Program-made: the position numbers and the translations under genes
The notes under the pieces: generated by a model
What the model was told of the DNA's origin: nothing
What the model saw: the letters and a program-made list of their open reading frames with translations, nothing else
The model's database searches: none
Assembly: GCA_029251525.1 (NCBI GenBank)
Contig: JAQXDE010000039.1
Span: 1 to 64,000 of the forward strand
Source: Saprospiraceae bacterium
GTDB taxonomy: Bacteria > Bacteroidota > Bacteroidia > Chitinophagales > Saprospiraceae
Direction: 5' to 3'
Length of the DNA: 64,000 nt
Part shown: piece by piece, positions 1 to 64,000 of the stretch
Layout: each line of letters opens with the position of its first letter
Numbering within the stretch: position 1 is the first letter of the stretch

Positions 1-42
1 AGCTTTCCATTTTTGTAATTCAGAATAAGTCAATTGATTCAT
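1..42 (-). CDS. N-terminus of a gene running off the left edge
   Basis: An ATG at 42-40 on the reverse strand opens a frame that stays open to base 1 and reads MNQLTYSELQKWKA. Only 14 residues are visible, so the product cannot be named. The pattern (a short lead into ELxxW) would fit a rhodanese-like or other small cytoplasmic domain, but that is a guess. A possible promoter -7 box lies at 117-124 and a hairpin at 54-71 would be in its leader, which supports this being a real gene start. Confidence 0.45.
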   Translation of the reverse strand, partial: MNQLTYSELQKWKA

Positions 43-53
43 ATACAACCCCT

Positions 54-71
54 GTTCCCCTAAAGGGGAAC
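54..71. repeat. perfect hairpin in the leader of the left-edge gene
   Basis: GTTCCCC (54-60) and GGGGAAC (65-71) form a perfect 7-bp inverted repeat around the loop TAAA. On the reverse strand it lies 12 bases upstream of the ATG at 42, between that start and the candidate promoter at 117-124. It could be the terminator of the DUF4230 gene ending at 163, but no T-run follows it. Alternatively it could be a leader structure. Confidence 0.4.
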
Positions 72-116
72 GATTTGAAATAGTTAGGAATAAATTAGAA
101 GCGTTTTATCTTAGAG

Positions 117-124
117 CAAAGATA
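117..124 (-). promoter_or_regulatory. candidate Bacteroidota -7 box
   Basis: TATCTTTG on the reverse strand matches the consensus TAnnTTTG. No convincing TTG -33 element stands 17-23 bases further upstream. It would give a leader of about 70 bases for the gene starting at 42. Confidence 0.35.
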
Positions 125-162
125 TATTTTTTCAATAGAAAGAAAAGGTTTTCAAAGTCCGA

Positions 163-792
163 TCAATCATCAATAGAGCGAATCCCTTCCTGAGAAAGTG
201 GTTGTATTTTTGCCTCCCATCCAAACCCATTTGCCATAAATTCAATCACTCTTAAAACTTCATTTCCTTGCTCTTCTGCCCTATCCAATAATTTTTCTTC
301 AATTGCTTTTTGTTTTAAAACTGCCTTTGCACTTTTATTTAATTGAGTAAAATCTTTGGGTGTAAATTCATTGAAAAAACTCTCATCTAAACTTCTATAT
401 TTAACATCATGTTCAATCGAAATAATTTCTGGATTAGGTAAATCTCTGATGTATAAAATCTTATTTGCCGAGTCCACATCGATTGTGATTTTTTCTAAAT
501 CATAACCTACCAAGACTTTTCCAAACACTTCAATACTTGCCTTTTTTGAAAAAGTAAAATTGGTTGGAAGCGGTAAATAAACAGTTACATTTCGATTGCT
601 TTTTTCATCATAGATTTCTTGCAACTCAGCTTCGACAGTTACTAATTTACAAACGTCTTTGATGTTTTGAATCAAAACAGTTGCATCCGTTTCGGTAGTA
701 ATCTCTGGTTCTTGATAATACATTTTAGCAGCCCAAGTTCCGAAAAGAAAAACCCCTAACAATACAGTTACATTTATTAATTTATTAGACAT
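163..792 (-). CDS. DUF4230 domain protein, membrane-anchored
   Basis: The 209-residue protein is recognised as a DUF4230 family member, of unknown biochemical function and common in Bacteroidota. One hydrophobic segment (about residues 7-22, VTVLLGVFLFGTW) anchors it, and the rest should lie outside the cytoplasm. The ATG at 792 is preferred. An upstream TTG at 822 would put the start inside the terminator at 821-861. The middle contains the alternating acidic and hydrophobic segments typical of the family. It stands alone, downstream of the DUF3108 operon and separated from it by a strong terminator. Confidence 0.7.
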   Translation of the reverse strand: MSNKLINVTVLLGVFLFGTWAAKMYYQEPEITTETDATVLIQNIKDVCKLVTVEAELQEIYDEKSNRNVTVYLPLPTNFTFSKKASIEVFGKVLVGYDLEKITIDVDSANKILYIRDLPNPEIISIEHDVKYRSLDESFFNEFTPKDFTQLNKSAKAVLKQKAIEEKLLDRAEEQGNEVLRVIEFMANGFGWEAKIQPLSQEGIRSIDD

Positions 793-820
793 TGTTTTTT
801 GTTTTTTATAAATGTAAAAC

Positions 821-861
821 AAAAAGCTGCAAGAAACCTATTTTATTCCTTGCAGCTTTTT
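821..861. terminator. bidirectional-looking intrinsic terminator
   Basis: AAAAAGCTGCAAG (821-833) pairs perfectly with CTTGCAGCTTTTT (849-861), with A and T runs at the outer edges. It lies just after the reverse-strand DUF3108 gene (stop at 922) and should end that operon before the DUF4230 gene. Confidence 0.8.
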
Positions 862-921
862 TATTTTTCGACGAACTCTATTTTTTTATTTTTATGATTT
901 AGAAAGTCGTACTACGAAAAA

Positions 922-1797
922 TTAATTCTTCGCAGTCATATTATATTTTAATCCTTTATAGTTTTTTAAAACTGCTTTTACGGATCCAACACTCACAGGT
1001 GATTCGATCAAAAGTGGGATTCGATTTTTGTCATCAGAAACGTAAACCATCATTTCTTCTCCCTCTTTAAATACTCTTCCTGAAACAACTTGTGGGCTAA
1101 ATTTGATTGTGTTAAATCTTCCTTTTCCTTTCACTTTCTTTCGACTTTGTTTGCCTTTATATTTTACATTGAGTGGCCAAACTTCTTTGTCCATAAAAAT
1201 TTTCACAGGAAACTCCTCACCTTCTTTATAACTTTCAAAATCAATATTTCGAGAATAATAAATCACAGAAAGCATGTCATGCATACACTCTCCAAGATTG
1301 TAATTTTTCTTTGTTGCAACGTCTTTAGTTTTGCCTCTCAAGCTACTTGCTTTTTTATTTTCTTGATCAAATGTTATCTCATCGTACAATCGATATTTTC
1401 CTTCTCGTACATTTCGAATCGCAGTTTTTGGCAGCAAAGAATTTTTATCAATATAGGTATCATAGTAATCTCTTACTTTGAAAAACCACTCGTAAGATTT
1501 GTAAGTTCGACCCGCAACAGCCACATGATATTGGCTGCCCATATCATTTACTTTGAAAGAAACTTCGCCTGCGGATAGCCACATAATCCCCCAATTATAA
1601 TATAATTTATAAGTGATTTCTTCACCTCCTTGAAAGGTCTTATTTTCCATGAAACATGGTTCGATAACATCTTTTTCCGCATCGAGGAGAGGTATGTTAA
1701 TTGATGTAGAATCTGTCTCAGTTGGAGGAATTGTAAATGCCATGATGCTGAAAATCAGCATACTATACATTATCTTTTTTATCATTGGTTTTTTCAT
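922..1797 (-). CDS. DUF3108 domain secreted protein
   Basis: This 291-residue protein starts with a signal peptide-like segment (MYSMLIFSIMAFTIP, about residues 10-24). The rest resembles DUF3108 proteins: a GGEEITYKLYYNWG opening followed by beta-rich sequence with the pattern LPLLIES near the end. DUF3108 is linked to envelope proteins of unknown role. Its start at 1797 lies 35 bases inside the 3' end of the upstream membrane-protein gene, which suggests coupled translation. A second Met at residue 5 is an alternative start and also overlaps. Confidence 0.75.
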   Translation of the reverse strand: MKKPMIKKIMYSMLIFSIMAFTIPPTETDSTSINIPLLDAEKDVIEPCFMENKTFQGGEEITYKLYYNWGIMWLSAGEVSFKVNDMGSQYHVAVAGRTYKSYEWFFKVRDYYDTYIDKNSLLPKTAIRNVREGKYRLYDEITFDQENKKASSLRGKTKDVATKKNYNLGECMHDMLSVIYYSRNIDFESYKEGEEFPVKIFMDKEVWPLNVKYKGKQSRKKVKGKGRFNTIKFSPQVVSGRVFKEGEEMMVYVSDDKNRIPLLIESPVSVGSVKAVLKNYKGLKYNMTAKN

Positions 1798-2779
1798 ATC
1801 CTAAAGATTGAAGTACATTAATTCTGACGATAAAGATCGTACCAATTAACGCTGGAATGATTAAATTTAGTACCCAAAGCGTAAAAGTACTGGCTAAAAT
1901 TCCAATTTCGTTTTCGCTCGAAAAACCCCAAATTTCGAGAGCAATTTGCCCCCGTGCAAATAAATCCCAAATCGGAGGAAGCGGAATACTTGTTTGTAAT
2001 AAATAAATGGTGGCAATTCCTGCAAGCCCTTTAATAATAGAGACTTTGATTCCAAAGAATTGTAACATGAAAAAATATTGTAAAGTATAGGTAACGTATC
2101 TCAGGAATGAAAAAAGCAATGCAAGGGAGAGTATAGAAGAAGAGTAATTTCTCAAAACATTTACGTCCTTAACAAATCGCCTTAACTTATAAGCGAACGG
2201 AATTCTTTTGACAATTGGAATGACCAAATCAATATTGTAAAAACAAAATAACATCAAGAAAGTAAATAGAATTCCCACGAAAAAAATGCTTAACCAAATC
2301 CATTGATCTATCTCCAAGAACAAATAAATAAATAAGAGTAAGCCTAAAATTCCGCAACTCAGCAAAACTAATAATTGACTAAAACTTCCAACAAGAGTTG
2401 CAATCACAGCTTTCCAATTATTTTCAGGTTTGACCAATAAGATTCGTCCACCATATTCTCCAATTCGATTAGGCGTAAAAAGGGAAAAAGTAATACCAGA
2501 TAAAATTGCTTGGTAAGCTTTCCCAAAAGATAATTTCTCAAAATCTTTGATGAGCACCTGCCATTTCAAAGTTTCAAATGTCCAATTAATAGGAATTAAA
2601 ACGGCAGTAATAAATAACCAATGAATTTTATCGAAGGTGAGATTTTGAAGAAAATTTTTCCAAATTTCTTCAGCATTTTCTTTGGCAAATACTTGCTGAT
2701 AAATTACATAACTCAATAAAATGACTATGACCACTTTTATAGAAATGTTAAAGTATTTTTTATTCGTATTTTTTTTCAA
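1763..2779 (-). CDS. lysylphosphatidylglycerol synthase-like membrane protein
   Basis: The 338-residue protein has about eight hydrophobic helices and the motifs of the LPG_synthase_TM/UPF0104 family: SLFTPNRIGEYGGR near residue 100 and a C-terminal GILASTFTLWVLNLIIPALIG. Members flip or synthesise lipids, or are of unknown function; no soluble aminoacyltransferase domain is present here, so lysine transfer is unlikely. The start is a TTG at 2779. No in-frame ATG lies near it, and a stop closes the frame just upstream. It is the middle gene of a three-gene reverse operon, 51 bases after the lipoprotein gene and overlapping the DUF3108 gene. Confidence 0.7.
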   Translation of the reverse strand: MKKNTNKKYFNISIKVVIVILLSYVIYQQVFAKENAEEIWKNFLQNLTFDKIHWLFITAVLIPINWTFETLKWQVLIKDFEKLSFGKAYQAILSGITFSLFTPNRIGEYGGRILLVKPENNWKAVIATLVGSFSQLLVLLSCGILGLLLFIYLFLEIDQWIWLSIFFVGILFTFLMLFCFYNIDLVIPIVKRIPFAYKLRRFVKDVNVLRNYSSSILSLALLFSFLRYVTYTLQYFFMLQFFGIKVSIIKGLAGIATIYLLQTSIPLPPIWDLFARGQIALEIWGFSSENEIGILASTFTLWVLNLIIPALIGTIFIVRINVLQSLGYEKTNDKKDNV

Positions 2780-2830
2780 AAGAAAAATTTAAAGGAAATT
2801 GGTTTTTGAATGAAAATTATGAAAGTATTG

Positions 2831-3532
2831 TTACCGCACGATGGTAATATTTTTTTCAAAAGTATAAAATTCCATTTCTGTTAAAATGATTAAGTTTGGT
2901 TTTTGTTCTGCTGCTGTTTGTTTTCGAACTAAATAAATTGTTGCAGAACCTGTTTCAAGTTGACTTAAATGTTTATTTCCGATATTCATTTTTGAGGTAT
3001 TTGTTTTTCCTTTTAGTACAAAACTTATCGATTTGTTTTTTGCATCTTGAATCAGAAAAACAAGTGATTCATTTTTATTGAGAGGAGGTCCTTCCCATGA
3101 TAATATTGTTCCTTTCGATTTGCTGATTTCACTTTCAAATGAAAAATCTAAGATAGGGTTCATTTGAACGATATGATCTATTTTTCCTTTTAAAGGATCT
3201 TGAAATTGAAATCGATAAGTTTCTGAAAATGAACCACTGTAGAAAGCTTGGTATCGAGTTCCAATACCTGGAATTGTGCGTTCAACCATATTTCCATTAT
3301 GAAAAAAGACCCCTTTTTCAATTTTGAGTGATTTAGCACTTTGCTGGGTCATTCCATTTTGGAAGGTAGCGGTTGCTTCCGTTTGATTTTCTTTTTGTAA
3401 AAAACGCACATAAAAAGAAGAAAAAGTTGATGGCTTAGATTTGTCTGATTTCTCTTCTTTCGGTGTTTTTCCTTGGCAAGATATTAAAAAGGCTAAAAAT
3501 CCAAAAAGTAAAATGTGTTTTATTTTGTTCAT
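2831..3532 (-). CDS. lipoprotein of unknown function
   Basis: The 233-residue product begins with a lipoprotein signal (FLAFLISC, Cys19) followed by a Lys/Glu/Ser-rich linker, so it is exported and lipidated. I do not recognise the rest. It is beta-rich, with two segments of the form FHNGNMVERTIPG and FEFxSEISKSKGTILSWEGPP, and has no evident catalytic motif. It is the first gene of the operon that continues with the LPG-synthase-like protein and the DUF3108 protein, and it is divergent from the dehydrogenase gene at 3703. Confidence 0.55.
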   Translation of the reverse strand: MNKIKHILLFGFLAFLISCQGKTPKEEKSDKSKPSTFSSFYVRFLQKENQTEATATFQNGMTQQSAKSLKIEKGVFFHNGNMVERTIPGIGTRYQAFYSGSFSETYRFQFQDPLKGKIDHIVQMNPILDFSFESEISKSKGTILSWEGPPLNKNESLVFLIQDAKNKSISFVLKGKTNTSKMNIGNKHLSQLETGSATIYLVRKQTAAEQKPNLIILTEMEFYTFEKNITIVR

Positions 3533-3656
3533 AAAAAATTCGATATTTTTTTGAGCTAAAGATAGATTTACTTTGCTGAAAACTAAAAAACATTATTTAT
3601 TTTGGAACATGATTTCACAAAAGAAGTAATTAATAATTGGATCTAAAATTCGTTTT

Positions 3657-3684
3657 TTGAAATATAATATTCTTGTTACCTTTG
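3657..3684 (+). promoter_or_regulatory. Bacteroidota-type promoter for the dehydrogenase gene
   Basis: TTG at 3657-3659 and TACCTTTG at 3677-3684 match the TTG-N17-23-TAnnTTTG consensus with a 17-base spacer. Transcription would begin near 3690, about 13 bases before the ATG at 3703. This rules out the upstream TTG at 3673 as the translation start, since it lies inside the promoter. Confidence 0.65.
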
Positions 3685-3702
3685 AGCGCAAATTTTTTAT
3701 TG

Positions 3703-4650
3703 ATGAGGAAAGTGCTAGTAACCGATGGTGTACATCCAATATTGTTGGAAGGCTTAAATGGATTAGGCTTCCAGTGTGATTATTACCCTAGAATTGGTTT
3801 AAATCAGGTACGAGAAATAGTGGCTAATTATGAAGGAATCATAATCAATAGTAAAGTTTCAATGGATAAAGAGATGTTGGATACAGCTGTAAAGCTTGAA
3901 TTTATTGGAAGATTGGGTTCAGGAATGGAGATTATTGATTTAGGATATGCTGCGCAAAAAGGAGTTGCAGTACATGGAGCACCGGAAGGAAACTGCAATG
4001 CAGTTGCTGAACATGCGCTAGGAATGTTGCTAGCATTGGCTAATAATTTTCTTCAAGCAGATCGGGAAGTCAGACAAAAAAATTGGCAAAGAGAGAGAAA
4101 TCGAGGTTTTGAGATAATGGGACGGACAGTTGGAATTATTGGTTTTGGGCACACAGGAAGCCAATTTGCAAAGAAACTGAGCGGGATAGGCGTAGAGATT
4201 TTAGCATATGATAAATACAAAACAGGTTATACCAATAATTTTGAGCAGGTACGAGAAACAACATTGCAAGAAATTCTAACAAACGCAGATATTATTAGTC
4301 TACATTTACCTTTTACGTCTGAAACTAAGCATTTGGTAGATTCTGATTTTTTAAAAAAGTGTAAAGATGGAGTCATACTCATCAATACTTCTCGTGGAAA
4401 CGTGGTCAAAATGACGGATTTGATCGTCGAGTTAAAATCTGGAAAGGTTGGAGGAGCGTGTTTAGATGTTTTTGAAAATGAAAAAATAACTACTTTTTCC
4501 CAAAAAGAACATAGGATGTATGATGAACTTTACGAATTAAAGAATGTAATATTGACGCCTCATGTGGCAGGTTGGACACATGAGTCTTTGCAGAGACTTG
4601 CCGAAGTGCTTTTGAAAAAGATAGCAATGGAACTTCAAAATAAAGCATAA
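3703..4650 (+). CDS. D-2-hydroxyacid dehydrogenase (SerA-like)
   Basis: The 315-residue protein is an NAD-dependent D-isomer 2-hydroxyacid dehydrogenase. It has the dinucleotide-binding GFGHTG (147-152) with an acidic Asp170 after the second strand. The catalytic triad is Arg231 (NTSRG), Glu260 (DVFENE) and His287 (TPHVAGWT). Length fits a catalytic-domain-only enzyme; it lacks the C-terminal ACT domain of long 3-phosphoglycerate dehydrogenases. The substrate could be 3-phosphoglycerate or another 2-hydroxyacid. No serine-pathway neighbours are present, so I give no symbol. The ATG at 3703 was chosen because the promoter overlaps the only upstream alternative. Confidence 0.85.
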   Translation: MRKVLVTDGVHPILLEGLNGLGFQCDYYPRIGLNQVREIVANYEGIIINSKVSMDKEMLDTAVKLEFIGRLGSGMEIIDLGYAAQKGVAVHGAPEGNCNAVAEHALGMLLALANNFLQADREVRQKNWQRERNRGFEIMGRTVGIIGFGHTGSQFAKKLSGIGVEILAYDKYKTGYTNNFEQVRETTLQEILTNADIISLHLPFTSETKHLVDSDFLKKCKDGVILINTSRGNVVKMTDLIVELKSGKVGGACLDVFENEKITTFSQKEHRMYDELYELKNVILTPHVAGWTHESLQRLAEVLLKKIAMELQNKA

Positions 4651-5035
4651 GAATTGAAACCTGACTTATAAAACAAAAGTGGCAAGGTTAAAAGAGAAAA
4701 TAGTATGTAGATTAGAGTAAAATATAAAAAAGCTCTGAAATGTTAGTTTATCAAAAGAGATAAAACGTAGAAAAAGAAAACTATTTTAGACTGAAAAAGA
4801 AAAAAGTATTTTTATTAAAGATATATTTGAAACTATTGCAACGCTTTACAGGCAAAAAGCTGACTTTTATTGAAATCTTTTATGTCATTTCTTTGACAAG
4901 GGATTTCTATTTTTTTCATATTTGAGCTGTAATTTATTAACATTGTGGGCTGATTTGGAAATAGATTCTTCTATTTTCTCATATAATTACGAAAAGCCAA
5001 TTTTTTCGCCAATAACATTATAAAAAGATTTACTT
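4651..5035. other. 385-base non-coding stretch before the receptor gene
   Basis: No gene is seen on either strand. A plausible but imperfect promoter for the receptor lies at 4892-4924: TTTG (4892-4895), 21 bases, then CATATTTG (4917-4924, first base off consensus). A second box, TATATTTG at 4822-4829, matches the -7 consensus exactly but has no TTG upstream. Nothing else is evident. Confidence 0.4.
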
Positions 5036-8000
5036 ATGGTACGAAATTTTTTACTTACACTTTCATTACTATTAGTGGCTTCATTCACCTTCGCACAGAC
5101 CAGTATAACTGGTAAAATATCTGATAAAGATACAGGGGAAGAAATGATTGCAGCTAATATAATTGTATCGAAAAATGGTGTTTTCATACAAGGGGAAACA
5201 ACCGACATTGATGGAAATTATAGTATCAGAGTCGATCCTGGTACCTATGATATTGAGGTATCTTACACAGGATATCCTACCCAAAAGATTACTGGCGTAG
5301 TTGCAAATGCAGGACAAGCCACAAAAGTAAATGTTCAACTTTCGGTTGGAGCAGGAAATATCATGGAAGAAGTTGTGGTAACTGGTTATAAAGTTCCTCT
5401 TATCAAACAAGATGAAACTACAACTGGTAAAACGGTAACAAGTGAACAAATCCGGAACTTACCTACCCGAAATATTAATGCTGTTGCAGCTGCTACAGCA
5501 GGTGCAAGTTCCTCAGATGAAGGAGGAGCAATCAGTATAAAAGGGTCTCGTTCGAATGCAACAGATTATTATATTGATGGTATTCGTGTAAGAGGAAATT
5601 TACTTCCAGAATCTGAGATTGAACAAATGCAGGTAATAACAGGTGGTATTGGGGCAAAATATGGAGATGTAACCGGTGGAATTATCTCTATCACAACTAA
5701 GGGACCATCTGCAAAATTTTCTGGAGGAGTTGATATGGAGACTTCTCAATATTTAGATGCATTTGGTCATAGTTTAGTTGGAGCAAGTTTAAGTGGGCCA
5801 CTTTTGAAAAGAAAAAAAGAGGATGGTTCATCTAGGTCGATTATTGGATTCCGTATGTCAGGAAGATATACATATCGCGAAGATAATAGCCCAACCGCGA
5901 CAGGAGTATATGTTGCAAAACCAGAGTTACTAGCAACCCTCCAAGCTAATCCTATTGGAGATAGATTCGGAACCCCATCTGGCCAAGGGGCATTAGCTGA
6001 TGATGTTGAGTTACTGGAAACCCGTCCAAATCAGTCATTGGAGCAATTTAATGGGACACTTAAATTAGATGCAAGATTAAGTGACGCAATTGACTTGACG
6101 TTTACAGGAACGTATTTTACTGGTGGAGATTATTTTACACCAGGAGGATGGACTACATTTAATTCTCAAAATAATCCAAAAGATAGTTACAACAGGTATA
6201 GAGGTAACATAAGATTTAGACATCGACTTGGAGGTTCAGGTGCTGAGGCAGCCAAGAGTTCAATTGTTTCAAATTTTGAATACATTATTCAAGGAGGATA
6301 TGAATATAATGATTTTTTGAGGCAAGATTCACGGCATGAAGATCGACTATTTAATTATGGATATATTGGTACAGTCGAAAAGGAAACGGTGGCTAACATT
6401 GAACGTGTATTTGATGCGTCAGGGTTAACTTTAACTCATAATGGATTTAGTGAAAATACATTAGGATATACACTAAATAGAGATATCAATCCTATTTTAG
6501 CCAACTACAATAATGGAGTTACTGATTTCAAAACAGAGGATGATTTGTATGCTCAAAATGGACAAATATTTTCCAATTCAAGTGAAATTTTTTCATTTCA
6601 TACAAATGTGGGAACGGTTTTTAACAGGTACCAAAAAAGTCAAGGAAGTTTAATTACTGCAAATATTTCAAGTTCGTTTGATCTTCACCCCGGCGGAACT
6701 GATAAAGGTCGTCACTCTATTGAGATTGGATTATTATATGAACAAAGGGAACAGAGGTCTTATTCTGTTGCTCCTAATGGTTTATGGGTAGTTGCTGACT
6801 TCAATGATAATAGACACATTATTGGTGTAGATACTAACATTGTAGTTGGTACTCAGATTGAGGAAACACCGTTTGGGCCAGTAGAAGTGGATATATACCA
6901 AACATTATTACAAAACGATGAAGGGTCATTATTCTACAGATCATTAAGAGAAATTACAGGTAATACAAATAATGAGTTTGTAAATGTAGATGCGATTTCT
7001 CCAGATCAGCTTTCCATTGATATGTTTTCTCCAATTGAGTTAACAGATCAAGGGTTAGTATCATTTTATGGATATGATCATACGGGGGCACAATTAGGAG
7101 CCGGAGTAACATTTGACGATTTTTTCAAATCAACTAAAGTAACAAGATTTGGAAATACGATTCGAGATTTCCCAGTGGCACCTTTTCGACCCAACTATAC
7201 TGCAGCATATATTCAAGATAAGTTTACATATAAGGATATCATCTTTAGATTGGGTGTCCGTGTAGATAGGTACGATGCAAATACCAAAGTGTTGAAAGAT
7301 CAGTTATCATTGTATGATATTAAAGATGCAAATCAATTCTTCTCTGAGGATGCAAATTCAAACCAAGTTAGACCACTCAATATTGAAGATGATTATAAAG
7401 TATATGTTAGTGGTCCAGATGATAATACTGTTAAGGCTTTCCGTAATGGGGATGAGTGGTATTTTGCTGATGGTAGTGCATCAAATGGTGGTAATGTAAT
7501 TTTTGGAACTGCTCCAAGGTATGTGCAATATAGTAACTCACTTGCCAATGGTAACTGGATTAAAGAAAATACTTATGATCCAAATGATGGATTTGAGGAT
7601 TACAAACCACAAATTAATGTAATGCCTCGTTTAGCATTTTCATTCCCTATTTCAGATGTTGCGAACTTCTTTGCTCATTACGATATATTAGTACAACGTC
7701 CTCCAGGGAATAATATCGCAACGGCTTTGAATTATTTCTATTTTGGAGATTCTGGAAGAACACCGGAAAGCAACCCGAACTTAAAACCAGAAAGAACAAT
7801 CGATTATGAAGTAGGTTTCCAACAAAAGTTGACTAACTCTTCTGCTTTAAAAGTATCTGCTTACTATAAGGAAATGAGAGATATGATTCAAATTAGAGAT
7901 TTTTTATACCTACCATCTGATTTGAATATTACTTCATATACGGGTTTTGATAATCTTGATTTTGGAACGGTAAAAGGTTTTACACTTCAATACGATTTGA

Positions 8001-8674
8001 GAAGGACAAAGAATGTTACATTACTAGCAGCTTATACTCTTCAATTTGCGGATGGAACTGGATCTAGTGCTGAATCATCAAGGAATTTAGGAAGTAGAGG
8101 AAATATTAGAAATCTTTTCCCATTATCTTTCGATGAAAGGCACCGATTTAATATCGCAATGGATTACAGATATGCATCTGGAAGAAAATATAATGGCCCG
8201 ATTCTTTTTGGAAAAGATATCCTCGCAAATGCAGGAGCCAATTTCCAAATAATTGCTGTATCAGGGAGACCATATACTGCAAAGTTAGTTCCTTCACAAT
8301 TTGGAGGTGATGGTACGGTAGGAGCGTTAAATGGAGCAAGATTGCCATGGAATTTTACAGTTAACGTAAGAGTAGATAAAAGTTTCAGATTATACACTCC
8401 ACAGGAAGCAGGAAAAAGACCGATTAACTTGAATGTATATGTAAGAGTTCAAAATTTATTGGATAGAAGAAACTTGTTAGGTGTTTATTCTGCTTCAGGA
8501 TCAGCTACCGATGATGGATTCCTTACTTCTCCGATTGGAGAATCTGTATTACAAGGTGTTGTTGCAGATGGATTAGAAGAATTCTATGTTCCATCTTATA
8601 CTTGGAGAATGTTGAATCCTGGGTTCTTCACATTGCCAAGAAGAATTTATGTAGGAGCAATTGTAGATTTTTAA
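5036..8674 (+). CDS. TonB-dependent receptor with carboxypeptidase-like N-terminal domain
   Basis: A 1212-residue outer-membrane receptor. A signal peptide ends at TFAQ (about residue 21). Next is a carboxypeptidase-regulatory-like beta-sandwich (about 22-105, with TGKISDKDTGE and TDIDGNYSI). The plug domain follows (about 115-235, with EEVVVTGYKVP and YIDGIRVRG), and then a long 22-stranded-barrel-like region ending in RRIYVGAIVDF with the expected C-terminal aromatic residue. It imports a ligand using TonB energy; the ligand is unknown. No SusD partner follows, so this is not a standard glycan-uptake pair. Instead it precedes a giant secreted protein and a PorV-like protein in the same direction. 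Confidence 0.9.
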   Translation: MVRNFLLTLSLLLVASFTFAQTSITGKISDKDTGEEMIAANIIVSKNGVFIQGETTDIDGNYSIRVDPGTYDIEVSYTGYPTQKITGVVANAGQATKVNVQLSVGAGNIMEEVVVTGYKVPLIKQDETTTGKTVTSEQIRNLPTRNINAVAAATAGASSSDEGGAISIKGSRSNATDYYIDGIRVRGNLLPESEIEQMQVITGGIGAKYGDVTGGIISITTKGPSAKFSGGVDMETSQYLDAFGHSLVGASLSGPLLKRKKEDGSSRSIIGFRMSGRYTYREDNSPTATGVYVAKPELLATLQANPIGDRFGTPSGQGALADDVELLETRPNQSLEQFNGTLKLDARLSDAIDLTFTGTYFTGGDYFTPGGWTTFNSQNNPKDSYNRYRGNIRFRHRLGGSGAEAAKSSIVSNFEYIIQGGYEYNDFLRQDSRHEDRLFNYGYIGTVEKETVANIERVFDASGLTLTHNGFSENTLGYTLNRDINPILANYNNGVTDFKTEDDLYAQNGQIFSNSSEIFSFHTNVGTVFNRYQKSQGSLITANISSSFDLHPGGTDKGRHSIEIGLLYEQREQRSYSVAPNGLWVVADFNDNRHIIGVDTNIVVGTQIEETPFGPVEVDIYQTLLQNDEGSLFYRSLREITGNTNNEFVNVDAISPDQLSIDMFSPIELTDQGLVSFYGYDHTGAQLGAGVTFDDFFKSTKVTRFGNTIRDFPVAPFRPNYTAAYIQDKFTYKDIIFRLGVRVDRYDANTKVLKDQLSLYDIKDANQFFSEDANSNQVRPLNIEDDYKVYVSGPDDNTVKAFRNGDEWYFADGSASNGGNVIFGTAPRYVQYSNSLANGNWIKENTYDPNDGFEDYKPQINVMPRLAFSFPISDVANFFAHYDILVQRPPGNNIATALNYFYFGDSGRTPESNPNLKPERTIDYEVGFQQKLTNSSALKVSAYYKEMRDMIQIRDFLYLPSDLNITSYTGFDNLDFGTVKGFTLQYDLRRTKNVTLLAAYTLQFADGTGSSAESSRNLGSRGNIRNLFPLSFDERHRFNIAMDYRYASGRKYNGPILFGKDILANAGANFQIIAVSGRPYTAKLVPSQFGGDGTVGALNGARLPWNFTVNVRVDKSFRLYTPQEAGKRPINLNVYVRVQNLLDRRNLLGVYSASGSATDDGFLTSPIGESVLQGVVADGLEEFYVPSYTWRMLNPGFFTLPRRIYVGAIVDF

Positions 8675-8769
8675 TTAAAATTTTTTAAAGTTCTGTAGTT
8701 GATTATGTTTTTAATCGCTGAAGGAACTCAATCTTAGAGAAGAAATTGTAAACGTAAAAAAATATAGTC

Positions 8770-11700
8770 ATGCGTAATTTAAAATATTTACTTTCTGTGG
8801 CTTTGTTATTAGGAATTTGGAGTATTTCTTCCGCCCATGTTGGACCAGATCATGGTGGAAAAAATGCAACAACAACTAGTACCACAGCAACATTAAGAAT
8901 GGATTGTGCCCAGGGTACGTCCAAAGTTATCCAATCTATCAATAATGTAAGAGCTATGTTGTTGAATGGAGGAGATATATGGTGGGATTTGACAGATGGA
9001 CAATATGTTGTTCCTAAAGTAGAACCAGGTTTACCTGAGGTATCTTCTATTTTTGCTGGGGCTGTTTGGATCGGTGGATTTACAGGTTTACCTGATAATC
9101 CAATTCTAAAAATGGCAGCTCAAACGTATCGTTCAGGAACTCGTAATGATTTTTACCCCGGTCCACTTACAGATGTAGGTACAGTAGGATTTGATACTTG
9201 TGCAAATTGGAATAAACATTTTAAAGTATTAGGAGAAAATATTGCACTTCATATTAAGAACTGGGAAATTGCCAAAGCAGAAGGTCGGACAGAATTAGAA
9301 GCAGGAGAAATTTCAACAGATGTATTAGGATGGCCTGCAAAGGGAAATGATTTTTTCTTTCAAGTTCATGGATTTGACTTACCAGATGAATCTACCAGTT
9401 CTCAGGGATTAGGTTTTTTCTTTGATAACATTGACCCTAGTGGCCTTATTCCAAATCAGATAGATGTATACGAGCCACACTTAGGGGATTTTCCAAGAAT
9501 TGATATCACTAATTGTGATGTTGAGACTATTAAGCAAGCTCAATATGCAGATGAAATGTACTTTTGGATTTATAATGATGCAGGTGGTAACCATACTCAA
9601 TCAGGTGGTGATGTAATTAGAATGGAAGTACAAGTACAATCGTTTGCATGGAGGACAAGTGATGAAATCAATGATATGACTTTTCAAAGATATAAATTGA
9701 TTAATCGTGCTCAAGATCCTATTGACAGTACATTTTTTGCTGTTTGGGTAGATCCAGATTTGGGATGTTACACAGATGATTACATTGGTTGCGATACAAG
9801 CCGAAGTTTAGCATACGTATATAATGAGGATGCTTTAGATGGAACTACAGGATGCCAATGTAATGGTGGTGTTTCTACGTATTGTGATAAAATTCCATTA
9901 TTAGGGGTAGATTATTTCCGGGGGCCGAATGCACCAAAAGTATTTAATATAATAGGACAGGATACTTTCTTGGCCAATCCAGCAAACAATCAGATAGTGG
10001 ATACACTTGTTCCTTTAGGAATGTCCTCTTTTACGTATACCAACTCTGGAATTGGTGGAGGAAATCAAGGACAAACAGACCCTAATGTGCCTGCCGAGTT
10101 TTATAATTTAATTTCAGGTTCATGGACTGATGGTACTCCGTTGACATACGGTGGGGATGGCTATAATTCAGGAGGACAATTAACAAAGTATGCATTTCCA
10201 GATGCACCAGATGATGTATCTGGTTGGAACATGTGCACTGCTAATCTTTCTTTTGATGATAGAAGAACACTTCAAGCATCAGGTCCATTTACATTGGTTT
10301 CTCAAGCAGTCAACGAGTTGATTGTGGGAGTAGTTTGGGTACCAGATGTGGCACATGCATGTCCTAATATTTCTCCATTATTATCAGCAGATGATATTGC
10401 ACAAGCATTGTTTGATAATTGTTTTGATATCACAGATGGACCAGATGCACCAGATGTAGATTTCGTAGAGCTGGATGAAGAGATTGTTATGATTTTGACC
10501 AATGGAGATGAATTATCTTCAAATAATTCTGGTGAAGGTTATGCTGAGCTTGATTTACAAGCTCCTGTTGGTTTGCCAGATGATGAAAAATCATATAAAT
10601 TCGAAGGGTATAGGATTTACCAATTATCAGAACCTAATGTTAGTCCATCAGAATTCAACTCAAATCCAGAAAAAGCACGATTAGTTACCTCTGTAGATAT
10701 TAAGAATGGAATTTCTAGAATCTATAATTGGACTCCAGAGTTTAATCCAAGTGATCCAACAGATCCAATTTGGGTACCAACATTAGAGAATGAAGGTGTT
10801 TTGGAAAATGGAATTTCTCACACATTCAGTCTCAAGACAGATCAATTTGCTGATGGAAATAATTCATTGATTAATCATAAAAAATACTATTTCACTGTCG
10901 TAGCTTATGCATATAATAACTACGAGCAATTTGATCCTTCTGATGTAACTGGACAGAGAAGATCTTATCTCGAAGGACGAAGAAATATTGGAGATGGAGA
11001 TGCAACATCATATACAGTTATTCCGAGACCAATCGTTTATAAAAACTTGAACTCTGGTTATGGTGATGGTCCAATAGTAACAAGAATAGATGGAGTTGGA
11101 GTTGGAGAAAATAACCTTTCTCTTTCGGATGAAACGGAGATAGAAATTCTTGCAGGGAATTCTAATGGTGAACTTACCTACAAAGCAGGAAGGTCTCCAA
11201 TCAATGTAAAAGTAATTAATCCATTAGAGGTAGTAGATGGTGAATTCCAATTGACATTTACAGATCTTGATGGGAATAATGATGGCAATGATGATATTGA
11301 TACTGAGATGTATTGGCAATTGACTAACCTCTCAGATCCTTCTGCTCCAATTTATTCTGAAAGAACTATCGAAAGGTTAAATGAGCAAATATTAAGAGAA
11401 TATGGAATATCAATTAAAGTAGGTCAGACTGATGACGCAGGAGATCTTGCAGATGAGACAAATGGTGCAATTGGATACGAAGAAATTTATTCAGAAAATG
11501 ATAACTGGTTCTCTAATATACCTGATGGTCCATTTCCTTTTAATTTTATTCAAACTGAGGCAGATAACCCTGTTGATCCAGTTGCAATAGGAATGGATCC
11601 TGATCAAGTATATAGTGCATTTGGCGCATTTACTCCTTACACGTTAAGCGTATTTGAAGATCCAAATCTTGCTGCTGGTGAATATTGGTTTACTCCAGCA

Positions 11701-12849
11701 TTACGGGTAAAAGCCGTTTCTGGTGTAGCTAGAGGTCAAAATAAATTGGATGCGTTAAATAATGTTGATATTGTTTTTACAAGTAATAAAGATCTTTGGA
11801 GTAGATGTGTTGTTGTAGAAACAGCGTTGCCAGAGTATTATTCACCACAAACTGCTGGGGGACTCGAATTAGATACAGAAGGTGGTGCTCAGAATATTCG
11901 ATTGAGAGAAGGACAATCAGTAGGTAAAGATGGACAAGTTGATAATACGGGGACAGGGATGGGATATTTTCCTGGATATGCAATAGATCAAGAAACGGGT
12001 GAGCGACTGAATATTTTCTTTGGAGAAAATTCAACTTATCACCCAGGGGGATTTGCTGCTGAAAATTATGAAGCTAATGGAAGAGATATGATTTGGAATC
12101 CAACGAGTGAAGTAGCATTTAATGGAGCACCATTCCCATACAATTTTATAATGGGTGGGCAACACTATATATATGTTACTCGACAAAAGTATGATGAGTG
12201 TGCTGAAATTAAGGGACATTTCGAAGGAAGTGTTACTAACTTCCGAAAGGCTTTAAGAGAGGTTACCTGGACTACAATTCCTGTAATTAATGAAGGCTCT
12301 AGTCTGACATCTATTGAAGAGGGATTAATTCCAACGGAGTTAAGAATTCAGTTGAGAGTAGATAATCCGTATCAAGTGGAAGAAGGAACTAATGAGTTCC
12401 AAGGTTACCCTACATACCGCTTTAAATTAGATGGGCTGGGTAGTGAAGATATTGTTGCTGGTCCGACAGCAGAGACTGCATTAGATAATATTAATGTTGT
12501 TCCTAATCCATATTATGGGTATTCTGCGTATGAAATTTCTCAATTCTCAAACACTATAAAAATAACTAATCTTCCTGCGAAGAGTACAGTTACTATATAT
12601 TCATTGGATGGGAAATTTATCAGACAATATAAGCGAGATGAAGTTGGAACTTATATTCCTCCAAGTAGACCTAGTGCAGGAATTAACACAACACAAGTTT
12701 CTCCTGCATTAGAATGGGATTTGAAAAATAATAAAGGGATCCCAGTTGCTAGTGGAGTTTACCTTATTCACGTAGATGCAGAAGGCTTGGGTGAGCGGGT
12801 AATTAAGTGGTTTGGTGTAGCGAGAAAATTTGATCCATCAGGGTTATAA
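8770..12849 (+). CDS. giant secreted protein with FlgD-like C-terminal domain
   Basis: The 1359-residue product has a signal peptide (MRNLKYLLSVALLLGIWSIS, cut near SSA). An N-terminal block reads NNVRAMLLNGGDIWWD and SSIFAGAVWIGG. A Cys-rich patch lies near residues 335-375, including CQCNGG. The long beta-rich body contains a fibronectin-like stretch (EGYRIYQLSEPN). The C-terminus (about 1240-1359) is a FlgD/CHU_C-like sandwich with VVPNPYYGYS, TVTIYSLDGKFI and GIPVASGVYLIHVDA, which is the usual end of T9SS-exported proteins. It is therefore probably exported and surface-attached or released. Function is unknown. Its place between a TonB receptor and a PorV-like gene suggests the three work together. 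Confidence 0.75.
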   Translation: MRNLKYLLSVALLLGIWSISSAHVGPDHGGKNATTTSTTATLRMDCAQGTSKVIQSINNVRAMLLNGGDIWWDLTDGQYVVPKVEPGLPEVSSIFAGAVWIGGFTGLPDNPILKMAAQTYRSGTRNDFYPGPLTDVGTVGFDTCANWNKHFKVLGENIALHIKNWEIAKAEGRTELEAGEISTDVLGWPAKGNDFFFQVHGFDLPDESTSSQGLGFFFDNIDPSGLIPNQIDVYEPHLGDFPRIDITNCDVETIKQAQYADEMYFWIYNDAGGNHTQSGGDVIRMEVQVQSFAWRTSDEINDMTFQRYKLINRAQDPIDSTFFAVWVDPDLGCYTDDYIGCDTSRSLAYVYNEDALDGTTGCQCNGGVSTYCDKIPLLGVDYFRGPNAPKVFNIIGQDTFLANPANNQIVDTLVPLGMSSFTYTNSGIGGGNQGQTDPNVPAEFYNLISGSWTDGTPLTYGGDGYNSGGQLTKYAFPDAPDDVSGWNMCTANLSFDDRRTLQASGPFTLVSQAVNELIVGVVWVPDVAHACPNISPLLSADDIAQALFDNCFDITDGPDAPDVDFVELDEEIVMILTNGDELSSNNSGEGYAELDLQAPVGLPDDEKSYKFEGYRIYQLSEPNVSPSEFNSNPEKARLVTSVDIKNGISRIYNWTPEFNPSDPTDPIWVPTLENEGVLENGISHTFSLKTDQFADGNNSLINHKKYYFTVVAYAYNNYEQFDPSDVTGQRRSYLEGRRNIGDGDATSYTVIPRPIVYKNLNSGYGDGPIVTRIDGVGVGENNLSLSDETEIEILAGNSNGELTYKAGRSPINVKVINPLEVVDGEFQLTFTDLDGNNDGNDDIDTEMYWQLTNLSDPSAPIYSERTIERLNEQILREYGISIKVGQTDDAGDLADETNGAIGYEEIYSENDNWFSNIPDGPFPFNFIQTEADNPVDPVAIGMDPDQVYSAFGAFTPYTLSVFEDPNLAAGEYWFTPALRVKAVSGVARGQNKLDALNNVDIVFTSNKDLWSRCVVVETALPEYYSPQTAGGLELDTEGGAQNIRLREGQSVGKDGQVDNTGTGMGYFPGYAIDQETGERLNIFFGENSTYHPGGFAAENYEANGRDMIWNPTSEVAFNGAPFPYNFIMGGQHYIYVTRQKYDECAEIKGHFEGSVTNFRKALREVTWTTIPVINEGSSLTSIEEGLIPTELRIQLRVDNPYQVEEGTNEFQGYPTYRFKLDGLGSEDIVAGPTAETALDNINVVPNPYYGYSAYEISQFSNTIKITNLPAKSTVTIYSLDGKFIRQYKRDEVGTYIPPSRPSAGINTTQVSPALEWDLKNNKGIPVASGVYLIHVDAEGLGERVIKWFGVARKFDPSGL

Positions 12850-12858
12850 AATTAAATT

Positions 12859-12900
12859 ATAAGGAAGGTTGTTTTTTAGAAACAACTTTCCTTATTTTTA
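12859..12900 (+). terminator. intrinsic terminator or attenuator inside the cassette
   Basis: AAGGAAGGTTGTTT and AAACAACTTTCCTT pair over 14 bp with one G-U, followed by ATTTTTATTT. It lies between the giant-protein gene and the PorV-like gene, so the latter may be transcribed partly from its own promoter. Confidence 0.65.
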
Positions 12901-12987
12901 TTTCAAAAATAATAAGTACTTACAAAAGCTTTTATTTTTATTAAATAAATAGAGTTTGTTTTAGTACTAAAACTAGTAGATTTAATT

Positions 12988-14037
12988 ATGAATAAATTTA
13001 TTTACATCCTATTTGCAGTTGTTATGTCACTTACAATGTGCCATTCAGCTTTTGCAGGAAATCCTGATCGACAAGGTGAGGCAGGTGCTTATGAGTTATT
13101 GATGAATCCATGGGCTCGTTCTGCGGGACTTCACTCTATGGGAACTTCTTTTGTAAATGGTGTCGAGGCTATGAGATTGAATGTTGCAGGACTTTCTAGG
13201 GTAAAAGGAACGGAAGTTATGGTGAGTCACGCTAGATATTTAGAAGGAACTGATATCAAAATGAATGCATTTGGTTTGGCTCAGAAAGTTGGAAAAAATG
13301 GAACTTTCGGATTGAGCCTTATGTCTATGGATTTTGGAGATATTCCAGTAACAACTGAAAATTCACCGCAAGGAACAGGAGGTACTTTTTCCCCTAATTT
13401 TTTCAACCTAGGATTAGGTTACGGACATATTTTTGAAAATAAAATCTCTGTGGGGATTTTGTTTCGAGCAATTTCCGAGAGTACTGCTGATTTGAAAGCA
13501 TTTGGTTTTGCGCTTGATGCAGGAGTTCAGTATGTTTCAGGACCGCAGGATAATTTTAAATTAGGATTGTCATTGAGAAATGTAGGATCTCCAATGAGTT
13601 TTGGAGGACAAGGCCTATCTCAACAGTTGAGTGTTGCTAATTCTACCTATCAGTTATCTTATGAGCAAAGACCATCTGCATTTGAATTACCATCTGTTTT
13701 GAACATCGGTGTATCATATGATTTTATTTTAGGAGACAAAAATAGATTAACTGCGGTTTCTAATTTTACTTCTAATTCATTTTCAAGAGATCAGTTAGGA
13801 GCAGGGATTGAATATGCATTTAATGAAAAGTTTATGCTAAGGGGTGGTTACAAATACGACTTAGGTCAAAGTAGTGTACCTGATGAAAAAAATGTTTACA
13901 CAGGAGTTTCTGGTGGATTATCAATTCAAGTTCCAGTTAGTAAAAATTCAAGTACTACATTTGGTATAGACTATGCATTTCGAACGTCAAATCCTTGGGG
14001 AGGAACACATAATCTTGCAGTTAGATTAGGATTTTAG
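12988..14037 (+). CDS. PorV/PorQ family outer-membrane protein
   Basis: The 349-residue protein has a signal peptide (cut near AFAG). It shows the PorV/PorQ (UPF0164) features: GAYELLMNPWARSAG near the start, an early Met/Gly-rich MGTSFVNGVEAMRLNVAGL, repeated amphipathic beta strands, and a terminal strand ending in VRLGF. In the T9SS, PorV shuttles cargo from the translocon to the attachment complex, and PorQ-like paralogues play related roles. This copy follows a cargo-like gene, so a dedicated carrier role is plausible. A terminator separates it from its upstream neighbour, and another ends the unit at 14107-14148. Confidence 0.8.
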   Translation: MNKFIYILFAVVMSLTMCHSAFAGNPDRQGEAGAYELLMNPWARSAGLHSMGTSFVNGVEAMRLNVAGLSRVKGTEVMVSHARYLEGTDIKMNAFGLAQKVGKNGTFGLSLMSMDFGDIPVTTENSPQGTGGTFSPNFFNLGLGYGHIFENKISVGILFRAISESTADLKAFGFALDAGVQYVSGPQDNFKLGLSLRNVGSPMSFGGQGLSQQLSVANSTYQLSYEQRPSAFELPSVLNIGVSYDFILGDKNRLTAVSNFTSNSFSRDQLGAGIEYAFNEKFMLRGGYKYDLGQSSVPDEKNVYTGVSGGLSIQVPVSKNSSTTFGIDYAFRTSNPWGGTHNLAVRLGF

Positions 14038-14106
14038 AAAAAGAGGATCCTATTAATATTTTTTTTATTTGCTTGATTTTTATTATATTTAAGCAATGTT
14101 CAAAAT

Positions 14107-14148
14107 AAGAACGTTTCTATCAACTAGATAGAAACGTTCTTGTTTTTT
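14107..14148 (+). terminator. strong intrinsic terminator after the PorV-like gene
   Basis: AAGAACGTTTCTATC (14107-14121) and GATAGAAACGTTCTT (14127-14141) form a perfect 15-bp stem with a five-base loop, followed by GTTTTTT. It ends the receptor/giant-protein/PorV-like cassette. Confidence 0.85.
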
Positions 14149-14301
14149 ATTTATTAAGTGCGGAAATGAACTCATTTTTTGAATTGGTTGTTGATATCAT
14201 TCGGTTAGTTCGAAAAAAATGAGAGTCAAAACAATAATTCAATTGTTGTTCATTTCTCACCTTTTAACCGCACGAGACGTTTTTTAATTTAATACTTTAT
14301 T

Positions 14302-14772
14302 ATGAAATACAATTATCTGACACAAGAAGGATACGATAGGCTACAAGCTGAATTAGAACAGTTAAAAACAGAAGAAAGACAAAAGTCATCAGCAGCGATA
14401 GCAGAAGCAAGGGAGAAGGGAGATCTTTCAGAAAACGCAGAGTATCATGCTGCAAAACATGCTCAAGGACTTCTTGAGTTGAAAATAAATACGATGGAAA
14501 AAGAAATGGCTAATGCACGTGTGTTAGATGCGAGTCAGTTAGACAATTCGAATGTGGTAGTACTTTCAAAAGTGAGAATGAAAAACTTGAAAGTAAATAA
14601 AGAAATTACCTACCAATTAGTTTCTCAATCTGAGGCAGATTTAAAACTCAAAAAAATATCAGTCACCTCTCCTATTGGCCTAGGACTTTTAGGTAAAGCT
14701 GTTGGAGATGTAGCAGAGATACAAACGCCAGGAGGTATAATGAAATTTGAAATTCTAGAAATTTCCTTTTAG
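14302..14772 (+). CDS. greA: transcription elongation factor GreA
   Basis: The 156-residue protein matches GreA. An N-terminal coiled coil (about residues 8-75) carries the acidic tip region REKGDLSENAEYHAAK. A C-terminal FKBP-like domain ends in the SPIGLGLLGKAVGD signature. It binds the secondary channel of RNA polymerase and stimulates cleavage of backtracked transcripts. Length equals the usual 156-160. The HIT-family gene starts 3 bases after its stop, so the two are one operon. The 264-base region before it has no further gene. Confidence 0.95.
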   Translation: MKYNYLTQEGYDRLQAELEQLKTEERQKSSAAIAEAREKGDLSENAEYHAAKHAQGLLELKINTMEKEMANARVLDASQLDNSNVVVLSKVRMKNLKVNKEITYQLVSQSEADLKLKKISVTSPIGLGLLGKAVGDVAEIQTPGGIMKFEILEISF

Positions 14773-14775
14773 CTT

Positions 14776-15162
14776 ATGGCAAGTATTTTCACAAAAATTA
14801 TCAACGGAGATATCCCTTGTCATAAAATAGCGGAGTCAGAAAATTATTTAGCTTTTTTAGATATTAATCCATGGGAGGAAGGACATACCTTAGTTATTCC
14901 CAAAAAAGAAGTGGATTATATATTTGATTTGGATAATGAGGTTTATGAAGGTTTAATGACTTTTTCGAAAAAAGTAGCTCATGCAGTTGAAAAAGCGGTT
15001 CCGTGTAAGCGAGTTGGAATGCTTGTCGAGGGCTTAGAGGTGCCTCATGCTCATGTTCATTTGATACCGATAATCAAGCAATTTATTCCAAAACAGAAAC
15101 CAAAATATTCGCAAGAAGAATTAGCTAAAATTGCGGAAAGAATTAGAAGAAATTTTAAGTAA
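14776..15162 (+). CDS. HIT family nucleotide-binding hydrolase
   Basis: A 128-residue histidine-triad protein with the active-site motif HAHVHL (His91, His93, His95) and the family opening SIFTKIINGDIPCHKIAE. HIT hydrolases cleave nucleoside phosphoramidates or related AMP-linked substrates in the cytoplasm. It is translated with greA, separated from it by only 3 bases. Its stop is 11 bases from the end of the convergent ruvC gene. Confidence 0.92.
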   Translation: MASIFTKIINGDIPCHKIAESENYLAFLDINPWEEGHTLVIPKKEVDYIFDLDNEVYEGLMTFSKKVAHAVEKAVPCKRVGMLVEGLEVPHAHVHLIPIIKQFIPKQKPKYSQEELAKIAERIRRNFK

Positions 15163-15173
15163 AAAAAGCAGAA

Positions 15174-15716
15174 TTATTTTATTCTATCTGGGTTGTCCTT
15201 GATAAAACTTGCCCATCCACTATGTTTCTTTCCTCCTCCTAAAATACTACTGGATTGGTAATGATGACAAATTGCAGTTGCTAATGCATCTGTTGAGTCT
15301 AGATTTTTAGTATCTAATTTTTGATCCAAAATATTGACCAACATAGCAGCAACTTGTTCTTTAGATGCATTTCCGTTTCCTGTTATAGATTGCTTAATTT
15401 TTTTTGGAGCATACTCGGTCATTTCTACATCCATTGTAATTGCTGCAGCAATTGCAACTCCTTGAGCTCTCCCTAATTTCAACATTGATTGTACATTTTT
15501 TCCATAAAAAGGTGCCTCTATAGCCATGTGATCGGGATTATATCCGCGTATAATTTCTTGTAAACGCTCAAATATTTTTTTTAACTTCAGTGGGTGTGAA
15601 CCAAGATGCTTCATTGACACTACTCCAATTGTCAACAAACTAATCTTATTTTTCTTTGTCTCTATTATTGCATAGCCTAAGAAATTAGTGCCTGGATCTA
15701 CTCCTAAAATTCGCAT
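15174..15716 (-). CDS. ruvC: Holliday junction resolvase RuvC
   Basis: The 180-residue protein is RuvC, the endonuclease that cuts Holliday junctions together with RuvAB. The four acidic active-site residues are all visible: Asp7 (GVDPGT), Glu67 (AIEAPFYG), Asp140 and Asp143 (DSTDALATAICHH). The ATG at 15716 gives the normal start MRILGVDPG; a TTG five codons upstream is unlikely. The C-terminus is rich in Lys, Gly and Ser (GGGKKHSG). ruvA and ruvB are not nearby. It faces the greA/HIT operon and is separated from the upstream two-component genes by a terminator. Confidence 0.95.
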   Translation of the reverse strand: MRILGVDPGTNFLGYAIIETKKNKISLLTIGVVSMKHLGSHPLKLKKIFERLQEIIRGYNPDHMAIEAPFYGKNVQSMLKLGRAQGVAIAAAITMDVEMTEYAPKKIKQSITGNGNASKEQVAAMLVNILDQKLDTKNLDSTDALATAICHHYQSSSILGGGKKHSGWASFIKDNPDRIK

Positions 15717-15795
15717 AACTTGATTCTTCAAATTAGATATAGTTAAATTATTTTGATAATTGTTTATTTATAAAAGTACCAATATTTTTAAAGAG

Positions 15796-15832
15796 AAAAG
15801 GACAAAAACCAGATCCTGATTTTTGTCCTTTT
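15796..15832 (-). terminator. terminator of the response regulator gene
   Basis: AAAAGGACAAAAA (15796-15808) pairs perfectly with TTTTTGTCCTTTT (15820-15832). Read on the reverse strand it follows the response regulator stop at 15865 and precedes ruvC. Confidence 0.8.
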
Positions 15833-15864
15833 ACAAGAATTATTTATTGTTAGTTGTTTTCCAA

Positions 15865-16596
15865 CTAGGAATTTTCCTCATTATTCCTGATGAGTAACTG
15901 AAACCCATTTCCATGAATATTGACAATTTCAATATTTGGATCAGGTGCTAAATACTTCCTCAATTTAGTTACAAATACATCCATACTTCGAGCAGTAAAA
16001 TAATTATCCTCAGACCAGATTTTTGTTAAAGCTTCAGATCGAGGTAAAATATCATTTTTGTACATGCAAAACATTCGTAGTAGTTGAGCTTCTTTCGGTG
16101 ATAATTTGTTTTTACTATCCTCACCTGCTCCATTGTTAAAAGTTAAAATTCTTAAAGGAAAATTGAAATGGAAATTTCCAATTTCAAACTCTTTAATTTC
16201 CTCTCTAGGATCATCTTTAGCCTGACTTCTTTTTAGAATTGCTTGAATTCGATATAACAACTCTTCTGAGTTGAAAGGTTTTGTAATATAATCATCAGCT
16301 CCGATTTTGAATCCTTTCAGTACATCATCTTTCATAGTTTTGGCAGTCAAAAATATAATAGGCATTTCAGTATCTTTTTCTCTGATCTCTTTTGCTAAAG
16401 TAAAGCCATCTTTTTTAGGCATCATCACATCAAAAATACAAAGGTCATATTGACCTTTATTATAACTTTCCAACCCCGCTTCTCCATCAGTTGCCAAAGT
16501 AACATCGTAATCATGCATTTCTAAATAAGAACGCAATACATCTCCAAAATTTCGGTCATCTTCAACTAGTAATATTCGGTTGTTTGCTGCAGTCAT
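15865..16596 (-). CDS. OmpR-family response regulator
   Basis: The 243-residue DNA-binding response regulator has a receiver domain (1-125) with acidic pocket VEDD, phosphoacceptor Asp56 (IFDVMMPK), a switch Thr and the conserved Lys in FLTAKT. A winged-helix domain follows (about 140-240: LSPKEAQLLRMF, and MDVFVTKLRKYL). It should be phosphorylated by the kinase encoded just upstream (150 bases away). Kinase-before-regulator order is the reverse of the commonest arrangement. Confidence 0.92.
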   Translation of the reverse strand: MTAANNRILLVEDDRNFGDVLRSYLEMHDYDVTLATDGEAGLESYNKGQYDLCIFDVMMPKKDGFTLAKEIREKDTEMPIIFLTAKTMKDDVLKGFKIGADDYITKPFNSEELLYRIQAILKRSQAKDDPREEIKEFEIGNFHFNFPLRILTFNNGAGEDSKNKLSPKEAQLLRMFCMYKNDILPRSEALTKIWSEDNYFTARSMDVFVTKLRKYLAPDPNIEIVNIHGNGFQLLIRNNEENS

Positions 16597-16748
16597 TTGT
16601 AATATTTTTGTTCCAAAAAAAGGATGTTTTAGTTATTGCTGATAAAAGTCAGCGTTTCATTTTATTATAAATAATAATCTTAACATATGTTAAAGTTAAG
16701 GATAAATCAGTTGGTGTTCAATAGTCTACGAGAAAAATTAAAAAGTAT

Positions 16749-18287
16749 TTACTCCTCTATATCAAAAGTTTGTAGCTCATTGTTATAAGGGAAAGTAAGT
16801 ATAAATGTACTCCCTTTTCCTAATTCACTTTTTACATCTATTTGCCCCCTGTGAGCATCCATCAATGCTTTTACATAACTCAACCCTAAACCGAACCCTT
16901 TTACATCATGTCGATTTCCTGTATGAACGCGGTAAAATTTATCAAAAATATGTTTTAATGCATCTCGATTCATTCCAATTCCTTTATCCTTTATAATAAC
17001 TTCAACTCCTTGTATTACATTGCGTGTAGTTATAGATATTTTAGGTTTTTCAGGTGAATATTTATTGGCGTTATCTAATAGGTTATTGATTATATTGGAA
17101 ACGTGGGTCAAGTCGCCATAGACATATGGATTTGTTGCATTTATTTGAGCTGTAACTTCTCCATCCTTTTTCTCCACTTGCAGGTTAGCATTTTGTATTG
17201 CTTGCTTGATTATATCATGCAAATTGATTTGAAGCATGTTAAGCTTATATTCTCGTTTATCAATTAATGCCATTTGTAAAACCTTTTCAACTTGATTATT
17301 CATTCGCTTATTTTCTTGACGGATAATATCAGCAAACCTTTTCACCTTGTTTGCATTTCCAGAAATTAATGGACTCGTAATTGAATCAGCAGCCAACGAG
17401 ATGGTCGCAATTGGAGTTTTAAATTCATGTGTCATATTATTAATAAAATCCGTCTTCATTTCTGAAACTTTCTTTTGCTCAAAAATTACAAGAATGGTGT
17501 AAGAAAAACAAAACAAAATCAATCCAGTAAAAATAATTGAAGCTAAAAGCGTTTTCCAAGATGAGCTCCATATTACACTTATTCGATTTGGGAAATGAAC
17601 CATCAACAAACCAGGTGATTCCAATGCGTAGGAGTTAGAAAATAATTCAGTTTGATAACTTGAATGAAATAAATCATTATCTACATTTTCTATAGAAGAA
17701 GAATTTTCATTAATAACTGCAAATGAGCCATTATATATAACGAAGGAACCTTTTTGATGTGAAAAAACACCGTATTGAAAATTTGCTTTAATACCTCTTT
17801 TCTTCTTCAATTCTTGATCTAATAGGCCGTGCAAAACATCCAAATTGATTCTCTCCTCCAAGGGATGAAGATTAAGCATTTTTTGAACTTTTTGGTATTC
17901 CATTTTATCTTGGAATTGTGAAAACCCAGAATCATTAGTGATAGAGAGTGGGCTCACTGAAGCAGTTGTCAATTGTACATTTCGATAGGTTTGAGCCATG
18001 GAGATATCTCCAAGTACTTCTCCTGATCGGAACGATTTTCTAATCCCTCCTGATGGGTAAGAGGCAGGAGTATTAGATCGTAGGTTCAAAGCATTATCAT
18101 AAGTGGCATTATCTTCCCATACTTCTAAACGTTCCGCAACTTGGGTGATTGCATCTTTTACATTTCTATCGAATTGCCGTTCATTGAGTTTGATATTGAA
18201 ATTGATCCAGTATAATTGCAATAATATTATTCCAATCATAGCTGCGCTCATGAGACCAATAATCGCCCAAATCGCTTTTTTATTCAT
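16749..18287 (-). CDS. membrane sensor histidine kinase
   Basis: The 512-residue protein has a first membrane helix (about 6-28) and a 215-residue periplasmic sensor region without a recognised domain. A second helix follows (about 245-268). Next is a HisKA domain with the phosphorylated His287 (NNMTHEFKTP), and an ATPase domain with N box (NLLDNANKY), G1 (DKGIGM) and G2 (GFGLGLSY). No HAMP domain separates helix 2 from HisKA. It partners with the response regulator downstream and is transcribed away from the PDZ protein gene. The periplasmic stimulus is unknown; envelope stress would fit the neighbour. Confidence 0.9.
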   Translation of the reverse strand: MNKKAIWAIIGLMSAAMIGIILLQLYWINFNIKLNERQFDRNVKDAITQVAERLEVWEDNATYDNALNLRSNTPASYPSGGIRKSFRSGEVLGDISMAQTYRNVQLTTASVSPLSITNDSGFSQFQDKMEYQKVQKMLNLHPLEERINLDVLHGLLDQELKKKRGIKANFQYGVFSHQKGSFVIYNGSFAVINENSSSIENVDNDLFHSSYQTELFSNSYALESPGLLMVHFPNRISVIWSSSWKTLLASIIFTGLILFCFSYTILVIFEQKKVSEMKTDFINNMTHEFKTPIATISLAADSITSPLISGNANKVKRFADIIRQENKRMNNQVEKVLQMALIDKREYKLNMLQINLHDIIKQAIQNANLQVEKKDGEVTAQINATNPYVYGDLTHVSNIINNLLDNANKYSPEKPKISITTRNVIQGVEVIIKDKGIGMNRDALKHIFDKFYRVHTGNRHDVKGFGLGLSYVKALMDAHRGQIDVKSELGKGSTFILTFPYNNELQTFDIEE

Positions 18288-18341
18288 TGATATTTAGTAT
18301 TGGAAAATTTTAAAAAAGATGAATAGTAATCTGTAAATTTA

Positions 18342-18371
18342 CAAAAGATAAGATAGTAAAATAGGAACAAA
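18342..18371 (-). promoter_or_regulatory. candidate promoter of the two-component genes
   Basis: On the reverse strand, TTTG (18371-18368) is followed after 17 bases by TATCTTTTG (18350-18342). This is one base longer than the TAnnTTTG consensus. It would give a leader of about 45 bases before the kinase ATG. Confidence 0.35.
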
Positions 18372-18577
18372 CTTCTATAAGGCTACTACAAATTTATGCA
18401 ATCAAACGATGTTATGGGAATGTTTAACTAACCTTTAACGATTTTGGAAGAAAAGGAAAGTATTGCTTAGGAAAAGGATACATTCTGCTAATGAAACGTT
18501 AAATTTAAATTATAACTCTTTTTAAAATAGAAGAAGCAAAACATATTATATATAATAAATATTTTAATAAAACAAAT

Positions 18578-19516
18578 ATGAATCGTTCAAAAATACAAAT
18601 TACTTGGATTTTACTATTGTTGGGATGTTTTATTTTTCCCAATAGTTCTTTTGCTCAATCAAAAAAACAAGTAGTGATTGTCAAAAAAACAATAGATAAG
18701 GATGGAAATGAAGTAGTAGAAAAAATTATCAAAGAAGGAAAAGAAGCAGAAGATTTTGATGTAGCAAAATATCTCAAAGAGGGAGAACATGATGCAACTA
18801 ATGTCAATGTTGAAATTAAAGTAATTAAAGAAGACGATGAAAAACCTGCTGACGAAGAGCGAGAAATCGAAGTGACAGTTGATGGTGATAATGTATTTAT
18901 TATGGAAGGCGATGAAAAAACAATTATCAAAATTGATGGTAATGTGGAGAAAAAAGAAATCACAACTGAAGATGGTAAACGCATCATCATTATTAAGTCT
19001 GAAGGAGGCGATGAAAACACTTTCGAATTTCTAGAAGATATAGATGTGGAAATGGATGGAGATAAAAGCACTGAGATTCGAATCATGAAAACTCGAAAAG
19101 GCAATGGTGCTTTTTTCGGAGTGATGATTGACCCAACAGCAGAAGGAATGGAATTATTGGATGTTGTAAAAGATAGTCCTGCGGAAAAAGCTGGCTTGAA
19201 AAAAGGAGATATTTTGCAATCAGTTAATGAGCATCAAGTTTCAACTTACGAAGAATTGACTAAAGCATTGTCTAGTTACAAACCAGGAGATTCTATTGTA
19301 GTGATGTATAAAAGAGATGGTCAAGTCAACAAAGTACAAGCGAATTTAGCCGACTCTAAAGACATCCCATCGAGTAAAAAAATGATTTGGAAAACAGATG
19401 ATGGAGAAATAATTGAAATAAAAGAAGGGCAAGAGATGCATTTCCATGAAGAAGGAACAGAGGGGACTAAAAAGATCAAAAAGAAGGTTATTATCAAAAA
19501 GGAAAAAGATAATTAA
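18578..19516 (+). CDS. secreted acidic PDZ-domain protein
   Basis: The 312-residue protein has a signal peptide ending at SFAQ (about residue 27). A long Glu/Asp/Lys-rich beta region follows (about 30-170), with repeats of the type IIKIDGN and IIIIKSEGG. A single PDZ domain comes next (about 178-265: FFGVMID, SPAEKAGLKKGDIL), then a Lys-rich tail. No protease domain is attached, so it would be a substrate- or partner-binding periplasmic protein. It is divergent from the kinase/regulator genes, across a 290-base gap, and may be a target of them. Its own terminator follows. Confidence 0.75.
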   Translation: MNRSKIQITWILLLLGCFIFPNSSFAQSKKQVVIVKKTIDKDGNEVVEKIIKEGKEAEDFDVAKYLKEGEHDATNVNVEIKVIKEDDEKPADEEREIEVTVDGDNVFIMEGDEKTIIKIDGNVEKKEITTEDGKRIIIIKSEGGDENTFEFLEDIDVEMDGDKSTEIRIMKTRKGNGAFFGVMIDPTAEGMELLDVVKDSPAEKAGLKKGDILQSVNEHQVSTYEELTKALSSYKPGDSIVVMYKRDGQVNKVQANLADSKDIPSSKKMIWKTDDGEIIEIKEGQEMHFHEEGTEGTKKIKKKVIIKKEKDN

Positions 19517-19548
19517 TTATCTTTTTTGAATGATTAATAATAAAATTT

Positions 19549-19586
19549 AAAACCCATTCCTATCAAAAAGATAGAAATGGGTTTTA
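19549..19586 (+). terminator. terminator after the PDZ gene
   Basis: AAAACCCATTCCTATC and GATAGAAATGGGTTTT form a 16-bp stem with one mismatch around AAAAA, followed by ATTAT. It lies between the convergent PDZ and 515-residue-protein genes and may serve both. Confidence 0.7.
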
Positions 19587-19628
19587 TTATTTGAGATTTT
19601 GTTTTATAGGTAAGACAAACTTAGATAA

Positions 19629-21176
19629 TCAATTCAATTTTAAAAGACCGTGGGTATAATCTTTTTTTCCAATTCCAACAATTCTCTTTTCTAACAATAT
19701 CATATTATTATCTAATTTTTGAGCTCCTTGAAACCAAAGATAATCTTTTGGAGATTCAAAAACTCCTTCATCCTTCTCAAAAATAATTTGCTCTTTTCCA
19801 ACCTCTCCTTTGTTATTTATGGATATGAGTTTAGTAACATATTTTTCACTAATACCATCAAACAATCCCGCTGATTTACCTTTGCTAAAAGTATTTCCAC
19901 TATTATCCTTATTAAACATTAGATAGTGATTTTCATTTCGATGTAATGTTATCAACGATTTAAATTCTTTATCAATCATTTGTTTTTTTATCAAAGTCAT
20001 CCAACTCATTTCTCCATCAAAATAAAATGAAGGAATAATTATCGTACTCGTTTGATATTTTCTGAGATGTGAACCTCTATCACTATCATGATAATCTATC
20101 TTTCTTTGAGTGAAAAATGTAAGTTTATTGTTAAATACATGGTAATTTTCAGTATAAAACGTTCCTAATTTGGTAAAGTGTTTATTCTCTTCTATATGAT
20201 TATAAATTTCATCCGACCAAGGATAAACATTAGCAAATATCTCTTCCCCTTTTTCATTGTACTTATTTAAAAAGAAACCATGTTGAGTAATAGGCTTCTT
20301 TTCTCTTTTGTGATACCCTCCAAAAATGAATTCCGTCCCATCTTTTAGAGTCACTATTTTTGGATCATTAATAAATCCTTCATGAGGCTTCACCTTAACT
20401 TTACTTTGACTACCATCTTTAGAAACCTTAAACAAATAATATTCGAACTGTGAAGCAGTAATTTTGTCTTTGGCTTTTTTCAAGTCAACTCTACCAAGTA
20501 CACTAATTACTCCTTGATTGGAAATATTAATATCTGTGATGAGTATTTTTTTATCTATAAATGGAATTGTAGTTTTTAGTTCCCATTTTAAATTCAGTTC
20601 ATTATCCAAAACAACAAAATTATATGCCTCTTCCTTTTTTTGTTTAAACTCAGTTATCTTTTTTACGTTTGAAAATAGGACTAAACTAGAATCTAAACTA
20701 ATATCAATTCCTGCATAATCTGTTTCATCTTCGCTATCTCTTGGTGAGCCATTATTTTGATAAGGAATAGAACATAATAACTTCATTTTTTTAGGGCTTC
20801 CATTACCTAATTGATAGGTGTAATAATGTGCCATTTTCTTCTTCTTGTCATAATACGTACCTAGTACAAAATTTCCTGATACCGTAGATATCATTTCATA
20901 GTATTTTATCAGTTTGCCATTATGCTTAAAGTCTAGTTCAATCTCTTCAACTATTTCATTGTTATAATTAAATTTAAATAGTCTCCTTTTCTTCAAGTTT
21001 TCTTTTACTAAGAAATAGTAATATGTTTTACTTGTTCCAAAATAGTTTTTGCTAAAGTAACCTTTGCCTGAAGCTGTCTTTTTTTTATAGTCTGTACCCC
21101 AATTAATTCCAGCTATTTGAGCTTGTTGGAGAAATGGAAAAACGAATAACGCAAGAAGAAAAAGTAGATTTTTCAT
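19629..21176 (-). CDS. secreted protein of unknown function
   Basis: The 515-residue product has a signal peptide (MKNLLFLLALFVFPFLQQAQ). The mature part is made of repeated beta-strand blocks with patterns such as YYYFLVKEN, VVLDNELNLKWEL and MTLIKKQMIDKEFKSLITL. These resemble propeller-type proteins with KGD/NKGE turns. I recognise no family, catalytic motif, lipobox or T9SS C-terminal domain. It is a single gene, convergent with the PDZ gene and followed upstream by an AT-rich gap with no clear promoter. Confidence 0.5.
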   Translation of the reverse strand: MKNLLFLLALFVFPFLQQAQIAGINWGTDYKKKTASGKGYFSKNYFGTSKTYYYFLVKENLKKRRLFKFNYNNEIVEEIELDFKHNGKLIKYYEMISTVSGNFVLGTYYDKKKKMAHYYTYQLGNGSPKKMKLLCSIPYQNNGSPRDSEDETDYAGIDISLDSSLVLFSNVKKITEFKQKKEEAYNFVVLDNELNLKWELKTTIPFIDKKILITDINISNQGVISVLGRVDLKKAKDKITASQFEYYLFKVSKDGSQSKVKVKPHEGFINDPKIVTLKDGTEFIFGGYHKREKKPITQHGFFLNKYNEKGEEIFANVYPWSDEIYNHIEENKHFTKLGTFYTENYHVFNNKLTFFTQRKIDYHDSDRGSHLRKYQTSTIIIPSFYFDGEMSWMTLIKKQMIDKEFKSLITLHRNENHYLMFNKDNSGNTFSKGKSAGLFDGISEKYVTKLISINNKGEVGKEQIIFEKDEGVFESPKDYLWFQGAQKLDNNMILLEKRIVGIGKKDYTHGLLKLN

Positions 21177-21293
21177 CAGAGATAGTTTGAACGTATATTA
21201 ATTGAAATGGCTAAGAAAAAAGCTAGGAATAAATAATTACTATAAGATACTGAAGTAGTTTTATAGCAAAAATAAAAAACAAGGAAAAAAAAA

Positions 21294-21986
21294 TCAATCA
21301 CATTTCCAAAGCATATCCGACAACTCATAACTTTCGCCTCTAAAAGAGTAATGCCACCACTCTGTCGTAATCGGATGTAATTCGACTTCCTGCATCGTTT
21401 CCAATAATATTTTTCGATTTGTTAAAATCTCTTTGGATAAATTAGTATAAGCATGATGCGCCTCTTTTCCAAAGTAATCAAAAGCAGTACCCATGTCCAA
21501 TTGTTTTCCGTCAGCATCGACAATGGTCAAGTCAACCGCAGCTCCTCGATTATGCATAGAACCTTTTGTAGGGTCAGTAACGTAAAGTGGATTTTTAAAT
21601 TTATCCCATAATTTTTGCTGAATTGGACGAGGTCGGAAACAGTCCAACATTTTTAACCCAAGCCCTCCTTCTTTCAACATCAGATGTGCCTCAACTATTT
21701 TTTGAGCAACTTCAGGTCTGAGAAAACAACGGTTACAATCGTACATTTTTTCTTTGACAAAATTATTCGTTGTAGCATATCGCATGTCAATAATAATCGT
21801 TGAATCTAATTGAATTAGTTCTGTCCATTGAGTTGTGTCGTAATCAAAAACGATAGCCTTAGGAGTTTCTTTTTCAAGTAAAACATCTTGAGATAAAGTT
21901 GTAAAAGTTTGATTATTTTTTTCTTTAGTTGAAGGTGTTTCTCCACAAGCCGAAAAAAGTAAGAGAAAAGGGAAAATATATTTCAT
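21294..21986 (-). CDS. D-Ala-D-Ala dipeptidase, VanX/DdpX-like lipoprotein
   Basis: A 230-residue zinc peptidase of family M15D. It has a lipoprotein signal (LFSAC, Cys14) and the metal-binding motif SMHNRGAAVD (His145, Asp152). EWWH supplies catalytic Glu209 and ligand His212, and Arg118 lies in CFRPR. Family members split D-alanyl-D-alanine or related dipeptides, mostly for cell-wall recycling. There is no vanHA nearby, so resistance is not implied. The lipobox puts it in the periplasm or outer membrane. The TlpA-like gene lies 64 bases upstream. Confidence 0.85.
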   Translation of the reverse strand: MKYIFPFLLLFSACGETPSTKEKNNQTFTTLSQDVLLEKETPKAIVFDYDTTQWTELIQLDSTIIIDMRYATTNNFVKEKMYDCNRCFLRPEVAQKIVEAHLMLKEGGLGLKMLDCFRPRPIQQKLWDKFKNPLYVTDPTKGSMHNRGAAVDLTIVDADGKQLDMGTAFDYFGKEAHHAYTNLSKEILTNRKILLETMQEVELHPITTEWWHYSFRGESYELSDMLWKCD

Positions 21987-22004
21987 GTTATTTGTTTTTA
22001 GGTA

Positions 22005-22039
22005 GAGGTATCGAATAACTTTAAGTTATCCGATATCTC
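22005..22039 (-). repeat. hairpin between the TlpA-like and VanX-like genes
   Basis: GAGGTATCGAATAACT (22005-22020) and AGTTATCCGATATCTC (22024-22039) form a 16-bp inverted repeat with two imperfect pairs and a three-base loop. No T-run follows on either side, so it is better described as an mRNA structure than as a proven terminator. Confidence 0.45.
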
Positions 22040-22050
22040 CAAATCGAAAG

Positions 22051-23457
22051 TTATTCCTCAAATAGTTCCTTCAATTTTGCATCCAAATTAGCTCCACGTA
22101 AATTCCTCGCTAAAATTCTTCCCTCTTTATCTAATAAAATAGTATGCGGAACTGAGGTAACAGAATATTGCTTAGCTACTTGGTTTTTCCATCCCTTCAA
22201 ATCACTCACATGACTCCATGTTAATTTATCTTTAGCAATCGCTTTTTCCCAATTATCTTTTTTTCGATCTAAACTAACTCCGAGTACTTCGAAACCTTTA
22301 CTTTTGTATTTATTATACAACTTAACCACATGTGGATTTTCTCTCCGACAAGGCCCACACCAACTCGCCCAAAAATCGATCAAGACCACTTTCCCTCGAA
22401 GGTCACTCAACTTCATTGGTTTGTCATCAGGAGTATTTTGTTCGAAATCAGGGGCGACTGCACCGACTAAAAAGTTTTTAGCATTGTCAATATTTTTTTT
22501 CAACTCAACCATATAAGGTAATTTCTCATCGCCGTATTTTTGAAGAAATAAATTACCATAATCAGCATGCGAAGGGTGATTTTTACTTTTTAAAGTTTGG
22601 ACAATTGCCCCCAAAGCAAATCGATATGCTTGGCTTTCAGGATTCATTTTTCTCAAAACATTATCCAACGTAATTTTCATTTGGGCTTGGTCAAATTTGA
22701 CAGCATTCAATGTCGCAGTATAATCTCGAAACGTTTCAAAGAGTGCAGGCATTCGATCCATGTCAGGATCTTTTAAATCTAAATGAGTAAAATATTCATT
22801 GACATAATATTCCACTTCGTTTGGATATGCACCTTTGTTATTAGGGAAACTCAAATATATTTTGGTTGCTACAATTTTTCCAACAAAAGGATGCTTCGCT
22901 CTCATGCGATTATACATTTCTGTTTGAGCATCGTCATTTAATTTTAGTTTCGAAATGATTTCTGTTTGAGCAGAAGGGTTTCGGGCAGCTTGCGCAAGTT
23001 GACGATTTAAATTTTTCGCTTTTGCTTGGTAACCTCTAACTTGATTAATAGCAATTTCGTAATCTGAATTAATAGGTGAATTGGTGAATTCAGATTTTCG
23101 AATATTACTGCATCGACCTTGCATCGTCAAGTTTTTTTCCCTTCCTAAAATGACTGGTTTAGTTTTTCCTTGTTGTGCGCCTACGAAATAAAATTGATTT
23201 TCTGAGGTTGGCAGTATAAATGTAAATACATTGTTAGAATCAGGCATGGCAGTTTTGAGAATAGAAAAAGAATATCCATCAAAACGATATAAATAAAGAG
23301 GAGTATCCTTTTTGCAATCGCTTAACTTACAATTGAAAGTTACATGTTCATTGGTTTTTTCGATGACTTGTTCAACAGTTTTTTGTTGTGCCTTGCAACT
23401 TGAAAAAAGAAAAATGATTAAAAAAGGGAGGGCAATATTTATTTTAAAATTTTTCAT
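22051..23457 (-). CDS. TlpA-like thioredoxin lipoprotein (DUF4369 + AhpC/TSA)
   Basis: The 468-residue protein is exported as a lipoprotein (FLFSSC, Cys21). It has an N-terminal DUF4369-like domain (about 38-140), a helical linker (about 140-325), and a C-terminal thioredoxin fold (about 332-468). The active site is WCGPC (Cys367, Cys370), and the cis-Pro is in SVPHTIL. Such proteins reduce disulfides or help assemble cytochromes in the periplasm of Bacteroidota. The gene starts 42 bases after ligA on the same strand and may share its transcript. Confidence 0.88.
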   Translation of the reverse strand: MKNFKINIALPFLIIFLFSSCKAQQKTVEQVIEKTNEHVTFNCKLSDCKKDTPLYLYRFDGYSFSILKTAMPDSNNVFTFILPTSENQFYFVGAQQGKTKPVILGREKNLTMQGRCSNIRKSEFTNSPINSDYEIAINQVRGYQAKAKNLNRQLAQAARNPSAQTEIISKLKLNDDAQTEMYNRMRAKHPFVGKIVATKIYLSFPNNKGAYPNEVEYYVNEYFTHLDLKDPDMDRMPALFETFRDYTATLNAVKFDQAQMKITLDNVLRKMNPESQAYRFALGAIVQTLKSKNHPSHADYGNLFLQKYGDEKLPYMVELKKNIDNAKNFLVGAVAPDFEQNTPDDKPMKLSDLRGKVVLIDFWASWCGPCRRENPHVVKLYNKYKSKGFEVLGVSLDRKKDNWEKAIAKDKLTWSHVSDLKGWKNQVAKQYSVTSVPHTILLDKEGRILARNLRGANLDAKLKELFEE

Positions 23458-23498
23458 ATCGAAAATTATTTTTGATAGGTTTTTTCTAAAAAATCGTT

Positions 23499-25610
23499 TT
23501 ACGAAGAAAGCAAATCTATAAAGTCTTGTTCCGTTAAAATTTCAACAGTTCCTAAAGCAGTTGCTTTTTTTAATTTACTTCCTGCTTTTTCACCTGCAAC
23601 GAGGATATTTAAATTAGAGCTAACAGCAGAGATATTTTTAGCACCTAATTCTTCCGCTCTACGCTGAGCCTCTTTTCTTCCCATTTGAGTTAATGTTCCT
23701 GTGAACAATATTGTCTTGCCCGAAAGCAATGCATCTGCTACAATTGCTTTTGGAATATCATTTTCTGTTTGAAACATGTTGACACCAAACGATTCCATTT
23801 TATTTAATAAGGTAATGTTTTCTTCTTTGGAGAAAAACGCTATTACATTGTCTGCAACCTTAGGGCCAATATCTTTTATTTCTGTGAAATTCTCTTCTGT
23901 CCAATTTTGTAAATCTTGAACTTTTTTAATTTCAGCGGCCAAGAGTTTAGATACTTTTTTTCCTAAATGATGAATGGATAAACTATGTAAAACTCGATGA
24001 ATTGGATTTTTTTTAGCTTTTTCAATAGCTAATTTTAGCTTTGAAGCGGAACGTTCTCCGAAGCCTTCCAATTCTGAAATTTTTTCATAGTCTAGATTGT
24101 AAATATCTCCAAAGTCTTTTAGCCAACCTTCTTCGTAAAAACGCTCTACATACGATTTTCCAAAACCATCAATATCCATTGCATCTTTTGAAACATGAAA
24201 AATCATTCGCTGAACAACTTGAGCTTGGCAAGCTGTAACATTGTCACAACGCCAAGCAGCTTCGTTTTTAGCACGCGTAAGTATATTGTTACATGATGGG
24301 CAGTGAGTTGGGAAAATAATTTTATGCTCGCTTCCATCTCGCAAATCATCCATCGGTTTGACGATATAAGGAATCACATCACCTGCTCGCTCCACCAAAA
24401 CAGTATCGCCCAAACGAAGATCTTTACTCGATATAAAATCAGCATTGTGCAGTGAAACTGAGGAGATTGTTACTCCAGCCAAAGCCACAGGTTCGAGTTT
24501 TGCCACAGGTGTTACCGAGCCGATTTTCCCAATTTGATATTCAACATCAATTAGTTTTGTAGATGCTTGCTTTGCTTTAAATTTGAAAGCAATTGCCCAT
24601 CGAGGGTGATGATTTGTGAAGCCACATTTGTCTTGTAATTCCAAGCTATTGACTTTTACCACCATTCCGTCAATCTCATAGTCATAACCTTCTCTTTTTG
24701 CTTCCCATCCTATGCAAAAATCAATCGCTTCTTGAATATTTCTACAAACCTTTTTTTCTATGGTTGGTATTTTAAAACCTAATGATCCAAGTAATTCAAT
24801 TGATTCATCATGTGTCGTTTGGTTTTTTAAAACATTATTTCCTTCAGTATCTAGCGCTACACCTATTTGATAAACAAAAGCAACTAGATTTCGTTTTGCA
24901 GCATCTTTTGGATCTTTTACTCGCAGCCCTCCAGATGCAGTATTTCGAGGGTTAGCAAAAAGCGTCAGACCTTCAACGGCACGTTTTTTATTCATTTTTT
25001 CAAATAAATCTTTCCGAATTACTACCTCGCCTCTAAGCTCTACTTTTTTAATATTATATTTTTCAAAATTAGCTCTTAAAGGAACAGAGGGCATCGTTCG
25101 AGCGTTGGCAGTCATTTCTTCTCCCATTGTTCCATTACCCCGAGTTGCACCTCTGATAAATTGATTGTTTTCATAAACAAGTGCGATACTTCCTCCATCA
25201 AATTTTGGTTCAACTACATATTCTATGTCAACATCTTCAGGAAGGTTAACCAATTTTTTAATTTGAGTATCAAAGTCATTTAAGTCATCCGCATTGTAAG
25301 AATTGCCTAGTGAAAGCATAGGAACCAAATGTTCCACAGAAGGTAAGTCCTCTGTCAATTCATTCGAAACTCGTTGAGTTGGAGAGTCAGAGGTAATGAG
25401 TGATGGATTGTTTCCTTCCAGAACTTCTAATTTTCTATATAAAGAATCATATTCGAAATCACTAATCACTGGGTCATTCTGGATCGAATATTTCCATTCA
25501 TGAAATACTAAAATTTTTCGTAAATCACTAATCTGATTGTCAAAAACATCTTCTGTTAAATATTTTTTGGATAAATCAACAAGGCTTCGTTGTTCGGAAG
25601 TGGAATACAT
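23499..25610 (-). CDS. ligA: NAD+-dependent DNA ligase LigA
   Basis: The 703-residue enzyme seals nicks in DNA during replication and repair. An N-terminal Ia region is followed by the adenylation domain with active Lys136 (EPKFDGGS). Then come the OB fold, a Cys4 zinc finger (CPSCNNIL and CDNVTAC), helix-hairpin-helix repeats (about 500-590) and a C-terminal BRCT domain (about 625-700: KTILFTGTLTQMGRKEA). Length is slightly above the usual 670. The downstream TlpA-like gene follows closely. Confidence 0.97.
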   Translation of the reverse strand: MYSTSEQRSLVDLSKKYLTEDVFDNQISDLRKILVFHEWKYSIQNDPVISDFEYDSLYRKLEVLEGNNPSLITSDSPTQRVSNELTEDLPSVEHLVPMLSLGNSYNADDLNDFDTQIKKLVNLPEDVDIEYVVEPKFDGGSIALVYENNQFIRGATRGNGTMGEEMTANARTMPSVPLRANFEKYNIKKVELRGEVVIRKDLFEKMNKKRAVEGLTLFANPRNTASGGLRVKDPKDAAKRNLVAFVYQIGVALDTEGNNVLKNQTTHDESIELLGSLGFKIPTIEKKVCRNIQEAIDFCIGWEAKREGYDYEIDGMVVKVNSLELQDKCGFTNHHPRWAIAFKFKAKQASTKLIDVEYQIGKIGSVTPVAKLEPVALAGVTISSVSLHNADFISSKDLRLGDTVLVERAGDVIPYIVKPMDDLRDGSEHKIIFPTHCPSCNNILTRAKNEAAWRCDNVTACQAQVVQRMIFHVSKDAMDIDGFGKSYVERFYEEGWLKDFGDIYNLDYEKISELEGFGERSASKLKLAIEKAKKNPIHRVLHSLSIHHLGKKVSKLLAAEIKKVQDLQNWTEENFTEIKDIGPKVADNVIAFFSKEENITLLNKMESFGVNMFQTENDIPKAIVADALLSGKTILFTGTLTQMGRKEAQRRAEELGAKNISAVSSNLNILVAGEKAGSKLKKATALGTVEILTEQDFIDLLSS

Positions 25611-25676
25611 ATTTTTTTTGAAATTGAATTTAAATAATTTATGAACTTGAAAATCTATCTAACCCTGTAAAATTAA

Positions 25677-25713
25677 AAAAAGCTCTTGCAAAAATGAATC
25701 TGCAAGAGCTTTT
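25677..25713 (-). terminator. terminator between the CxxCH protein gene and ligA
   Basis: AAAAGCTCTTGCA and TGCAAGAGCTTTT form a perfect 13-bp stem with a ten-base loop, flanked by A and T runs. On the reverse strand it follows the T9SS protein gene (stop at 25740). Confidence 0.85.
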
Positions 25714-25739
25714 GATTTTTTTAAACTAAAAAAGTGATA

Positions 25740-26591
25740 TTACATTTTTAACATCTTTTTAGTGATTTGATTTTTTCCATCAGACAAAATCAAATTATAA
25801 ATTCCAGTTGGCAGATTAGTTACCTCGATTGGGAAAACATTTTTACCAGAGGGAACCATTATTTTTTTGTTCGAAATCTGTTTCCCGTTTTGATCAATCA
25901 ATTGCAAATCATAAGTGTCTGAAGTTAGAGCATTCGTTCTCAAGTTCATAATATCACTCACTGGGTTTGGAAAAATGTCAAGGGCGACAGTTTTTTCTAA
26001 TTCACTCAGTGAGTTTGGATTAGCATCAATAGACATAGATCCCATACTAGCGTTGTCTCCATTAGTGTTACCATTGTCATTTACTGCATTACCTCCGTAG
26101 TAAAAAGTTACTGTACCACTTGCTGGTGCTGTCCATTCCATTGTGAATTCATTATTGCTACTCGATGAGCTTTGCTCCGCATATTGTCTTCCGTTTCCAA
26201 GAGTCGCAAATTGAACATTAGAGCCAGGAGTTGACCAAGTATTAACTGGGGCCCCATTCATGCCGTCTGCCGCATTCAATGAAGTAATTTGAAATCCATA
26301 TCCAGCAGGACTACCTGTCGCATCTATAGTCATTTTTACATTATAAGTTTCGCCAGGATTAAAATTATCAGTTATTACTGTTCCTCCTACATTTGTAATT
26401 TCCAGAACAGGTGTTACTCCAAATGTACCATTATTATGGCAGGTTTGACAAGTACGGTTGTTTGATGTATTGTCGTCTGGTGCACCTGTATTTCCCTCAG
26501 AATTAGCACTAGCACGGCCATCAGAATTACCAAGGAATAAAAATGCTCCAGCCATTAAGGCAAAGAAAGTGTAAATGATTCTTAATTTCAT
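25740..26591 (-). CDS. T9SS-exported Reeler-like protein with a CxxCH motif
   Basis: The 283-residue protein has a signal peptide (about 1-20). A CQTCH motif (Cys48, Cys51, His52) follows in a TGAPxD...TCxTCHNNG context. A choice-of-anchor V/Reeler-like beta-sandwich comes next (about 60-190: GYGFQITSLNAADG, FTMEWTAP). A type-A T9SS sorting domain ends the protein (about 205-283: DIFPNPVSDIMNL, LPTGIYNLILSDG, ITKKMLKM). CxxCH is the covalent heme c attachment motif, but one copy in this context may serve another purpose; heme has not been shown. The product should be surface-exposed or released. Confidence 0.8.
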   Translation of the reverse strand: MKLRIIYTFFALMAGAFLFLGNSDGRASANSEGNTGAPDDNTSNNRTCQTCHNNGTFGVTPVLEITNVGGTVITDNFNPGETYNVKMTIDATGSPAGYGFQITSLNAADGMNGAPVNTWSTPGSNVQFATLGNGRQYAEQSSSSSNNEFTMEWTAPASGTVTFYYGGNAVNDNGNTNGDNASMGSMSIDANPNSLSELEKTVALDIFPNPVSDIMNLRTNALTSDTYDLQLIDQNGKQISNKKIMVPSGKNVFPIEVTNLPTGIYNLILSDGKNQITKKMLKM

Positions 26592-27028
26592 AGATTGAGA
26601 TTTTAGGTGATTTTTTTAATATATTAATCTTTAATGAACATCTAAATGATATTTTTTATTAATACCTTAAAATGTCATAAATGGCTGCGTGAAGTATCAA
26701 AAAAGCAAAGAAATAGATCAACTTAAAAAATTATTTTTTGATTAAAGATTAATTTTATTGTCTTTTGAATTGCAAATAATTTTCTTAATTAACTTCAAAA
26801 AACGACTAATATAGGTTTTTTTTTATAGAAAAGAAGAGTTACAAAAAAAGGGGAATATTTCTGTAAAAATTGTAAATAAAATATAATATATTTGCTAAGT
26901 TAACTTTTCTCTTACCTTCTCGTAAACCTTGTATTATAATAAAGAAGATCCTATTTTTGTGGTACTTCTATTTCAAACCAATAGATTAATTTCACTTAGA
27001 AAGCCTCTATAGCAAAATAAATATTTTT
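26592..27028. other. 437-base divergent intergenic region
   Basis: No gene is seen. It separates the reverse-strand CxxCH protein gene from the forward CotH gene. A good forward promoter lies at 26929-26959. An additional TATATTTG at 26887-26894 matches the -7 consensus but lacks a correctly spaced -33 element. No obvious reverse promoter was found. Confidence 0.5.
26929..26959 (+). promoter_or_regulatory. promoter for the CotH gene
   Basis: TTG (26929-26931), a 20-base spacer, and TATTTTTG (26952-26959) fit the TTG-N17-23-TAnnTTTG consensus. The leader to the TTG start at 27029 would be about 64 bases. Confidence 0.55.
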
Positions 27029-29365
27029 TTGAGAGAAAAAATACTCATCATACTTCTTTTTGGGTTATTCCAAATGAATGGAAACTCCCAAGATGCTCTG
27101 GTTAAATCAAAGACTTTGGGGCTGGAATTCTCTGTAAAAGGGGGGTTCTACAATGACTATGTAATATTGGAGCTAAGGTCTCCAGGTGCAAGAATATATT
27201 ACACAACTAATGGATCAAAGCCGACTCGACGCTCAAAAGTTTATGATAAACCAATCGTAGTTAAATCAACTACGGCCATTCGAGCTATTGCTAGAAAAGG
27301 TCGCCGTAAAAGTAACATCAAAGGGCATACTTTTTTTATTGGTGAGGAACCCTCTACTTTTCCTGTTGTCTCTATGTTGGTTCCTCCACAAATTTTATTT
27401 GACGAAGAGAATGGGCTATTTATTGAAGGACCTGATGCAGATTCATCTTATGCAAAGTTTGGGGCAAACTTTTGGAGTAAAAAAGAAGTAAAAATTAATT
27501 GTGAGATTTTCGAAACTGATGGGACTTGTGTTTACAGAAGTAATTCTGGCTTTCGATTATTTGGAGGAATGAGTCGTTTATTTCCTCAGAAATCAATAGT
27601 TCTTGTTGCAAGAGATAAGTATGGGAAAAAACGAATAAAGCATAAGATCTTTGGAAAAGGAACCCCTAAAAAGCATAAATATTTAGTTCTTCGAAATTCA
27701 GGAAGTGATTGGGGGAAAGCTCATTTACGAGATAAATTTATGACAAGCTTGGTGGATGATTGGGATATTGAAGTTCAGGATTCTAGACCTTCTCATGTGT
27801 ATATTAATGGTAAATATTGGGGGATTTATAATATTCGAGAAAAAGTAAATCGGTTCTATTTGCAAGAACATACAGATGTGGATAAGGATAGCTTGGATTT
27901 GATGGAGCATCGAATGAATCGGAAAAGAGGTAGCGCTATTCATTATCAAAAAATGCTCAAATTTATGAAAGAAAACGATTTGAGTGATCCAACTAGTTAT
28001 GCGTATCTCAATTCATTGATGGAAGTTGAAAATTTCATTGATTATAAAGTTGCTCAGATTTTTTTTGATAATCAAGATGCTGGTGGGAACATAAAATATT
28101 GGCGCCCACAAACTCCTACTGGAAAATGGCGTTGGATTTTATATGATACAGATTGGGGATTTGGATTGCATGATGAAAGAGCCTATAGGAATAATAGTCT
28201 TGCCTTTCATACTAAAGAGAATGGACCTGCTTGGCCGAATCCAGAATGGAGCACTTTTATATTGAGGAAATTATTAGAGAATAAAGAGTTTGAGGAAAAG
28301 TTTATCAATCGATTTTGTGATGCATTGAATACTTCTTTTGAAAATAATAATGTTGAAGCAAAGTTAGACGAACACATTAATATGTTGTCTCCTGAAATTG
28401 ATAAACATTTAAAGCGATGGAAACTGAGTAGAAAAAAGTGGGAGTATGAATTGAAGGTCATGAAAAAATTCGGAAAAGAGCGACCTAATTTTACTCGAAT
28501 GCATTTGATGGAAAAATTTAATACAGGTGCAATTGTAAATTTAGAGATAGAGTCTCAAATTGGTGGTTATGTTGTTTTGAATGGGAATGTAAAAATTGAT
28601 AATAGTGTATTTGAAGGAAAGTATTTTGAACGAATTCCTGTTGCTTTGCGAGCAGTTCCAAATTTTGGATATCGTTTTTCACGTTGGGAAGGATTGAGTT
28701 TCAAAAATGTTGATCATGAGTTAATTGTTAGTTTGGAAAAGAGAAAGAGGACAATTTTGAAAGCTGTCTTTGAGAAATATGAACATCCTTTGGCCAATCA
28801 AATTATGATTAATGAGATCAGTTCCAATAATAAAAAAACAGGTGATTGGGTAGAGATTTATAATTCAAGTGAAGAAATAGTTAATGTAAATGATTGGATT
28901 TTCGCAGATTCTAAAAATGGATTTACACTTCCTAACGTGAATTTGGAACCAAAATCGTATCTTATTCTTTGTGAAGATTCATTGGCTTTTCGAAAAAATT
29001 TCCCAGACTATAGTATGCCTATTGTTGGGAATTTAGGTTTTGGGATTAAAAAGAAAAAAGAGCAATTAGGGCTGTATACTGATGGGGGAGCTTCTGTTGA
29101 TAGTACAGCTTATCATATTGTACCGTTGGATTCAATTTTTACGATGAGCCTATTATTACCACATTTAGATAACTCGGATATGGAAAATTGGGAAATTATA
29201 CGAGGTAATGGAACACCAAGTAAAGAGAATCCATTCTATTTACAAAGCTTAATAAAAGCACAACAAGATTTATATTTGCGAATAGGAGTAGCAATAGGTA
29301 TTTTGTTAAGTTGTTTTATTGTTTTAAGTTTTAGAAGGCGAAAAGAATTAAAAAGAACGGCTTAA
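27029..29365 (+). CDS. membrane-anchored CotH-kinase/lamin-tail protein
   Basis: A 778-residue multidomain protein. In order: a signal peptide (MREKILIILLFGLFQMNGNS), a chitobiase C-terminal-like domain (about 30-100: RIYYTTNGSKPT), and a CotH kinase-like domain (about 105-450) with the signature YDTDWGFG near residue 373. Then come a bacterial-repeat-like module (about 510-585), a lamin-tail domain (about 590-680: INEISSNNKKTGDWVEIYN), and a C-terminal membrane helix (about 748-768) followed by RRRKELKR. CotH proteins are atypical kinases that phosphorylate secreted proteins. The tail should leave the body facing the periplasm. The start is TTG; the first ATG (27074) would delete the signal peptide. 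Confidence 0.82.
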   Translation: MREKILIILLFGLFQMNGNSQDALVKSKTLGLEFSVKGGFYNDYVILELRSPGARIYYTTNGSKPTRRSKVYDKPIVVKSTTAIRAIARKGRRKSNIKGHTFFIGEEPSTFPVVSMLVPPQILFDEENGLFIEGPDADSSYAKFGANFWSKKEVKINCEIFETDGTCVYRSNSGFRLFGGMSRLFPQKSIVLVARDKYGKKRIKHKIFGKGTPKKHKYLVLRNSGSDWGKAHLRDKFMTSLVDDWDIEVQDSRPSHVYINGKYWGIYNIREKVNRFYLQEHTDVDKDSLDLMEHRMNRKRGSAIHYQKMLKFMKENDLSDPTSYAYLNSLMEVENFIDYKVAQIFFDNQDAGGNIKYWRPQTPTGKWRWILYDTDWGFGLHDERAYRNNSLAFHTKENGPAWPNPEWSTFILRKLLENKEFEEKFINRFCDALNTSFENNNVEAKLDEHINMLSPEIDKHLKRWKLSRKKWEYELKVMKKFGKERPNFTRMHLMEKFNTGAIVNLEIESQIGGYVVLNGNVKIDNSVFEGKYFERIPVALRAVPNFGYRFSRWEGLSFKNVDHELIVSLEKRKRTILKAVFEKYEHPLANQIMINEISSNNKKTGDWVEIYNSSEEIVNVNDWIFADSKNGFTLPNVNLEPKSYLILCEDSLAFRKNFPDYSMPIVGNLGFGIKKKKEQLGLYTDGGASVDSTAYHIVPLDSIFTMSLLLPHLDNSDMENWEIIRGNGTPSKENPFYLQSLIKAQQDLYLRIGVAIGILLSCFIVLSFRRRKELKRTA

Positions 29366-29374
29366 AGCATAGAG

Positions 29375-29437
29375 GAAACAAATTAAAAAGGAGAGAATGG
29401 AAAGTTTATTTTCATTCTCTCCTTTTTAATTTGTTTC
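29375..29437 (+). terminator. unusually long perfect inverted repeat / terminator
   Basis: A 25-base arm (29375-29399) is perfectly complementary to 29413-29437 around a 13-base loop. The GC-rich centre is GGAGAGAATG/CATTCTCTCC, flanked by A5 and T5. It follows the CotH gene and precedes the K+ channel gene. The inner part is a normal terminator; the outer AAACAAATT/AATTTGTTT extension is longer than needed. Confidence 0.75.
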
Positions 29438-29481
29438 TTCCAAGCAGGGCTTGTTTAGTTTTGAGGTAAACCCACTACAAA

Positions 29482-30420
29482 ATGGCAGAGAATAAAAAAG
29501 GAAAAATTACGCTAGAAGATCTGGGATATGGTTCTGGTTTGCAATCTAAAAAAAGATTTATTAATAAAAATGGAAGCCTTAATGTAGAGAGAACAGGATT
29601 TTCGAATTGGACACTTTATCATCAGTTGACGGAAGCATCATGGATTGGGTTTTTTATGTATGTTATATTTTATTATGTTTTAGTGAATAGCATTTTTGCA
29701 ATAGTTTATTTATTAATTGGTGTTGAATCATTTGGAGGAGTTGACTCCGGAAAACTAGTTGAAAATTTTAGTCAGACGTTTTTTTTTAGTGTACAAACTT
29801 TTACTACCGTAGGATACGGGATGATGAACCCAATTGGAATGGCTGCTAACTGGGTGGCTTCATTAGAAGCTTTAGTTGGATTATTATCCGCGGCAGTTGC
29901 AACGGGGTTATTATTTTCAAGATTTTCAAGACCAGTTGCTCAAATTCTTTATAGTAAAAACGCAGTAATTGCTCCTTTTCAAAATGGAAAAGCTTTCATG
30001 ATTAGGGTTGCAAATACGAGGGATAATAAAATTATGAATTTGGAGGCAAAAATTAGTGCAACTTGGCATGAAGAAGTGAATGGCGAGGAGATTAGAAAAT
30101 ATGCTTTATTGAAATTAGAGCGGGATCGAGTTTTCCTTTTCCCTCTGAGTTGGACGATTGTTCATCCCTTGAATGAAGAGAGCCCTTTTTATACTAAAGG
30201 AGAAGAAGAATTAGAGAAAATGAACGTAGAGTTTTTAGTAATGTTGGAAGGGTATGATGAGTCGTATAATCAAATGATTTATTCAAATACATCTTATACT
30301 TGCGAAGAGATTATTTGGAATGCGAAGTTTAAGATAATGTTTCATTCTAATAATGAAAAAGGAACGATATTAGAATTAGACAAAATAAATAATATTGAAT
30401 TAATAGATGAAATTTTATAA
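29482..30420 (+). CDS. inward-rectifier potassium channel (KirBac-like)
   Basis: The 312-residue protein has an N-terminal slide helix region, a first membrane helix (about 52-78), a pore helix and the selectivity filter TVGYG (109-113). The second membrane helix (about 122-146) is followed by a cytoplasmic immunoglobulin-like Kir domain (about 150-300: PFQNGKAFMIRVANTR). This order matches bacterial Kir channels, which conduct K+ across the inner membrane as tetramers. Its gene sits alone between the CotH gene and the convergent LpxD-like gene, 20 bases from the latter. Confidence 0.92.
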   Translation: MAENKKGKITLEDLGYGSGLQSKKRFINKNGSLNVERTGFSNWTLYHQLTEASWIGFFMYVIFYYVLVNSIFAIVYLLIGVESFGGVDSGKLVENFSQTFFFSVQTFTTVGYGMMNPIGMAANWVASLEALVGLLSAAVATGLLFSRFSRPVAQILYSKNAVIAPFQNGKAFMIRVANTRDNKIMNLEAKISATWHEEVNGEEIRKYALLKLERDRVFLFPLSWTIVHPLNEESPFYTKGEEELEKMNVEFLVMLEGYDESYNQMIYSNTSYTCEEIIWNAKFKIMFHSNNEKGTILELDKINNIELIDEIL

Positions 30421-30440
30421 CAAAAGCTAATTTCTTATCA

Positions 30441-31355
30441 TTATTTTTTAGCGAGCATTCTCACCGCCGCCATTTCTCGATAATATTGTCGAGCTTCGAT
30501 AGCAGGAGCCCCAAAATATGTTTTACCTCCTTCCAAGGTTTTAGATACGCCTGACTTGGCAAGGACAATTGCTTTTGCTCCAATGCGTATGCTTTGAGCT
30601 ACCCCAACTTGACCATAAAGTGTGACATTATCTTCGATAACTGTTTTCCCCCCAATTCCAACTTGTGCTGCAAAGAGGCAATTTTTTCCGACAATTACTC
30701 CGTGACCGATATGAACTTGACAATCTAATTTTGATCCCTCGCCAATGATGGTATCTCCAGAAACGCCTTTGCTAATTGTACAAGCTGCACCAATGTCAAC
30801 TCGATCTTCAATGATCACTCGACCTCCTGATCTCCACTTCTTGAAACTTTCTCCATTTCTTTTAAAATAAAAAGCATCTGTCCCAATAACACTTCCTGAA
30901 TTAACTACACAATGATCGCCAATAAAGGTGTGTTCATGAATAATAACATTGGATTGGATATAAGTATATTTTCCAATTTTCACATTGGGAGCAATCATGA
31001 CATTTGGTTCAATGATCGCCGATGGATGGATAATTGCTCGATCACTTATCTCTTGATTTAAAGGTTCAAAAGGGCGAAAACTTTTAATTATTTTATTGTA
31101 AACTTCAAAAGGTTGATCGCAAAATAACAATGCTTTTCCCGGGGGACAATTTACTCTTTTATTTAAAATGATAATTGAAGCAGAGGAGTTAAGAGATTTT
31201 TGAAAATATTTTTCAATATCAACAAAAGTAATATCGCCTATTTCTACTTTATGAATTTCATTGATCCCCGTAGCAGCAATGGAATTATCTCCAATGATTT
31301 CGCAATGATATTTTCCAGCAATTGCGAGGATAGGAATAGGTGTTTTGAATTTCAT
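30441..31355 (-). CDS. LpxD-like hexapeptide-repeat acyltransferase
   Basis: The 304-residue protein has a small N-terminal domain (about 1-95) resembling the UDP-binding part of LpxD. It is followed by a left-handed beta-helix of hexapeptide repeats (about 100-260: IIEPNVMIAPNVKIG, IGHGVIVGKNC) with a catalytic His in GHGV. LpxD adds the second acyl chain of lipid A precursors. This one is shorter than the usual 340 residues and has no lpxC, fabZ or lpxA next to it, so it may be the second LpxD-like paralogue often found in Bacteroidota. polA lies upstream on the same strand, 57 bases away. Confidence 0.75.
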   Translation of the reverse strand: MKFKTPIPILAIAGKYHCEIIGDNSIAATGINEIHKVEIGDITFVDIEKYFQKSLNSSASIIILNKRVNCPPGKALLFCDQPFEVYNKIIKSFRPFEPLNQEISDRAIIHPSAIIEPNVMIAPNVKIGKYTYIQSNVIIHEHTFIGDHCVVNSGSVIGTDAFYFKRNGESFKKWRSGGRVIIEDRVDIGAACTISKGVSGDTIIGEGSKLDCQVHIGHGVIVGKNCLFAAQVGIGGKTVIEDNVTLYGQVGVAQSIRIGAKAIVLAKSGVSKTLEGGKTYFGAPAIEARQYYREMAAVRMLAKK

Positions 31356-31412
31356 TTCATTATTTTTAAAAGCTTTCTATTTTTTCAACTGGGAGGCCTT
31401 ATATATTCTAAA

Positions 31413-34247
31413 TTAATGTGCTTCTAACCAATCTTTACCGGTATCCATTCCAACCAAGATCGGAACTTGTAAATTTGGCATTGCATTTTTCATTTCGTTT
31501 TCAATAATTGGTTTTACCTTTTCTAATTCAGGCTTAAATACATCAAAAACTAATTCATCATGGACTTGTAAAATCATTTTGGTTTTGAAGTTTCCATCTT
31601 TCAAAGCTTTATGAATATTGATCATAGCAATTTTGATCATGTCTGCAGCTGAACCTTGAATTGGAGTATTGATTGCTATCCTTTCGGCATTACTTCTGAT
31701 TAGACCATTTCTAGAATTGATGTCTCGTAATTTTCTTTTCCGTCCTAATAATGTTTTTACGTAGCCATGCTCTCTAGCGAATTCCACCGTTTCATCCATA
31801 TAAGTTTTCAAACCATTATACTGTGCGAAATAATTGGAAATCAATTCGGTTGCCTCTTTTCGTTTAATGTCTAATTGTTGAGAAAGGTTAGTTGCACCTG
31901 CGCCGTAGATGATAGAGAAATTGACGGTTTTTGCATTTCGTCTTTCATCAGGGGTAACTTCTTCAAGCGTTTTTCCATAAACCTTTGCAGCTGTAGCTTG
32001 ATGAATATCATGACCTGCTTGGAAGGCTTCAAGCATCGCTTCGTCTTTACTAATTTCAGCAATGAGACGTAATTCAATTTGTGAATAATCTGCAGCCAAT
32101 AAAATATGATCTTTATCACGAGGGATAAATGCTTTTCTAACTTTTCGACCTTGTTTCGTTCGAATTGGAATATTTTGCAAATTTGGGTTGTTTGAACTTA
32201 ATCTTCCGGTTGCTGCTAAAGCTTGATTGAAAGAAGAGTGAATACGTCCAGTTTTGGGATTTACCATGTTTGGAAGTGCGTCGACATAAGTCGATTTTAA
32301 TTTTGTTAGACCACGGTAGGTTTGGATTTTTTCAACAAAAGGATATGTCTTTGCAAGTTCTGTCAATTTAGATTCATCAGTTGAGAATTGACCAGTTTTT
32401 GTTTTTCTCCAACGGTAAGGGATTTCCATTTTAACAAAGAGAACCTCTCCTACTTGTTTTGGGGAGGCTATATTAAATTCAACCTCAGCTTCCTTGTGAA
32501 TATCTTTTTTTAAATTTTCAACTTCTGCTTCCAATTCTTTAGAATAATTCTTTAAGAATTCTGAGTTCAATTTAATTCCTTCAAATTCTAAATCAACCAA
32601 AACATTGATTAGCGGCTCTTCCAGCTCATTGTATAGTTTTTCTAATTTTTCTTCTTTGAGAAGAGGTTGTAATTCACTTTGTAATTGTAATGTTACATCA
32701 GCATCTTCTGCAGCATACTCACCTGCTTTCTCTACTGAAACATCTCGCATGGTTAATTGCTTTTTTCCTTTTTTTCCAATCAAAGTTTCGATGGATACGC
32801 AATCATAGCCTAAATAAGATTGAGCGAGAAAGTTCATATTATGTCGTAATTCTGGCTCTAATAAATAATGAGCGACCATTGTATCAAAATATTTTCCTTT
32901 CACTTCGATTCCATACCATTTTAGGATCAAGGAATCATATTTTATATTTTGTCCTACTTTAACAATTTTTTCATTTTCAAAAAGTGGCTTAAATTCATCA
33001 ACTATTTTTTTCGCTTCTGTAAGATCAACCGGAATAGGAACATAGAAACCCTCATGTTTTTTTATGGAAAAAGACATACCGACCAATTCTGCCTCGTTGG
33101 CATCAATTCCTGTTGTTTCTGTATCGAAGCAAATGGAATTTTCTTTAGATAAAAGTTGAATTAATTCTGCTCGTTTTTCAAGTGAATCAGTTAACTCGTA
33201 ATTATGATCAACGTTAGTTATATTTCTTTCAGCAATTGAAAACTTAGGAACGAAGGCATTATTATCTGTGTAAATATGTTTTTTAAGTTCCGCATCACCA
33301 AATAAACTTCCTTGTGTCCCGCTTTTATCATCATTCTTGACCTTTGATTGGGTAGCTGGCATATTGGCATCCTCTATCCCCAAGATTTGTTTTCCTAGGG
33401 TTTTAAATTCAAGTTCTCTAAATAATTCAGTAAGACTATCTCTATTAAATGGTTCAACAATATATTTTTTTGCATCAAATTGCACTGGAACATTTATGTC
33501 TATTGTTGCTAATACTTTTGATAATCTTCCTTGTTCTTCAAATGCGATTACTTTTTCTTTTTGTTTTCCTTTAAGCTTATCAGTATTCTCATAAAGACCT
33601 TCCATCGAACCATAAAGTTTGAGTAATTTAACTGCAGTTTTTGCACCAATTCCTGGTATGCCAGGAATATTATCAACTGCATCTCCTTGCATTCCTAAGA
33701 TATCAATAACTTGATCGATACGTTCGACATCCCATTTTTCTAGGACTTCTTTTTTACCAAGTACTTCCACATCACCACCTGACCGAGCAGGTTTATACAT
33801 AAATACTGTATCTGAAACTAGCTGTGCATAATCTTTATCTGGAGTCACCATGTAAACTTCAAAACCTTCTTTCTCGGCCTGCTTTGCCAAGGTTCCAATC
33901 ACATCATCAGCCTCGAAACCTTCCTTGGTGACAACTGGAATATTAAATGCTTTGATAATTTTTTTGATTATTGGAATGGCAATGGAGATTGGTTCGGGCT
34001 GAGCTTCTCGATTGGCTTTGTATTCTTTAAACATTTCATGTCGAAAGGTTGGACCCTTTAAATCAAAAGAGACAGCAATGTGAGAGGGTTTTTGTTTTGC
34101 TAAAATATTCCATAGGTAACGAGTAAATCCAGTTACTGCTGAAACATCCATTCCTTTAGAATTTATTAATGGACGTGTAATAAATGAATAATGTGCTCGG
34201 TAGACTAAGGCATGCCCATCAAGAAGGAATAATTTTTTTTCAGACAT
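31413..34247 (-). CDS. polA: DNA polymerase I
   Basis: A 944-residue three-domain enzyme. The 5'-3' nuclease domain (about 1-290) shows FLLDGHALVYRAHY and GMQGDAVDNIPGIPG. The 3'-5' exonuclease-like domain (about 345-535) keeps the acidic pair in CFDTETTGID and AAEDADVTLQL. The polymerase A domain (about 560-944) has ADYSQIELR, the O-helix region RRNAKTVNFSIIYG, and VHDELVFDV. It fills gaps and removes RNA primers. All catalytic acids of the three activities appear intact. The LpxD-like gene follows on the same strand. Confidence 0.97.
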   Translation of the reverse strand: MSEKKLFLLDGHALVYRAHYSFITRPLINSKGMDVSAVTGFTRYLWNILAKQKPSHIAVSFDLKGPTFRHEMFKEYKANREAQPEPISIAIPIIKKIIKAFNIPVVTKEGFEADDVIGTLAKQAEKEGFEVYMVTPDKDYAQLVSDTVFMYKPARSGGDVEVLGKKEVLEKWDVERIDQVIDILGMQGDAVDNIPGIPGIGAKTAVKLLKLYGSMEGLYENTDKLKGKQKEKVIAFEEQGRLSKVLATIDINVPVQFDAKKYIVEPFNRDSLTELFRELEFKTLGKQILGIEDANMPATQSKVKNDDKSGTQGSLFGDAELKKHIYTDNNAFVPKFSIAERNITNVDHNYELTDSLEKRAELIQLLSKENSICFDTETTGIDANEAELVGMSFSIKKHEGFYVPIPVDLTEAKKIVDEFKPLFENEKIVKVGQNIKYDSLILKWYGIEVKGKYFDTMVAHYLLEPELRHNMNFLAQSYLGYDCVSIETLIGKKGKKQLTMRDVSVEKAGEYAAEDADVTLQLQSELQPLLKEEKLEKLYNELEEPLINVLVDLEFEGIKLNSEFLKNYSKELEAEVENLKKDIHKEAEVEFNIASPKQVGEVLFVKMEIPYRWRKTKTGQFSTDESKLTELAKTYPFVEKIQTYRGLTKLKSTYVDALPNMVNPKTGRIHSSFNQALAATGRLSSNNPNLQNIPIRTKQGRKVRKAFIPRDKDHILLAADYSQIELRLIAEISKDEAMLEAFQAGHDIHQATAAKVYGKTLEEVTPDERRNAKTVNFSIIYGAGATNLSQQLDIKRKEATELISNYFAQYNGLKTYMDETVEFAREHGYVKTLLGRKRKLRDINSRNGLIRSNAERIAINTPIQGSAADMIKIAMINIHKALKDGNFKTKMILQVHDELVFDVFKPELEKVKPIIENEMKNAMPNLQVPILVGMDTGKDWLEAH

Positions 34248-34396
34248 AATATTTAGATATTGTTGATTGGTAGAAAGAAATTAGTTTCTACTTGCTGATT
34301 CATTTTTTATAAAGATAATATAGGACAAAACTAATCAAAATGAGAGGGAAAAAGAAAATAAGAGGATTTGTAACACGTGGTTTTTTAACATAAAAA

Positions 34397-34422
34397 TACC
34401 CACTCTATTTTTGGAGTGGGTA
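34397..34422 (-). terminator. terminator of the DUF3078 gene
   Basis: TACCCACTC (34397-34405) and GAGTGGGTA (34414-34422) form a perfect 9-bp stem. On the reverse strand it is followed by TTTTTATG. It lies 63 bases after the DUF3078 stop. Confidence 0.8.
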
Positions 34423-34484
34423 AAGTGTAAAATATGTTTGAGTTGGATATAAAATAAATCGCAACTCAAGGTATAGTTTATTAT

Positions 34485-35489
34485 TTATTTTGAAATAGTA
34501 TAAGTTAATCCTACTAATAAATATGTCTGTAAAGGGTTATCACCTTTGTATGTGCTATCGTCAAAGTTATCAATGGTGATTATTTCTGGATTAACAACTG
34601 TTGGATCAGCCAGGAAAGTATTATAGCTTTCTTGTTTATTTTTTCTCAAGCCAAATTCAACTCCGACTCCAATTCCTTTGAAAGCAGTAAAATTAATTCC
34701 ATTTATCCAGGTCCAGTTAGAGAAATTGTTAGCATCGGAGTAACTAACAAAAGCAGAAAGGTTTGTTCTCCAAGCAATCCCCATAGGTAACGCTTGTTTA
34801 TAATCTGCTACAATTTTACAACCAAGTGAGGAAATGTACGAAACATTATCTTTGGCCATTACAATATTGTAATTAAAAGGATGAAAAACTACAACTAAAT
34901 TTTGGATTGGTGTCCAAGTTGCTCCTGCTCCTAGATCTAAGTATCCAGGATTATTGAAGTTGTTTAAAAAAGTTGATCTGTACTCACCAAGTGCAGAAAC
35001 TGCCCATTGGGAATTTATTTTGTAGCCAAATAACGAAGATAGATTGATTGCATCTGCTGTCGTTTCAAAACGAGTAGTGTCTGCTAAATCTTTATCGTCC
35101 TTGTCTATGATTAATTTAGTTTTGGCTACATTAATATTTAAGCCATTTTTCCAAAAATATTTCTTTTGATTGAGATTGGCAAAGGCTCCACCTGTTAATC
35201 CGTAATTAATTAATTGCGCATTTGGGTTACCTGCTCCTAACCATTTATCAAATTGAGAAAAATTAGCTCCAATAGTTCCAGATGCTCCAATCTTCCAGTC
35301 AGGATAAACAATCAACTTCTTTTTGATACCAGCGATTTCCTCTTCAAGTGCTTTTACTTCAGCATTTTTTGTAGCAACCGCAGCTTGCTTCTCATTAAGC
35401 ACTTTTTGCATCTCTTCAGTTGTTTGTGCATTCAAAAGATTAGTCATCAAGAAAACTAAAATAAGAATTGAAATAAATTTTGAATTCAT
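34485..35489 (-). CDS. DUF3078 outer-membrane protein
   Basis: The 334-residue protein has a signal peptide (cut after LLNAQ, about residue 21). A short coiled coil follows (about 25-57: EEMQKVLNEKQAAVATKNAE). The body is a DUF3078 beta-barrel (about 60-334) with the family motif NFSQFDKWLGAGNPNAQLINYGL, shown here only in part. The last strand ends YLLVGLTYTISK. The family is outer-membrane and of unknown function. The gene stands alone, with the broken sigma-factor gene upstream on the same strand. Confidence 0.82.
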   Translation of the reverse strand: MNSKFISILILVFLMTNLLNAQTTEEMQKVLNEKQAAVATKNAEVKALEEEIAGIKKKLIVYPDWKIGASGTIGANFSQFDKWLGAGNPNAQLINYGLTGGAFANLNQKKYFWKNGLNINVAKTKLIIDKDDKDLADTTRFETTADAINLSSLFGYKINSQWAVSALGEYRSTFLNNFNNPGYLDLGAGATWTPIQNLVVVFHPFNYNIVMAKDNVSYISSLGCKIVADYKQALPMGIAWRTNLSAFVSYSDANNFSNWTWINGINFTAFKGIGVGVEFGLRKNKQESYNTFLADPTVVNPEIITIDNFDDSTYKGDNPLQTYLLVGLTYTISK

Positions 35490-35549
35490 TTTTTAATTGT
35501 TGTTTTTTGTATGAAATATTTTTCTAAAATAAGAACAATAATAAGTCAT

Positions 35550-35942
35550 TTAAGACTTTAATTTGCTCTGAAGCAAAATTATGTAAAGGAATAATAATTC
35601 TATGTCTTCAACTTCTTCGATAGTATCAGGTGCATCATCTACCTCTTCAGAAAAATGTTTTTTTCTCTTTTTCTTTTTCTAATAATATCAACACAAAAAT
35701 TATAGTTGATTGAATAAACCCAAGTGGAAAATTCAGACCGACCATTAAATTTTGAGAGTTTTAGAAAAGTTTTTTGAAAATCTCTTGGCTCGTGCGTCAT
35801 TTTTTTAATAAAAAATATACTTACTATATATTTTACCAGAATACCCTTGGTACAGTATATTGAAATAGCCAGGTCTTTGAGTTTTGATAACTAATTCGAC
35901 TAAATCAAAGTTTTCCAGTTTTCTTTTCCCTTGCGTTGACAA
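35550..35942 (-). pseudogene. degraded ECF-type RNA polymerase sigma factor
   Basis: Three reverse-strand frames together give the N-terminal two-thirds of an ECF sigma factor. The first frame, from a TTG at 35942, reads LVELVIKTQRPGYFNILYQG and on through YSGKIYSKYIFY to a stop. The second gives KTFLKL, SKFNGRSEFSTWVYSINYN (region 2.3/2.4-like) and VDIIRKRKREK before a stop. The third gives HFSEEVDDAPDTIEEVEDIE, typical of the linker between regions 2 and 4, then runs to a stop at 35550. Region 4.2 is missing. At least two frameshifts and probable small deletions separate the pieces, so the gene cannot make a normal product. Confidence 0.8.
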
Positions 35943-35993
35943 CGGGTATTGAAGTACATAGGTTGTTGAAAAAAACTAAATATTAGTTTCTAT

Positions 35994-36023
35994 AAAATAA
36001 AAGGTCAAATCGCCTTTTATTTT
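35994..36023. terminator. orphan terminator-like hairpin
   Basis: AAAATAAAAGG (35994-36004) and CCTTTTATTTT (36013-36023) pair perfectly around an eight-base loop. No intact gene ends near it on either strand. With the reverse -7 box at 36073 it would bound a transcript of about 70 bases. Confidence 0.5.
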
Positions 36024-36072
36024 GCTATCGTCAGGAACATTTTAAATTTGAAAAAACACATTTTTATTATCG

Positions 36073-36080
36073 CAAATGTA
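36073..36080 (-). promoter_or_regulatory. candidate -7 box pointing at the sigma remnant
   Basis: TACATTTG on the reverse strand matches TAnnTTTG exactly. No clear TTG stands at the right distance. It could be the former promoter of the broken sigma gene or of a small RNA ending at the hairpin 35994-36023. Confidence 0.35.
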
Positions 36081-36243
36081 ACGAATCCGCAGAAAATAAC
36101 ACTTGTTATCTGATTTTTTGCATCGAGTAAAATTTGAAATACTTTATTTACCAGTGATTACACTGATTTATTTATTTTTTTAAATATTTTTAGCCTTTTA
36201 AATATTTGATGAAGAAATCGTAAAATTTTCCAAAATATTATCA

Positions 36244-37647
36244 ATGATGAGAAAAATATTATTTCTAATTTCTTTTTGTTTAGTTTTTTTTCAAAATACC
36301 TCTTTTGGCCAAGAACTTTCTAAAGTTGATGAAGATGCATTTTTTATTAAAAAAATATACGATACTGCTTTGACTCAAGGGCAATGTTATCCTTGGTTGA
36401 CTCATTTGACGACTAAAATAGGAGGACGGTTGGCTGGTTCTCCTCAGGCAGCGGCAGCGGTGGAATACACAAAACAAATGTTAGATACACTGGATTTAGA
36501 TTCTGTTTGGTTAGAACCGGTAATGGTACCTCATTGGGTGCGGGGAGAAAAGGAACAAGTTAGAATTGTCAATTCTGGGGTTATTGGATCTATGGACTTA
36601 AATGCTCTTGCACTAGGAAATTCAATAGGTACTGGTAAAGAGGGAATTACAGCAGAAGTAATAGAGGTGAAAAGTTTAGATGAGGTGGAGAAATTGGGTG
36701 CAGCTAAAATTAAGGGCAAAATTGTATTTTATAATCGTCCAATGGATCCAACTCAGTTGCGAACCTTTAATGCTTATGGAGGCGCAGTAGATCAAAGGGG
36801 AAGCGGACCATCAAAAGCTGCTGAGTATGGAGCTGTTGGAGTTTTAGTTCGTTCGATGACAACAAGGTTGGATGATGTTCCGCATACTGGAGCTTTGGGT
36901 TATAAAGACGGAGTAAAAAAAATCCCTGCAGTAGCAATTTCAACCAATGATGCAGAAGTTTTAAGCCGAGTTTTGAAAAAAGAAAAAACACAGGTTTATA
37001 TTCAAACGACTTGTGAAATGTTGAAAGATAAATTATCTTATAATGTGATTGGCGAAATAAGAGGAAGTGAAAAACCTGACGAAATTATTTTAGTAGGTGG
37101 TCATTTGGACTCTTGGGATATAGGAAGTGGGGCGCATGATGATGGAGCAGGTTGTGTACATTCGATGGATGTTTTACAAATCTTAAAAAGATTAAATTAT
37201 GAGCCTTTAAGAACGATTAGATGTGTACTTTTTATGAATGAGGAAAATGGACTGGCTGGCGGAAAAGCTTACGCTAAAGCATCAAATGATAGAGGTGAAT
37301 ATCATCTTGCAGCTATAGAGTCTGACGCAGGTGGATTTACTCCTAGAGGTTTTTCATCAACTGCTCATCCCGATGTTTTTAAGCCAAAGTTTAAAAAGAT
37401 GACTGAATGGTTACCTTTACTAGAACCATATGGGCTGGAATTTAGAACTGGTGGATCAGGCGCAGATATTACTCCGCTTAAAAGTCAAAAAGGGTTGTTA
37501 ATTGGTTTTCGCCCAGACTCACAAAGGTATTTTGATTATCATCATACAGCGATTGATACGATTGATGCGGTGAATAAAAGAGAATTGGAATTAGGAGCAG
37601 CAAGTATCACAAGTTTGTTGTATTTGATAGATAAATATGGATTGTAA
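36244..37647 (+). CDS. M28-family metallopeptidase with PA-like insert
   Basis: The 467-residue secreted protein (signal peptide ending FGQ, about residue 23) has an N-terminal cap, a protease-associated-like domain (about 135-260) and an M28 zinc peptidase domain (about 265-467). The metal ligands of a two-zinc aminopeptidase or carboxypeptidase are all visible. They are His287 (GGHLDSWD), Asp299 (GAHDDGAG), catalytic and ligand Glu333/Glu334 (MNEENG), Asp361 (ESDAGG), and a His in the late DYHHTAIDT. It should trim peptides outside the cytoplasm. hpt follows 90 bases later on the same strand. Confidence 0.9.
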   Translation: MMRKILFLISFCLVFFQNTSFGQELSKVDEDAFFIKKIYDTALTQGQCYPWLTHLTTKIGGRLAGSPQAAAAVEYTKQMLDTLDLDSVWLEPVMVPHWVRGEKEQVRIVNSGVIGSMDLNALALGNSIGTGKEGITAEVIEVKSLDEVEKLGAAKIKGKIVFYNRPMDPTQLRTFNAYGGAVDQRGSGPSKAAEYGAVGVLVRSMTTRLDDVPHTGALGYKDGVKKIPAVAISTNDAEVLSRVLKKEKTQVYIQTTCEMLKDKLSYNVIGEIRGSEKPDEIILVGGHLDSWDIGSGAHDDGAGCVHSMDVLQILKRLNYEPLRTIRCVLFMNEENGLAGGKAYAKASNDRGEYHLAAIESDAGGFTPRGFSSTAHPDVFKPKFKKMTEWLPLLEPYGLEFRTGGSGADITPLKSQKGLLIGFRPDSQRYFDYHHTAIDTIDAVNKRELELGAASITSLLYLIDKYGL

Positions 37648-37737
37648 TTTTTCTAACCACAAATTTACACAAGACTTTTCTAACGTTTCTAAAGTATAAT
37701 TTTATAAGTCTATGGTTAGAAAAATAAAAAAATAAAA

Positions 37738-38280
37738 ATGACAAAATCACAAACGATAAAAGCTCACGATCTTTCCTTTGAACTTATGCTTTCAGAGGAA
37801 AAAATACTGGCACGAGTTGAAGAAATGGGGAAAGAGTTAAATGAAAGATACGTGAGCAAAAATCCGATTTTTTTAGGCGTGTTAAATGGTGCATTTATTT
37901 TTATGGCGGACTTAGCGAGAGCCTTTGAAGGACCATGTGAAGTTTCATTTATCAAACTATCTTCCTATTCTGGTCTAGAATCTACAGGAGATGTGGCAAC
38001 TGTAATTGGATTAACTACAGACGTCGAAAATCGTCATGTTATTGTAGTCGAAGATATTATCGATACTGGAAAAACGATGCATGATTTTTTACCTGTTTTG
38101 AAGAAAATGAACCCTGCGTCTGTGGCCTTCGCTACTTTTTTATTAAAGCCTGATGCCATCAAATATGAGTTTCCAATAGATTATATTGGTTTTGAAATCC
38201 CGAACAAATTTGTCATCGGATATGGATTGGATTATAGTGAAGCGGCAAGAAATTTACGAGGGATTTATCAATTGAAATAA
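37738..38280 (+). CDS. hpt: hypoxanthine phosphoribosyltransferase
   Basis: The 180-residue enzyme belongs to the type I phosphoribosyltransferases. It has the PRPP-binding loop VVEDIIDTGKTM (103-114) and the purine-site pattern GYGLDYSEAARNLRGIY at the C-terminus. It converts hypoxanthine, and usually guanine, with PRPP to the nucleotide for purine salvage. Length is standard. The alpha/beta hydrolase gene begins 1 base after its stop, so the two are cotranscribed. Confidence 0.93.
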   Translation: MTKSQTIKAHDLSFELMLSEEKILARVEEMGKELNERYVSKNPIFLGVLNGAFIFMADLARAFEGPCEVSFIKLSSYSGLESTGDVATVIGLTTDVENRHVIVVEDIIDTGKTMHDFLPVLKKMNPASVAFATFLLKPDAIKYEFPIDYIGFEIPNKFVIGYGLDYSEAARNLRGIYQLK

Positions 38281-38281
38281 A

Positions 38282-39124
38282 ATGAGTGAAGGGCTCAACA
38301 TATTTTTATACATTAGTGGTGCATACATTTTGTTATGTTTCCTTTTTTATTTCCTGCAAGATTACTTTTTTTTCAGACCCGAAATTTTACCTCGACATTT
38401 TACGTATCAATATGTTTTCCCATTTGAAGAAGTTAATTTTGATATGGAAGATGGTGGATTCATAAATGGAATACATTTTAAGGTACCCAACTCAAAAGGA
38501 GTGATTTATTACTTTAAAGGTAACTCACGAAGTATAAAAGGTTGGGGGAAATTTGCTCGAGATTTTGTAAGCAAGGGCTATGATTTTTTTATGGTGGATT
38601 ATAGAGGTTTTGGGAAAAGTTCAGGAAAACGAACAGAATCTATTTTATATAATGATGGGCAGCATGTTTATAAATGGCTCACTACTCATTATGATGAAGA
38701 CAAAATAATTATTTATGGTCGTTCACTTGGAAGTGGAATTGCCGCACGAATTGCTTCATGGAATAATCCAAAAATGTTAATTCTGGATTCACCATATCAT
38801 AGTTTTTTAGCACAGGTAAAACGGTATGGATTTTTTTTACCGATTAATTGGTTATTAAAATATCATATTAGAACTGATCATTTTATTAAGAGAGTTACAT
38901 GTCCTATTTTCTTCCTTCATGGAAAAAAGGATAGACTCATTCCATTTAATAATAGTGAAAAATTACAGAAAATTGTTCTTGAGAGAAGTCATCTATTTTC
39001 CTTAGATAAGGCACATCATAATAATCTACCGCAATTTTCAGCATATCACGATTTTTTATATGATATCTTGAATGATGACGATTTTTTTGAATACTATTCT
39101 AATCAAATACCTAAGTCAACCTAA
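38282..39124 (+). CDS. membrane-anchored alpha/beta hydrolase
   Basis: The 280-residue protein has one N-terminal membrane helix (about 8-26), followed by a serine-aminopeptidase/BAAT-like alpha/beta hydrolase fold. The nucleophile is Ser148 in GRSLGSG, the acid is Asp in HGKKDRLIP, and the base is His in DKAHHNNL. An oxyanion-side DYRGFGKSSG motif precedes them. The likely activity is an esterase, lipase or peptidase on the inner membrane; the substrate is unknown. It directly follows hpt, but no functional link is evident. It precedes the tRNA-Gln gene. Confidence 0.82.
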   Translation: MSEGLNIFLYISGAYILLCFLFYFLQDYFFFRPEILPRHFTYQYVFPFEEVNFDMEDGGFINGIHFKVPNSKGVIYYFKGNSRSIKGWGKFARDFVSKGYDFFMVDYRGFGKSSGKRTESILYNDGQHVYKWLTTHYDEDKIIIYGRSLGSGIAARIASWNNPKMLILDSPYHSFLAQVKRYGFFLPINWLLKYHIRTDHFIKRVTCPIFFLHGKKDRLIPFNNSEKLQKIVLERSHLFSLDKAHHNNLPQFSAYHDFLYDILNDDDFFEYYSNQIPKST

Positions 39125-39180
39125 TCTCATTTTTTTCAAAAAATAATATACTATAACTTTACTAAATGATAAAATTATCA

Positions 39181-39188
39181 TACTTTTG
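39181..39188 (+). promoter_or_regulatory. -7 box of the tRNA-Gln gene
   Basis: TACTTTTG matches the TAnnTTTG consensus and lies 18 bases before the mature tRNA 5' end. A weak CTTTA stands about 20 bases upstream in the -33 position. Confidence 0.55.
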
Positions 39189-39206
39189 CCTCGCTTTCTA
39201 ATAGCA

Positions 39207-39277
39207 TGACCCATGGTGTAATGGTAACACTACGGTTTTTGGTATCGTCATTCTAGGTTCGAGTCCTAGTGGGTCAA
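39207..39277 (+). tRNA. tRNA-Gln (anticodon UUG)
   Basis: The 71-base gene folds as a full cloverleaf. The acceptor stem is TGACCCA/TGGGTCA and the D stem is GTGT/ACAC. The anticodon stem ACGGT/ATCGT carries the loop TTTTGGT, whose anticodon TTG reads CAA. The T stem CTAGG/CCTAG carries the loop TTCGAGT, followed by discriminator A. The 3' CCA is not encoded (the sequence continues CAAAA), as in many bacteria that add it enzymatically. Confidence 0.95.
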
Positions 39278-39279
39278 CA

Positions 39280-39316
39280 AAAAAAGCTGCTTCATCTATG
39301 AGGTGGCTTTTTTGTT
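39280..39316 (+). terminator. terminator of tRNA-Gln
   Basis: AAAAAAGCTGCTTCAT can pair with ATGAGGTGGCTTTTTT over most of its length using three G-U pairs, followed by TTTGTTTTT. It begins 3 bases after the tRNA end. Confidence 0.75.
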
Positions 39317-39615
39317 TTTCAAAACTATAACTTATCAAATTATTGAAATTAGATACCTTTAAAACGTTTCCAATAGGGAATCCTTCTCTTTAATTATTAT
39401 TTCGATTAACCTAAATGTGATCTAGAATAATATACAAGCTTATGAATTATTCCAATTAATAGAAAAAAAGAATAATATTTCGTTTGCAGACACATTCAAC
39501 CGAGTACGATGCAATTTGGTGCATCTGCTGACATTTATTATTTATTTCCTAAAAAAAGTAAAACTAAAAAGAAATCTAAAAAAAGAGATCGAAGGAATTA
39601 ATGCGAAGTAAAAAA

Positions 39616-39641
39616 GGAGTTGCAATATTGATTGCAACTCC
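39616..39641 (-). terminator. terminator of secA
   Basis: GGAGTTGCAAT (39616-39626) and ATTGCAACTCC (39631-39641) form a perfect 11-bp stem with loop ATTG. A runs and T runs flank it, so it can act in both directions. It lies 29 bases beyond the reverse-strand secA stop. Confidence 0.85.
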
Positions 39642-39669
39642 TTTTTTTATAAATACAATTTGCCTATTC

Positions 39670-42600
39670 TTAACCTCCGTGACATTGCTTGTACTTCTTG
39701 CCACTTCCACAAGGACACTTTTCATTTCGTCCTACCTTAGGTACATCACGTTTGAATGTTTCAGGTTTCTGTCTTCCTCGACCAGCACCTGCAGCAGCAG
39801 CTTTAGCTAATGCATTCGGATCTTTATTGGTAGATGTTTTACTTAAGTCTGTTTTTTGAGTCCGGGCTTCTTCTACTCTTGTTCCATCTCGTAAAACAAC
39901 GGATCCTTTCACTAAGTAGGAAGTAACTTGCTCATTTACTCTATATATTAATTGCTCGAACAAATTGAAAGCTTCCATTTTATAAACGACTAATGGATCC
40001 TTTTGCTCAAATGAAGCTGCTTGAGAGGAGTCTTTTAACTCATCCATTGAACGCAAATGTTCTTTCCACTCTTCATCAATAATTGAAAGTGCTACTACTT
40101 TCTCAATATCTCTCATGATGGTTTTTCCTTTAGATTTAACTGCACTTTCTAAATCGGCTGCAGCAGGAAGTACTCTTGAGACACCATCTGTAAATGGTAA
40201 AGAAATTCGTTTGTATTTATGTTTTTCTGTTTCGTAAACATGCTTGATTTGGGGAAGAACTAAGTCAGAAAGAATCTGTCCTTTACGTTCATACATTTCC
40301 AAGAATTGATGATAAACTTTAGTAATTATTTCATCCTCGTCTCCTTCTTGAAAATCTATAGCATCCATCTTTGGATCAATTCCCATTACTTCGATTGAAC
40401 CTCTTCGGAATGTTTCGAAGCTGCCATCTTTTCGATGTGCAATTACTAAACTTTCAATCAAAGAAATAAACATGGTGTTCAAATCCAAAGCAAGTCGCTC
40501 CCCTGAAAGTGCGTTGAAACGTTTTTTGTAAATCGCTTCTCGTTGAATATTCATTACATCATCGTAATCCAATAACCTTTTTCGAGTACCAAAATTATTT
40601 TCTTCCACTTTTTTCTGGGCACGTTCGATTGATTTAGAAACCATTGAGTGTTGAATTACCTCACCATCCTGATGCCCCATTTTATCCATCAATTTTGCAA
40701 TTCGCTCAGATTTAAATAATCGCATTAAATTATCTTCTAGCGATACATAAAACTGCGAACTACCTGGATCTCCTTGACGACCTGCTCGACCTCTCAATTG
40801 TCTATCGACTCTTCGAGAATCATGTCGCTCCGTACCAATGATAGCTAATCCGCCTGCTGCTTTTACTTCGTCAGATAATTTAATATCTGTTCCACGACCA
40901 GCCATATTGGTGGCCAAAGTTACTTTTCCGGCATGACCTGCTTCTGCTACAATATCAGCTTCTCGCTGATGTTGTTTAGCATTCAAGACATTATGATCAA
41001 TACCTCGCATCTGAAGCATGCGACTTAGTTTTTCAGAAATCTCAACTGAAGTAGTACCGACCAAAATTGGACGACCTGCATTACTTAATCTAACAACTTC
41101 CTCAATTACAGCATTGTATTTTTCACGAGCAGTCTTAAAAACTAAGTCCTCTTTGTCGTCCCTTACGATCGGACGATTAGTTGGAATTACAACAACATCC
41201 AATTTATAAATCTCCCAAAACTCACCTGCTTCAGTTTCGGCAGTACCAGTCATACCTGCCAGTTTGTGATACATTCGAAAGTAATTTTGCAAAGTTACTG
41301 TTGCATAAGTTTGAGTTAGGTCTCCTACTTTTACATTTTCTTTTGCTTCTAATGCTTGGTGCAGTCCATCAGAGTATCGACGACCTTCCATCATTCGACC
41401 AGTTTGCTCATCTACGATTTTAACTTGGCCATCCATCACTACATATTCGTCATCTCGCTCAAACATTGTGTAAGCTTTCAACAATTGATTGATAGAGTGT
41501 AAACGTCTTGACTTGATTGAGAAATCAGAAATCAATTTCGTTTTGTTATCCATTTTTTCTTGATCATTCCAGTCCTCATTTTCTTCAATCATCATCATCT
41601 CTGTTGCAATATCAGGCATAACGAAAAAATTGGGATCTTCATTTCCTTTAGCTAAATATTCAGCACCTTTCTCAGTTAACTCAACACTTCTAGTTTTTTC
41701 AATAATAGTAAATAACAAAGGATCATCCACTAGATGCATTCTTTTGGATTGCTCCTGCATGTAATGATTTTCTGTTTTTTGCAAAATAACTTCCACCCCT
41801 TCTTGACTAATAAATTTAATTAATGGAGAAGATTTAGGCAATGATCGATGTGCTCTCAATAAGCACATTCCACCTTCCCCTTCTTCCACACCAAGGTTTC
41901 CTTCTTTAAATTGTTTTTTGGCTTCTGCCAAGTAAGCTGAAGCAATCTTCTTTTGTGCATTCAACAAAGATTCAACACGAGGTTTTAAAGCAATATATTC
42001 TTGCTCCTCAGCTCCCTGAGGAATAGGTCCAGATATAATCAACGGTGTTCTTGCATCATCAACTAAAACAGAATCTACCTCGTCAACCATACAATAGTGA
42101 GGTTTTCTTTGAACCATTTCATCTTGCGAGCGAACCATATTATCTCTTAAATAATCGAACCCAAATTCATTATTTGTTCCATAGGTAATATCACAGTTGT
42201 AGGCTGCTACTCGGCCTTCAGAATGAGGTTTATATTTGTCAATACAATCAATTGTTAAAAATAAAAATTCAAAAATTGGCCCAACCCATTCGCAATCACG
42301 GCGAGCTAAATAATCATTCACTGTAATGACATGAACACCTTGCCCACTCAATCCATTTAAATAGGCAGGAAGCGTGGCAACTAAAGTTTTTCCTTCTCCG
42401 GTTTGCATCTCTGCAATCTTTCCATCATGCAAAACCATTCCACCAATCAATTGCACATCATAATGAACCATGTTCCATGTGATTTCTCCACCTGCTGCTA
42501 ACCATGCATTGGAGTAAATTGCTTTGTCCCCTTTAATAGTTACGTGCGCTTTTTTCGCAGCAAGATTCCGATCATGATCTGTAGCCGTTACAGTTATCGT

Positions 42601-42972
42601 TTTATTACTTGAAAATCGACGAGCAGTTTCTCGAACTACTGCAAAAGCATCAGGTAAGATTTCTTTTAAAACTTCCTCCAAGTGCTTGTCTCTTTCTTTG
42701 ATCATTTCATCTGACTCTTTGAATAATTCCTCTTTTCGATGGAAGTCTTCGGTGGTTTCAGCTTCTTCTTTGATTGCTTTGATATCAGCATCAATTCCAG
42801 CCAAATGATCTGCAATTCTAGCACGAAATTCATTGGTTCGATTTCTTAAATCATCATGATTTAAATCAGTTAATTGTACTTCCGCTTCATGGACTAAATC
42901 AACAATTGGTTGGTACAAAGATCTATCTTTGTCATACTTAGTTCCAAAAAGCTTCTTAATAAATTTAATCAT
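39670..42972 (-). CDS. secA: preprotein translocase ATPase SecA
   Basis: The 1100-residue motor drives proteins through SecYEG. It has nucleotide-binding domain 1 with MQTGEGKTL and [14 protein letters not shown], the preprotein cross-linking domain, and NBD2 ([27 protein letters not shown]). The helical scaffold follows, and the C-terminal SEC-C zinc motif is [13 protein letters not shown]. It is about 200 residues longer than E. coli SecA. Extra segments lie between the Walker A/B regions (about 300-450), as is usual in Bacteroidota. The gene has its own promoter and a leader with two palindromes. Confidence 0.97.
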
Positions 42973-42988
42973 ATTATTTTTTTCGTAA

Positions 42989-43046
42989 AACGACTTTTTA
43001 AGTCGTTGAATGAGTAATATTTTTTCAAATTAAACGACTTTAGTCG
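42989..43046. repeat. two related palindromes in the secA leader
   Basis: AACGACTT-TTT-AAGTCGTT (42989-43007) is a perfect 8-bp palindrome. CGACT-TT-AGTCG (43035-43046) is a shorter relative, preceded by the same AAA and followed by similar sequence (TGAATGAG versus TGTATGAG). Both would be in the secA mRNA leader. A third relative stands before the GHMP kinase gene at 54088. Confidence 0.6.
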
Positions 43047-43063
43047 CTGTATGAGTTTGGACG

Positions 43064-43071
43064 CAAATATA
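43064..43071 (-). promoter_or_regulatory. -7 box of secA
   Basis: TATATTTG on the reverse strand matches TAnnTTTG. Transcription would begin near 43057, leaving a leader of about 85 bases before the secA ATG. No clear -33 TTG is seen. Confidence 0.45.
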
Positions 43072-43144
43072 AAATATAAATAAGTGTTCTATGAGAAGAT
43101 TTAAACATTATTCATCACATTTTATTCCATTGTAAATTAAACGA

Positions 43145-43152
43145 TATTTTTG
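43145..43152 (+). promoter_or_regulatory. -7 box of the lipoprotein gene
   Basis: TATTTTTG matches TAnnTTTG. It overlaps a possible GTG start at 43152, which is therefore unlikely to be used. The ATG at 43233 is preferred. Confidence 0.45.
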
Positions 43153-43232
43153 TGACATTATGGCGTAAATCTTTTGTCTCACATGAAATAAAATCAGTTA
43201 TTTTTACATTTTTAACTTTATACGTCAGTAAT

Positions 43233-43994
43233 ATGGAAATTTGTATAAAAAAAAGGAAACTAATATATTTTACGGGGATGATTGTCATAATGATACTTAT
43301 TAATTGTTCTTGTCAGCTGGATAGTAAAAATTATCTTCCAGATTATTTTTATCCAATGCAAAAATGGGAAGAAGGGATGGTATATGAGTATCATCCGGTG
43401 AACAATGATCAACTTCCTGTGGAGTATTGGTATTTCAGAAAAATGAAAAAAGATGGTTTATCTATATTGACTGGTCAATATTATGATGACACTTATACGC
43501 CTCGTCAGATTTTTAATGCAGAAGTTATGGATGGAGGAGTTTTTATTAAAGATTATATTTTATATGAAATTGATTCATTAGGAAATACTAATCAAAATTT
43601 AGCTGAAATTTCAGCAAATTTGAGCTTCCCTTTCCAAATTAAAGATACTGCTCAAGTTTTTACATCTAAGTTAAAATGGAAGATGCCGACAATGGAGTTT
43701 CCAAATGGATATCTCGAATTAACTCGAGATCGAAGATTCAAAGGTGATACAGCATATTCTTTTAAAAATAAATCATATGATTGTGTGGAGTTTCAAACTA
43801 ATGAGTTGATGAGTGATTTTAATGATGGTCATTTGGAAAAGGAATATAAAGGGATAGAACTTTATGCAAAAAAGTTAGGATTAATTTATTATAAGAAAGA
43901 AATTGAAGAAGATTTCGTTTTAGAATATGAGTTAAGGGATACTTTTTCCATGACGAGATTTGAAGAAAAATTTAAAAAATATATAGGTGAGTAA
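43233..43994 (+). CDS. lipoprotein of unknown function
   Basis: From the ATG at 43233 the product has 253 residues. It begins with MEICIKKRKLIYFTG and a lipoprotein signal (MIVIMILINCSC), with lipidation probably at the Cys of INCSC. The mature part is beta-rich with motifs WEEGMVYEYHP, VEYWYFRKMKKDG and DCVEFQTNELM. I recognise no domain family; it resembles other Bacteroidota lipoproteins with a conserved D/E-rich fold. The T9SS type-B gene follows 25 bases after its stop, so the pair is probably an operon. Confidence 0.6.
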   Translation: MEICIKKRKLIYFTGMIVIMILINCSCQLDSKNYLPDYFYPMQKWEEGMVYEYHPVNNDQLPVEYWYFRKMKKDGLSILTGQYYDDTYTPRQIFNAEVMDGGVFIKDYILYEIDSLGNTNQNLAEISANLSFPFQIKDTAQVFTSKLKWKMPTMEFPNGYLELTRDRRFKGDTAYSFKNKSYDCVEFQTNELMSDFNDGHLEKEYKGIELYAKKLGLIYYKKEIEEDFVLEYELRDTFSMTRFEEKFKKYIGE

Positions 43995-44019
43995 ATTAAG
44001 AATTAAAGGATATTGGAAT

Positions 44020-45762
44020 ATGATAATAAGGGTGGCTACGCTTGTAATTTTTTTGATTTTTTCAAACAAAACAATTGCTCAAGTTTTTCCTCCAGGTTTT
44101 TTATGTGTGAGAAGTGATACTCTATTTTGGGATATTCCAACCAACAATTGCGGTATATTTAATAATTATGAAATTTTGTTTAGTGCTAATTCTACGGGTC
44201 CTTTTAACCTTTTAGGAACCATCTCTAATCAAGGTCAAGATTTCTTTCATCATCCAAATCCAACAGCCAATACTTGGTATTATTATTTGCAAAGTGATTT
44301 TAATTGTCCAGGAGAAATAGTTTTACAATCTGATACACTAGACAATCAACAACCAAGTGTAGCTATATTAACGGGAGCTTCGGTTAATGGGAATTCAATT
44401 GAACTTGAATGGATAGCTAGCCCATCACCAGAAGTTTCAGCTTATATTGTATTTAGAAGTACATCAATGGGGGCTATTGCACTAGATACGATTTATGGAG
44501 GGGTGACAAATTTTGCTGATGACACTGCCTCTCCGAATGAGCAATCAGAAACATATTTTATTCTAGCCATTGATGAATGCGGAAACACAAGTATATTTAA
44601 TGATGCTCACTCGACTGTTTTCTTGGAGCAATCAGTTATTAGTTGCGAGCAAAAAATAGTTTTAAATTGGAATTTATACCAAGGTTGGACAAATGGAGTT
44701 GGTAGTCAAGAAGTTTGGGCAAACATTAACGGAGGTGGAGCTTTTTTACAAGCAACTATTTCAGGAAGTGATACTAGCTACGTTTTTGAAAATGCAAGTA
44801 ACTCTGATAATTATTGTTTCTATATAAAATCAATTGAAAATGGAACAGATGTAGAAGTATTGTCGAATAAAACTTGTGTAGTGCCTGATATAATTGAACC
44901 AATGCGTGATTTGATTTTAAGAAATGTGAAAGTATTACCAGATAATTCTGTTGAATTGATTTGGGATTGGAATTCCATTGCGGAGATCCAATCTTTTGAA
45001 ATTTTACAAAGTTTAGAAAGTGATCCTGTTAGTACATTTACTATCTTAAATTCTACTCCAGCACCTATACCTCTGGGTAATGGAAAGACATATATTGATG
45101 TAATTTCTGAACCTTCCGAAAGTAAAGTTTTTTACAAAATCCAAACTACGGATGATTGCGATACTGTAGTTGAGTCAAACTATGGAAGCACGATTCATTT
45201 AGTTGGTAATCCTCAGCCAGGGTTTACTAATTTTCTTACCTGGACGTCTTTTGACATTGAAAATGCAGAATTGGTTGATTATGCTATTTATCGGATAGTG
45301 AATGATGTGTCAACATTTGTTGAATTAGTTCCCGCTGGAACAACTTTTTTTTCAGATGAGGTGGATCCAAGCGAATCGTCAGAAAGTAATGTTTGCTATT
45401 TTGTTGTTGCCAAAGCGAATTTAACTCTTCCAAATGGTTCTATTGAATCAATCGAATCGTCATCCAATACTACTTGCGTTGAACAATTGGTTAGTATTGT
45501 TGCCCCTAATGCTTTTGCTCCTCAAGGGGTAAATCAAATATTTAGACCTTTAATTATCTTCGGCGAAACAGTAAATTATCACTTCTCAGTTTATAATCGT
45601 TGGGGCGAATTATTATTTGAAACTAAAGATATTGATGAAGGTTGGAATGGAAAATACAAAGGTGTCATTCAACCTTTGGGCGCATACATTTTCCAAGTGA
45701 GAATCACTCAGGTAAATGGAAGAGTAGTTGAGGATAGCGGTGTTTTTACATTACTAAGATAA
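44020..45762 (+). CDS. T9SS type-B sorted protein with fibronectin-like repeats
   Basis: From the ATG at 44020 the product has 580 residues. It has a signal peptide (MIIRVATLVIFLIFSNKTIAQ), then three or four fibronectin III-like modules. These carry VELEWIASPSPEVSAYIVFR-type strands and pairs of Cys residues (for example CEQKIVLNWN). The C-terminal gliding-motility-type (type B) sorting domain covers about the last 85 residues (APNAFAPQGVNQIFRPL, YNRWGELLFET, GWNGKYKG, GAYIFQVRI). It is exported by T9SS and displayed or released. A GTG upstream at 43987 overlaps the previous gene and is less likely. Its partner is the lipoprotein just upstream. Confidence 0.82.
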   Translation: MIIRVATLVIFLIFSNKTIAQVFPPGFLCVRSDTLFWDIPTNNCGIFNNYEILFSANSTGPFNLLGTISNQGQDFFHHPNPTANTWYYYLQSDFNCPGEIVLQSDTLDNQQPSVAILTGASVNGNSIELEWIASPSPEVSAYIVFRSTSMGAIALDTIYGGVTNFADDTASPNEQSETYFILAIDECGNTSIFNDAHSTVFLEQSVISCEQKIVLNWNLYQGWTNGVGSQEVWANINGGGAFLQATISGSDTSYVFENASNSDNYCFYIKSIENGTDVEVLSNKTCVVPDIIEPMRDLILRNVKVLPDNSVELIWDWNSIAEIQSFEILQSLESDPVSTFTILNSTPAPIPLGNGKTYIDVISEPSESKVFYKIQTTDDCDTVVESNYGSTIHLVGNPQPGFTNFLTWTSFDIENAELVDYAIYRIVNDVSTFVELVPAGTTFFSDEVDPSESSESNVCYFVVAKANLTLPNGSIESIESSSNTTCVEQLVSIVAPNAFAPQGVNQIFRPLIIFGETVNYHFSVYNRWGELLFETKDIDEGWNGKYKGVIQPLGAYIFQVRITQVNGRVVEDSGVFTLLR

Positions 45763-45932
45763 ACTTTTTAATAAAGAATATCATTTTGTGAATTATTTAT
45801 GTACTTAATAGAAACTAAAATTTTATTAACACGTGGATATTCAAACAATTTCTCCTTCTTGTTTTTGAAAAATTTGAGAATGCATATGATGGAAATGTTA
45901 TGAGTATTTTTTTCCTAAAAAAACAAAGATAT

Positions 45933-45980
45933 TTACTTTCTTACTTTCTTACTTTCTTACTTTCTTACTTTCTTACTTTT
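45933..45980. repeat. 8-bp tandem repeat TTACTTTC
   Basis: Five perfect copies of TTACTTTC (45933-45972) and a sixth partial one (45973-45980) lie at the 3' end of the reverse-strand gene 45965-46642. The gene's stop codon TAA is supplied by the second and third unit from its side. No dispersed copy was noticed elsewhere in the window. Confidence 0.9.
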
Positions 45981-46642
45981 TGTAAATTTATTGTTTTTAC
46001 AAAAGATTTAGTTGAACTAAAAACCTTCCAACGAAATATTCCATCTCCTAAAATTAAAGTACACCAGCCACTTAAGAAGACAATATTTCGTGCAATTTCA
46101 ATCATCCTTCCCATCTCTGTTTTGGGTTTTACAAAACCAAAATAAGCCATTTTATAGCAAATTATCACAGCAGTAAGAAAAAATAACAATAAGCTTACAT
46201 TTCGAGTGTTTTTAACGAAATCTGGTGGCCGGTTTAATTGGTTTTTTTGAATAAATCGAATAGATTGAATATCTTTTGGATTCATTTTTATCAATTCTTT
46301 TAAAATAAATTCGGCTTTGTGATATTCTAATAAATTGTAATGAGCTACTGATTTTAGTAGTAATAGTTTTCGATAAATATCTTCTCCCTGATGAAATTGA
46401 ATATTATGTTGTATGACTGACTCGATGGTTTCATTGCATACTTTTAAAAGTTTTTGATATAGTCCAATTTCCAGTAATGCTTCAATATAGTTAAGGTGTA
46501 ATTCAAAATATTCATAAATATTTAATCGTTGAATGTCTTCTTTATTGATGGTATAAAAATTAATAATCAGTTGATAAGCGTAAGTATCAATTTCTTTGAA
46601 ATCATTATACGTTTTAGAACGTAGTGGATTAAAATCAGACAT
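45965..46642 (-). CDS. TPR-like membrane protein of unknown function
   Basis: The 225-residue product has a helical N-terminal half with TPR-like pairs (about residues 50-135: YIEALLEIGLYQKLLKVC and VAHYNLLEYHKAEFILKEL). Two hydrophobic helices follow (about 148-168 and 180-200). I do not recognise the family. The last residues (TINLQKVRK) and stop codon are encoded in an 8-bp tandem repeat array. It stands alone, divergent from the SNF2 gene across 204 bases with no clear promoter. It may be an inner-membrane adaptor protein. Confidence 0.55.
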   Translation of the reverse strand: MSDFNPLRSKTYNDFKEIDTYAYQLIINFYTINKEDIQRLNIYEYFELHLNYIEALLEIGLYQKLLKVCNETIESVIQHNIQFHQGEDIYRKLLLLKSVAHYNLLEYHKAEFILKELIKMNPKDIQSIRFIQKNQLNRPPDFVKNTRNVSLLLFFLTAVIICYKMAYFGFVKPKTEMGRMIEIARNIVFLSGWCTLILGDGIFRWKVFSSTKSFVKTINLQKVRK

Positions 46643-46785
46643 AATAAAATGAATTTAATCTTTGAAGGGCTAATCGAGTGATATAATAAATAATTTGATT
46701 GTTATATTCAATGAGTAAGAACCATTAAAGATGGACATCAATGTAGAAAGAAACTGGTAAGATCTCAATGTTTTTATAGAAAATA

Positions 46786-46816
46786 TTGATGGGTATTTTC
46801 ATTTTGATTACTTTTG
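46786..46816 (+). promoter_or_regulatory. promoter of the SNF2 helicase gene
   Basis: TTG (46786-46788), a 20-base spacer and TACTTTTG (46809-46816) fit the TTG-N17-23-TAnnTTTG consensus. The leader to the ATG at 46847 is about 25 bases. Confidence 0.6.
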
Positions 46817-46846
46817 GATTTTGCATAAATAATATTTGATAGCTTA

Positions 46847-49800
46847 ATGAGGAAGACTTATGGTAATACTTGGTGGGGAAAACAATGGCTCAACTCCCTA
46901 AATAATATTGACTTTTCTAGTCGATTGCCACGTGGTAAAACATATGCAAACAAGGGATTAGCTAAGGCTATAGAAATAGATGGGAATATAATTAAAGCAG
47001 AGGTTCAAGGTTCGGTTTACAAGCCATATAAAGTCAGATTTACAATTCCAAAATTCACCTCAAATGAAAAGATAGTTATCCAAAGTTTGATCACTGATAA
47101 TCCTTTTTTTCTTTCCAAGTTATTGAACCGAGAATTGCCTCCAAATTTGAATCGCTTATGTGAAATTCAAGGAATTTATATTTTCCCAGATAAATGGGAT
47201 GATTTGAAAGGTTATTGTTCATGTCCTGATCATGCAATTCCTTGTAAACACATGGCGGCTGTTTTGTATTTGATTGCCAATGAAATTGATAAGAATCCGT
47301 TTATTGTTTTTCAATTGCATGGTTTTGATTTATTTAATGAACTTGAAAAAGCAGGATATGCAAGTAATGAAGAAACTGAGATTTCTATTCTTTCTATAGA
47401 AAACTTACAACAACCTTTTTCTTTTGAAAAAAGTAAACAAAAGTGGAATGAGGATTTATATCATGAATTGGATTTTTCAATTCTTCCTGATTGCCAAGAG
47501 AGATTGTTAACTATTTTGGGTGAGCAACCTGTATTTTACAATCAAGGTAATTTCAAAACTGTACTAGAGAAAGTTTACCGGAAAATCAGTAAGGAATTTT
47601 CTAAAAAGAGCAAAACGGAGACGGAAAAAGGAGTTACTACCGAAATGGACTCTATTGAAGAAATTGAAATTATTTTAGATTCTAAAATGAATTTTGTAAC
47701 AATAAATTTACGAAATCATAAAGGACTATGTTTACGGATTTTTGATGATGAGAAAAATTTAATAAATTGGTTGGAGGAGTTACCAGTTAATAAGTTAAGT
47801 CAACTTTCTTACCCACTTAGGGGATTATTCTTGACGTATCTTTTTTCAAAAAAAATAATACAAAATAGTGCTTACCATCCACAATTAATAAGGGTGGGAA
47901 GGGAAGAATTTAAAGTACGATGGGTTCCAGCTAATTTGAATAATAAGGTTAAAACAGTTTTTGAAAAAGTAGAATCTTTGACTTCTTGTGATTTGATTTT
48001 TTATAAAAAGAAGGATCAGATTCTTGAACCTGTTCAAGAAGATAATTTTCTCACCTTAGTTTCTTTCTTTCTTAGTTATTTCGTAAAAACCAATAGTGAA
48101 TTACCACTCAAGCAATTAATTGATCCGGTCGTCAGTTTATTTTTCAATATGACGGTAGTACGATTTGAGGATTTTGCAAATAAGGAATACCCAAACGCAG
48201 TTCAGTTATGGTTGAATAAGTTCTTTATCGCCAAAAAGAAATTAGTTCCAGTTTTAATAGTCGACGATCAACATCAATCGAGAAATTTTGAAGTAAAGGT
48301 AGCTGTTGAAGATAAAAATAAACCACTCGAAGCGCCTATTGAGTTATTTAGAATATTGGAAGAGAAAAAGTTTAGTTCGATTCGGATTGGAGTATTACGA
48401 AACTTAGCTATGCTAGGAGATCATTTTCCTCAGATTAATTTCTTGCTAGCTTCAAAAGGGAAAGAACAATTATTTTTTGATTCAAATGAGTTCGCTGATG
48501 TCTTATTTAAAATCATTCCTACAATTCGATTATTTGGAATCAAAGTATTGTTACCGAAAGCGTTACAAAAATTGATGCGCCCCAAGCCATCGATAAAAAT
48601 AAATTTGGAAAAAGAAGAAAGTGGAGATACTGGTGGGAAGTCTTTGCTCAATTTGGGAGCGATGTTAAACTTCGATTGGCAAGTTGCATTGGGTAATAAT
48701 TTGGTCAGTCAAGATGACTTTTCGAAAATGGTTGATCAATTTTCAGGTATTGTTAAAATCAACGAAGAATATATATTCTTTGATGAAAATGAAATTCATA
48801 CTTTGTTAGATAAATTAAATAATCCACCTGATCTAAAGACAAATGTATTGTTTCAAACAGCTCTTAAAGAAGAATATGATGGAGCAAAAATTGGATTTGA
48901 TGAAAATTCTAAAGCGTTAATGAAATCTCTTTTAGAGACCGAAGAGATCGGTGTTCCAAAAGGTTTGCGAGCGACACTTAGGCCTTATCAATTGAGTGGT
49001 TACAAATGGATGTATAAAAATTACAGACTTGGATTTGGAAGTGTGATTGCAGATGATATGGGGTTAGGGAAAACACTTCAAGTCATTACAATTTTATTAA
49101 AGTTAAAAGAGGACGGACGTCTTCAAAAACAAAAAGCACTTGTCATTGTCCCAACAACTTTACTAACTAACTGGGAAAATGAAATTCGAAAATTTGCACC
49201 AGATATAAAAGCACATATTTATCATGGGGCTAATAGAAACATTGAACTGCTAGAAGAGGCAGATGTTTTGTTGACAACTTATGGAATTGCTCGAACTGAA
49301 ACTTCAAGGTTACAAAAATATAAATGGTCAATACTTGCCATTGATGAAGCACAGAATATTAAAAATCCTTCAACTGTGCAAACTAAGGCAATAAAAAAAA
49401 TAAAAGCGTCAGTCAGAATTGCAATGAGTGGAACACCCGTTGAAAATCGGTTGAGTGAATATTGGAGTATTTTTGATTTTACGAACAAAGGATATTTGGG
49501 TTCGCTTTCTAATTTTAAAGCAGATTTTGCGAGGCCAATTGAGATTAACAGAGATCAAAGTCAATTAGATGTCTTCAAAAAAATAACTAAACCCTTTATC
49601 ATGCGTCGTTTAAAATCCGATAGAGATGTGATCAAAGATTTACCAGAAAAAATAGAGAAAGATCAATACTGTAAATTAACACCACAGCAAACTGCTATTT
49701 ATCAAAGTGTATTAGAAACAACGATGGAAGCAATCGAGAAGGCAGAGGGAATTGCTCGAAAAGGAATGGTCTTAAAATTAATAACTGCTCTCAAGCAAGT

Positions 49801-50374
49801 ATGTAATCATCCAAAACAATTTTTAAAAAAAGGAGATGCCGATCCTGCGCTTTCAGGGAAAACTCAATTGCTTTTTGATCTGATGAAACAGATTTTGGAT
49901 AATGGTGAGAAGACCTTGATTTTTACGCAGTATCAAGAAATGGGAATAATGTTGGTGGAGATGTTAGAGAAAGAATTTGATTTAGAGATTTCATTTTTGC
50001 ACGGTGGAGTCAATCGAAAGAAGAGACATGAGATGGTTGAGGGTTTTCAAAATAATCGGACTACAAGAGTTTTGATTTTATCATTGAAAGCGGGAGGAAC
50101 TGGTTTGAATTTGACAGCAGCAAATAATGTAATTCATTATGACCTGTGGTGGAATCCTGCGGTGGAAGCCCAAGCAACGGATCGAGCATATCGAATTGGT
50201 CAAAAAAAGAATGTAATGGTTCATCGGTTTATAGTTAAAGGAACTTTCGAAGAGAAGATTAATCACCTATTGATGACAAAAAAGGAATTAGCAGAATTGA
50301 CTGTTTCAACAGGCGAAAAATGGATTGGTGATTATTCAAATAAGGAGTTACATGAATTAGTTTCTTTAGGATGA
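46847..50374 (+). CDS. SWIM-domain SNF2-family helicase
   Basis: A 1175-residue Swi2/Snf2 ATPase. An N-terminal SWIM zinc finger has the CxCx6CxH ligands Cys124, Cys126, Cys133 and His135 (CSCPDHAIPCKH). A long middle region (about 145-680) contains a bacterial SNF2-associated domain. The two-lobe ATPase core begins near residue 700. It has motif I DDMGLGKTLQ (about 735), motif II DEAQ, motif III MSGTPVENR, and the C-terminal lobe FTQYQEMG, LKAGGTGLNLT and DRAYRIGQ. It should translocate on duplex DNA or remodel protein-DNA complexes. It may be part of repair or restriction-like defence, but no such partners are adjacent. Its 3' end faces the terminator shared with the acyl-CoA dehydrogenase. 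Confidence 0.92.
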   Translation: MRKTYGNTWWGKQWLNSLNNIDFSSRLPRGKTYANKGLAKAIEIDGNIIKAEVQGSVYKPYKVRFTIPKFTSNEKIVIQSLITDNPFFLSKLLNRELPPNLNRLCEIQGIYIFPDKWDDLKGYCSCPDHAIPCKHMAAVLYLIANEIDKNPFIVFQLHGFDLFNELEKAGYASNEETEISILSIENLQQPFSFEKSKQKWNEDLYHELDFSILPDCQERLLTILGEQPVFYNQGNFKTVLEKVYRKISKEFSKKSKTETEKGVTTEMDSIEEIEIILDSKMNFVTINLRNHKGLCLRIFDDEKNLINWLEELPVNKLSQLSYPLRGLFLTYLFSKKIIQNSAYHPQLIRVGREEFKVRWVPANLNNKVKTVFEKVESLTSCDLIFYKKKDQILEPVQEDNFLTLVSFFLSYFVKTNSELPLKQLIDPVVSLFFNMTVVRFEDFANKEYPNAVQLWLNKFFIAKKKLVPVLIVDDQHQSRNFEVKVAVEDKNKPLEAPIELFRILEEKKFSSIRIGVLRNLAMLGDHFPQINFLLASKGKEQLFFDSNEFADVLFKIIPTIRLFGIKVLLPKALQKLMRPKPSIKINLEKEESGDTGGKSLLNLGAMLNFDWQVALGNNLVSQDDFSKMVDQFSGIVKINEEYIFFDENEIHTLLDKLNNPPDLKTNVLFQTALKEEYDGAKIGFDENSKALMKSLLETEEIGVPKGLRATLRPYQLSGYKWMYKNYRLGFGSVIADDMGLGKTLQVITILLKLKEDGRLQKQKALVIVPTTLLTNWENEIRKFAPDIKAHIYHGANRNIELLEEADVLLTTYGIARTETSRLQKYKWSILAIDEAQNIKNPSTVQTKAIKKIKASVRIAMSGTPVENRLSEYWSIFDFTNKGYLGSLSNFKADFARPIEINRDQSQLDVFKKITKPFIMRRLKSDRDVIKDLPEKIEKDQYCKLTPQQTAIYQSVLETTMEAIEKAEGIARKGMVLKLITALKQVCNHPKQFLKKGDADPALSGKTQLLFDLMKQILDNGEKTLIFTQYQEMGIMLVEMLEKEFDLEISFLHGGVNRKKRHEMVEGFQNNRTTRVLILSLKAGGTGLNLTAANNVIHYDLWWNPAVEAQATDRAYRIGQKKNVMVHRFIVKGTFEEKINHLLMTKKELAELTVSTGEKWIGDYSNKELHELVSLG

Positions 50375-50392
50375 TTTTTTCTAAGAAATGCC

Positions 50393-50431
50393 ATAAAAAA
50401 AGCCCTCTGCGGATAACCACAAAGGACTTTT
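50393..50431 (-). terminator. terminator of the acyl-CoA dehydrogenase gene
   Basis: On the reverse strand AAAAGTCCTTTGTGG pairs with CCGCAGAGGGCTTTT, using G-U pairs, and is followed by TTTTTATG. It lies 25 bases after the gene's stop at 50456 and may also end the convergent SNF2 transcript. Confidence 0.7.
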
Positions 50432-50455
50432 CAAAAAGCCAAAATTTAATCTGAC

Positions 50456-52261
50456 TTATAGACTGTATTTATTAGCATCAATCAACTTGGAAGCAATTAA
50501 TCTTCTTGCTGCTTTTACATTGATAGGCTGGTATTTTGTAAAACGTTTTAATCCTAAAAGCATTGTTTTTAGCAAGTCTCCTTCGGCAAAACCAGTTAAA
50601 GCATCTGTTGCGCTTTTATTCATCCTTGCAGTTGCATCTGTAATGAAAGTTTTTAAAATAGCGTCATAAACATCTTGCGATTGTTTTTTATTCTCCATAC
50701 CTGCTAGTTTTTCAACTCTTAATAAAGTTGATTCGGCATTGAAAACTTCAATCATCATATCAGCTACATTCATCAATATTTCTTGCTCACTTTTTAAATC
50801 AAGTTTACCTTCCATTTGCATTTTTGCAGCAGCACCTGCTACCATTAGAACTACTTTTTTAAAATCTTTAACAGCTTTTTTTTCTTCAGCATAAGTTCCT
50901 TTTAATGGAGCCATCGAGGGCATAGAGGTTAACTCTTTTTGTACCGCCCAGGCTGGTCCAATGATATCTAACTTTCCTTTCATCGCACTTTTGAGTAGCA
51001 TATTAACCATTAACATTCGATTGATTTCATTTGTTCCTTCATAGATTCTACTAATCCTTGCATCTCGGTAACCAGCAGCGGCTGGATACTCTTCTGAAAA
51101 ACCGTTTCCTCCATGAATTTGAACGCACTCATCAACCACATAATCGGTTACTTCTGATCCATAAACTTTCATAATTGCACATTCAATTGAATACTCATCA
51201 GCAGCTTCTAACAATGCATCTACATAACTGGCACCACCTTCAATTAGTTGAGTTTTTTTTGCGTGCATTAATCCTGAAGTTCGATAGATAGATGATTCTA
51301 AAACGAAATTCCGAATTGCTTGTTCACCAATTTTATATTGAATTGCTCCAAAAGTAGAGATCGGTACTTTGAACTGAATTCTTTCGTTGGCATATTTTAC
51401 TCCCATTTCAATAGCCTTTTTATTTCCACCTAGGCACATTGCGCCAAGCTTGTATCGACCTACATTTAAGATATTGAAAGCAATAATATGTCCTTTTCCT
51501 AATTCACCCAAAAGGTTGCCTTTGGGAATAGTTACGTTTTCAAAGAACACTTGACGCGTAGAAGACCCTTTAATTCCCAACTTCTCTTCCTCTGCCCCAA
51601 AGGTTAACCCTGTAGTTCCTCGTTCAACAATAAATCCTGTAAACTTATCTCCATCTACTTGCGCAAAAACAACAAATACATCTGCAAAGCCTGCATTGGT
51701 GATCCACATTTTTTGTCCATTCAAAATGTAATATTTTCCATCAGCACTTAAATCTGCTCTAGTTTTTGCGGCTAAAGCATCCGATCCGGAACTTGGTTCT
51801 GTCAAACAATAAGATGCTTTTAGTTTACCGCTTCCAAGTCCTGGTAAATATTTCTTCTTCTGTTCTTCTGTTCCAAAGTATAAAATTGGTAAAGTACCAA
51901 TTCCAGTATGTGCAGCATAAGTTGTTGTGAAACCTCCACCTGACTTTCCCATCTCTTCTAAAATAACAGTGTTGGTGTGTGTATCCATCGGCATGCCATC
52001 AAATTCTTCCGGGATATGTGAACTCAATAAACCTAGCTCTCCAGCTTTTTCCAATAGCTCAGCCTGAAATTCTAGTTTTTTACCTTTCTTATTTGGTGAA
52101 ACATCGTTTTCTACAAAGTCGTGGCACATTTGCCGAACCATTTCTTGCTCTTCATTTAATTCTTCAGGAATAAACATTCCTCTTGATTGAGAATCTGTAA
52201 TGATAAATTCACCTCCTTTAAGGTCATCTTTTTCTATGAAACTACCGGGATTTTGAGTCAT
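50456..52261 (-). CDS. acyl-CoA dehydrogenase (long-chain type)
   Basis: A 601-residue flavoprotein. It has the ACAD N, middle and C domains (about 30-420: YCLTEPSSGSDA, WITNAGFADV, and EGTNEINRMLM with the catalytic Glu region). A C-terminal extension of about 170 residues (430-601) follows, like VLCAD/ACAD9-type enzymes. It removes two hydrogens from acyl-CoA in beta-oxidation. The oddity is the long tail compared with the common 380-residue form. No thiolase or enoyl hydratase is adjacent. Upstream (reverse strand) lie a 263-base gap and a HEAT-like protein gene. Confidence 0.92.
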   Translation of the reverse strand: MTQNPGSFIEKDDLKGGEFIITDSQSRGMFIPEELNEEQEMVRQMCHDFVENDVSPNKKGKKLEFQAELLEKAGELGLLSSHIPEEFDGMPMDTHTNTVILEEMGKSGGGFTTTYAAHTGIGTLPILYFGTEEQKKKYLPGLGSGKLKASYCLTEPSSGSDALAAKTRADLSADGKYYILNGQKMWITNAGFADVFVVFAQVDGDKFTGFIVERGTTGLTFGAEEEKLGIKGSSTRQVFFENVTIPKGNLLGELGKGHIIAFNILNVGRYKLGAMCLGGNKKAIEMGVKYANERIQFKVPISTFGAIQYKIGEQAIRNFVLESSIYRTSGLMHAKKTQLIEGGASYVDALLEAADEYSIECAIMKVYGSEVTDYVVDECVQIHGGNGFSEEYPAAAGYRDARISRIYEGTNEINRMLMVNMLLKSAMKGKLDIIGPAWAVQKELTSMPSMAPLKGTYAEEKKAVKDFKKVVLMVAGAAAKMQMEGKLDLKSEQEILMNVADMMIEVFNAESTLLRVEKLAGMENKKQSQDVYDAILKTFITDATARMNKSATDALTGFAEGDLLKTMLLGLKRFTKYQPINVKAARRLIASKLIDANKYSL

Positions 52262-52466
52262 TATATAAGTGATTTTTTGATTATGGCTAATAAGAGTGAA
52301 ATAAATTTTGCGAATATTCGCTCAATATATGTGTTTTTAACAAAAGACGAAAGGATGTAATTGCCAAAAGTGCAAATATTAACAAAACTTAAACAGGTTT
52401 AACAATTGAATATAGTATAATTGTTTATTAGAAAAATTCTTGCCAGTTCGAGAATGACTAAAGAAG

Positions 52467-52493
52467 CCTCAAATGTCTAACTGTTATTTGAGG
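52467..52493 (-). terminator. hairpin after the HEAT-like gene
   Basis: CCTCAAAT (52467-52474) and ATTTGAGG (52486-52493) form a perfect 8-bp stem with an 11-base loop. On the reverse strand it lies 32 bases after the stop at 52525. The tail TTCTTTAG is only moderately T-rich. The rest of the 263-base gap before the dehydrogenase gene shows no clear promoter. Confidence 0.5.
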
Positions 52494-52524
52494 TAGTTTT
52501 AGGAAAAGATTGAACTTATTGATA

Positions 52525-53139
52525 CTATTTTAGGAGAGAACTATATCCAAATAATCTTGCTCTAATTTTATCTATCAAAGAAATTGAGAATTTCTTAGGA
52601 ACTAAATTCGCATCTTTTAAATTTGCATAAGCGTTTACTCTAACTTTAAAAGCACTATCTTTTAATAGTTTTTGTAACTCTGAAATTTGCTTGTAACTTA
52701 ATTCTACTTCATACTCAGCATGTATATCTGTGATGGCTTGTGCACAGTTTTCTCTAACCTCTGGAATTTTAGAACGTAATTTTTGGGTCAAAAAATCAAC
52801 TGATTTGGTATAAAACTCAGTATTCATATCCTCTAAATAGGTCAAATAAATCATCGCACTCAAACTATCGATGGCATCTTTATTTCCATTTTCAGCTTTT
52901 GTAATTAGCTGAGAAAGTTCAGTATGAAAAAAATCTTCCCAACCTTGTGGATAATTCCAAATAGCTTCATAAAAAATATCTCGATGAGAAAGTGTCCCAT
53001 AATTCACATTTAAAAGATAATTCTGGAACATCTCCTTCTGACAAACCGCACGTGTATGGATTTCTTTCAGAAGTGATTGTTTGGTTTCATGATCTAAATC
53101 ATGAAAAGAGTCAAGTTTGTTTTTTAGGTCAGTAAACAT
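52525..53139 (-). CDS. small helical HEAT-like protein
   Basis: The 204-residue product is predicted all-helical with no signal peptide. It contains HEAT-repeat-like helices (about 120-170: KIPEVRENCAQAITDI and DSAFKVRVNAYANLKDA). I recognise no precise family. It lies 23 bases downstream of the GHMP kinase gene, on the same strand, so the two are probably cotranscribed. This may suggest an accessory role in isoprenoid metabolism, but only by neighbourhood. Confidence 0.5.
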   Translation of the reverse strand: MFTDLKNKLDSFHDLDHETKQSLLKEIHTRAVCQKEMFQNYLLNVNYGTLSHRDIFYEAIWNYPQGWEDFFHTELSQLITKAENGNKDAIDSLSAMIYLTYLEDMNTEFYTKSVDFLTQKLRSKIPEVRENCAQAITDIHAEYEVELSYKQISELQKLLKDSAFKVRVNAYANLKDANLVPKKFSISLIDKIRARLFGYSSLLK

Positions 53140-53162
53140 GAATTTTATTGTGGGATTAATAT

Positions 53163-54080
53163 TTATATGTTGATAGGAATTAAATTATAGGTTGATATTG
53201 TTTCCTGAGTTTTTTTAAAATCAAAAGTCATACCCAACAAAAAACCTCCGCCTCCTGCACCGCATAATTTTAATTTAAAAAGATTATTTGCTAATCCATC
53301 TAACCAAATAGCTCGAAAGTCGGTTGGAATCATTTCGTGGAAATACTTAAGTTGAAAATGACCAATTTCATGAATTATTTGAAATAATGATTTACGATCT
53401 TGATTCAAAAAACAGGCTATGGCTTCATCAACCAAAGGATTTAATTCAGATTGAATGTGGGAAAAATAATTACCATCAGTACATTTTTCTAAAAAAATAT
53501 TGACAAATTGACCAGTTTCTCTGGGGATTTTTGTGTCTAATAGAAAAAACTGCCCTTGGCTGTTATCACTTAAATCAATTTTCTTTTGAATATTAATTTG
53601 TTCAATTTTTTCCCACGATTCCAATAAGATGACTTTTTCCAGAAAACATATTAATGGATCTGTTCCAGAACTTGAACCGTGAAAAAATTGTTCTAACTGA
53701 GCAAAAATTTTTTTCAATGCAAAAAAATTAATAGGTTTTTTTTCTAATGGATCATAACTGAAAACATCATAAATTGCTGCACACAAAGCTCCAGAGCTAC
53801 CTACTCCATAACCAGTTGGAATATTTGATTTAAAAAATAAACCATTGTTTAGTTCATTTTTAAATCGTTCAATATCCATGTCGAATAATAATTCCTTGGT
53901 TTCTTTCAACTTTTCCAAATAGCTGGCGAAAGTAGGTAAATTCATTTGTTTTTCCTCAAGGTTTTCTTTGGTATATTGCCAATTCCCTGAAAAATTGAAT
54001 AGAGGCATCGCTAAGGCTTGTGATCCTTTGATAATTGAATGTTCTCCGAAAAGTAATAATTTGGAAGTATATATTTTCAT
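53163..54080 (-). CDS. mevalonate kinase-like GHMP kinase
   Basis: The 305-residue protein has the GHMP kinase motifs. They are KLLLFGEHSII at the N-terminus, the glycine-rich phosphate loop PTGYGVGSSGALCAA (about residues 90-104), and the C-terminal KLCGAGGGGFLLG. This pattern and the LFGEHS opening fit mevalonate kinase, which phosphorylates mevalonate in the isoprenoid pathway. Other GHMP members cannot be excluded. Other mevalonate-pathway genes are not visible in the window. A palindrome related to those in the secA leader lies 8 bases upstream of the ATG. Confidence 0.75.
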   Translation of the reverse strand: MKIYTSKLLLFGEHSIIKGSQALAMPLFNFSGNWQYTKENLEEKQMNLPTFASYLEKLKETKELLFDMDIERFKNELNNGLFFKSNIPTGYGVGSSGALCAAIYDVFSYDPLEKKPINFFALKKIFAQLEQFFHGSSSGTDPLICFLEKVILLESWEKIEQINIQKKIDLSDNSQGQFFLLDTKIPRETGQFVNIFLEKCTDGNYFSHIQSELNPLVDEAIACFLNQDRKSLFQIIHEIGHFQLKYFHEMIPTDFRAIWLDGLANNLFKLKLCGAGGGGFLLGMTFDFKKTQETISTYNLIPINI

Positions 54081-54087
54081 TTCCTAA

Positions 54088-54108
54088 AAACGACCTCACA
54101 AGTCGATG
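54088..54108. repeat. palindrome upstream of the GHMP kinase gene
   Basis: AAACGACCTCACAAGTCGATG holds the arms CGAC and GTCG, flanked by AAA and TG. It has the same outline as AAACGACTTTTTAAGTCGTTG and AAACGACTTTAGTCGCTG before secA. In both places it stands 8-16 bases from the ATG of the reverse-strand gene. Confidence 0.4.
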
Positions 54109-54310
54109 TTTTATTATTGAATTAGTGTTTGCTTTTGTGAATTAATAAATCGTTTTAAGAGTTATCAATCATATTTTTATCTCAAATCTCAAGCAAATTT
54201 GAATAATATTGATATTGCTCTTTGATTTTTTTTCACCTACTGAGTGATTAGAATTAATTGCTTAAATCTCAATGAAATTACCAAAACTTTTAATTGAACT
54301 CTATGCTATT

Positions 54311-56773
54311 CTAGTATAAGTATACTCGTTTTACTCGAGCTGAAATGGTTGGAAAAATTTCATAAGGAATTGTTCCCATAGCAATTGCTAATTCTTCAAC
54401 TGCTGGGTTCTTTCCAAAAATGATTACTTCATCACCTGTTGCAGCCTCTTGAATTTCTGTCACATCAACCATACACATATCCATACAGATATTGCCAATA
54501 GTCTCTGCACGTTTACCTTGAATCAAGACACTAAAGTTTCCGTTGCCAGCAGAACGCATTAAGCCATCAGCATAACCAATACTAATTGTTGCTATGCGCG
54601 TTGTTTTTTTAGCTTTTCCTTTTCGTCCATAGCCAATTGTTTCACCCTTTTTTATATTTTTTATTTGAGAGATAGTTGCTTTGAGTGTGTGTACTTTTTG
54701 TAACTGGTTTTCAATAGTTTTGCTGCCATCAATTCCATACAAACCTATCCCCAGACGAACCATATCCATCTGATACTGAGGGAAGCGGTTAATACCACTT
54801 GTATTTAAAATATGTTGCATTGGGCTAATTTTTAATTCAGAACAAATTTTATTGTACATTTTTTGGAAACGTCTGACTTGAGTTTTGGTAAAGTTATCGT
54901 GTGCTTTATCTTCACTTACTGCTAAGTGAGAGAATATAGATTGAATTTTTATGTGTTTATTTTTTTTCAAAATTGAAATTAATTTTCCCAAATCTTTTTC
55001 TTCAAAACCAAGTCTTCTCATACCTGTGTCCAATTTTAGATGAGTTAAGACTCTTGATTTTTTATTAGAGAAATGTTGGATAAACTTTTCTAATAGTTCT
55101 AAACTATAAATTTCTGGTTCTAAATTTTGTTTTTCCAAAGTTTCAAAGGTTGCTTCCTCAGGATTCAAAACTAAAATAGGTAATTTAATCCCAGCTTTGC
55201 GTAATTCTACTCCTTCATCAGTATAGGCAACAGCAAAATAATCTACCTTTTGAAACTCTAATAATTTTGCTACTTCGATGCTGCCACTTCCATAGGCGGA
55301 AGCTTTGACCATTGCAATGACTTTAGTTTCTGGTCTCAAAAAACTATTGTAAACATTAAGATTTAAAACCAAGGCATTTAAGTCAATTTCTAAAATGGTA
55401 TTATGGTTTTTTTTGGAAAGTCGATCAGCAATTTTTTCAAATTCAAAGATTCTAGCTCCTTTTAGGAGGATATTTTCATTTTGGAAATTAGAGGTTTGAG
55501 CATTTTTCAAAAAGTCTAAGGTCGTTTTGTAGAATTGTGTTTCTATCTTTTGGTCTAATTGTTTTTTTAAAGAAAAAATATTTAAACCAATACCAATAAC
55601 TTTTAAAATTTTTTTGTCTTCAATTAATCTAGCAATTCTTTTGTACAAAATATTAGGACTCATTTCTATCTGCAAGATATCAGATAGGATAAGGGTTCTT
55701 TTATTTAATTCACCTTGCTGCTCAAGATGATTGAGTGCTATTTTTAATGCGGTTAAATCTGCATTATAACTATCATTAATGATGACGCAATTATTTATTC
55801 CTTCCTTGATTTCAAGACGCATCGGGATAGGTCGAAGCTGTTGGTTTTTTTGAGCAATCCATTTATTTTTTTTCTTTAAAAAAAGCAAGACTGCCCAGCA
55901 ATGAATAGCATTTTCAATAGAAGCTTCATCAGTGAAAGGGATCGTAATTGAAATTTTCTTTTTATTATAACTTCCTTCGATAAGAGTTTGTTGTTTTTCC
56001 TTTGAAGTGCTAAATATTTGAAGTTTTGTATTGTCTTTTTTTGACCAAGCAAATAGTTTTTTGCTGTCAAATTGCTGCATTCGTTTATGTACTAAATTAT
56101 TGTCCTTACAATAGATAATGGTTTTGCAGTTTTGAAAAAGTTTTAACTTCTCTTCTAATTTTTCTTCGATATTTTTAAATCCATCACTATGTGCATCCCC
56201 AATATTTGTAAAAACTCCAATATCAGGTTGAATTATTTTTGCAGAAGTTTCCATTTCATTTGTTGTAGAAATTCCAGCTTCAAAAATTCCAAGAGTGTGT
56301 TCTTTTTTAATTAAAAAAACAGACATTGGAACACCAATCTGCGAGTTATAACTTTTTGGGCTGGCAACAACTTGATGATCATTTTGCAAGAACTGCAAGA
56401 GCCATTCTTTTACGATAGTTTTTCCATTGCTACCAGTAATTCCGATTGATTTTAAGGAAAATTGATTTCTATGGAATTGGGCAAGTTGTTGAAGTGCTAC
56501 AACAGAATTCTTGACTAAAATAAAGTTTGCTTTTGGAAAAGAGCGAGTTGCTAACTTTTTTTCAACAATGAAATTTTGAACACCTTTAACATATAGTTGA
56601 CTTATAAAATCATGTCCATCTCGACGTTCACCTTGGATTGCAAAAAATAATGAGGAGCTAGGGAAACTTACTTGGCGACTATCAAATAATAAATGTTCAA
56701 TAGAAGTGTTTAAAATTTTCTTTTTCAAGAAAACCCCACTAGTTAATTTTGCTATCTTATGAATATTATACAT
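54311..56773 (-). CDS. bifunctional MurF / alanine racemase
   Basis: From the ATG at 56773 the protein has 820 residues and joins two enzymes. MurF (about 1-445; P-loop GITGSNGKTIVKEW near 105) adds D-Ala-D-Ala to the UDP-MurNAc-tripeptide. Alanine racemase (about 455-820; PLP lysine in AMVKASAYGSGS, second catalytic Tyr in GIGLYGIDGS) supplies D-Ala. Such MurF-Alr fusions are known in Bacteroidota. The alternative GTG at 56794 adds only seven residues. It is the last gene of the operon that begins with bactofilin; the biotin carrier gene lies 27 bases upstream. The terminator after it was not identified. Confidence 0.92.
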   Translation of the reverse strand: MYNIHKIAKLTSGVFLKKKILNTSIEHLLFDSRQVSFPSSSLFFAIQGERRDGHDFISQLYVKGVQNFIVEKKLATRSFPKANFILVKNSVVALQQLAQFHRNQFSLKSIGITGSNGKTIVKEWLLQFLQNDHQVVASPKSYNSQIGVPMSVFLIKKEHTLGIFEAGISTTNEMETSAKIIQPDIGVFTNIGDAHSDGFKNIEEKLEEKLKLFQNCKTIIYCKDNNLVHKRMQQFDSKKLFAWSKKDNTKLQIFSTSKEKQQTLIEGSYNKKKISITIPFTDEASIENAIHCWAVLLFLKKKNKWIAQKNQQLRPIPMRLEIKEGINNCVIINDSYNADLTALKIALNHLEQQGELNKRTLILSDILQIEMSPNILYKRIARLIEDKKILKVIGIGLNIFSLKKQLDQKIETQFYKTTLDFLKNAQTSNFQNENILLKGARIFEFEKIADRLSKKNHNTILEIDLNALVLNLNVYNSFLRPETKVIAMVKASAYGSGSIEVAKLLEFQKVDYFAVAYTDEGVELRKAGIKLPILVLNPEEATFETLEKQNLEPEIYSLELLEKFIQHFSNKKSRVLTHLKLDTGMRRLGFEEKDLGKLISILKKNKHIKIQSIFSHLAVSEDKAHDNFTKTQVRRFQKMYNKICSELKISPMQHILNTSGINRFPQYQMDMVRLGIGLYGIDGSKTIENQLQKVHTLKATISQIKNIKKGETIGYGRKGKAKKTTRIATISIGYADGLMRSAGNGNFSVLIQGKRAETIGNICMDMCMVDVTEIQEAATGDEVIIFGKNPAVEELAIAMGTIPYEIFPTISARVKRVYLY

Positions 56774-56800
56774 TGAAAAAATGTCAAAAATCACAAAAAA

Positions 56801-57289
56801 TTATTCCATTTCAATAAGAAGTTGTCCTTTATCTACAGCTTTACCATAGTCAATGTGTATAGCCTTGACGATTCCTTCGCCAGAAGATTTGATTACATTT
56901 TCCATCTTCATAGCTTCAAGAATGAGCAATCCATCTCCTTTCTTAACCAGTTGTCCAACTTTAACTGATACGTCTAAAACTAGACCAGGCATAGGGGCTT
57001 TTACATCGGTAATTTTTAGTGTGTTTACTACTGACAATCCTAGTTGATTGACTAAATGGTCAAAATGATCTGCTATTTTTACTTGGTAAGAGTTACCATT
57101 TACCTTTATTGTAAATGTCTTGTTAGAAAAATTAGTATGAACAACTTCGGCTCTAAAAGCTTTATTCTCTTTCAAAATATGAAAATGGCCGTCTTTTTCT
57201 TCTATAAAGTCAAAATCATTTATTTGTTCAGCATTGAATTCAAATTTAGATTGATCGTTGATCGTTATGTTATAGTAACCTTTATCCAT
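56801..57289 (-). CDS. biotin/lipoyl carrier protein (BCCP-like)
   Basis: The 162-residue protein ends in a biotinyl domain (about 92-162) with LILEAMKMENV, where Lys128 is the expected biotinylation site. The N-terminal 90 residues are beta-rich linker. Such short carriers serve acyl-CoA carboxylases (propionyl-, methylcrotonyl- or acetyl-CoA type). No carboxylase subunit is adjacent, so its partner must lie elsewhere. It starts 4 bases after the stop of the four-helix protein gene, inside a tight operon. Confidence 0.9.
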   Translation of the reverse strand: MDKGYYNITINDQSKFEFNAEQINDFDFIEEKDGHFHILKENKAFRAEVVHTNFSNKTFTIKVNGNSYQVKIADHFDHLVNQLGLSVVNTLKITDVKAPMPGLVLDVSVKVGQLVKKGDGLLILEAMKMENVIKSSGEGIVKAIHIDYGKAVDKGQLLIEME

Positions 57290-57293
57290 GAAA

Positions 57294-57677
57294 TTAACTT
57301 TTTAGTTTGCTCAGTTTCATCATAAAATATGTTTCAAAAATAGTAAATATCAAGTAAACTATTAAAAAAGGAATGGCATACATTTTTGAAGATGGCTCTG
57401 CTATTTTAAAATATCCAACAATAACAAAAATGCATAATGCCATTTTTGCAGAAGTTGTGAGTAATACTTGTTGTAAAAAAAGATTTTTATCTGAACTTAA
57501 TGCTGCTCGATAGGCCAAAAAATACATAAATGCACAAAATAAAATAAATGCAATGCAGCTTAGATAAGAAAAGGTTTGGAATGGCGCAAATTGGGGCAGT
57601 TTATTTAGAAAAAAGAGAATGAGAATGGAGATTAGGGAAATGATCGCAAGTTGAAGAAAGAAATTTTTATGATTCAT
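57294..57677 (-). CDS. four-helix membrane protein beside AtpZ
   Basis: The 127-residue product has four hydrophobic helices (about 8-26, 36-55, 70-90 and 100-120) and a Lys-rich end, with no signal peptide. Its position after AtpZ, and its size, fit the ATP synthase subunit I/AtpI-like proteins. These help assemble the c ring or carry Mg2+, but the sequence itself is not diagnostic. atpB does not follow here; a biotin carrier gene does. An 80-base gap with an ATTC tetranucleotide repeated four times (57731-57746) separates it from AtpZ. Confidence 0.6.
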   Translation of the reverse strand: MNHKNFFLQLAIISLISILILFFLNKLPQFAPFQTFSYLSCIAFILFCAFMYFLAYRAALSSDKNLFLQQVLLTTSAKMALCIFVIVGYFKIAEPSSKMYAIPFLIVYLIFTIFETYFMMKLSKLKS

Positions 57678-57757
57678 AGTTTTTATTACGTTTTGGATTT
57701 TGAATGATTGAATTTTAAAATAGGGCTAAAATTCATTCATTCATTCAAAATTCAAAA

Positions 57758-57964
57758 CTACAAATCTTTTAATGCAATATATAAACTTGCGATTGTAAAA
57801 AGAACAGCAAATAGCGCAGTCATGTATTGTTTATCAAACTGAACCCACTGATCTAGTTTGTGACCAATAAATGCTCCTATAGCTATAGTGGCACCTAGTT
57901 GAAAAGCAAGACCTGAATACTTCAGGTAAATATTAGCCGACTTTTTGGGTTGCTTTCTGTCCAA
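57758..57964 (-). CDS. AtpZ/AtpI family membrane protein
   Basis: The 68-residue protein has two membrane helices with the family pattern KYSGLAFQLGATIAIGAFIG and ALFAVLFTIASLYIAL. AtpZ proteins accompany the F-type ATP synthase and are thought to act with AtpI in Mg2+ or Ca2+ transport during assembly. The start is a TTG at 57964 inside the 3' end of the bactofilin gene (32-base overlap), with no nearby ATG; translation is probably coupled. The usual downstream atpB/atpE genes are absent. Confidence 0.8.
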   Translation of the reverse strand: MDRKQPKKSANIYLKYSGLAFQLGATIAIGAFIGHKLDQWVQFDKQYMTALFAVLFTIASLYIALKDL

Positions 57965-58415
57965 AAGATTGCTTTTTTTGATTTTCTTGATTCATTTTTC
58001 CTATTGGTGAACTATCAATTTTATTTTGGTTAGCTCCCATGCTACAAGTTACATTAAATATAGCTCCAGATTGTACCAATAATTTATTTGTATTTACATC
58101 ACCATGTACTTCAGCAGAATCTTTTACAGTAAGTAGTTGATTTACTTTTAAGTTGCCTTCAAATCTACCCTCGATAACTGCGTTCTCACATTTCACATCA
58201 CCTTCGATAGCTCCAGTAGGGCCAATGATTACTTTAGATTTACAATTCAATGTTCCAACTATGATTCCATCAATTCGAATATCGCTTTCTGAGGAAACAG
58301 TACCTTCAACTTTAGTACCTTTTACCAAACTATTTAAAGCATTAGATGCACCTGATGGTGCTGAACCTCTGTTGTTTGATGCAAGAGTTGAATCATTTTT
58401 TTTACTATTAAACAT
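57933..58415 (-). CDS. bactofilin
   Basis: The 160-residue protein has a disordered N-terminus (about 1-30, SKKNDSTLASNNRGS). The bactofilin beta-helix domain covers about 30-125: IRIDGIIVGTLNCKSKVIIG, IEGDVKCENAVIEG, VHGDVNTNKLLVQ. A Gln/Lys-rich tail follows. Bactofilins polymerise without nucleotide into filaments that organise cell-wall enzymes. It leads an operon that includes MurF-Alr, so a cell-shape or wall role is sensible. Its 3' end overlaps AtpZ. Confidence 0.92.
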   Translation of the reverse strand: MFNSKKNDSTLASNNRGSAPSGASNALNSLVKGTKVEGTVSSESDIRIDGIIVGTLNCKSKVIIGPTGAIEGDVKCENAVIEGRFEGNLKVNQLLTVKDSAEVHGDVNTNKLLVQSGAIFNVTCSMGANQNKIDSSPIGKMNQENQKKQSFGQKATQKVG

Positions 58416-58450
58416 GTCTTATCTTTTTTGGGATGATTGAATAGATGAGT

Positions 58451-58458
58451 CAAAATTA
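58451..58458 (-). promoter_or_regulatory. -7 box of the bactofilin operon
   Basis: TAATTTTG on the reverse strand matches TAnnTTTG. It would start transcription about 30 bases before the bactofilin ATG at 58415. No -33 TTG is well placed. Confidence 0.45.
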
Positions 58459-58641
58459 ATTTAGCAAGCTTTTATTTCCCGATATCCGAACTAAATAGTA
58501 ATGTTGAAATTTGAGTCACCTTTTTTCTTTTATAGACTAATTTATAATAATTTAGTCTATTTTAAAACACAAAGAGACATCCCCTAGTAAATTGTTAGTC
58601 AAGGTGACATCTCATTGTGACAGAAAATATTATATCTCTGT

Positions 58642-58668
58642 AATAACTCAGTAAAAAACTGAATTATT
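58642..58668 (-). terminator. hairpin after the PorP/SprF gene
   Basis: AATAACTCAGT (58642-58652) and ACTGAATTATT (58658-58668) form an 11-bp stem with one G-U around AAAAA. It lies 16 bases after the stop at 58684 on the reverse strand, but no T-run follows. A second hairpin, ATAGACTAA/TTAGTCTAT, is at 58532-58560. Confidence 0.4.
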
Positions 58669-58683
58669 TATTTTGATGTTGTC

Positions 58684-59733
58684 CTAGAAATTAGGACAGT
58701 AAACATTTCTCACTTCTGGTCCACAGATTTTATAGGTCATTGCAAATTCAAATGCACCATTTGAATTACTTGCAGGTCTTAAGCTAGATACATTTACATC
58801 GTAGCTAAATCCAATAGAAAATTGCTCGTAATCAAATTTGGTTGAAAGAATAAATGCATCTGAAGTGATGGCATCATTGAAGTGGTTAGCAATACGGTAC
58901 CAGGCACCAATTTGGAATGCTTGTTGTAATTTTTTGCTTTTTCCTAAAAGGAATTTTAAACTCGTACCAGCATTTAGTTGAAATGATGGACCTTGGAAAA
59001 AGGTAACAACACCAGGAACTAAACCTACTCGATCAGAAACTAGAAACTCTCCACCTGCATGGATAGTAAATTTGCTATATAATTCTTCAAAATCATCATT
59101 TTGAAATGATTGATTGGCTCTATTTAAATGGCTAAAAGCAGCACCAGCATAAAAGTTATTGTCTTCGTCAAAAACTGAGAACCATAATAGACCTGCGGAG
59201 ATATCAGCAAAAATGAAGTTATCATTATCAAAAGTTTCTCCAGTTGGCAAATTTTGATCAAATCCACCTTGACCGTCATGTTGAGATCCGTATCTAAGAT
59301 TTAAGAAATCAATACTTCTTTGAGAGGCTCCTGCATCAGCACCTACAACTAGATAGTTGCCAGATTTTCGACCACCACTCATTTTTTTACTGTATGACAG
59401 AGAAAGCCTTCCTTGAAGTGTTGCAAAATTAGACTCTCCCGCTTTGTCTCCCCAAAAAGTACCACCTACTCCAAAGAAATCATTTCTACCAACTGGAATA
59501 CGTTGATCGTATGATATTGAGTATGTAGAGAATGCATTTGCTTTTAACACACTTGCCCATTGATTACGGTAGTTTCCAGACAAACGAACGTTACAGTTCA
59601 TTACACCCGTTAATGCAGGGTTTAGATTTAAAGGAGAGGAATAAAACTGCGAAAAATGTATGTCTTGTGCTGTCAAGGTTGCTGTTCCCAACACAGCAAA
59701 TAAAATAATAAGTAGATTTTTCAAACTTTTCAT
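58684..59733 (-). CDS. PorP/SprF-family outer-membrane protein
   Basis: The 349-residue protein has a signal peptide (about 1-22, ending TAQDIHFSQF). It has the PorP/SprF hallmarks: DIHFSQFYSSPLNLNPALTG at the start, GNYRNQWAS, and beta strands alternating with Gly/Asn turns to a C-terminus after YKICGPEVRN. PorP/SprF proteins belong to the T9SS outer-membrane apparatus, and SprF has been linked to secretion of a specific adhesin. No adhesin gene is adjacent here. The last residues contain two Cys, which is unusual for a barrel end. A 262-base gap with no clear promoter precedes it. Confidence 0.88.
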   Translation of the reverse strand: MKSLKNLLIILFAVLGTATLTAQDIHFSQFYSSPLNLNPALTGVMNCNVRLSGNYRNQWASVLKANAFSTYSISYDQRIPVGRNDFFGVGGTFWGDKAGESNFATLQGRLSLSYSKKMSGGRKSGNYLVVGADAGASQRSIDFLNLRYGSQHDGQGGFDQNLPTGETFDNDNFIFADISAGLLWFSVFDEDNNFYAGAAFSHLNRANQSFQNDDFEELYSKFTIHAGGEFLVSDRVGLVPGVVTFFQGPSFQLNAGTSLKFLLGKSKKLQQAFQIGAWYRIANHFNDAITSDAFILSTKFDYEQFSIGFSYDVNVSSLRPASNSNGAFEFAMTYKICGPEVRNVYCPNF

Positions 59734-59995
59734 GAATCAGTAATTTGAACCTGTTAAGTAGTTATTTAAAAAAGTGGACAAGGGACTTTAAGCTAGATAT
59801 TTATACAATAGTTTGTAAAAATAGGTAAAATCAGTTAATAATGAAACGATGAGAAGTAAATAGTTTCCTATTTGACGACATTTTTTACATGTTTATGGAA
59901 CGAATTTTTTCTTCTCATATTTTAAAACACCTTGTATTTGTTCTTTTAGATACATTTTGACGTAAAACTGCTGCCTCTTATCTCTATTGTTTTTT

Positions 59996-61081
59996 TTAGT
60001 TATTTTTCATTTTCCAAATTGCTCCATATTCCTCAACAAGTATATTATCGTAATAATCAGCTTTCTCAAAAAGGTATTTGAACAAATTCATTCCAGTATC
60101 CATATTCAAGTAACGATCGTATATAAGTAAAGACAAAATAATATCATCTTCTTTGATACTAAAAGTAAGGCCTTCAATTTCATAGTTTTGCTTCAATAAA
60201 TATTCATAGAGGGGATTTATATCGTCTTTTGGTAAACGACAAAGCCTAGCATCTCCCATGATTAGACCAGTTTTTTCATGATATGATATCTTAATTATGG
60301 CACTTCCTTCAGTGATTTCCCAATGATTTCGACCAATTCTAGAAAGTCTAACGTTATGTCCCATAGAATCTAAAAGTTCTTCCATTGTTTTTGAAACCCC
60401 AAGAGCCTCGTATTCATCAATTTCTGATGGCATTTGGATTTTACTACCGCAATAAGGACAGTTATTTTCATTTACTATTTTTTCAAAAACAATATTTCTA
60501 CAAGAGCTACAACGAATTCCAATTTGATTCTCAGTTTCTTGAAACTCTTTAATTGTTCTTTGTAGATAATTTACAGGAAGTGAAAATCCTACATTATTTC
60601 CATTTTGAATAACAAAGGTATTAATACCTATTATTTTTCCATCTTTGTTAATAAGTGGACCACCACTATTTCCAGGATTAAGTGCAGCATCATGTTGTAT
60701 GTAGTGGAGATCATTTTTTTCTTCTTCAATATTGGAAATAATGCCTTGCGCAGCAGAGTATTTTAGGCCAAAAGGGTGCCCCACGGCTGTGACTACTTCT
60801 CCTGGTTCCATTTCTTTACAATCACTTAATTCAACTGCAGGTGCGTCAATGATATCAGGCGTTTGTAAAAAGGCTAAGTCATGATGAATATCCGAGAAGA
60901 TTACTTTGGTTATTTGTTTTTCGAAACCTTCTCCATTGATAACGACTTCGCGGTTATCTCTGATAACATGTTCGTTTGTAACGATAAGGTTAGCATCTTT
61001 TATATAAAAACCAGTTCCTGTACTATAAGGAGTAGCAATCTGAACAATAACACTTTTATATAAATTAATTATTTCTTTCAT
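59996..61081 (-). CDS. trypsin-like protease with zinc ribbon and YbjN-like tail
   Basis: The 361-residue protein has no signal peptide, unlike HtrA/DegP. A serine-protease domain (about 10-180) has the triad His38 (TNEHV), Asp68 (HHDLAFL) and Ser139 (NPGNSGGPL). A zinc ribbon follows with Cys191, Cys194, Cys208 and Cys211 (CSSC...CPYC). The C-terminal region (about 230-361) resembles YbjN/type III chaperone-like folds. There is no PDZ domain. It is probably cytoplasmic and may be regulated by its tail. Its start overlaps the stop of the upstream gene by 4 bases (ATGA), so the two are translated together. Confidence 0.75.
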   Translation of the reverse strand: MKEIINLYKSVIVQIATPYSTGTGFYIKDANLIVTNEHVIRDNREVVINGEGFEKQITKVIFSDIHHDLAFLQTPDIIDAPAVELSDCKEMEPGEVVTAVGHPFGLKYSAAQGIISNIEEEKNDLHYIQHDAALNPGNSGGPLINKDGKIIGINTFVIQNGNNVGFSLPVNYLQRTIKEFQETENQIGIRCSSCRNIVFEKIVNENNCPYCGSKIQMPSEIDEYEALGVSKTMEELLDSMGHNVRLSRIGRNHWEITEGSAIIKISYHEKTGLIMGDARLCRLPKDDINPLYEYLLKQNYEIEGLTFSIKEDDIILSLLIYDRYLNMDTGMNLFKYLFEKADYYDNILVEEYGAIWKMKNN

Positions 61082-62409
61082 GCTGTTTTCGTCAAATCAA
61101 GGTTTCGAACCATGATTAAAAATGATTTTGCAAAATTGGTTAATGTATCAAACTTCAACAAACTTTTATCTGGATTCATCCGACCATATAATTCCTCATT
61201 GTTATCCTTAATATCATTAATGGCACGTTTTATTGCTTTTTTGTCGAAAGTATTTTTTTCTGAATCATAGTAATTTAAAGTGTAACCTAAGTCCTTAAAG
61301 TAATCCGTTTCAACTATTTGATAATATAAATGGAATAATTCTCGATCAGGGTGAGGAGCAGCAAAATTGAACATACAATATCCTACAATATACCCTGGAA
61401 TACCTATTGCAATTGAATGATAATTATGTTCATTGTACCAATCCATATTATGTAATTCACCATCAATAAAACCTACAATGCGATCATGATTTACAGGTTT
61501 AGTGATTCCGAAAGTAGATTTTGTCAAATACATTTCTAAGAAATACTCTTCTTTTGTTCTTCCCAATAGTTTCCTTAATTCTTTTCGTATAGTAACATTT
61601 TTTTGAGCAGGATTTTTTTTATCTGTTGTAAAATAAATACGATGAATTCGTTCCAAAGTCTCCATCATAAAACCTTCTGGTTTGGTAAGGTAATCGAGCT
61701 TGTAACTTAGGTTTAATAAAACATAAGCATAGCCCCCAGGGTATTTATCCAAACTAGGTTTTCCACTATCCATTGCTGCGAATGCAGTATTGATTTCATT
61801 GATGACATATTTATATTTGACCTCTTTTTCTTGTAGTGGAAGATTAATTAAATGGATTGTGTCGACAGGATTTAACATTCTAAATTCATCAATTAAAATA
61901 TCATCCAATTTATCAGCATTAGTTGCTAATTCTTTGAGGGCATAATATAATTTATAAGGAGATCCATCTAAAATATATGTGTCAAAACGAATTGAAATAT
62001 TATTATCAGGATCGAGTGCGAAACGGCTGTAGCGAAGTGAAAAATTTCGTTCCATTAATCGACGCATAAAACCGATATTGAGTATTTCAGTTTGTGCAAC
62101 TTTAGCTTCGATAGTAACTTTCTCTATGTCTGCAATGCCTGTTGCTTTTTTTGAACCCTGGAAAACCTCAAAATGGATTTTCCCATTTTCCACTTTCCAA
62201 ATAACGTTGTCCTCAAAATCATCACGGAGATAATTGAAGAATTCCAAATATGAGGCAATGTATTGTTCTTTTTCAAATAAGTTCAATGCTTTGTCCCACG
62301 AATCATATTGTTTCGCATCTTTGTAAGAATCACTATACCGTCCAAAACTTACTTTAGGTTGTGGTTCTTTTTTCTTACCTCCTCTAAAAAGTTGATCAAA
62401 AAAACTCAT
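61078..62409 (-). CDS. YbjN-like protein paired with the protease
   Basis: The 443-residue protein starts MSFFDQLFRGGKKKEPQP, with no signal peptide. The region about 50-190 has the YbjN/type III chaperone-like pattern (IWKVENGKIHFEVF, RLMERNFSLRYSRFALD, LYYALKELATNADKLDD). The C-terminal half (about 195-443) is helical and not recognised. It is the upstream partner of the trypsin-like protease, with a 4-base overlap, which itself has a YbjN-like tail. A joint protease/adaptor or substrate-binding system is inferred. No catalytic motif was found in this protein. Confidence 0.6.
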   Translation of the reverse strand: MSFFDQLFRGGKKKEPQPKVSFGRYSDSYKDAKQYDSWDKALNLFEKEQYIASYLEFFNYLRDDFEDNVIWKVENGKIHFEVFQGSKKATGIADIEKVTIEAKVAQTEILNIGFMRRLMERNFSLRYSRFALDPDNNISIRFDTYILDGSPYKLYYALKELATNADKLDDILIDEFRMLNPVDTIHLINLPLQEKEVKYKYVINEINTAFAAMDSGKPSLDKYPGGYAYVLLNLSYKLDYLTKPEGFMMETLERIHRIYFTTDKKNPAQKNVTIRKELRKLLGRTKEEYFLEMYLTKSTFGITKPVNHDRIVGFIDGELHNMDWYNEHNYHSIAIGIPGYIVGYCMFNFAAPHPDRELFHLYYQIVETDYFKDLGYTLNYYDSEKNTFDKKAIKRAINDIKDNNEELYGRMNPDKSLLKFDTLTNFAKSFLIMVRNLDLTKTA

Positions 62410-62531
62410 TGATTTTCTTGTAAAATTATTCTGCTTATTTTTGCGGCTCGAAATTTAATATAATTAACTGACTTTATTTTAAAAAAGAGATTCTTAGCCA
62501 ATTTTAGCACGACTTTAATTACTAGATAGAT

Positions 62532-63524
62532 ATGAACAACGTTTTTCGAACTATACTTCAACCGGAATCGTCTCCTTTCCAAATCAACCATCAAAATAGA
62601 GTACTTTGTATGGGATCTTGCTTTGCTGAACATATTTTTGAACGGTTAAATGATCTTAAATTTAATACAATACTCAACCCGTTCGGAATCATCTTTAATC
62701 CAATATCGATAGCTAAAAGTTTAGAAATTATATTGGATGAGTATCGAATTTTTGAAAAGAAAGATCTTTTCCAGCACTTTGGCGGGTGGCATAGTTTTCA
62801 GCATCATAGTAGCTTCTCAAATTTGAAGGAAGAAGTGGTATTAGAAAATATAAATAGTGCTCTTTCTGAAGCTAGAGGCTTTTTGAAAAAGGCGGAATAT
62901 CTTATTTTAACTTTTGGGACATCCAATGTTTTTGTAAGTGAAAAAACAGGGCAAGTAGTGTCTAATTGTCATAAAGTTCCTCAAAAATATTTTATCCATA
63001 AAAAATTAAGTGTTGATGAAATTATTCTGACATTAGATGATATATTTAGAAAATATGCATCTGCATTTCCTAATTTAAAGATCGTCACATCAGTTAGTCC
63101 TATTCGTCATGTTCGAGGTGGATTAGTTGTAAATAAAGTTAGTAAGGCTAAACTTTTAGTCGCACTTGACAACCTTACTTCGCTTCATCCTCAAGTTGAA
63201 TATTTCCCTTCCTATGAACTTATGATGGACGATTTACGTGATTATCGTTTTTATAAAAAAGACTTAATTCATCCTAATGAAATGGCGGTTGATTATATTT
63301 GGGATTTTTTTTCTAAAACATTTTTTTCTAAAAATACGATAGGATTGAATTCTAAATTGAAAAAATTAAATGTCGCGAAATCGCATCGACCTTTCCATCC
63401 TGAATCAGAGGAACATCTGAAGTTTAAAAAAAGTCAAATATTGAAAATTAAGGAATTGGAAAATGAATTTTCTTTTTTGAATTTTGAAGATGAGAAAGAA
63501 TTTTTTTTGGCAACTAAAAATTAA
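62532..63524 (+). CDS. GSCFA domain protein
   Basis: A 330-residue protein of the GSCFA family, named for its N-terminal motif (MGSCFAEH, residues about 27-34). Family members share an SGNH-hydrolase-like fold and have uncertain activity. An additional block is NPFGIIFNPISIAK, and the late GFxHPNEMAVDYIWDFF-type segment reads HPNEMAVDYIWDFF, which holds a likely catalytic His. No signal peptide is visible. It overlaps the convergent barrel gene by 11 bases at its 3' end. The gene is divergent from the YbjN-like gene across 122 bases. Confidence 0.9.
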   Translation: MNNVFRTILQPESSPFQINHQNRVLCMGSCFAEHIFERLNDLKFNTILNPFGIIFNPISIAKSLEIILDEYRIFEKKDLFQHFGGWHSFQHHSSFSNLKEEVVLENINSALSEARGFLKKAEYLILTFGTSNVFVSEKTGQVVSNCHKVPQKYFIHKKLSVDEIILTLDDIFRKYASAFPNLKIVTSVSPIRHVRGGLVVNKVSKAKLLVALDNLTSLHPQVEYFPSYELMMDDLRDYRFYKKDLIHPNEMAVDYIWDFFSKTFFSKNTIGLNSKLKKLNVAKSHRPFHPESEEHLKFKKSQILKIKELENEFSFLNFEDEKEFFLATKN

Positions 63525-64000
63525 TACCACCACCCAGGCCCAAATACTCTGCAACGGTTAAGTGAGTTTTAAGAGAAATACTCAAAAATATTTTTCGATC
63601 TAAGGCACTTTTTGCAGGGAGATAATACCGAGTAGAAAATTTAGTATAAAAATTTCCTCCTTTGAGAAAAGAGAAGTTACCTAAATAAAATCCAGCAGAT
63701 AATATCATACTCCAATTTCCAAAAAGAAATTCTTCTCCAATAAAAAAAGTTAAACGAGATGCTTTTTTCTTTGCGTCTTTTTCTGTTTCTGAATGATTGG
63801 TGTGAAGAACAAATTCAAAAATGGCTTTGTTCTGTTCAAACTCAAAACCTGCTATTATTCGATTCTGCTGATTCAAATAATAGTTACCTCCAAGTGCGGC
63901 AAAATAAATGGGATATCTTGGTCCACCGATTGAAAATCTTTGAACTAAACCTGCTCCTGATTGAATATCAATTCCAAATCGACGAATTATTTTTTTACTT
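63514..64000 (-). CDS. outer-membrane beta-barrel protein, 5' end missing
   Basis: The frame is open from the right edge to a stop at 63514, giving at least 161 residues, and its start lies outside the window. The visible part has alternating strands with Gly/aromatic residues (RFGIDIQSGAG, PIYFAALGGNYYLN, WSMILSAGFYLGN). It ends in AEYLGLGGGINF with the terminal Phe of barrel proteins. The layout resembles the acyloxyacyl hydrolase/PagL-type proteins of Bacteroidota, but the catalytic His-Ser pair is not clear in this part. Its end overlaps the GSCFA gene by 11 bases. Confidence 0.55.
   Translation of the reverse strand, partial: SKKIIRRFGIDIQSGAGLVQRFSIGGPRYPIYFAALGGNYYLNQQNRIIAGFEFEQNKAIFEFVLHTNHSETEKDAKKKASRLTFFIGEEFLFGNWSMILSAGFYLGNFSFLKGGNFYTKFSTRYYLPAKSALDRKIFLSISLKTHLTVAEYLGLGGGINF

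Follow-up and report, generated by a model that had tools for sequence, protein, structure and literature searches.

A TY-Chap-fold protein and an HtrA-like protease encoded as a conserved gene pair: a candidate intracellular chaperone-protease unit in Bacteroidota

The window analyzed here is a stretch of 64,000 nucleotides from a Saprospiraceae bacterium (assembly GCA_029251525.1, contig JAQXDE010000039.1). On its minus strand lie two consecutive genes, which we call A and B. Open reading frame coordinates place gene A at 61078-62409 (443 aa) and gene B, which follows it, at 59996-61081 (361 aa). The A product comprises a TY-Chap-fold domain and a helical half, and the B product, as assigned by Pfam and the AF2 model, comprises an HtrA-like protease, a zinc ribbon and a TY-Chap domain. 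The stop of A and the start of B overlap by 4 bp (61078..61081, minus strand), in agreement with an initial annotation made from the sequence alone. Upstream of A is a divergent GSCFA gene, and downstream of B is a PorP/SprF gene. The spacing between A and B is below 50 bp in 59 of the 66 adjacent pairs that were measured.

The AF2 model of A is confident (pLDDT 91, pTM 0.88). Residues 50-182 (61864..62262, minus strand) form a TY-Chap domain, which resembles YbjN and the type III chaperones. In a Foldseek search with A, residues ~50-180 matched T110839 (2plg), ExsC, CesT, AmyR, YbjN and BacA with a probability of ~1.0 and E values from 1e-4 to 3e-2, and nearly all of the best structure matches listed for A are solved structures of type III chaperones or of YbjN-family members; the same program found nothing credible among viral structures. 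The AF2 secondary structure of residues 195-443 (61081..61827, minus strand) is entirely helical. This half of ~250 residues gave no credible match in Pfam, in PDB sequences or among the listed structure matches, and is thus as unrecognized as the initial annotation had described it.

Residues 1-13 of A (62371..62409, minus strand; MSFFDQLFRGGKK) form a terminal hydrophobic peptide, delimited by alignment and the AF2 model, and are the sole part of A with a pLDDT below 50. The peptide is conserved, and the alignment gives its family form as M-[GS]-[FL]-[FL]-[DN]-[RK]-[LI]-F-G. In a divergent subfamily, A', a near-identical equivalent (KKGFFSKLFG-like) occurs at the C-terminus in 10 proteins; the GFFxKLFG-like peptide is thus N-terminal in A and C-terminal in A' (L205, L206, L216-L219, L292-L294). 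Since its letters are kept despite the switch of protein end, the sequences suggest that it may serve as a tether or docking peptide. The hydrophobic moment of the N-terminus is 0.41 versus 0.32 for shuffled sequence, which does not clearly support a membrane-binding helix, so tethering of A is a guess.

Residues 12-182 of B (60536..61048, minus strand) form a trypsin-like protease domain of the HtrA type. Pfam Trypsin_2 matches residues 22-153 with an E value of 9e-30, and the closest relatives among PDB sequences are HtrA1, HtrA2, DegP and DegQ, which cover residues ~16-197 only; Foldseek likewise retrieves HtrA proteases, so that HtrA1 and DegQ are recovered by both sequence and fold. The catalytic residues are H38 (60968..60970), D68 (60878..60880) and, within the motif GNSGGP, S139 (60665..60667), all on the minus strand; they are present in 114/119, 119/119 and 112/119 full-length relatives, respectively. 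The protease domain is followed by a zinc ribbon at residues 188-214 (60440..60520, minus strand), C191-x2-C194...C208-x2-C211, which is found in 119/119 relatives. In a 17-row alignment the triad and all four cysteines (C191, C194, C208, C211) are invariant. Bacterial HtrA proteases are known as envelope enzymes that read their clients via PDZ domains. The sequence matches to B end near residue 180-200, where an HtrA protein would run on into its PDZ domain; neither Pfam nor NCBIfam matches a PDZ domain in B, and its C-terminus adopts another fold.

No signal peptide was found in B. The first protease strand begins at residue 12 in the AF2 model and, across the 119 relatives of B, the nearest start methionine lies most often exactly 19 residues upstream of residue 20; both the model and the relatives therefore leave an N-terminus too short for a leader. 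We infer that the products of A and B reside in the cytosol. The intact His/Asp/Ser protease, the absence of a signal peptide and of a PDZ domain, and the CxxC...CxxC ribbon had all been proposed in the initial annotation, and each of these claims stands.

The C-terminal part of B, residues 222-356 (60014..60418, minus strand), is a second TY-Chap domain, assigned from its AF2 secondary structure, hhalign, invariant residues and weak Pfam matches in relatives. Residues 228-352 follow the order alpha-beta3-alpha-beta2-alpha with a long last helix (AF2, pLDDT 89), which is the element order that the BacA paper states for the family of type III chaperones (PMC10948618). Moreover, hhalign aligned the B C-terminal profile with the A N-terminal profile across 108 columns at a probability of 95.8% and an E value of 6.7e-9, whereas the same B profile gave no match to the helical half of A. 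In some genomes A and B proteins match each other directly, and the two profiles cross-detect. Residues R248, W254 and G259 of this domain are invariant in 119/119 full-length B relatives. A YbjN/type III chaperone-like domain in each protein, as first proposed, is therefore borne out by Foldseek for A, by the element order for B and by hhalign homology between the two, and structure analysis of the proposed regions places the TY-Chap fold in both.

The sequence signatures of this fold are faint in the pair. A and B of the window match none of Pfam PF22551, PF22550 and PF10722. Relatives of A give sub-threshold matches to TY-Chap1 and CesT_Tir_1, relatives of B give weak matches to TY-Chap1 and YbjN, and pair members elsewhere reach at best an E value of ~3e-5 with the TY-Chap models, under the cut-off where it is shown. 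In contrast, two lone TY-Chap relatives (L115 and L114) exceed the Pfam cut-off. Profile searches of PDB sequences with the two TY-Chap domains and with the helical half of A returned chance-level matches only.

A and B belong together, and are kept jointly even where their genes lie far apart. Relatives of A were found in 105, and the B C-terminal half in 104, of 199 related genomes, most of which are incomplete metagenome assemblies: both are present in 100, A only in 4, B only in 3 and neither in 92 (Fisher 2e-47; odds 275 within the family). Three of the A-only genomes either are incomplete or have A at the end of a contig; the sole clean exception is G019, a nearly complete genome with A and without B. 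Among the B-only exceptions are G029, with a remnant of 45 aa interrupted by a stop, and G166, where a match of 25% identity lies within an 868-aa frame. A was also detected in two culturable relatives, Flavilitoribacter nigricans and Phaeodactylibacter xiamenensis. The genome profile sampling covered Bacteroidota; of 296 genomes drawn evenly from this phylum, 13 carry A, all of them together with B, while 2 B-only genomes carry a lone ~160-aa TY-Chap protein. A and B are adjacent and on the same strand in 65 genomes, and present but apart in ~35. The co-occurrence and conserved adjacency across Bacteroidota that the initial annotation had put forward for survey are thus observed, with 100 genomes holding both genes versus 7 holding a single one among the 199. 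Given this conservation and co-occurrence, chance can be discarded as the source of the observed arrangement.

Shared neighbourhood accounts poorly for this pattern. Two vertically inherited genes might merely sit in one conserved neighbourhood with no functional tie, and a common A-B-PorP/SprF-bactofilin block in ~11 of 35 fetched A loci would suit such an explanation. However, co-occurrence also holds for separated genes, the pair is found again in further families and in further classes, and the GSCFA gene, which adjoins A in ~20/35 of the same loci and was used as a control, is unassociated with A (odds 1.6, p 0.49). We regard the lack of any functional tie as extremely improbable. A third conserved partner was sought in the 35 loci and none was found; the recurrent neighbours obey two lineage-specific gene orders and were therefore dismissed as synteny.

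The two genes also diverge in concert. As a rough proxy of rate we took the identity of each copy to that of the window, with GSCFA and an 827-aa frame that fuses MurF and alanine racemase (window 54311-56794) as controls; the latter matches in 199/199 relatives, mostly near full length. The partial rho between the divergence of A and that of B is 0.76 with MurF-Alr corrected for and 0.73 when GSCFA is corrected for as well, compared with 0.30-0.37 between A and GSCFA; since the species compared are related to one another, the identities are non-independent, and it is the contrast with the control, and not the p-values at face value, that matters. With fast lineages omitted, the A-B covariation is 0.52. 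Additionally, the copies outside the family, the A'-B' subfamily excepted, group together as one clade in each of the two trees (support 100 for A and 99 for B), which indicates that the pair moved or was inherited jointly.

Taken together, we favor, with a probability of roughly 0.55, a reading in which the A and B proteins are the two subunits of a single intracellular unit of chaperone and protease, pairing via their TY-Chap domains and cleaving client proteins. By analogy with the homo- and heterodimers of type III chaperones, A and B would pair through their homologous TY-Chap domains, and the pair would bind unfolded or peptide-like client segments. The TY-Chap domain of B with its zinc ribbon would replace PDZ as the client reader and hold the client beside the protease domain of B, which would then cleave it. 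The helical half and the terminal hydrophobic peptide of A may provide client choice or tethering, for example at the inner membrane face. Physical pairing, client binding, cleavage and tethering are what we infer; A may in addition regulate B, and the homologous domains could also stem from an old duplication without pairing. Counting against this reading are G019, with A but without B, the Bernardetia plasmid described below, with B but without A, and the fast evolution of A in several protease-less lineages.

A different division of labour between the two proteins has to be weighed, in which A is a dedicated inhibitor or zymogen-like partner of B, much as antitoxins or chaperones keep a dangerous intracellular protease in check until stress frees it. 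The pair would then act as a proteolysis switch that stress triggers or that limits itself, possibly a defensive one. As B is not confined to any compartment, a protease of this kind would be expected to be restrained, and the tight coupling and co-occurrence of the two genes fit such an arrangement. Models of defence libraries, moreover, match the protease domain of B (RT-Protease_XI, E 2e-20; LmuA, 9e-9). The strong matches to defence proteins, among them RT-Protease_XI, LmuA and PDC-M35A, are, however, confined to the generic trypsin region; an RT domain is absent from B, and none of the defence models matches A. The pair is inherited across most of one family at ~50% identity, unlike a mobile defence system, and no relative of A was found in plasmid, phage or viral-contig collections. 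The clean A-only genome and the ~35 separated pairs are also unlike a toxin-antitoxin unit. An inhibitor role for A therefore seems to us quite improbable.

Among the plasmids of all bacteria, B was found in Bernardetia only, on plasmid NZ_CP147018.1 (0.6 Mb; L191 5001-6080), at 47% identity and with no A on the plasmid. A Deinococcus plasmid match (H2, 87% coverage) was rejected as an ordinary exported DegP-type protein with a hydrophobic leader, a PDZ-like C-terminus by eye and no TY-Chap match, and a Stanieria match (H3) was set aside for lack of a TY-Chap match. The 73 viral-contig matches to B are generic trypsins, and the TY-Chap domain occurs in 0 of them.

The protease is the part of the pair that is lost. 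In 14 cases the catalytic site has disappeared, either through point changes or because the protease domain as a whole is gone, while TY-Chap is retained. Eight of the 119 full-length B proteins are without His and/or Ser, and 7 of these show a visibly disrupted GNSGG motif; in six further genomes (G070, G116, G030, G051, G040 and G108) the TY-Chap protein adjoining A has no recognizable protease domain. Five of these six proteins are only 131-145 aa long, that of G070 being 142 aa; that of G108 retains the ribbon. On the tree of A, parsimony gives ~13 changes of protease state, although many forks are poorly supported; 7 changes were forced on well-supported branches, in a run that wrongly scored L047 as protease-dead. 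G006 and G116, which share a genus code, have opposite protease traits. The zinc cysteines and R248/W254/G259 (119/119) are more invariant than the catalytic Ser and His. Since TY-Chap is kept while catalysis is lost in 14 cases, the conserved core is the TY-Chap pair, and the protease is a tool that the pair usually has but can do without. The constant retention of the TY-Chap pair argues that a non-proteolytic role probably exists, at least in lineages without an active protease; there the A/TY-Chap pair would persist as a chaperone or sequestering complex. The "regulated proteolysis module" of the initial annotation thus fits most members, but not these 14 cases, in which catalytic residues or the entire protease domain are absent beside A.

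The same losses raise the question of whether proteolysis is secondary throughout. The pair would then be mainly a non-proteolytic chaperone or scaffold whose HtrA domain acts as a platform for binding, for which MamO offers a precedent as an HtrA protease that has become a scaffold for metal (PMC4794232). The 14 cases, the ~13 inferred changes and the greater invariance of ribbon and TY-Chap residues all speak for this possibility. Nevertheless, His and Ser are intact in >90% of full-length B, which indicates that most lineages experience selection for proteolysis. Furthermore, A itself evolves faster in several protease-less lineages (29-34% identity versus 42-47% for the control), including most of those with domain loss, which may reflect decay or relaxed constraint more than a retained second role, or else a changed role. 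We consider a mainly non-proteolytic pair unlikely, and retain the chaperone-protease unit as the preferred reading.

Individual genomes combine these states. G063 holds one A-B pair, one A'-B' pair and one A'-B' pair with a dead protease (L219, L260, L290), and G030 holds a protease-less pair together with two more B-type matches (L212, L289, L291). The B relative of G108 (L214 1886-2875) consists of ribbon and TY-Chap preceded by an N-terminal ~165 aa that the protease profile of the family misses. This stretch was suspected to be a decayed protease, but the profile gives no detection.

Known superfamilies account for each component of the pair; what is new, as far as the open-access literature goes, is their combination together with the partner. 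B shares with HtrA, DegP, DegQ and HtrA1 the protease fold, the triad order and GNSGGP, and these proteins are its best sequence and fold matches; it differs from them in lacking a signal peptide and PDZ, in carrying a ribbon and TY-Chap instead, and in having an obligate-looking partner gene. Residues 50-180 of A and 222-356 of B share the fold of the TY-Chap superfamily (CesT, ExsC, SycN-YscB, YbjN/AmyR, DR1245, BacA/YjfI), but here the domains are fused to a large helical half or to a protease, with no secretion system. No type III effector or secretion apparatus lies beside the pair, whose neighbours are GSCFA and PorP/SprF, and the 35 loci show no other recurrent partner.

Multi-gene systems with similar parts have been described. 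The ARG-centric conflict systems combine TY-Chap1/2/3, an ADP-ribose processing centre and variable nuclease effectors, and resemble the pair in having predicted peptide-binding TY-chaperones; the available part of that account reports no HtrA-TY-Chap fusion (PMC9503650). VMAP/MoxR-vWA ternary systems with trypsin and Trypco1/2 likewise place a cytosolic trypsin-like peptidase beside a dedicated neighbour gene, but require MoxR and vWA proteins (PMC7159879), whereas the A-B pair has no adjoining MoxR or vWA gene and the Trypco domains fail to match A. MamO is an HtrA pseudoprotease of the magnetosome with a metal-binding protease domain and a transporter domain (PMC4794232); the B family resembles it in repeatedly losing HtrA catalysis while retaining the protein. 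No description of such a two-gene system was found in the open-access literature, where a subscription paper could be missed, and this agrees with the initial annotation, which knew of none. It is possible, and we propose it only tentatively, that the pair represents a new class of cytosolic chaperone-protease, namely a heterodimer built on TY-Chap domains, one of whose subunits bears an HtrA protease located outside the envelope, with the protease repeatedly switched off and the pair kept.

If the preferred reading of a chaperone-protease unit is true, a widespread intracellular HtrA protein with a chaperone fold and a dedicated partner would constitute a non-ATP-dependent arm of cytosolic proteolysis in Bacteroidota. 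It would also tie the type III-chaperone fold to client handling, where the non-secretion members YbjN, DR1245 and BacA are without a clear biochemical role. The repeated natural knock-outs of the protease provide a ready means to part the chaperone role from the protease role.

A further arrangement of the fold was observed in another family of the phylum. In G385, a PspA/IM30 gene (Pfam E 5e-52) stands directly before a lone TY-Chap1 protein (E 5e-11; L115 640-1863), which is a relative of the domain of A. This arrangement recalls the BacA/YjfI-PspA pairing of Proteobacteria and ties the fold to membrane stress.
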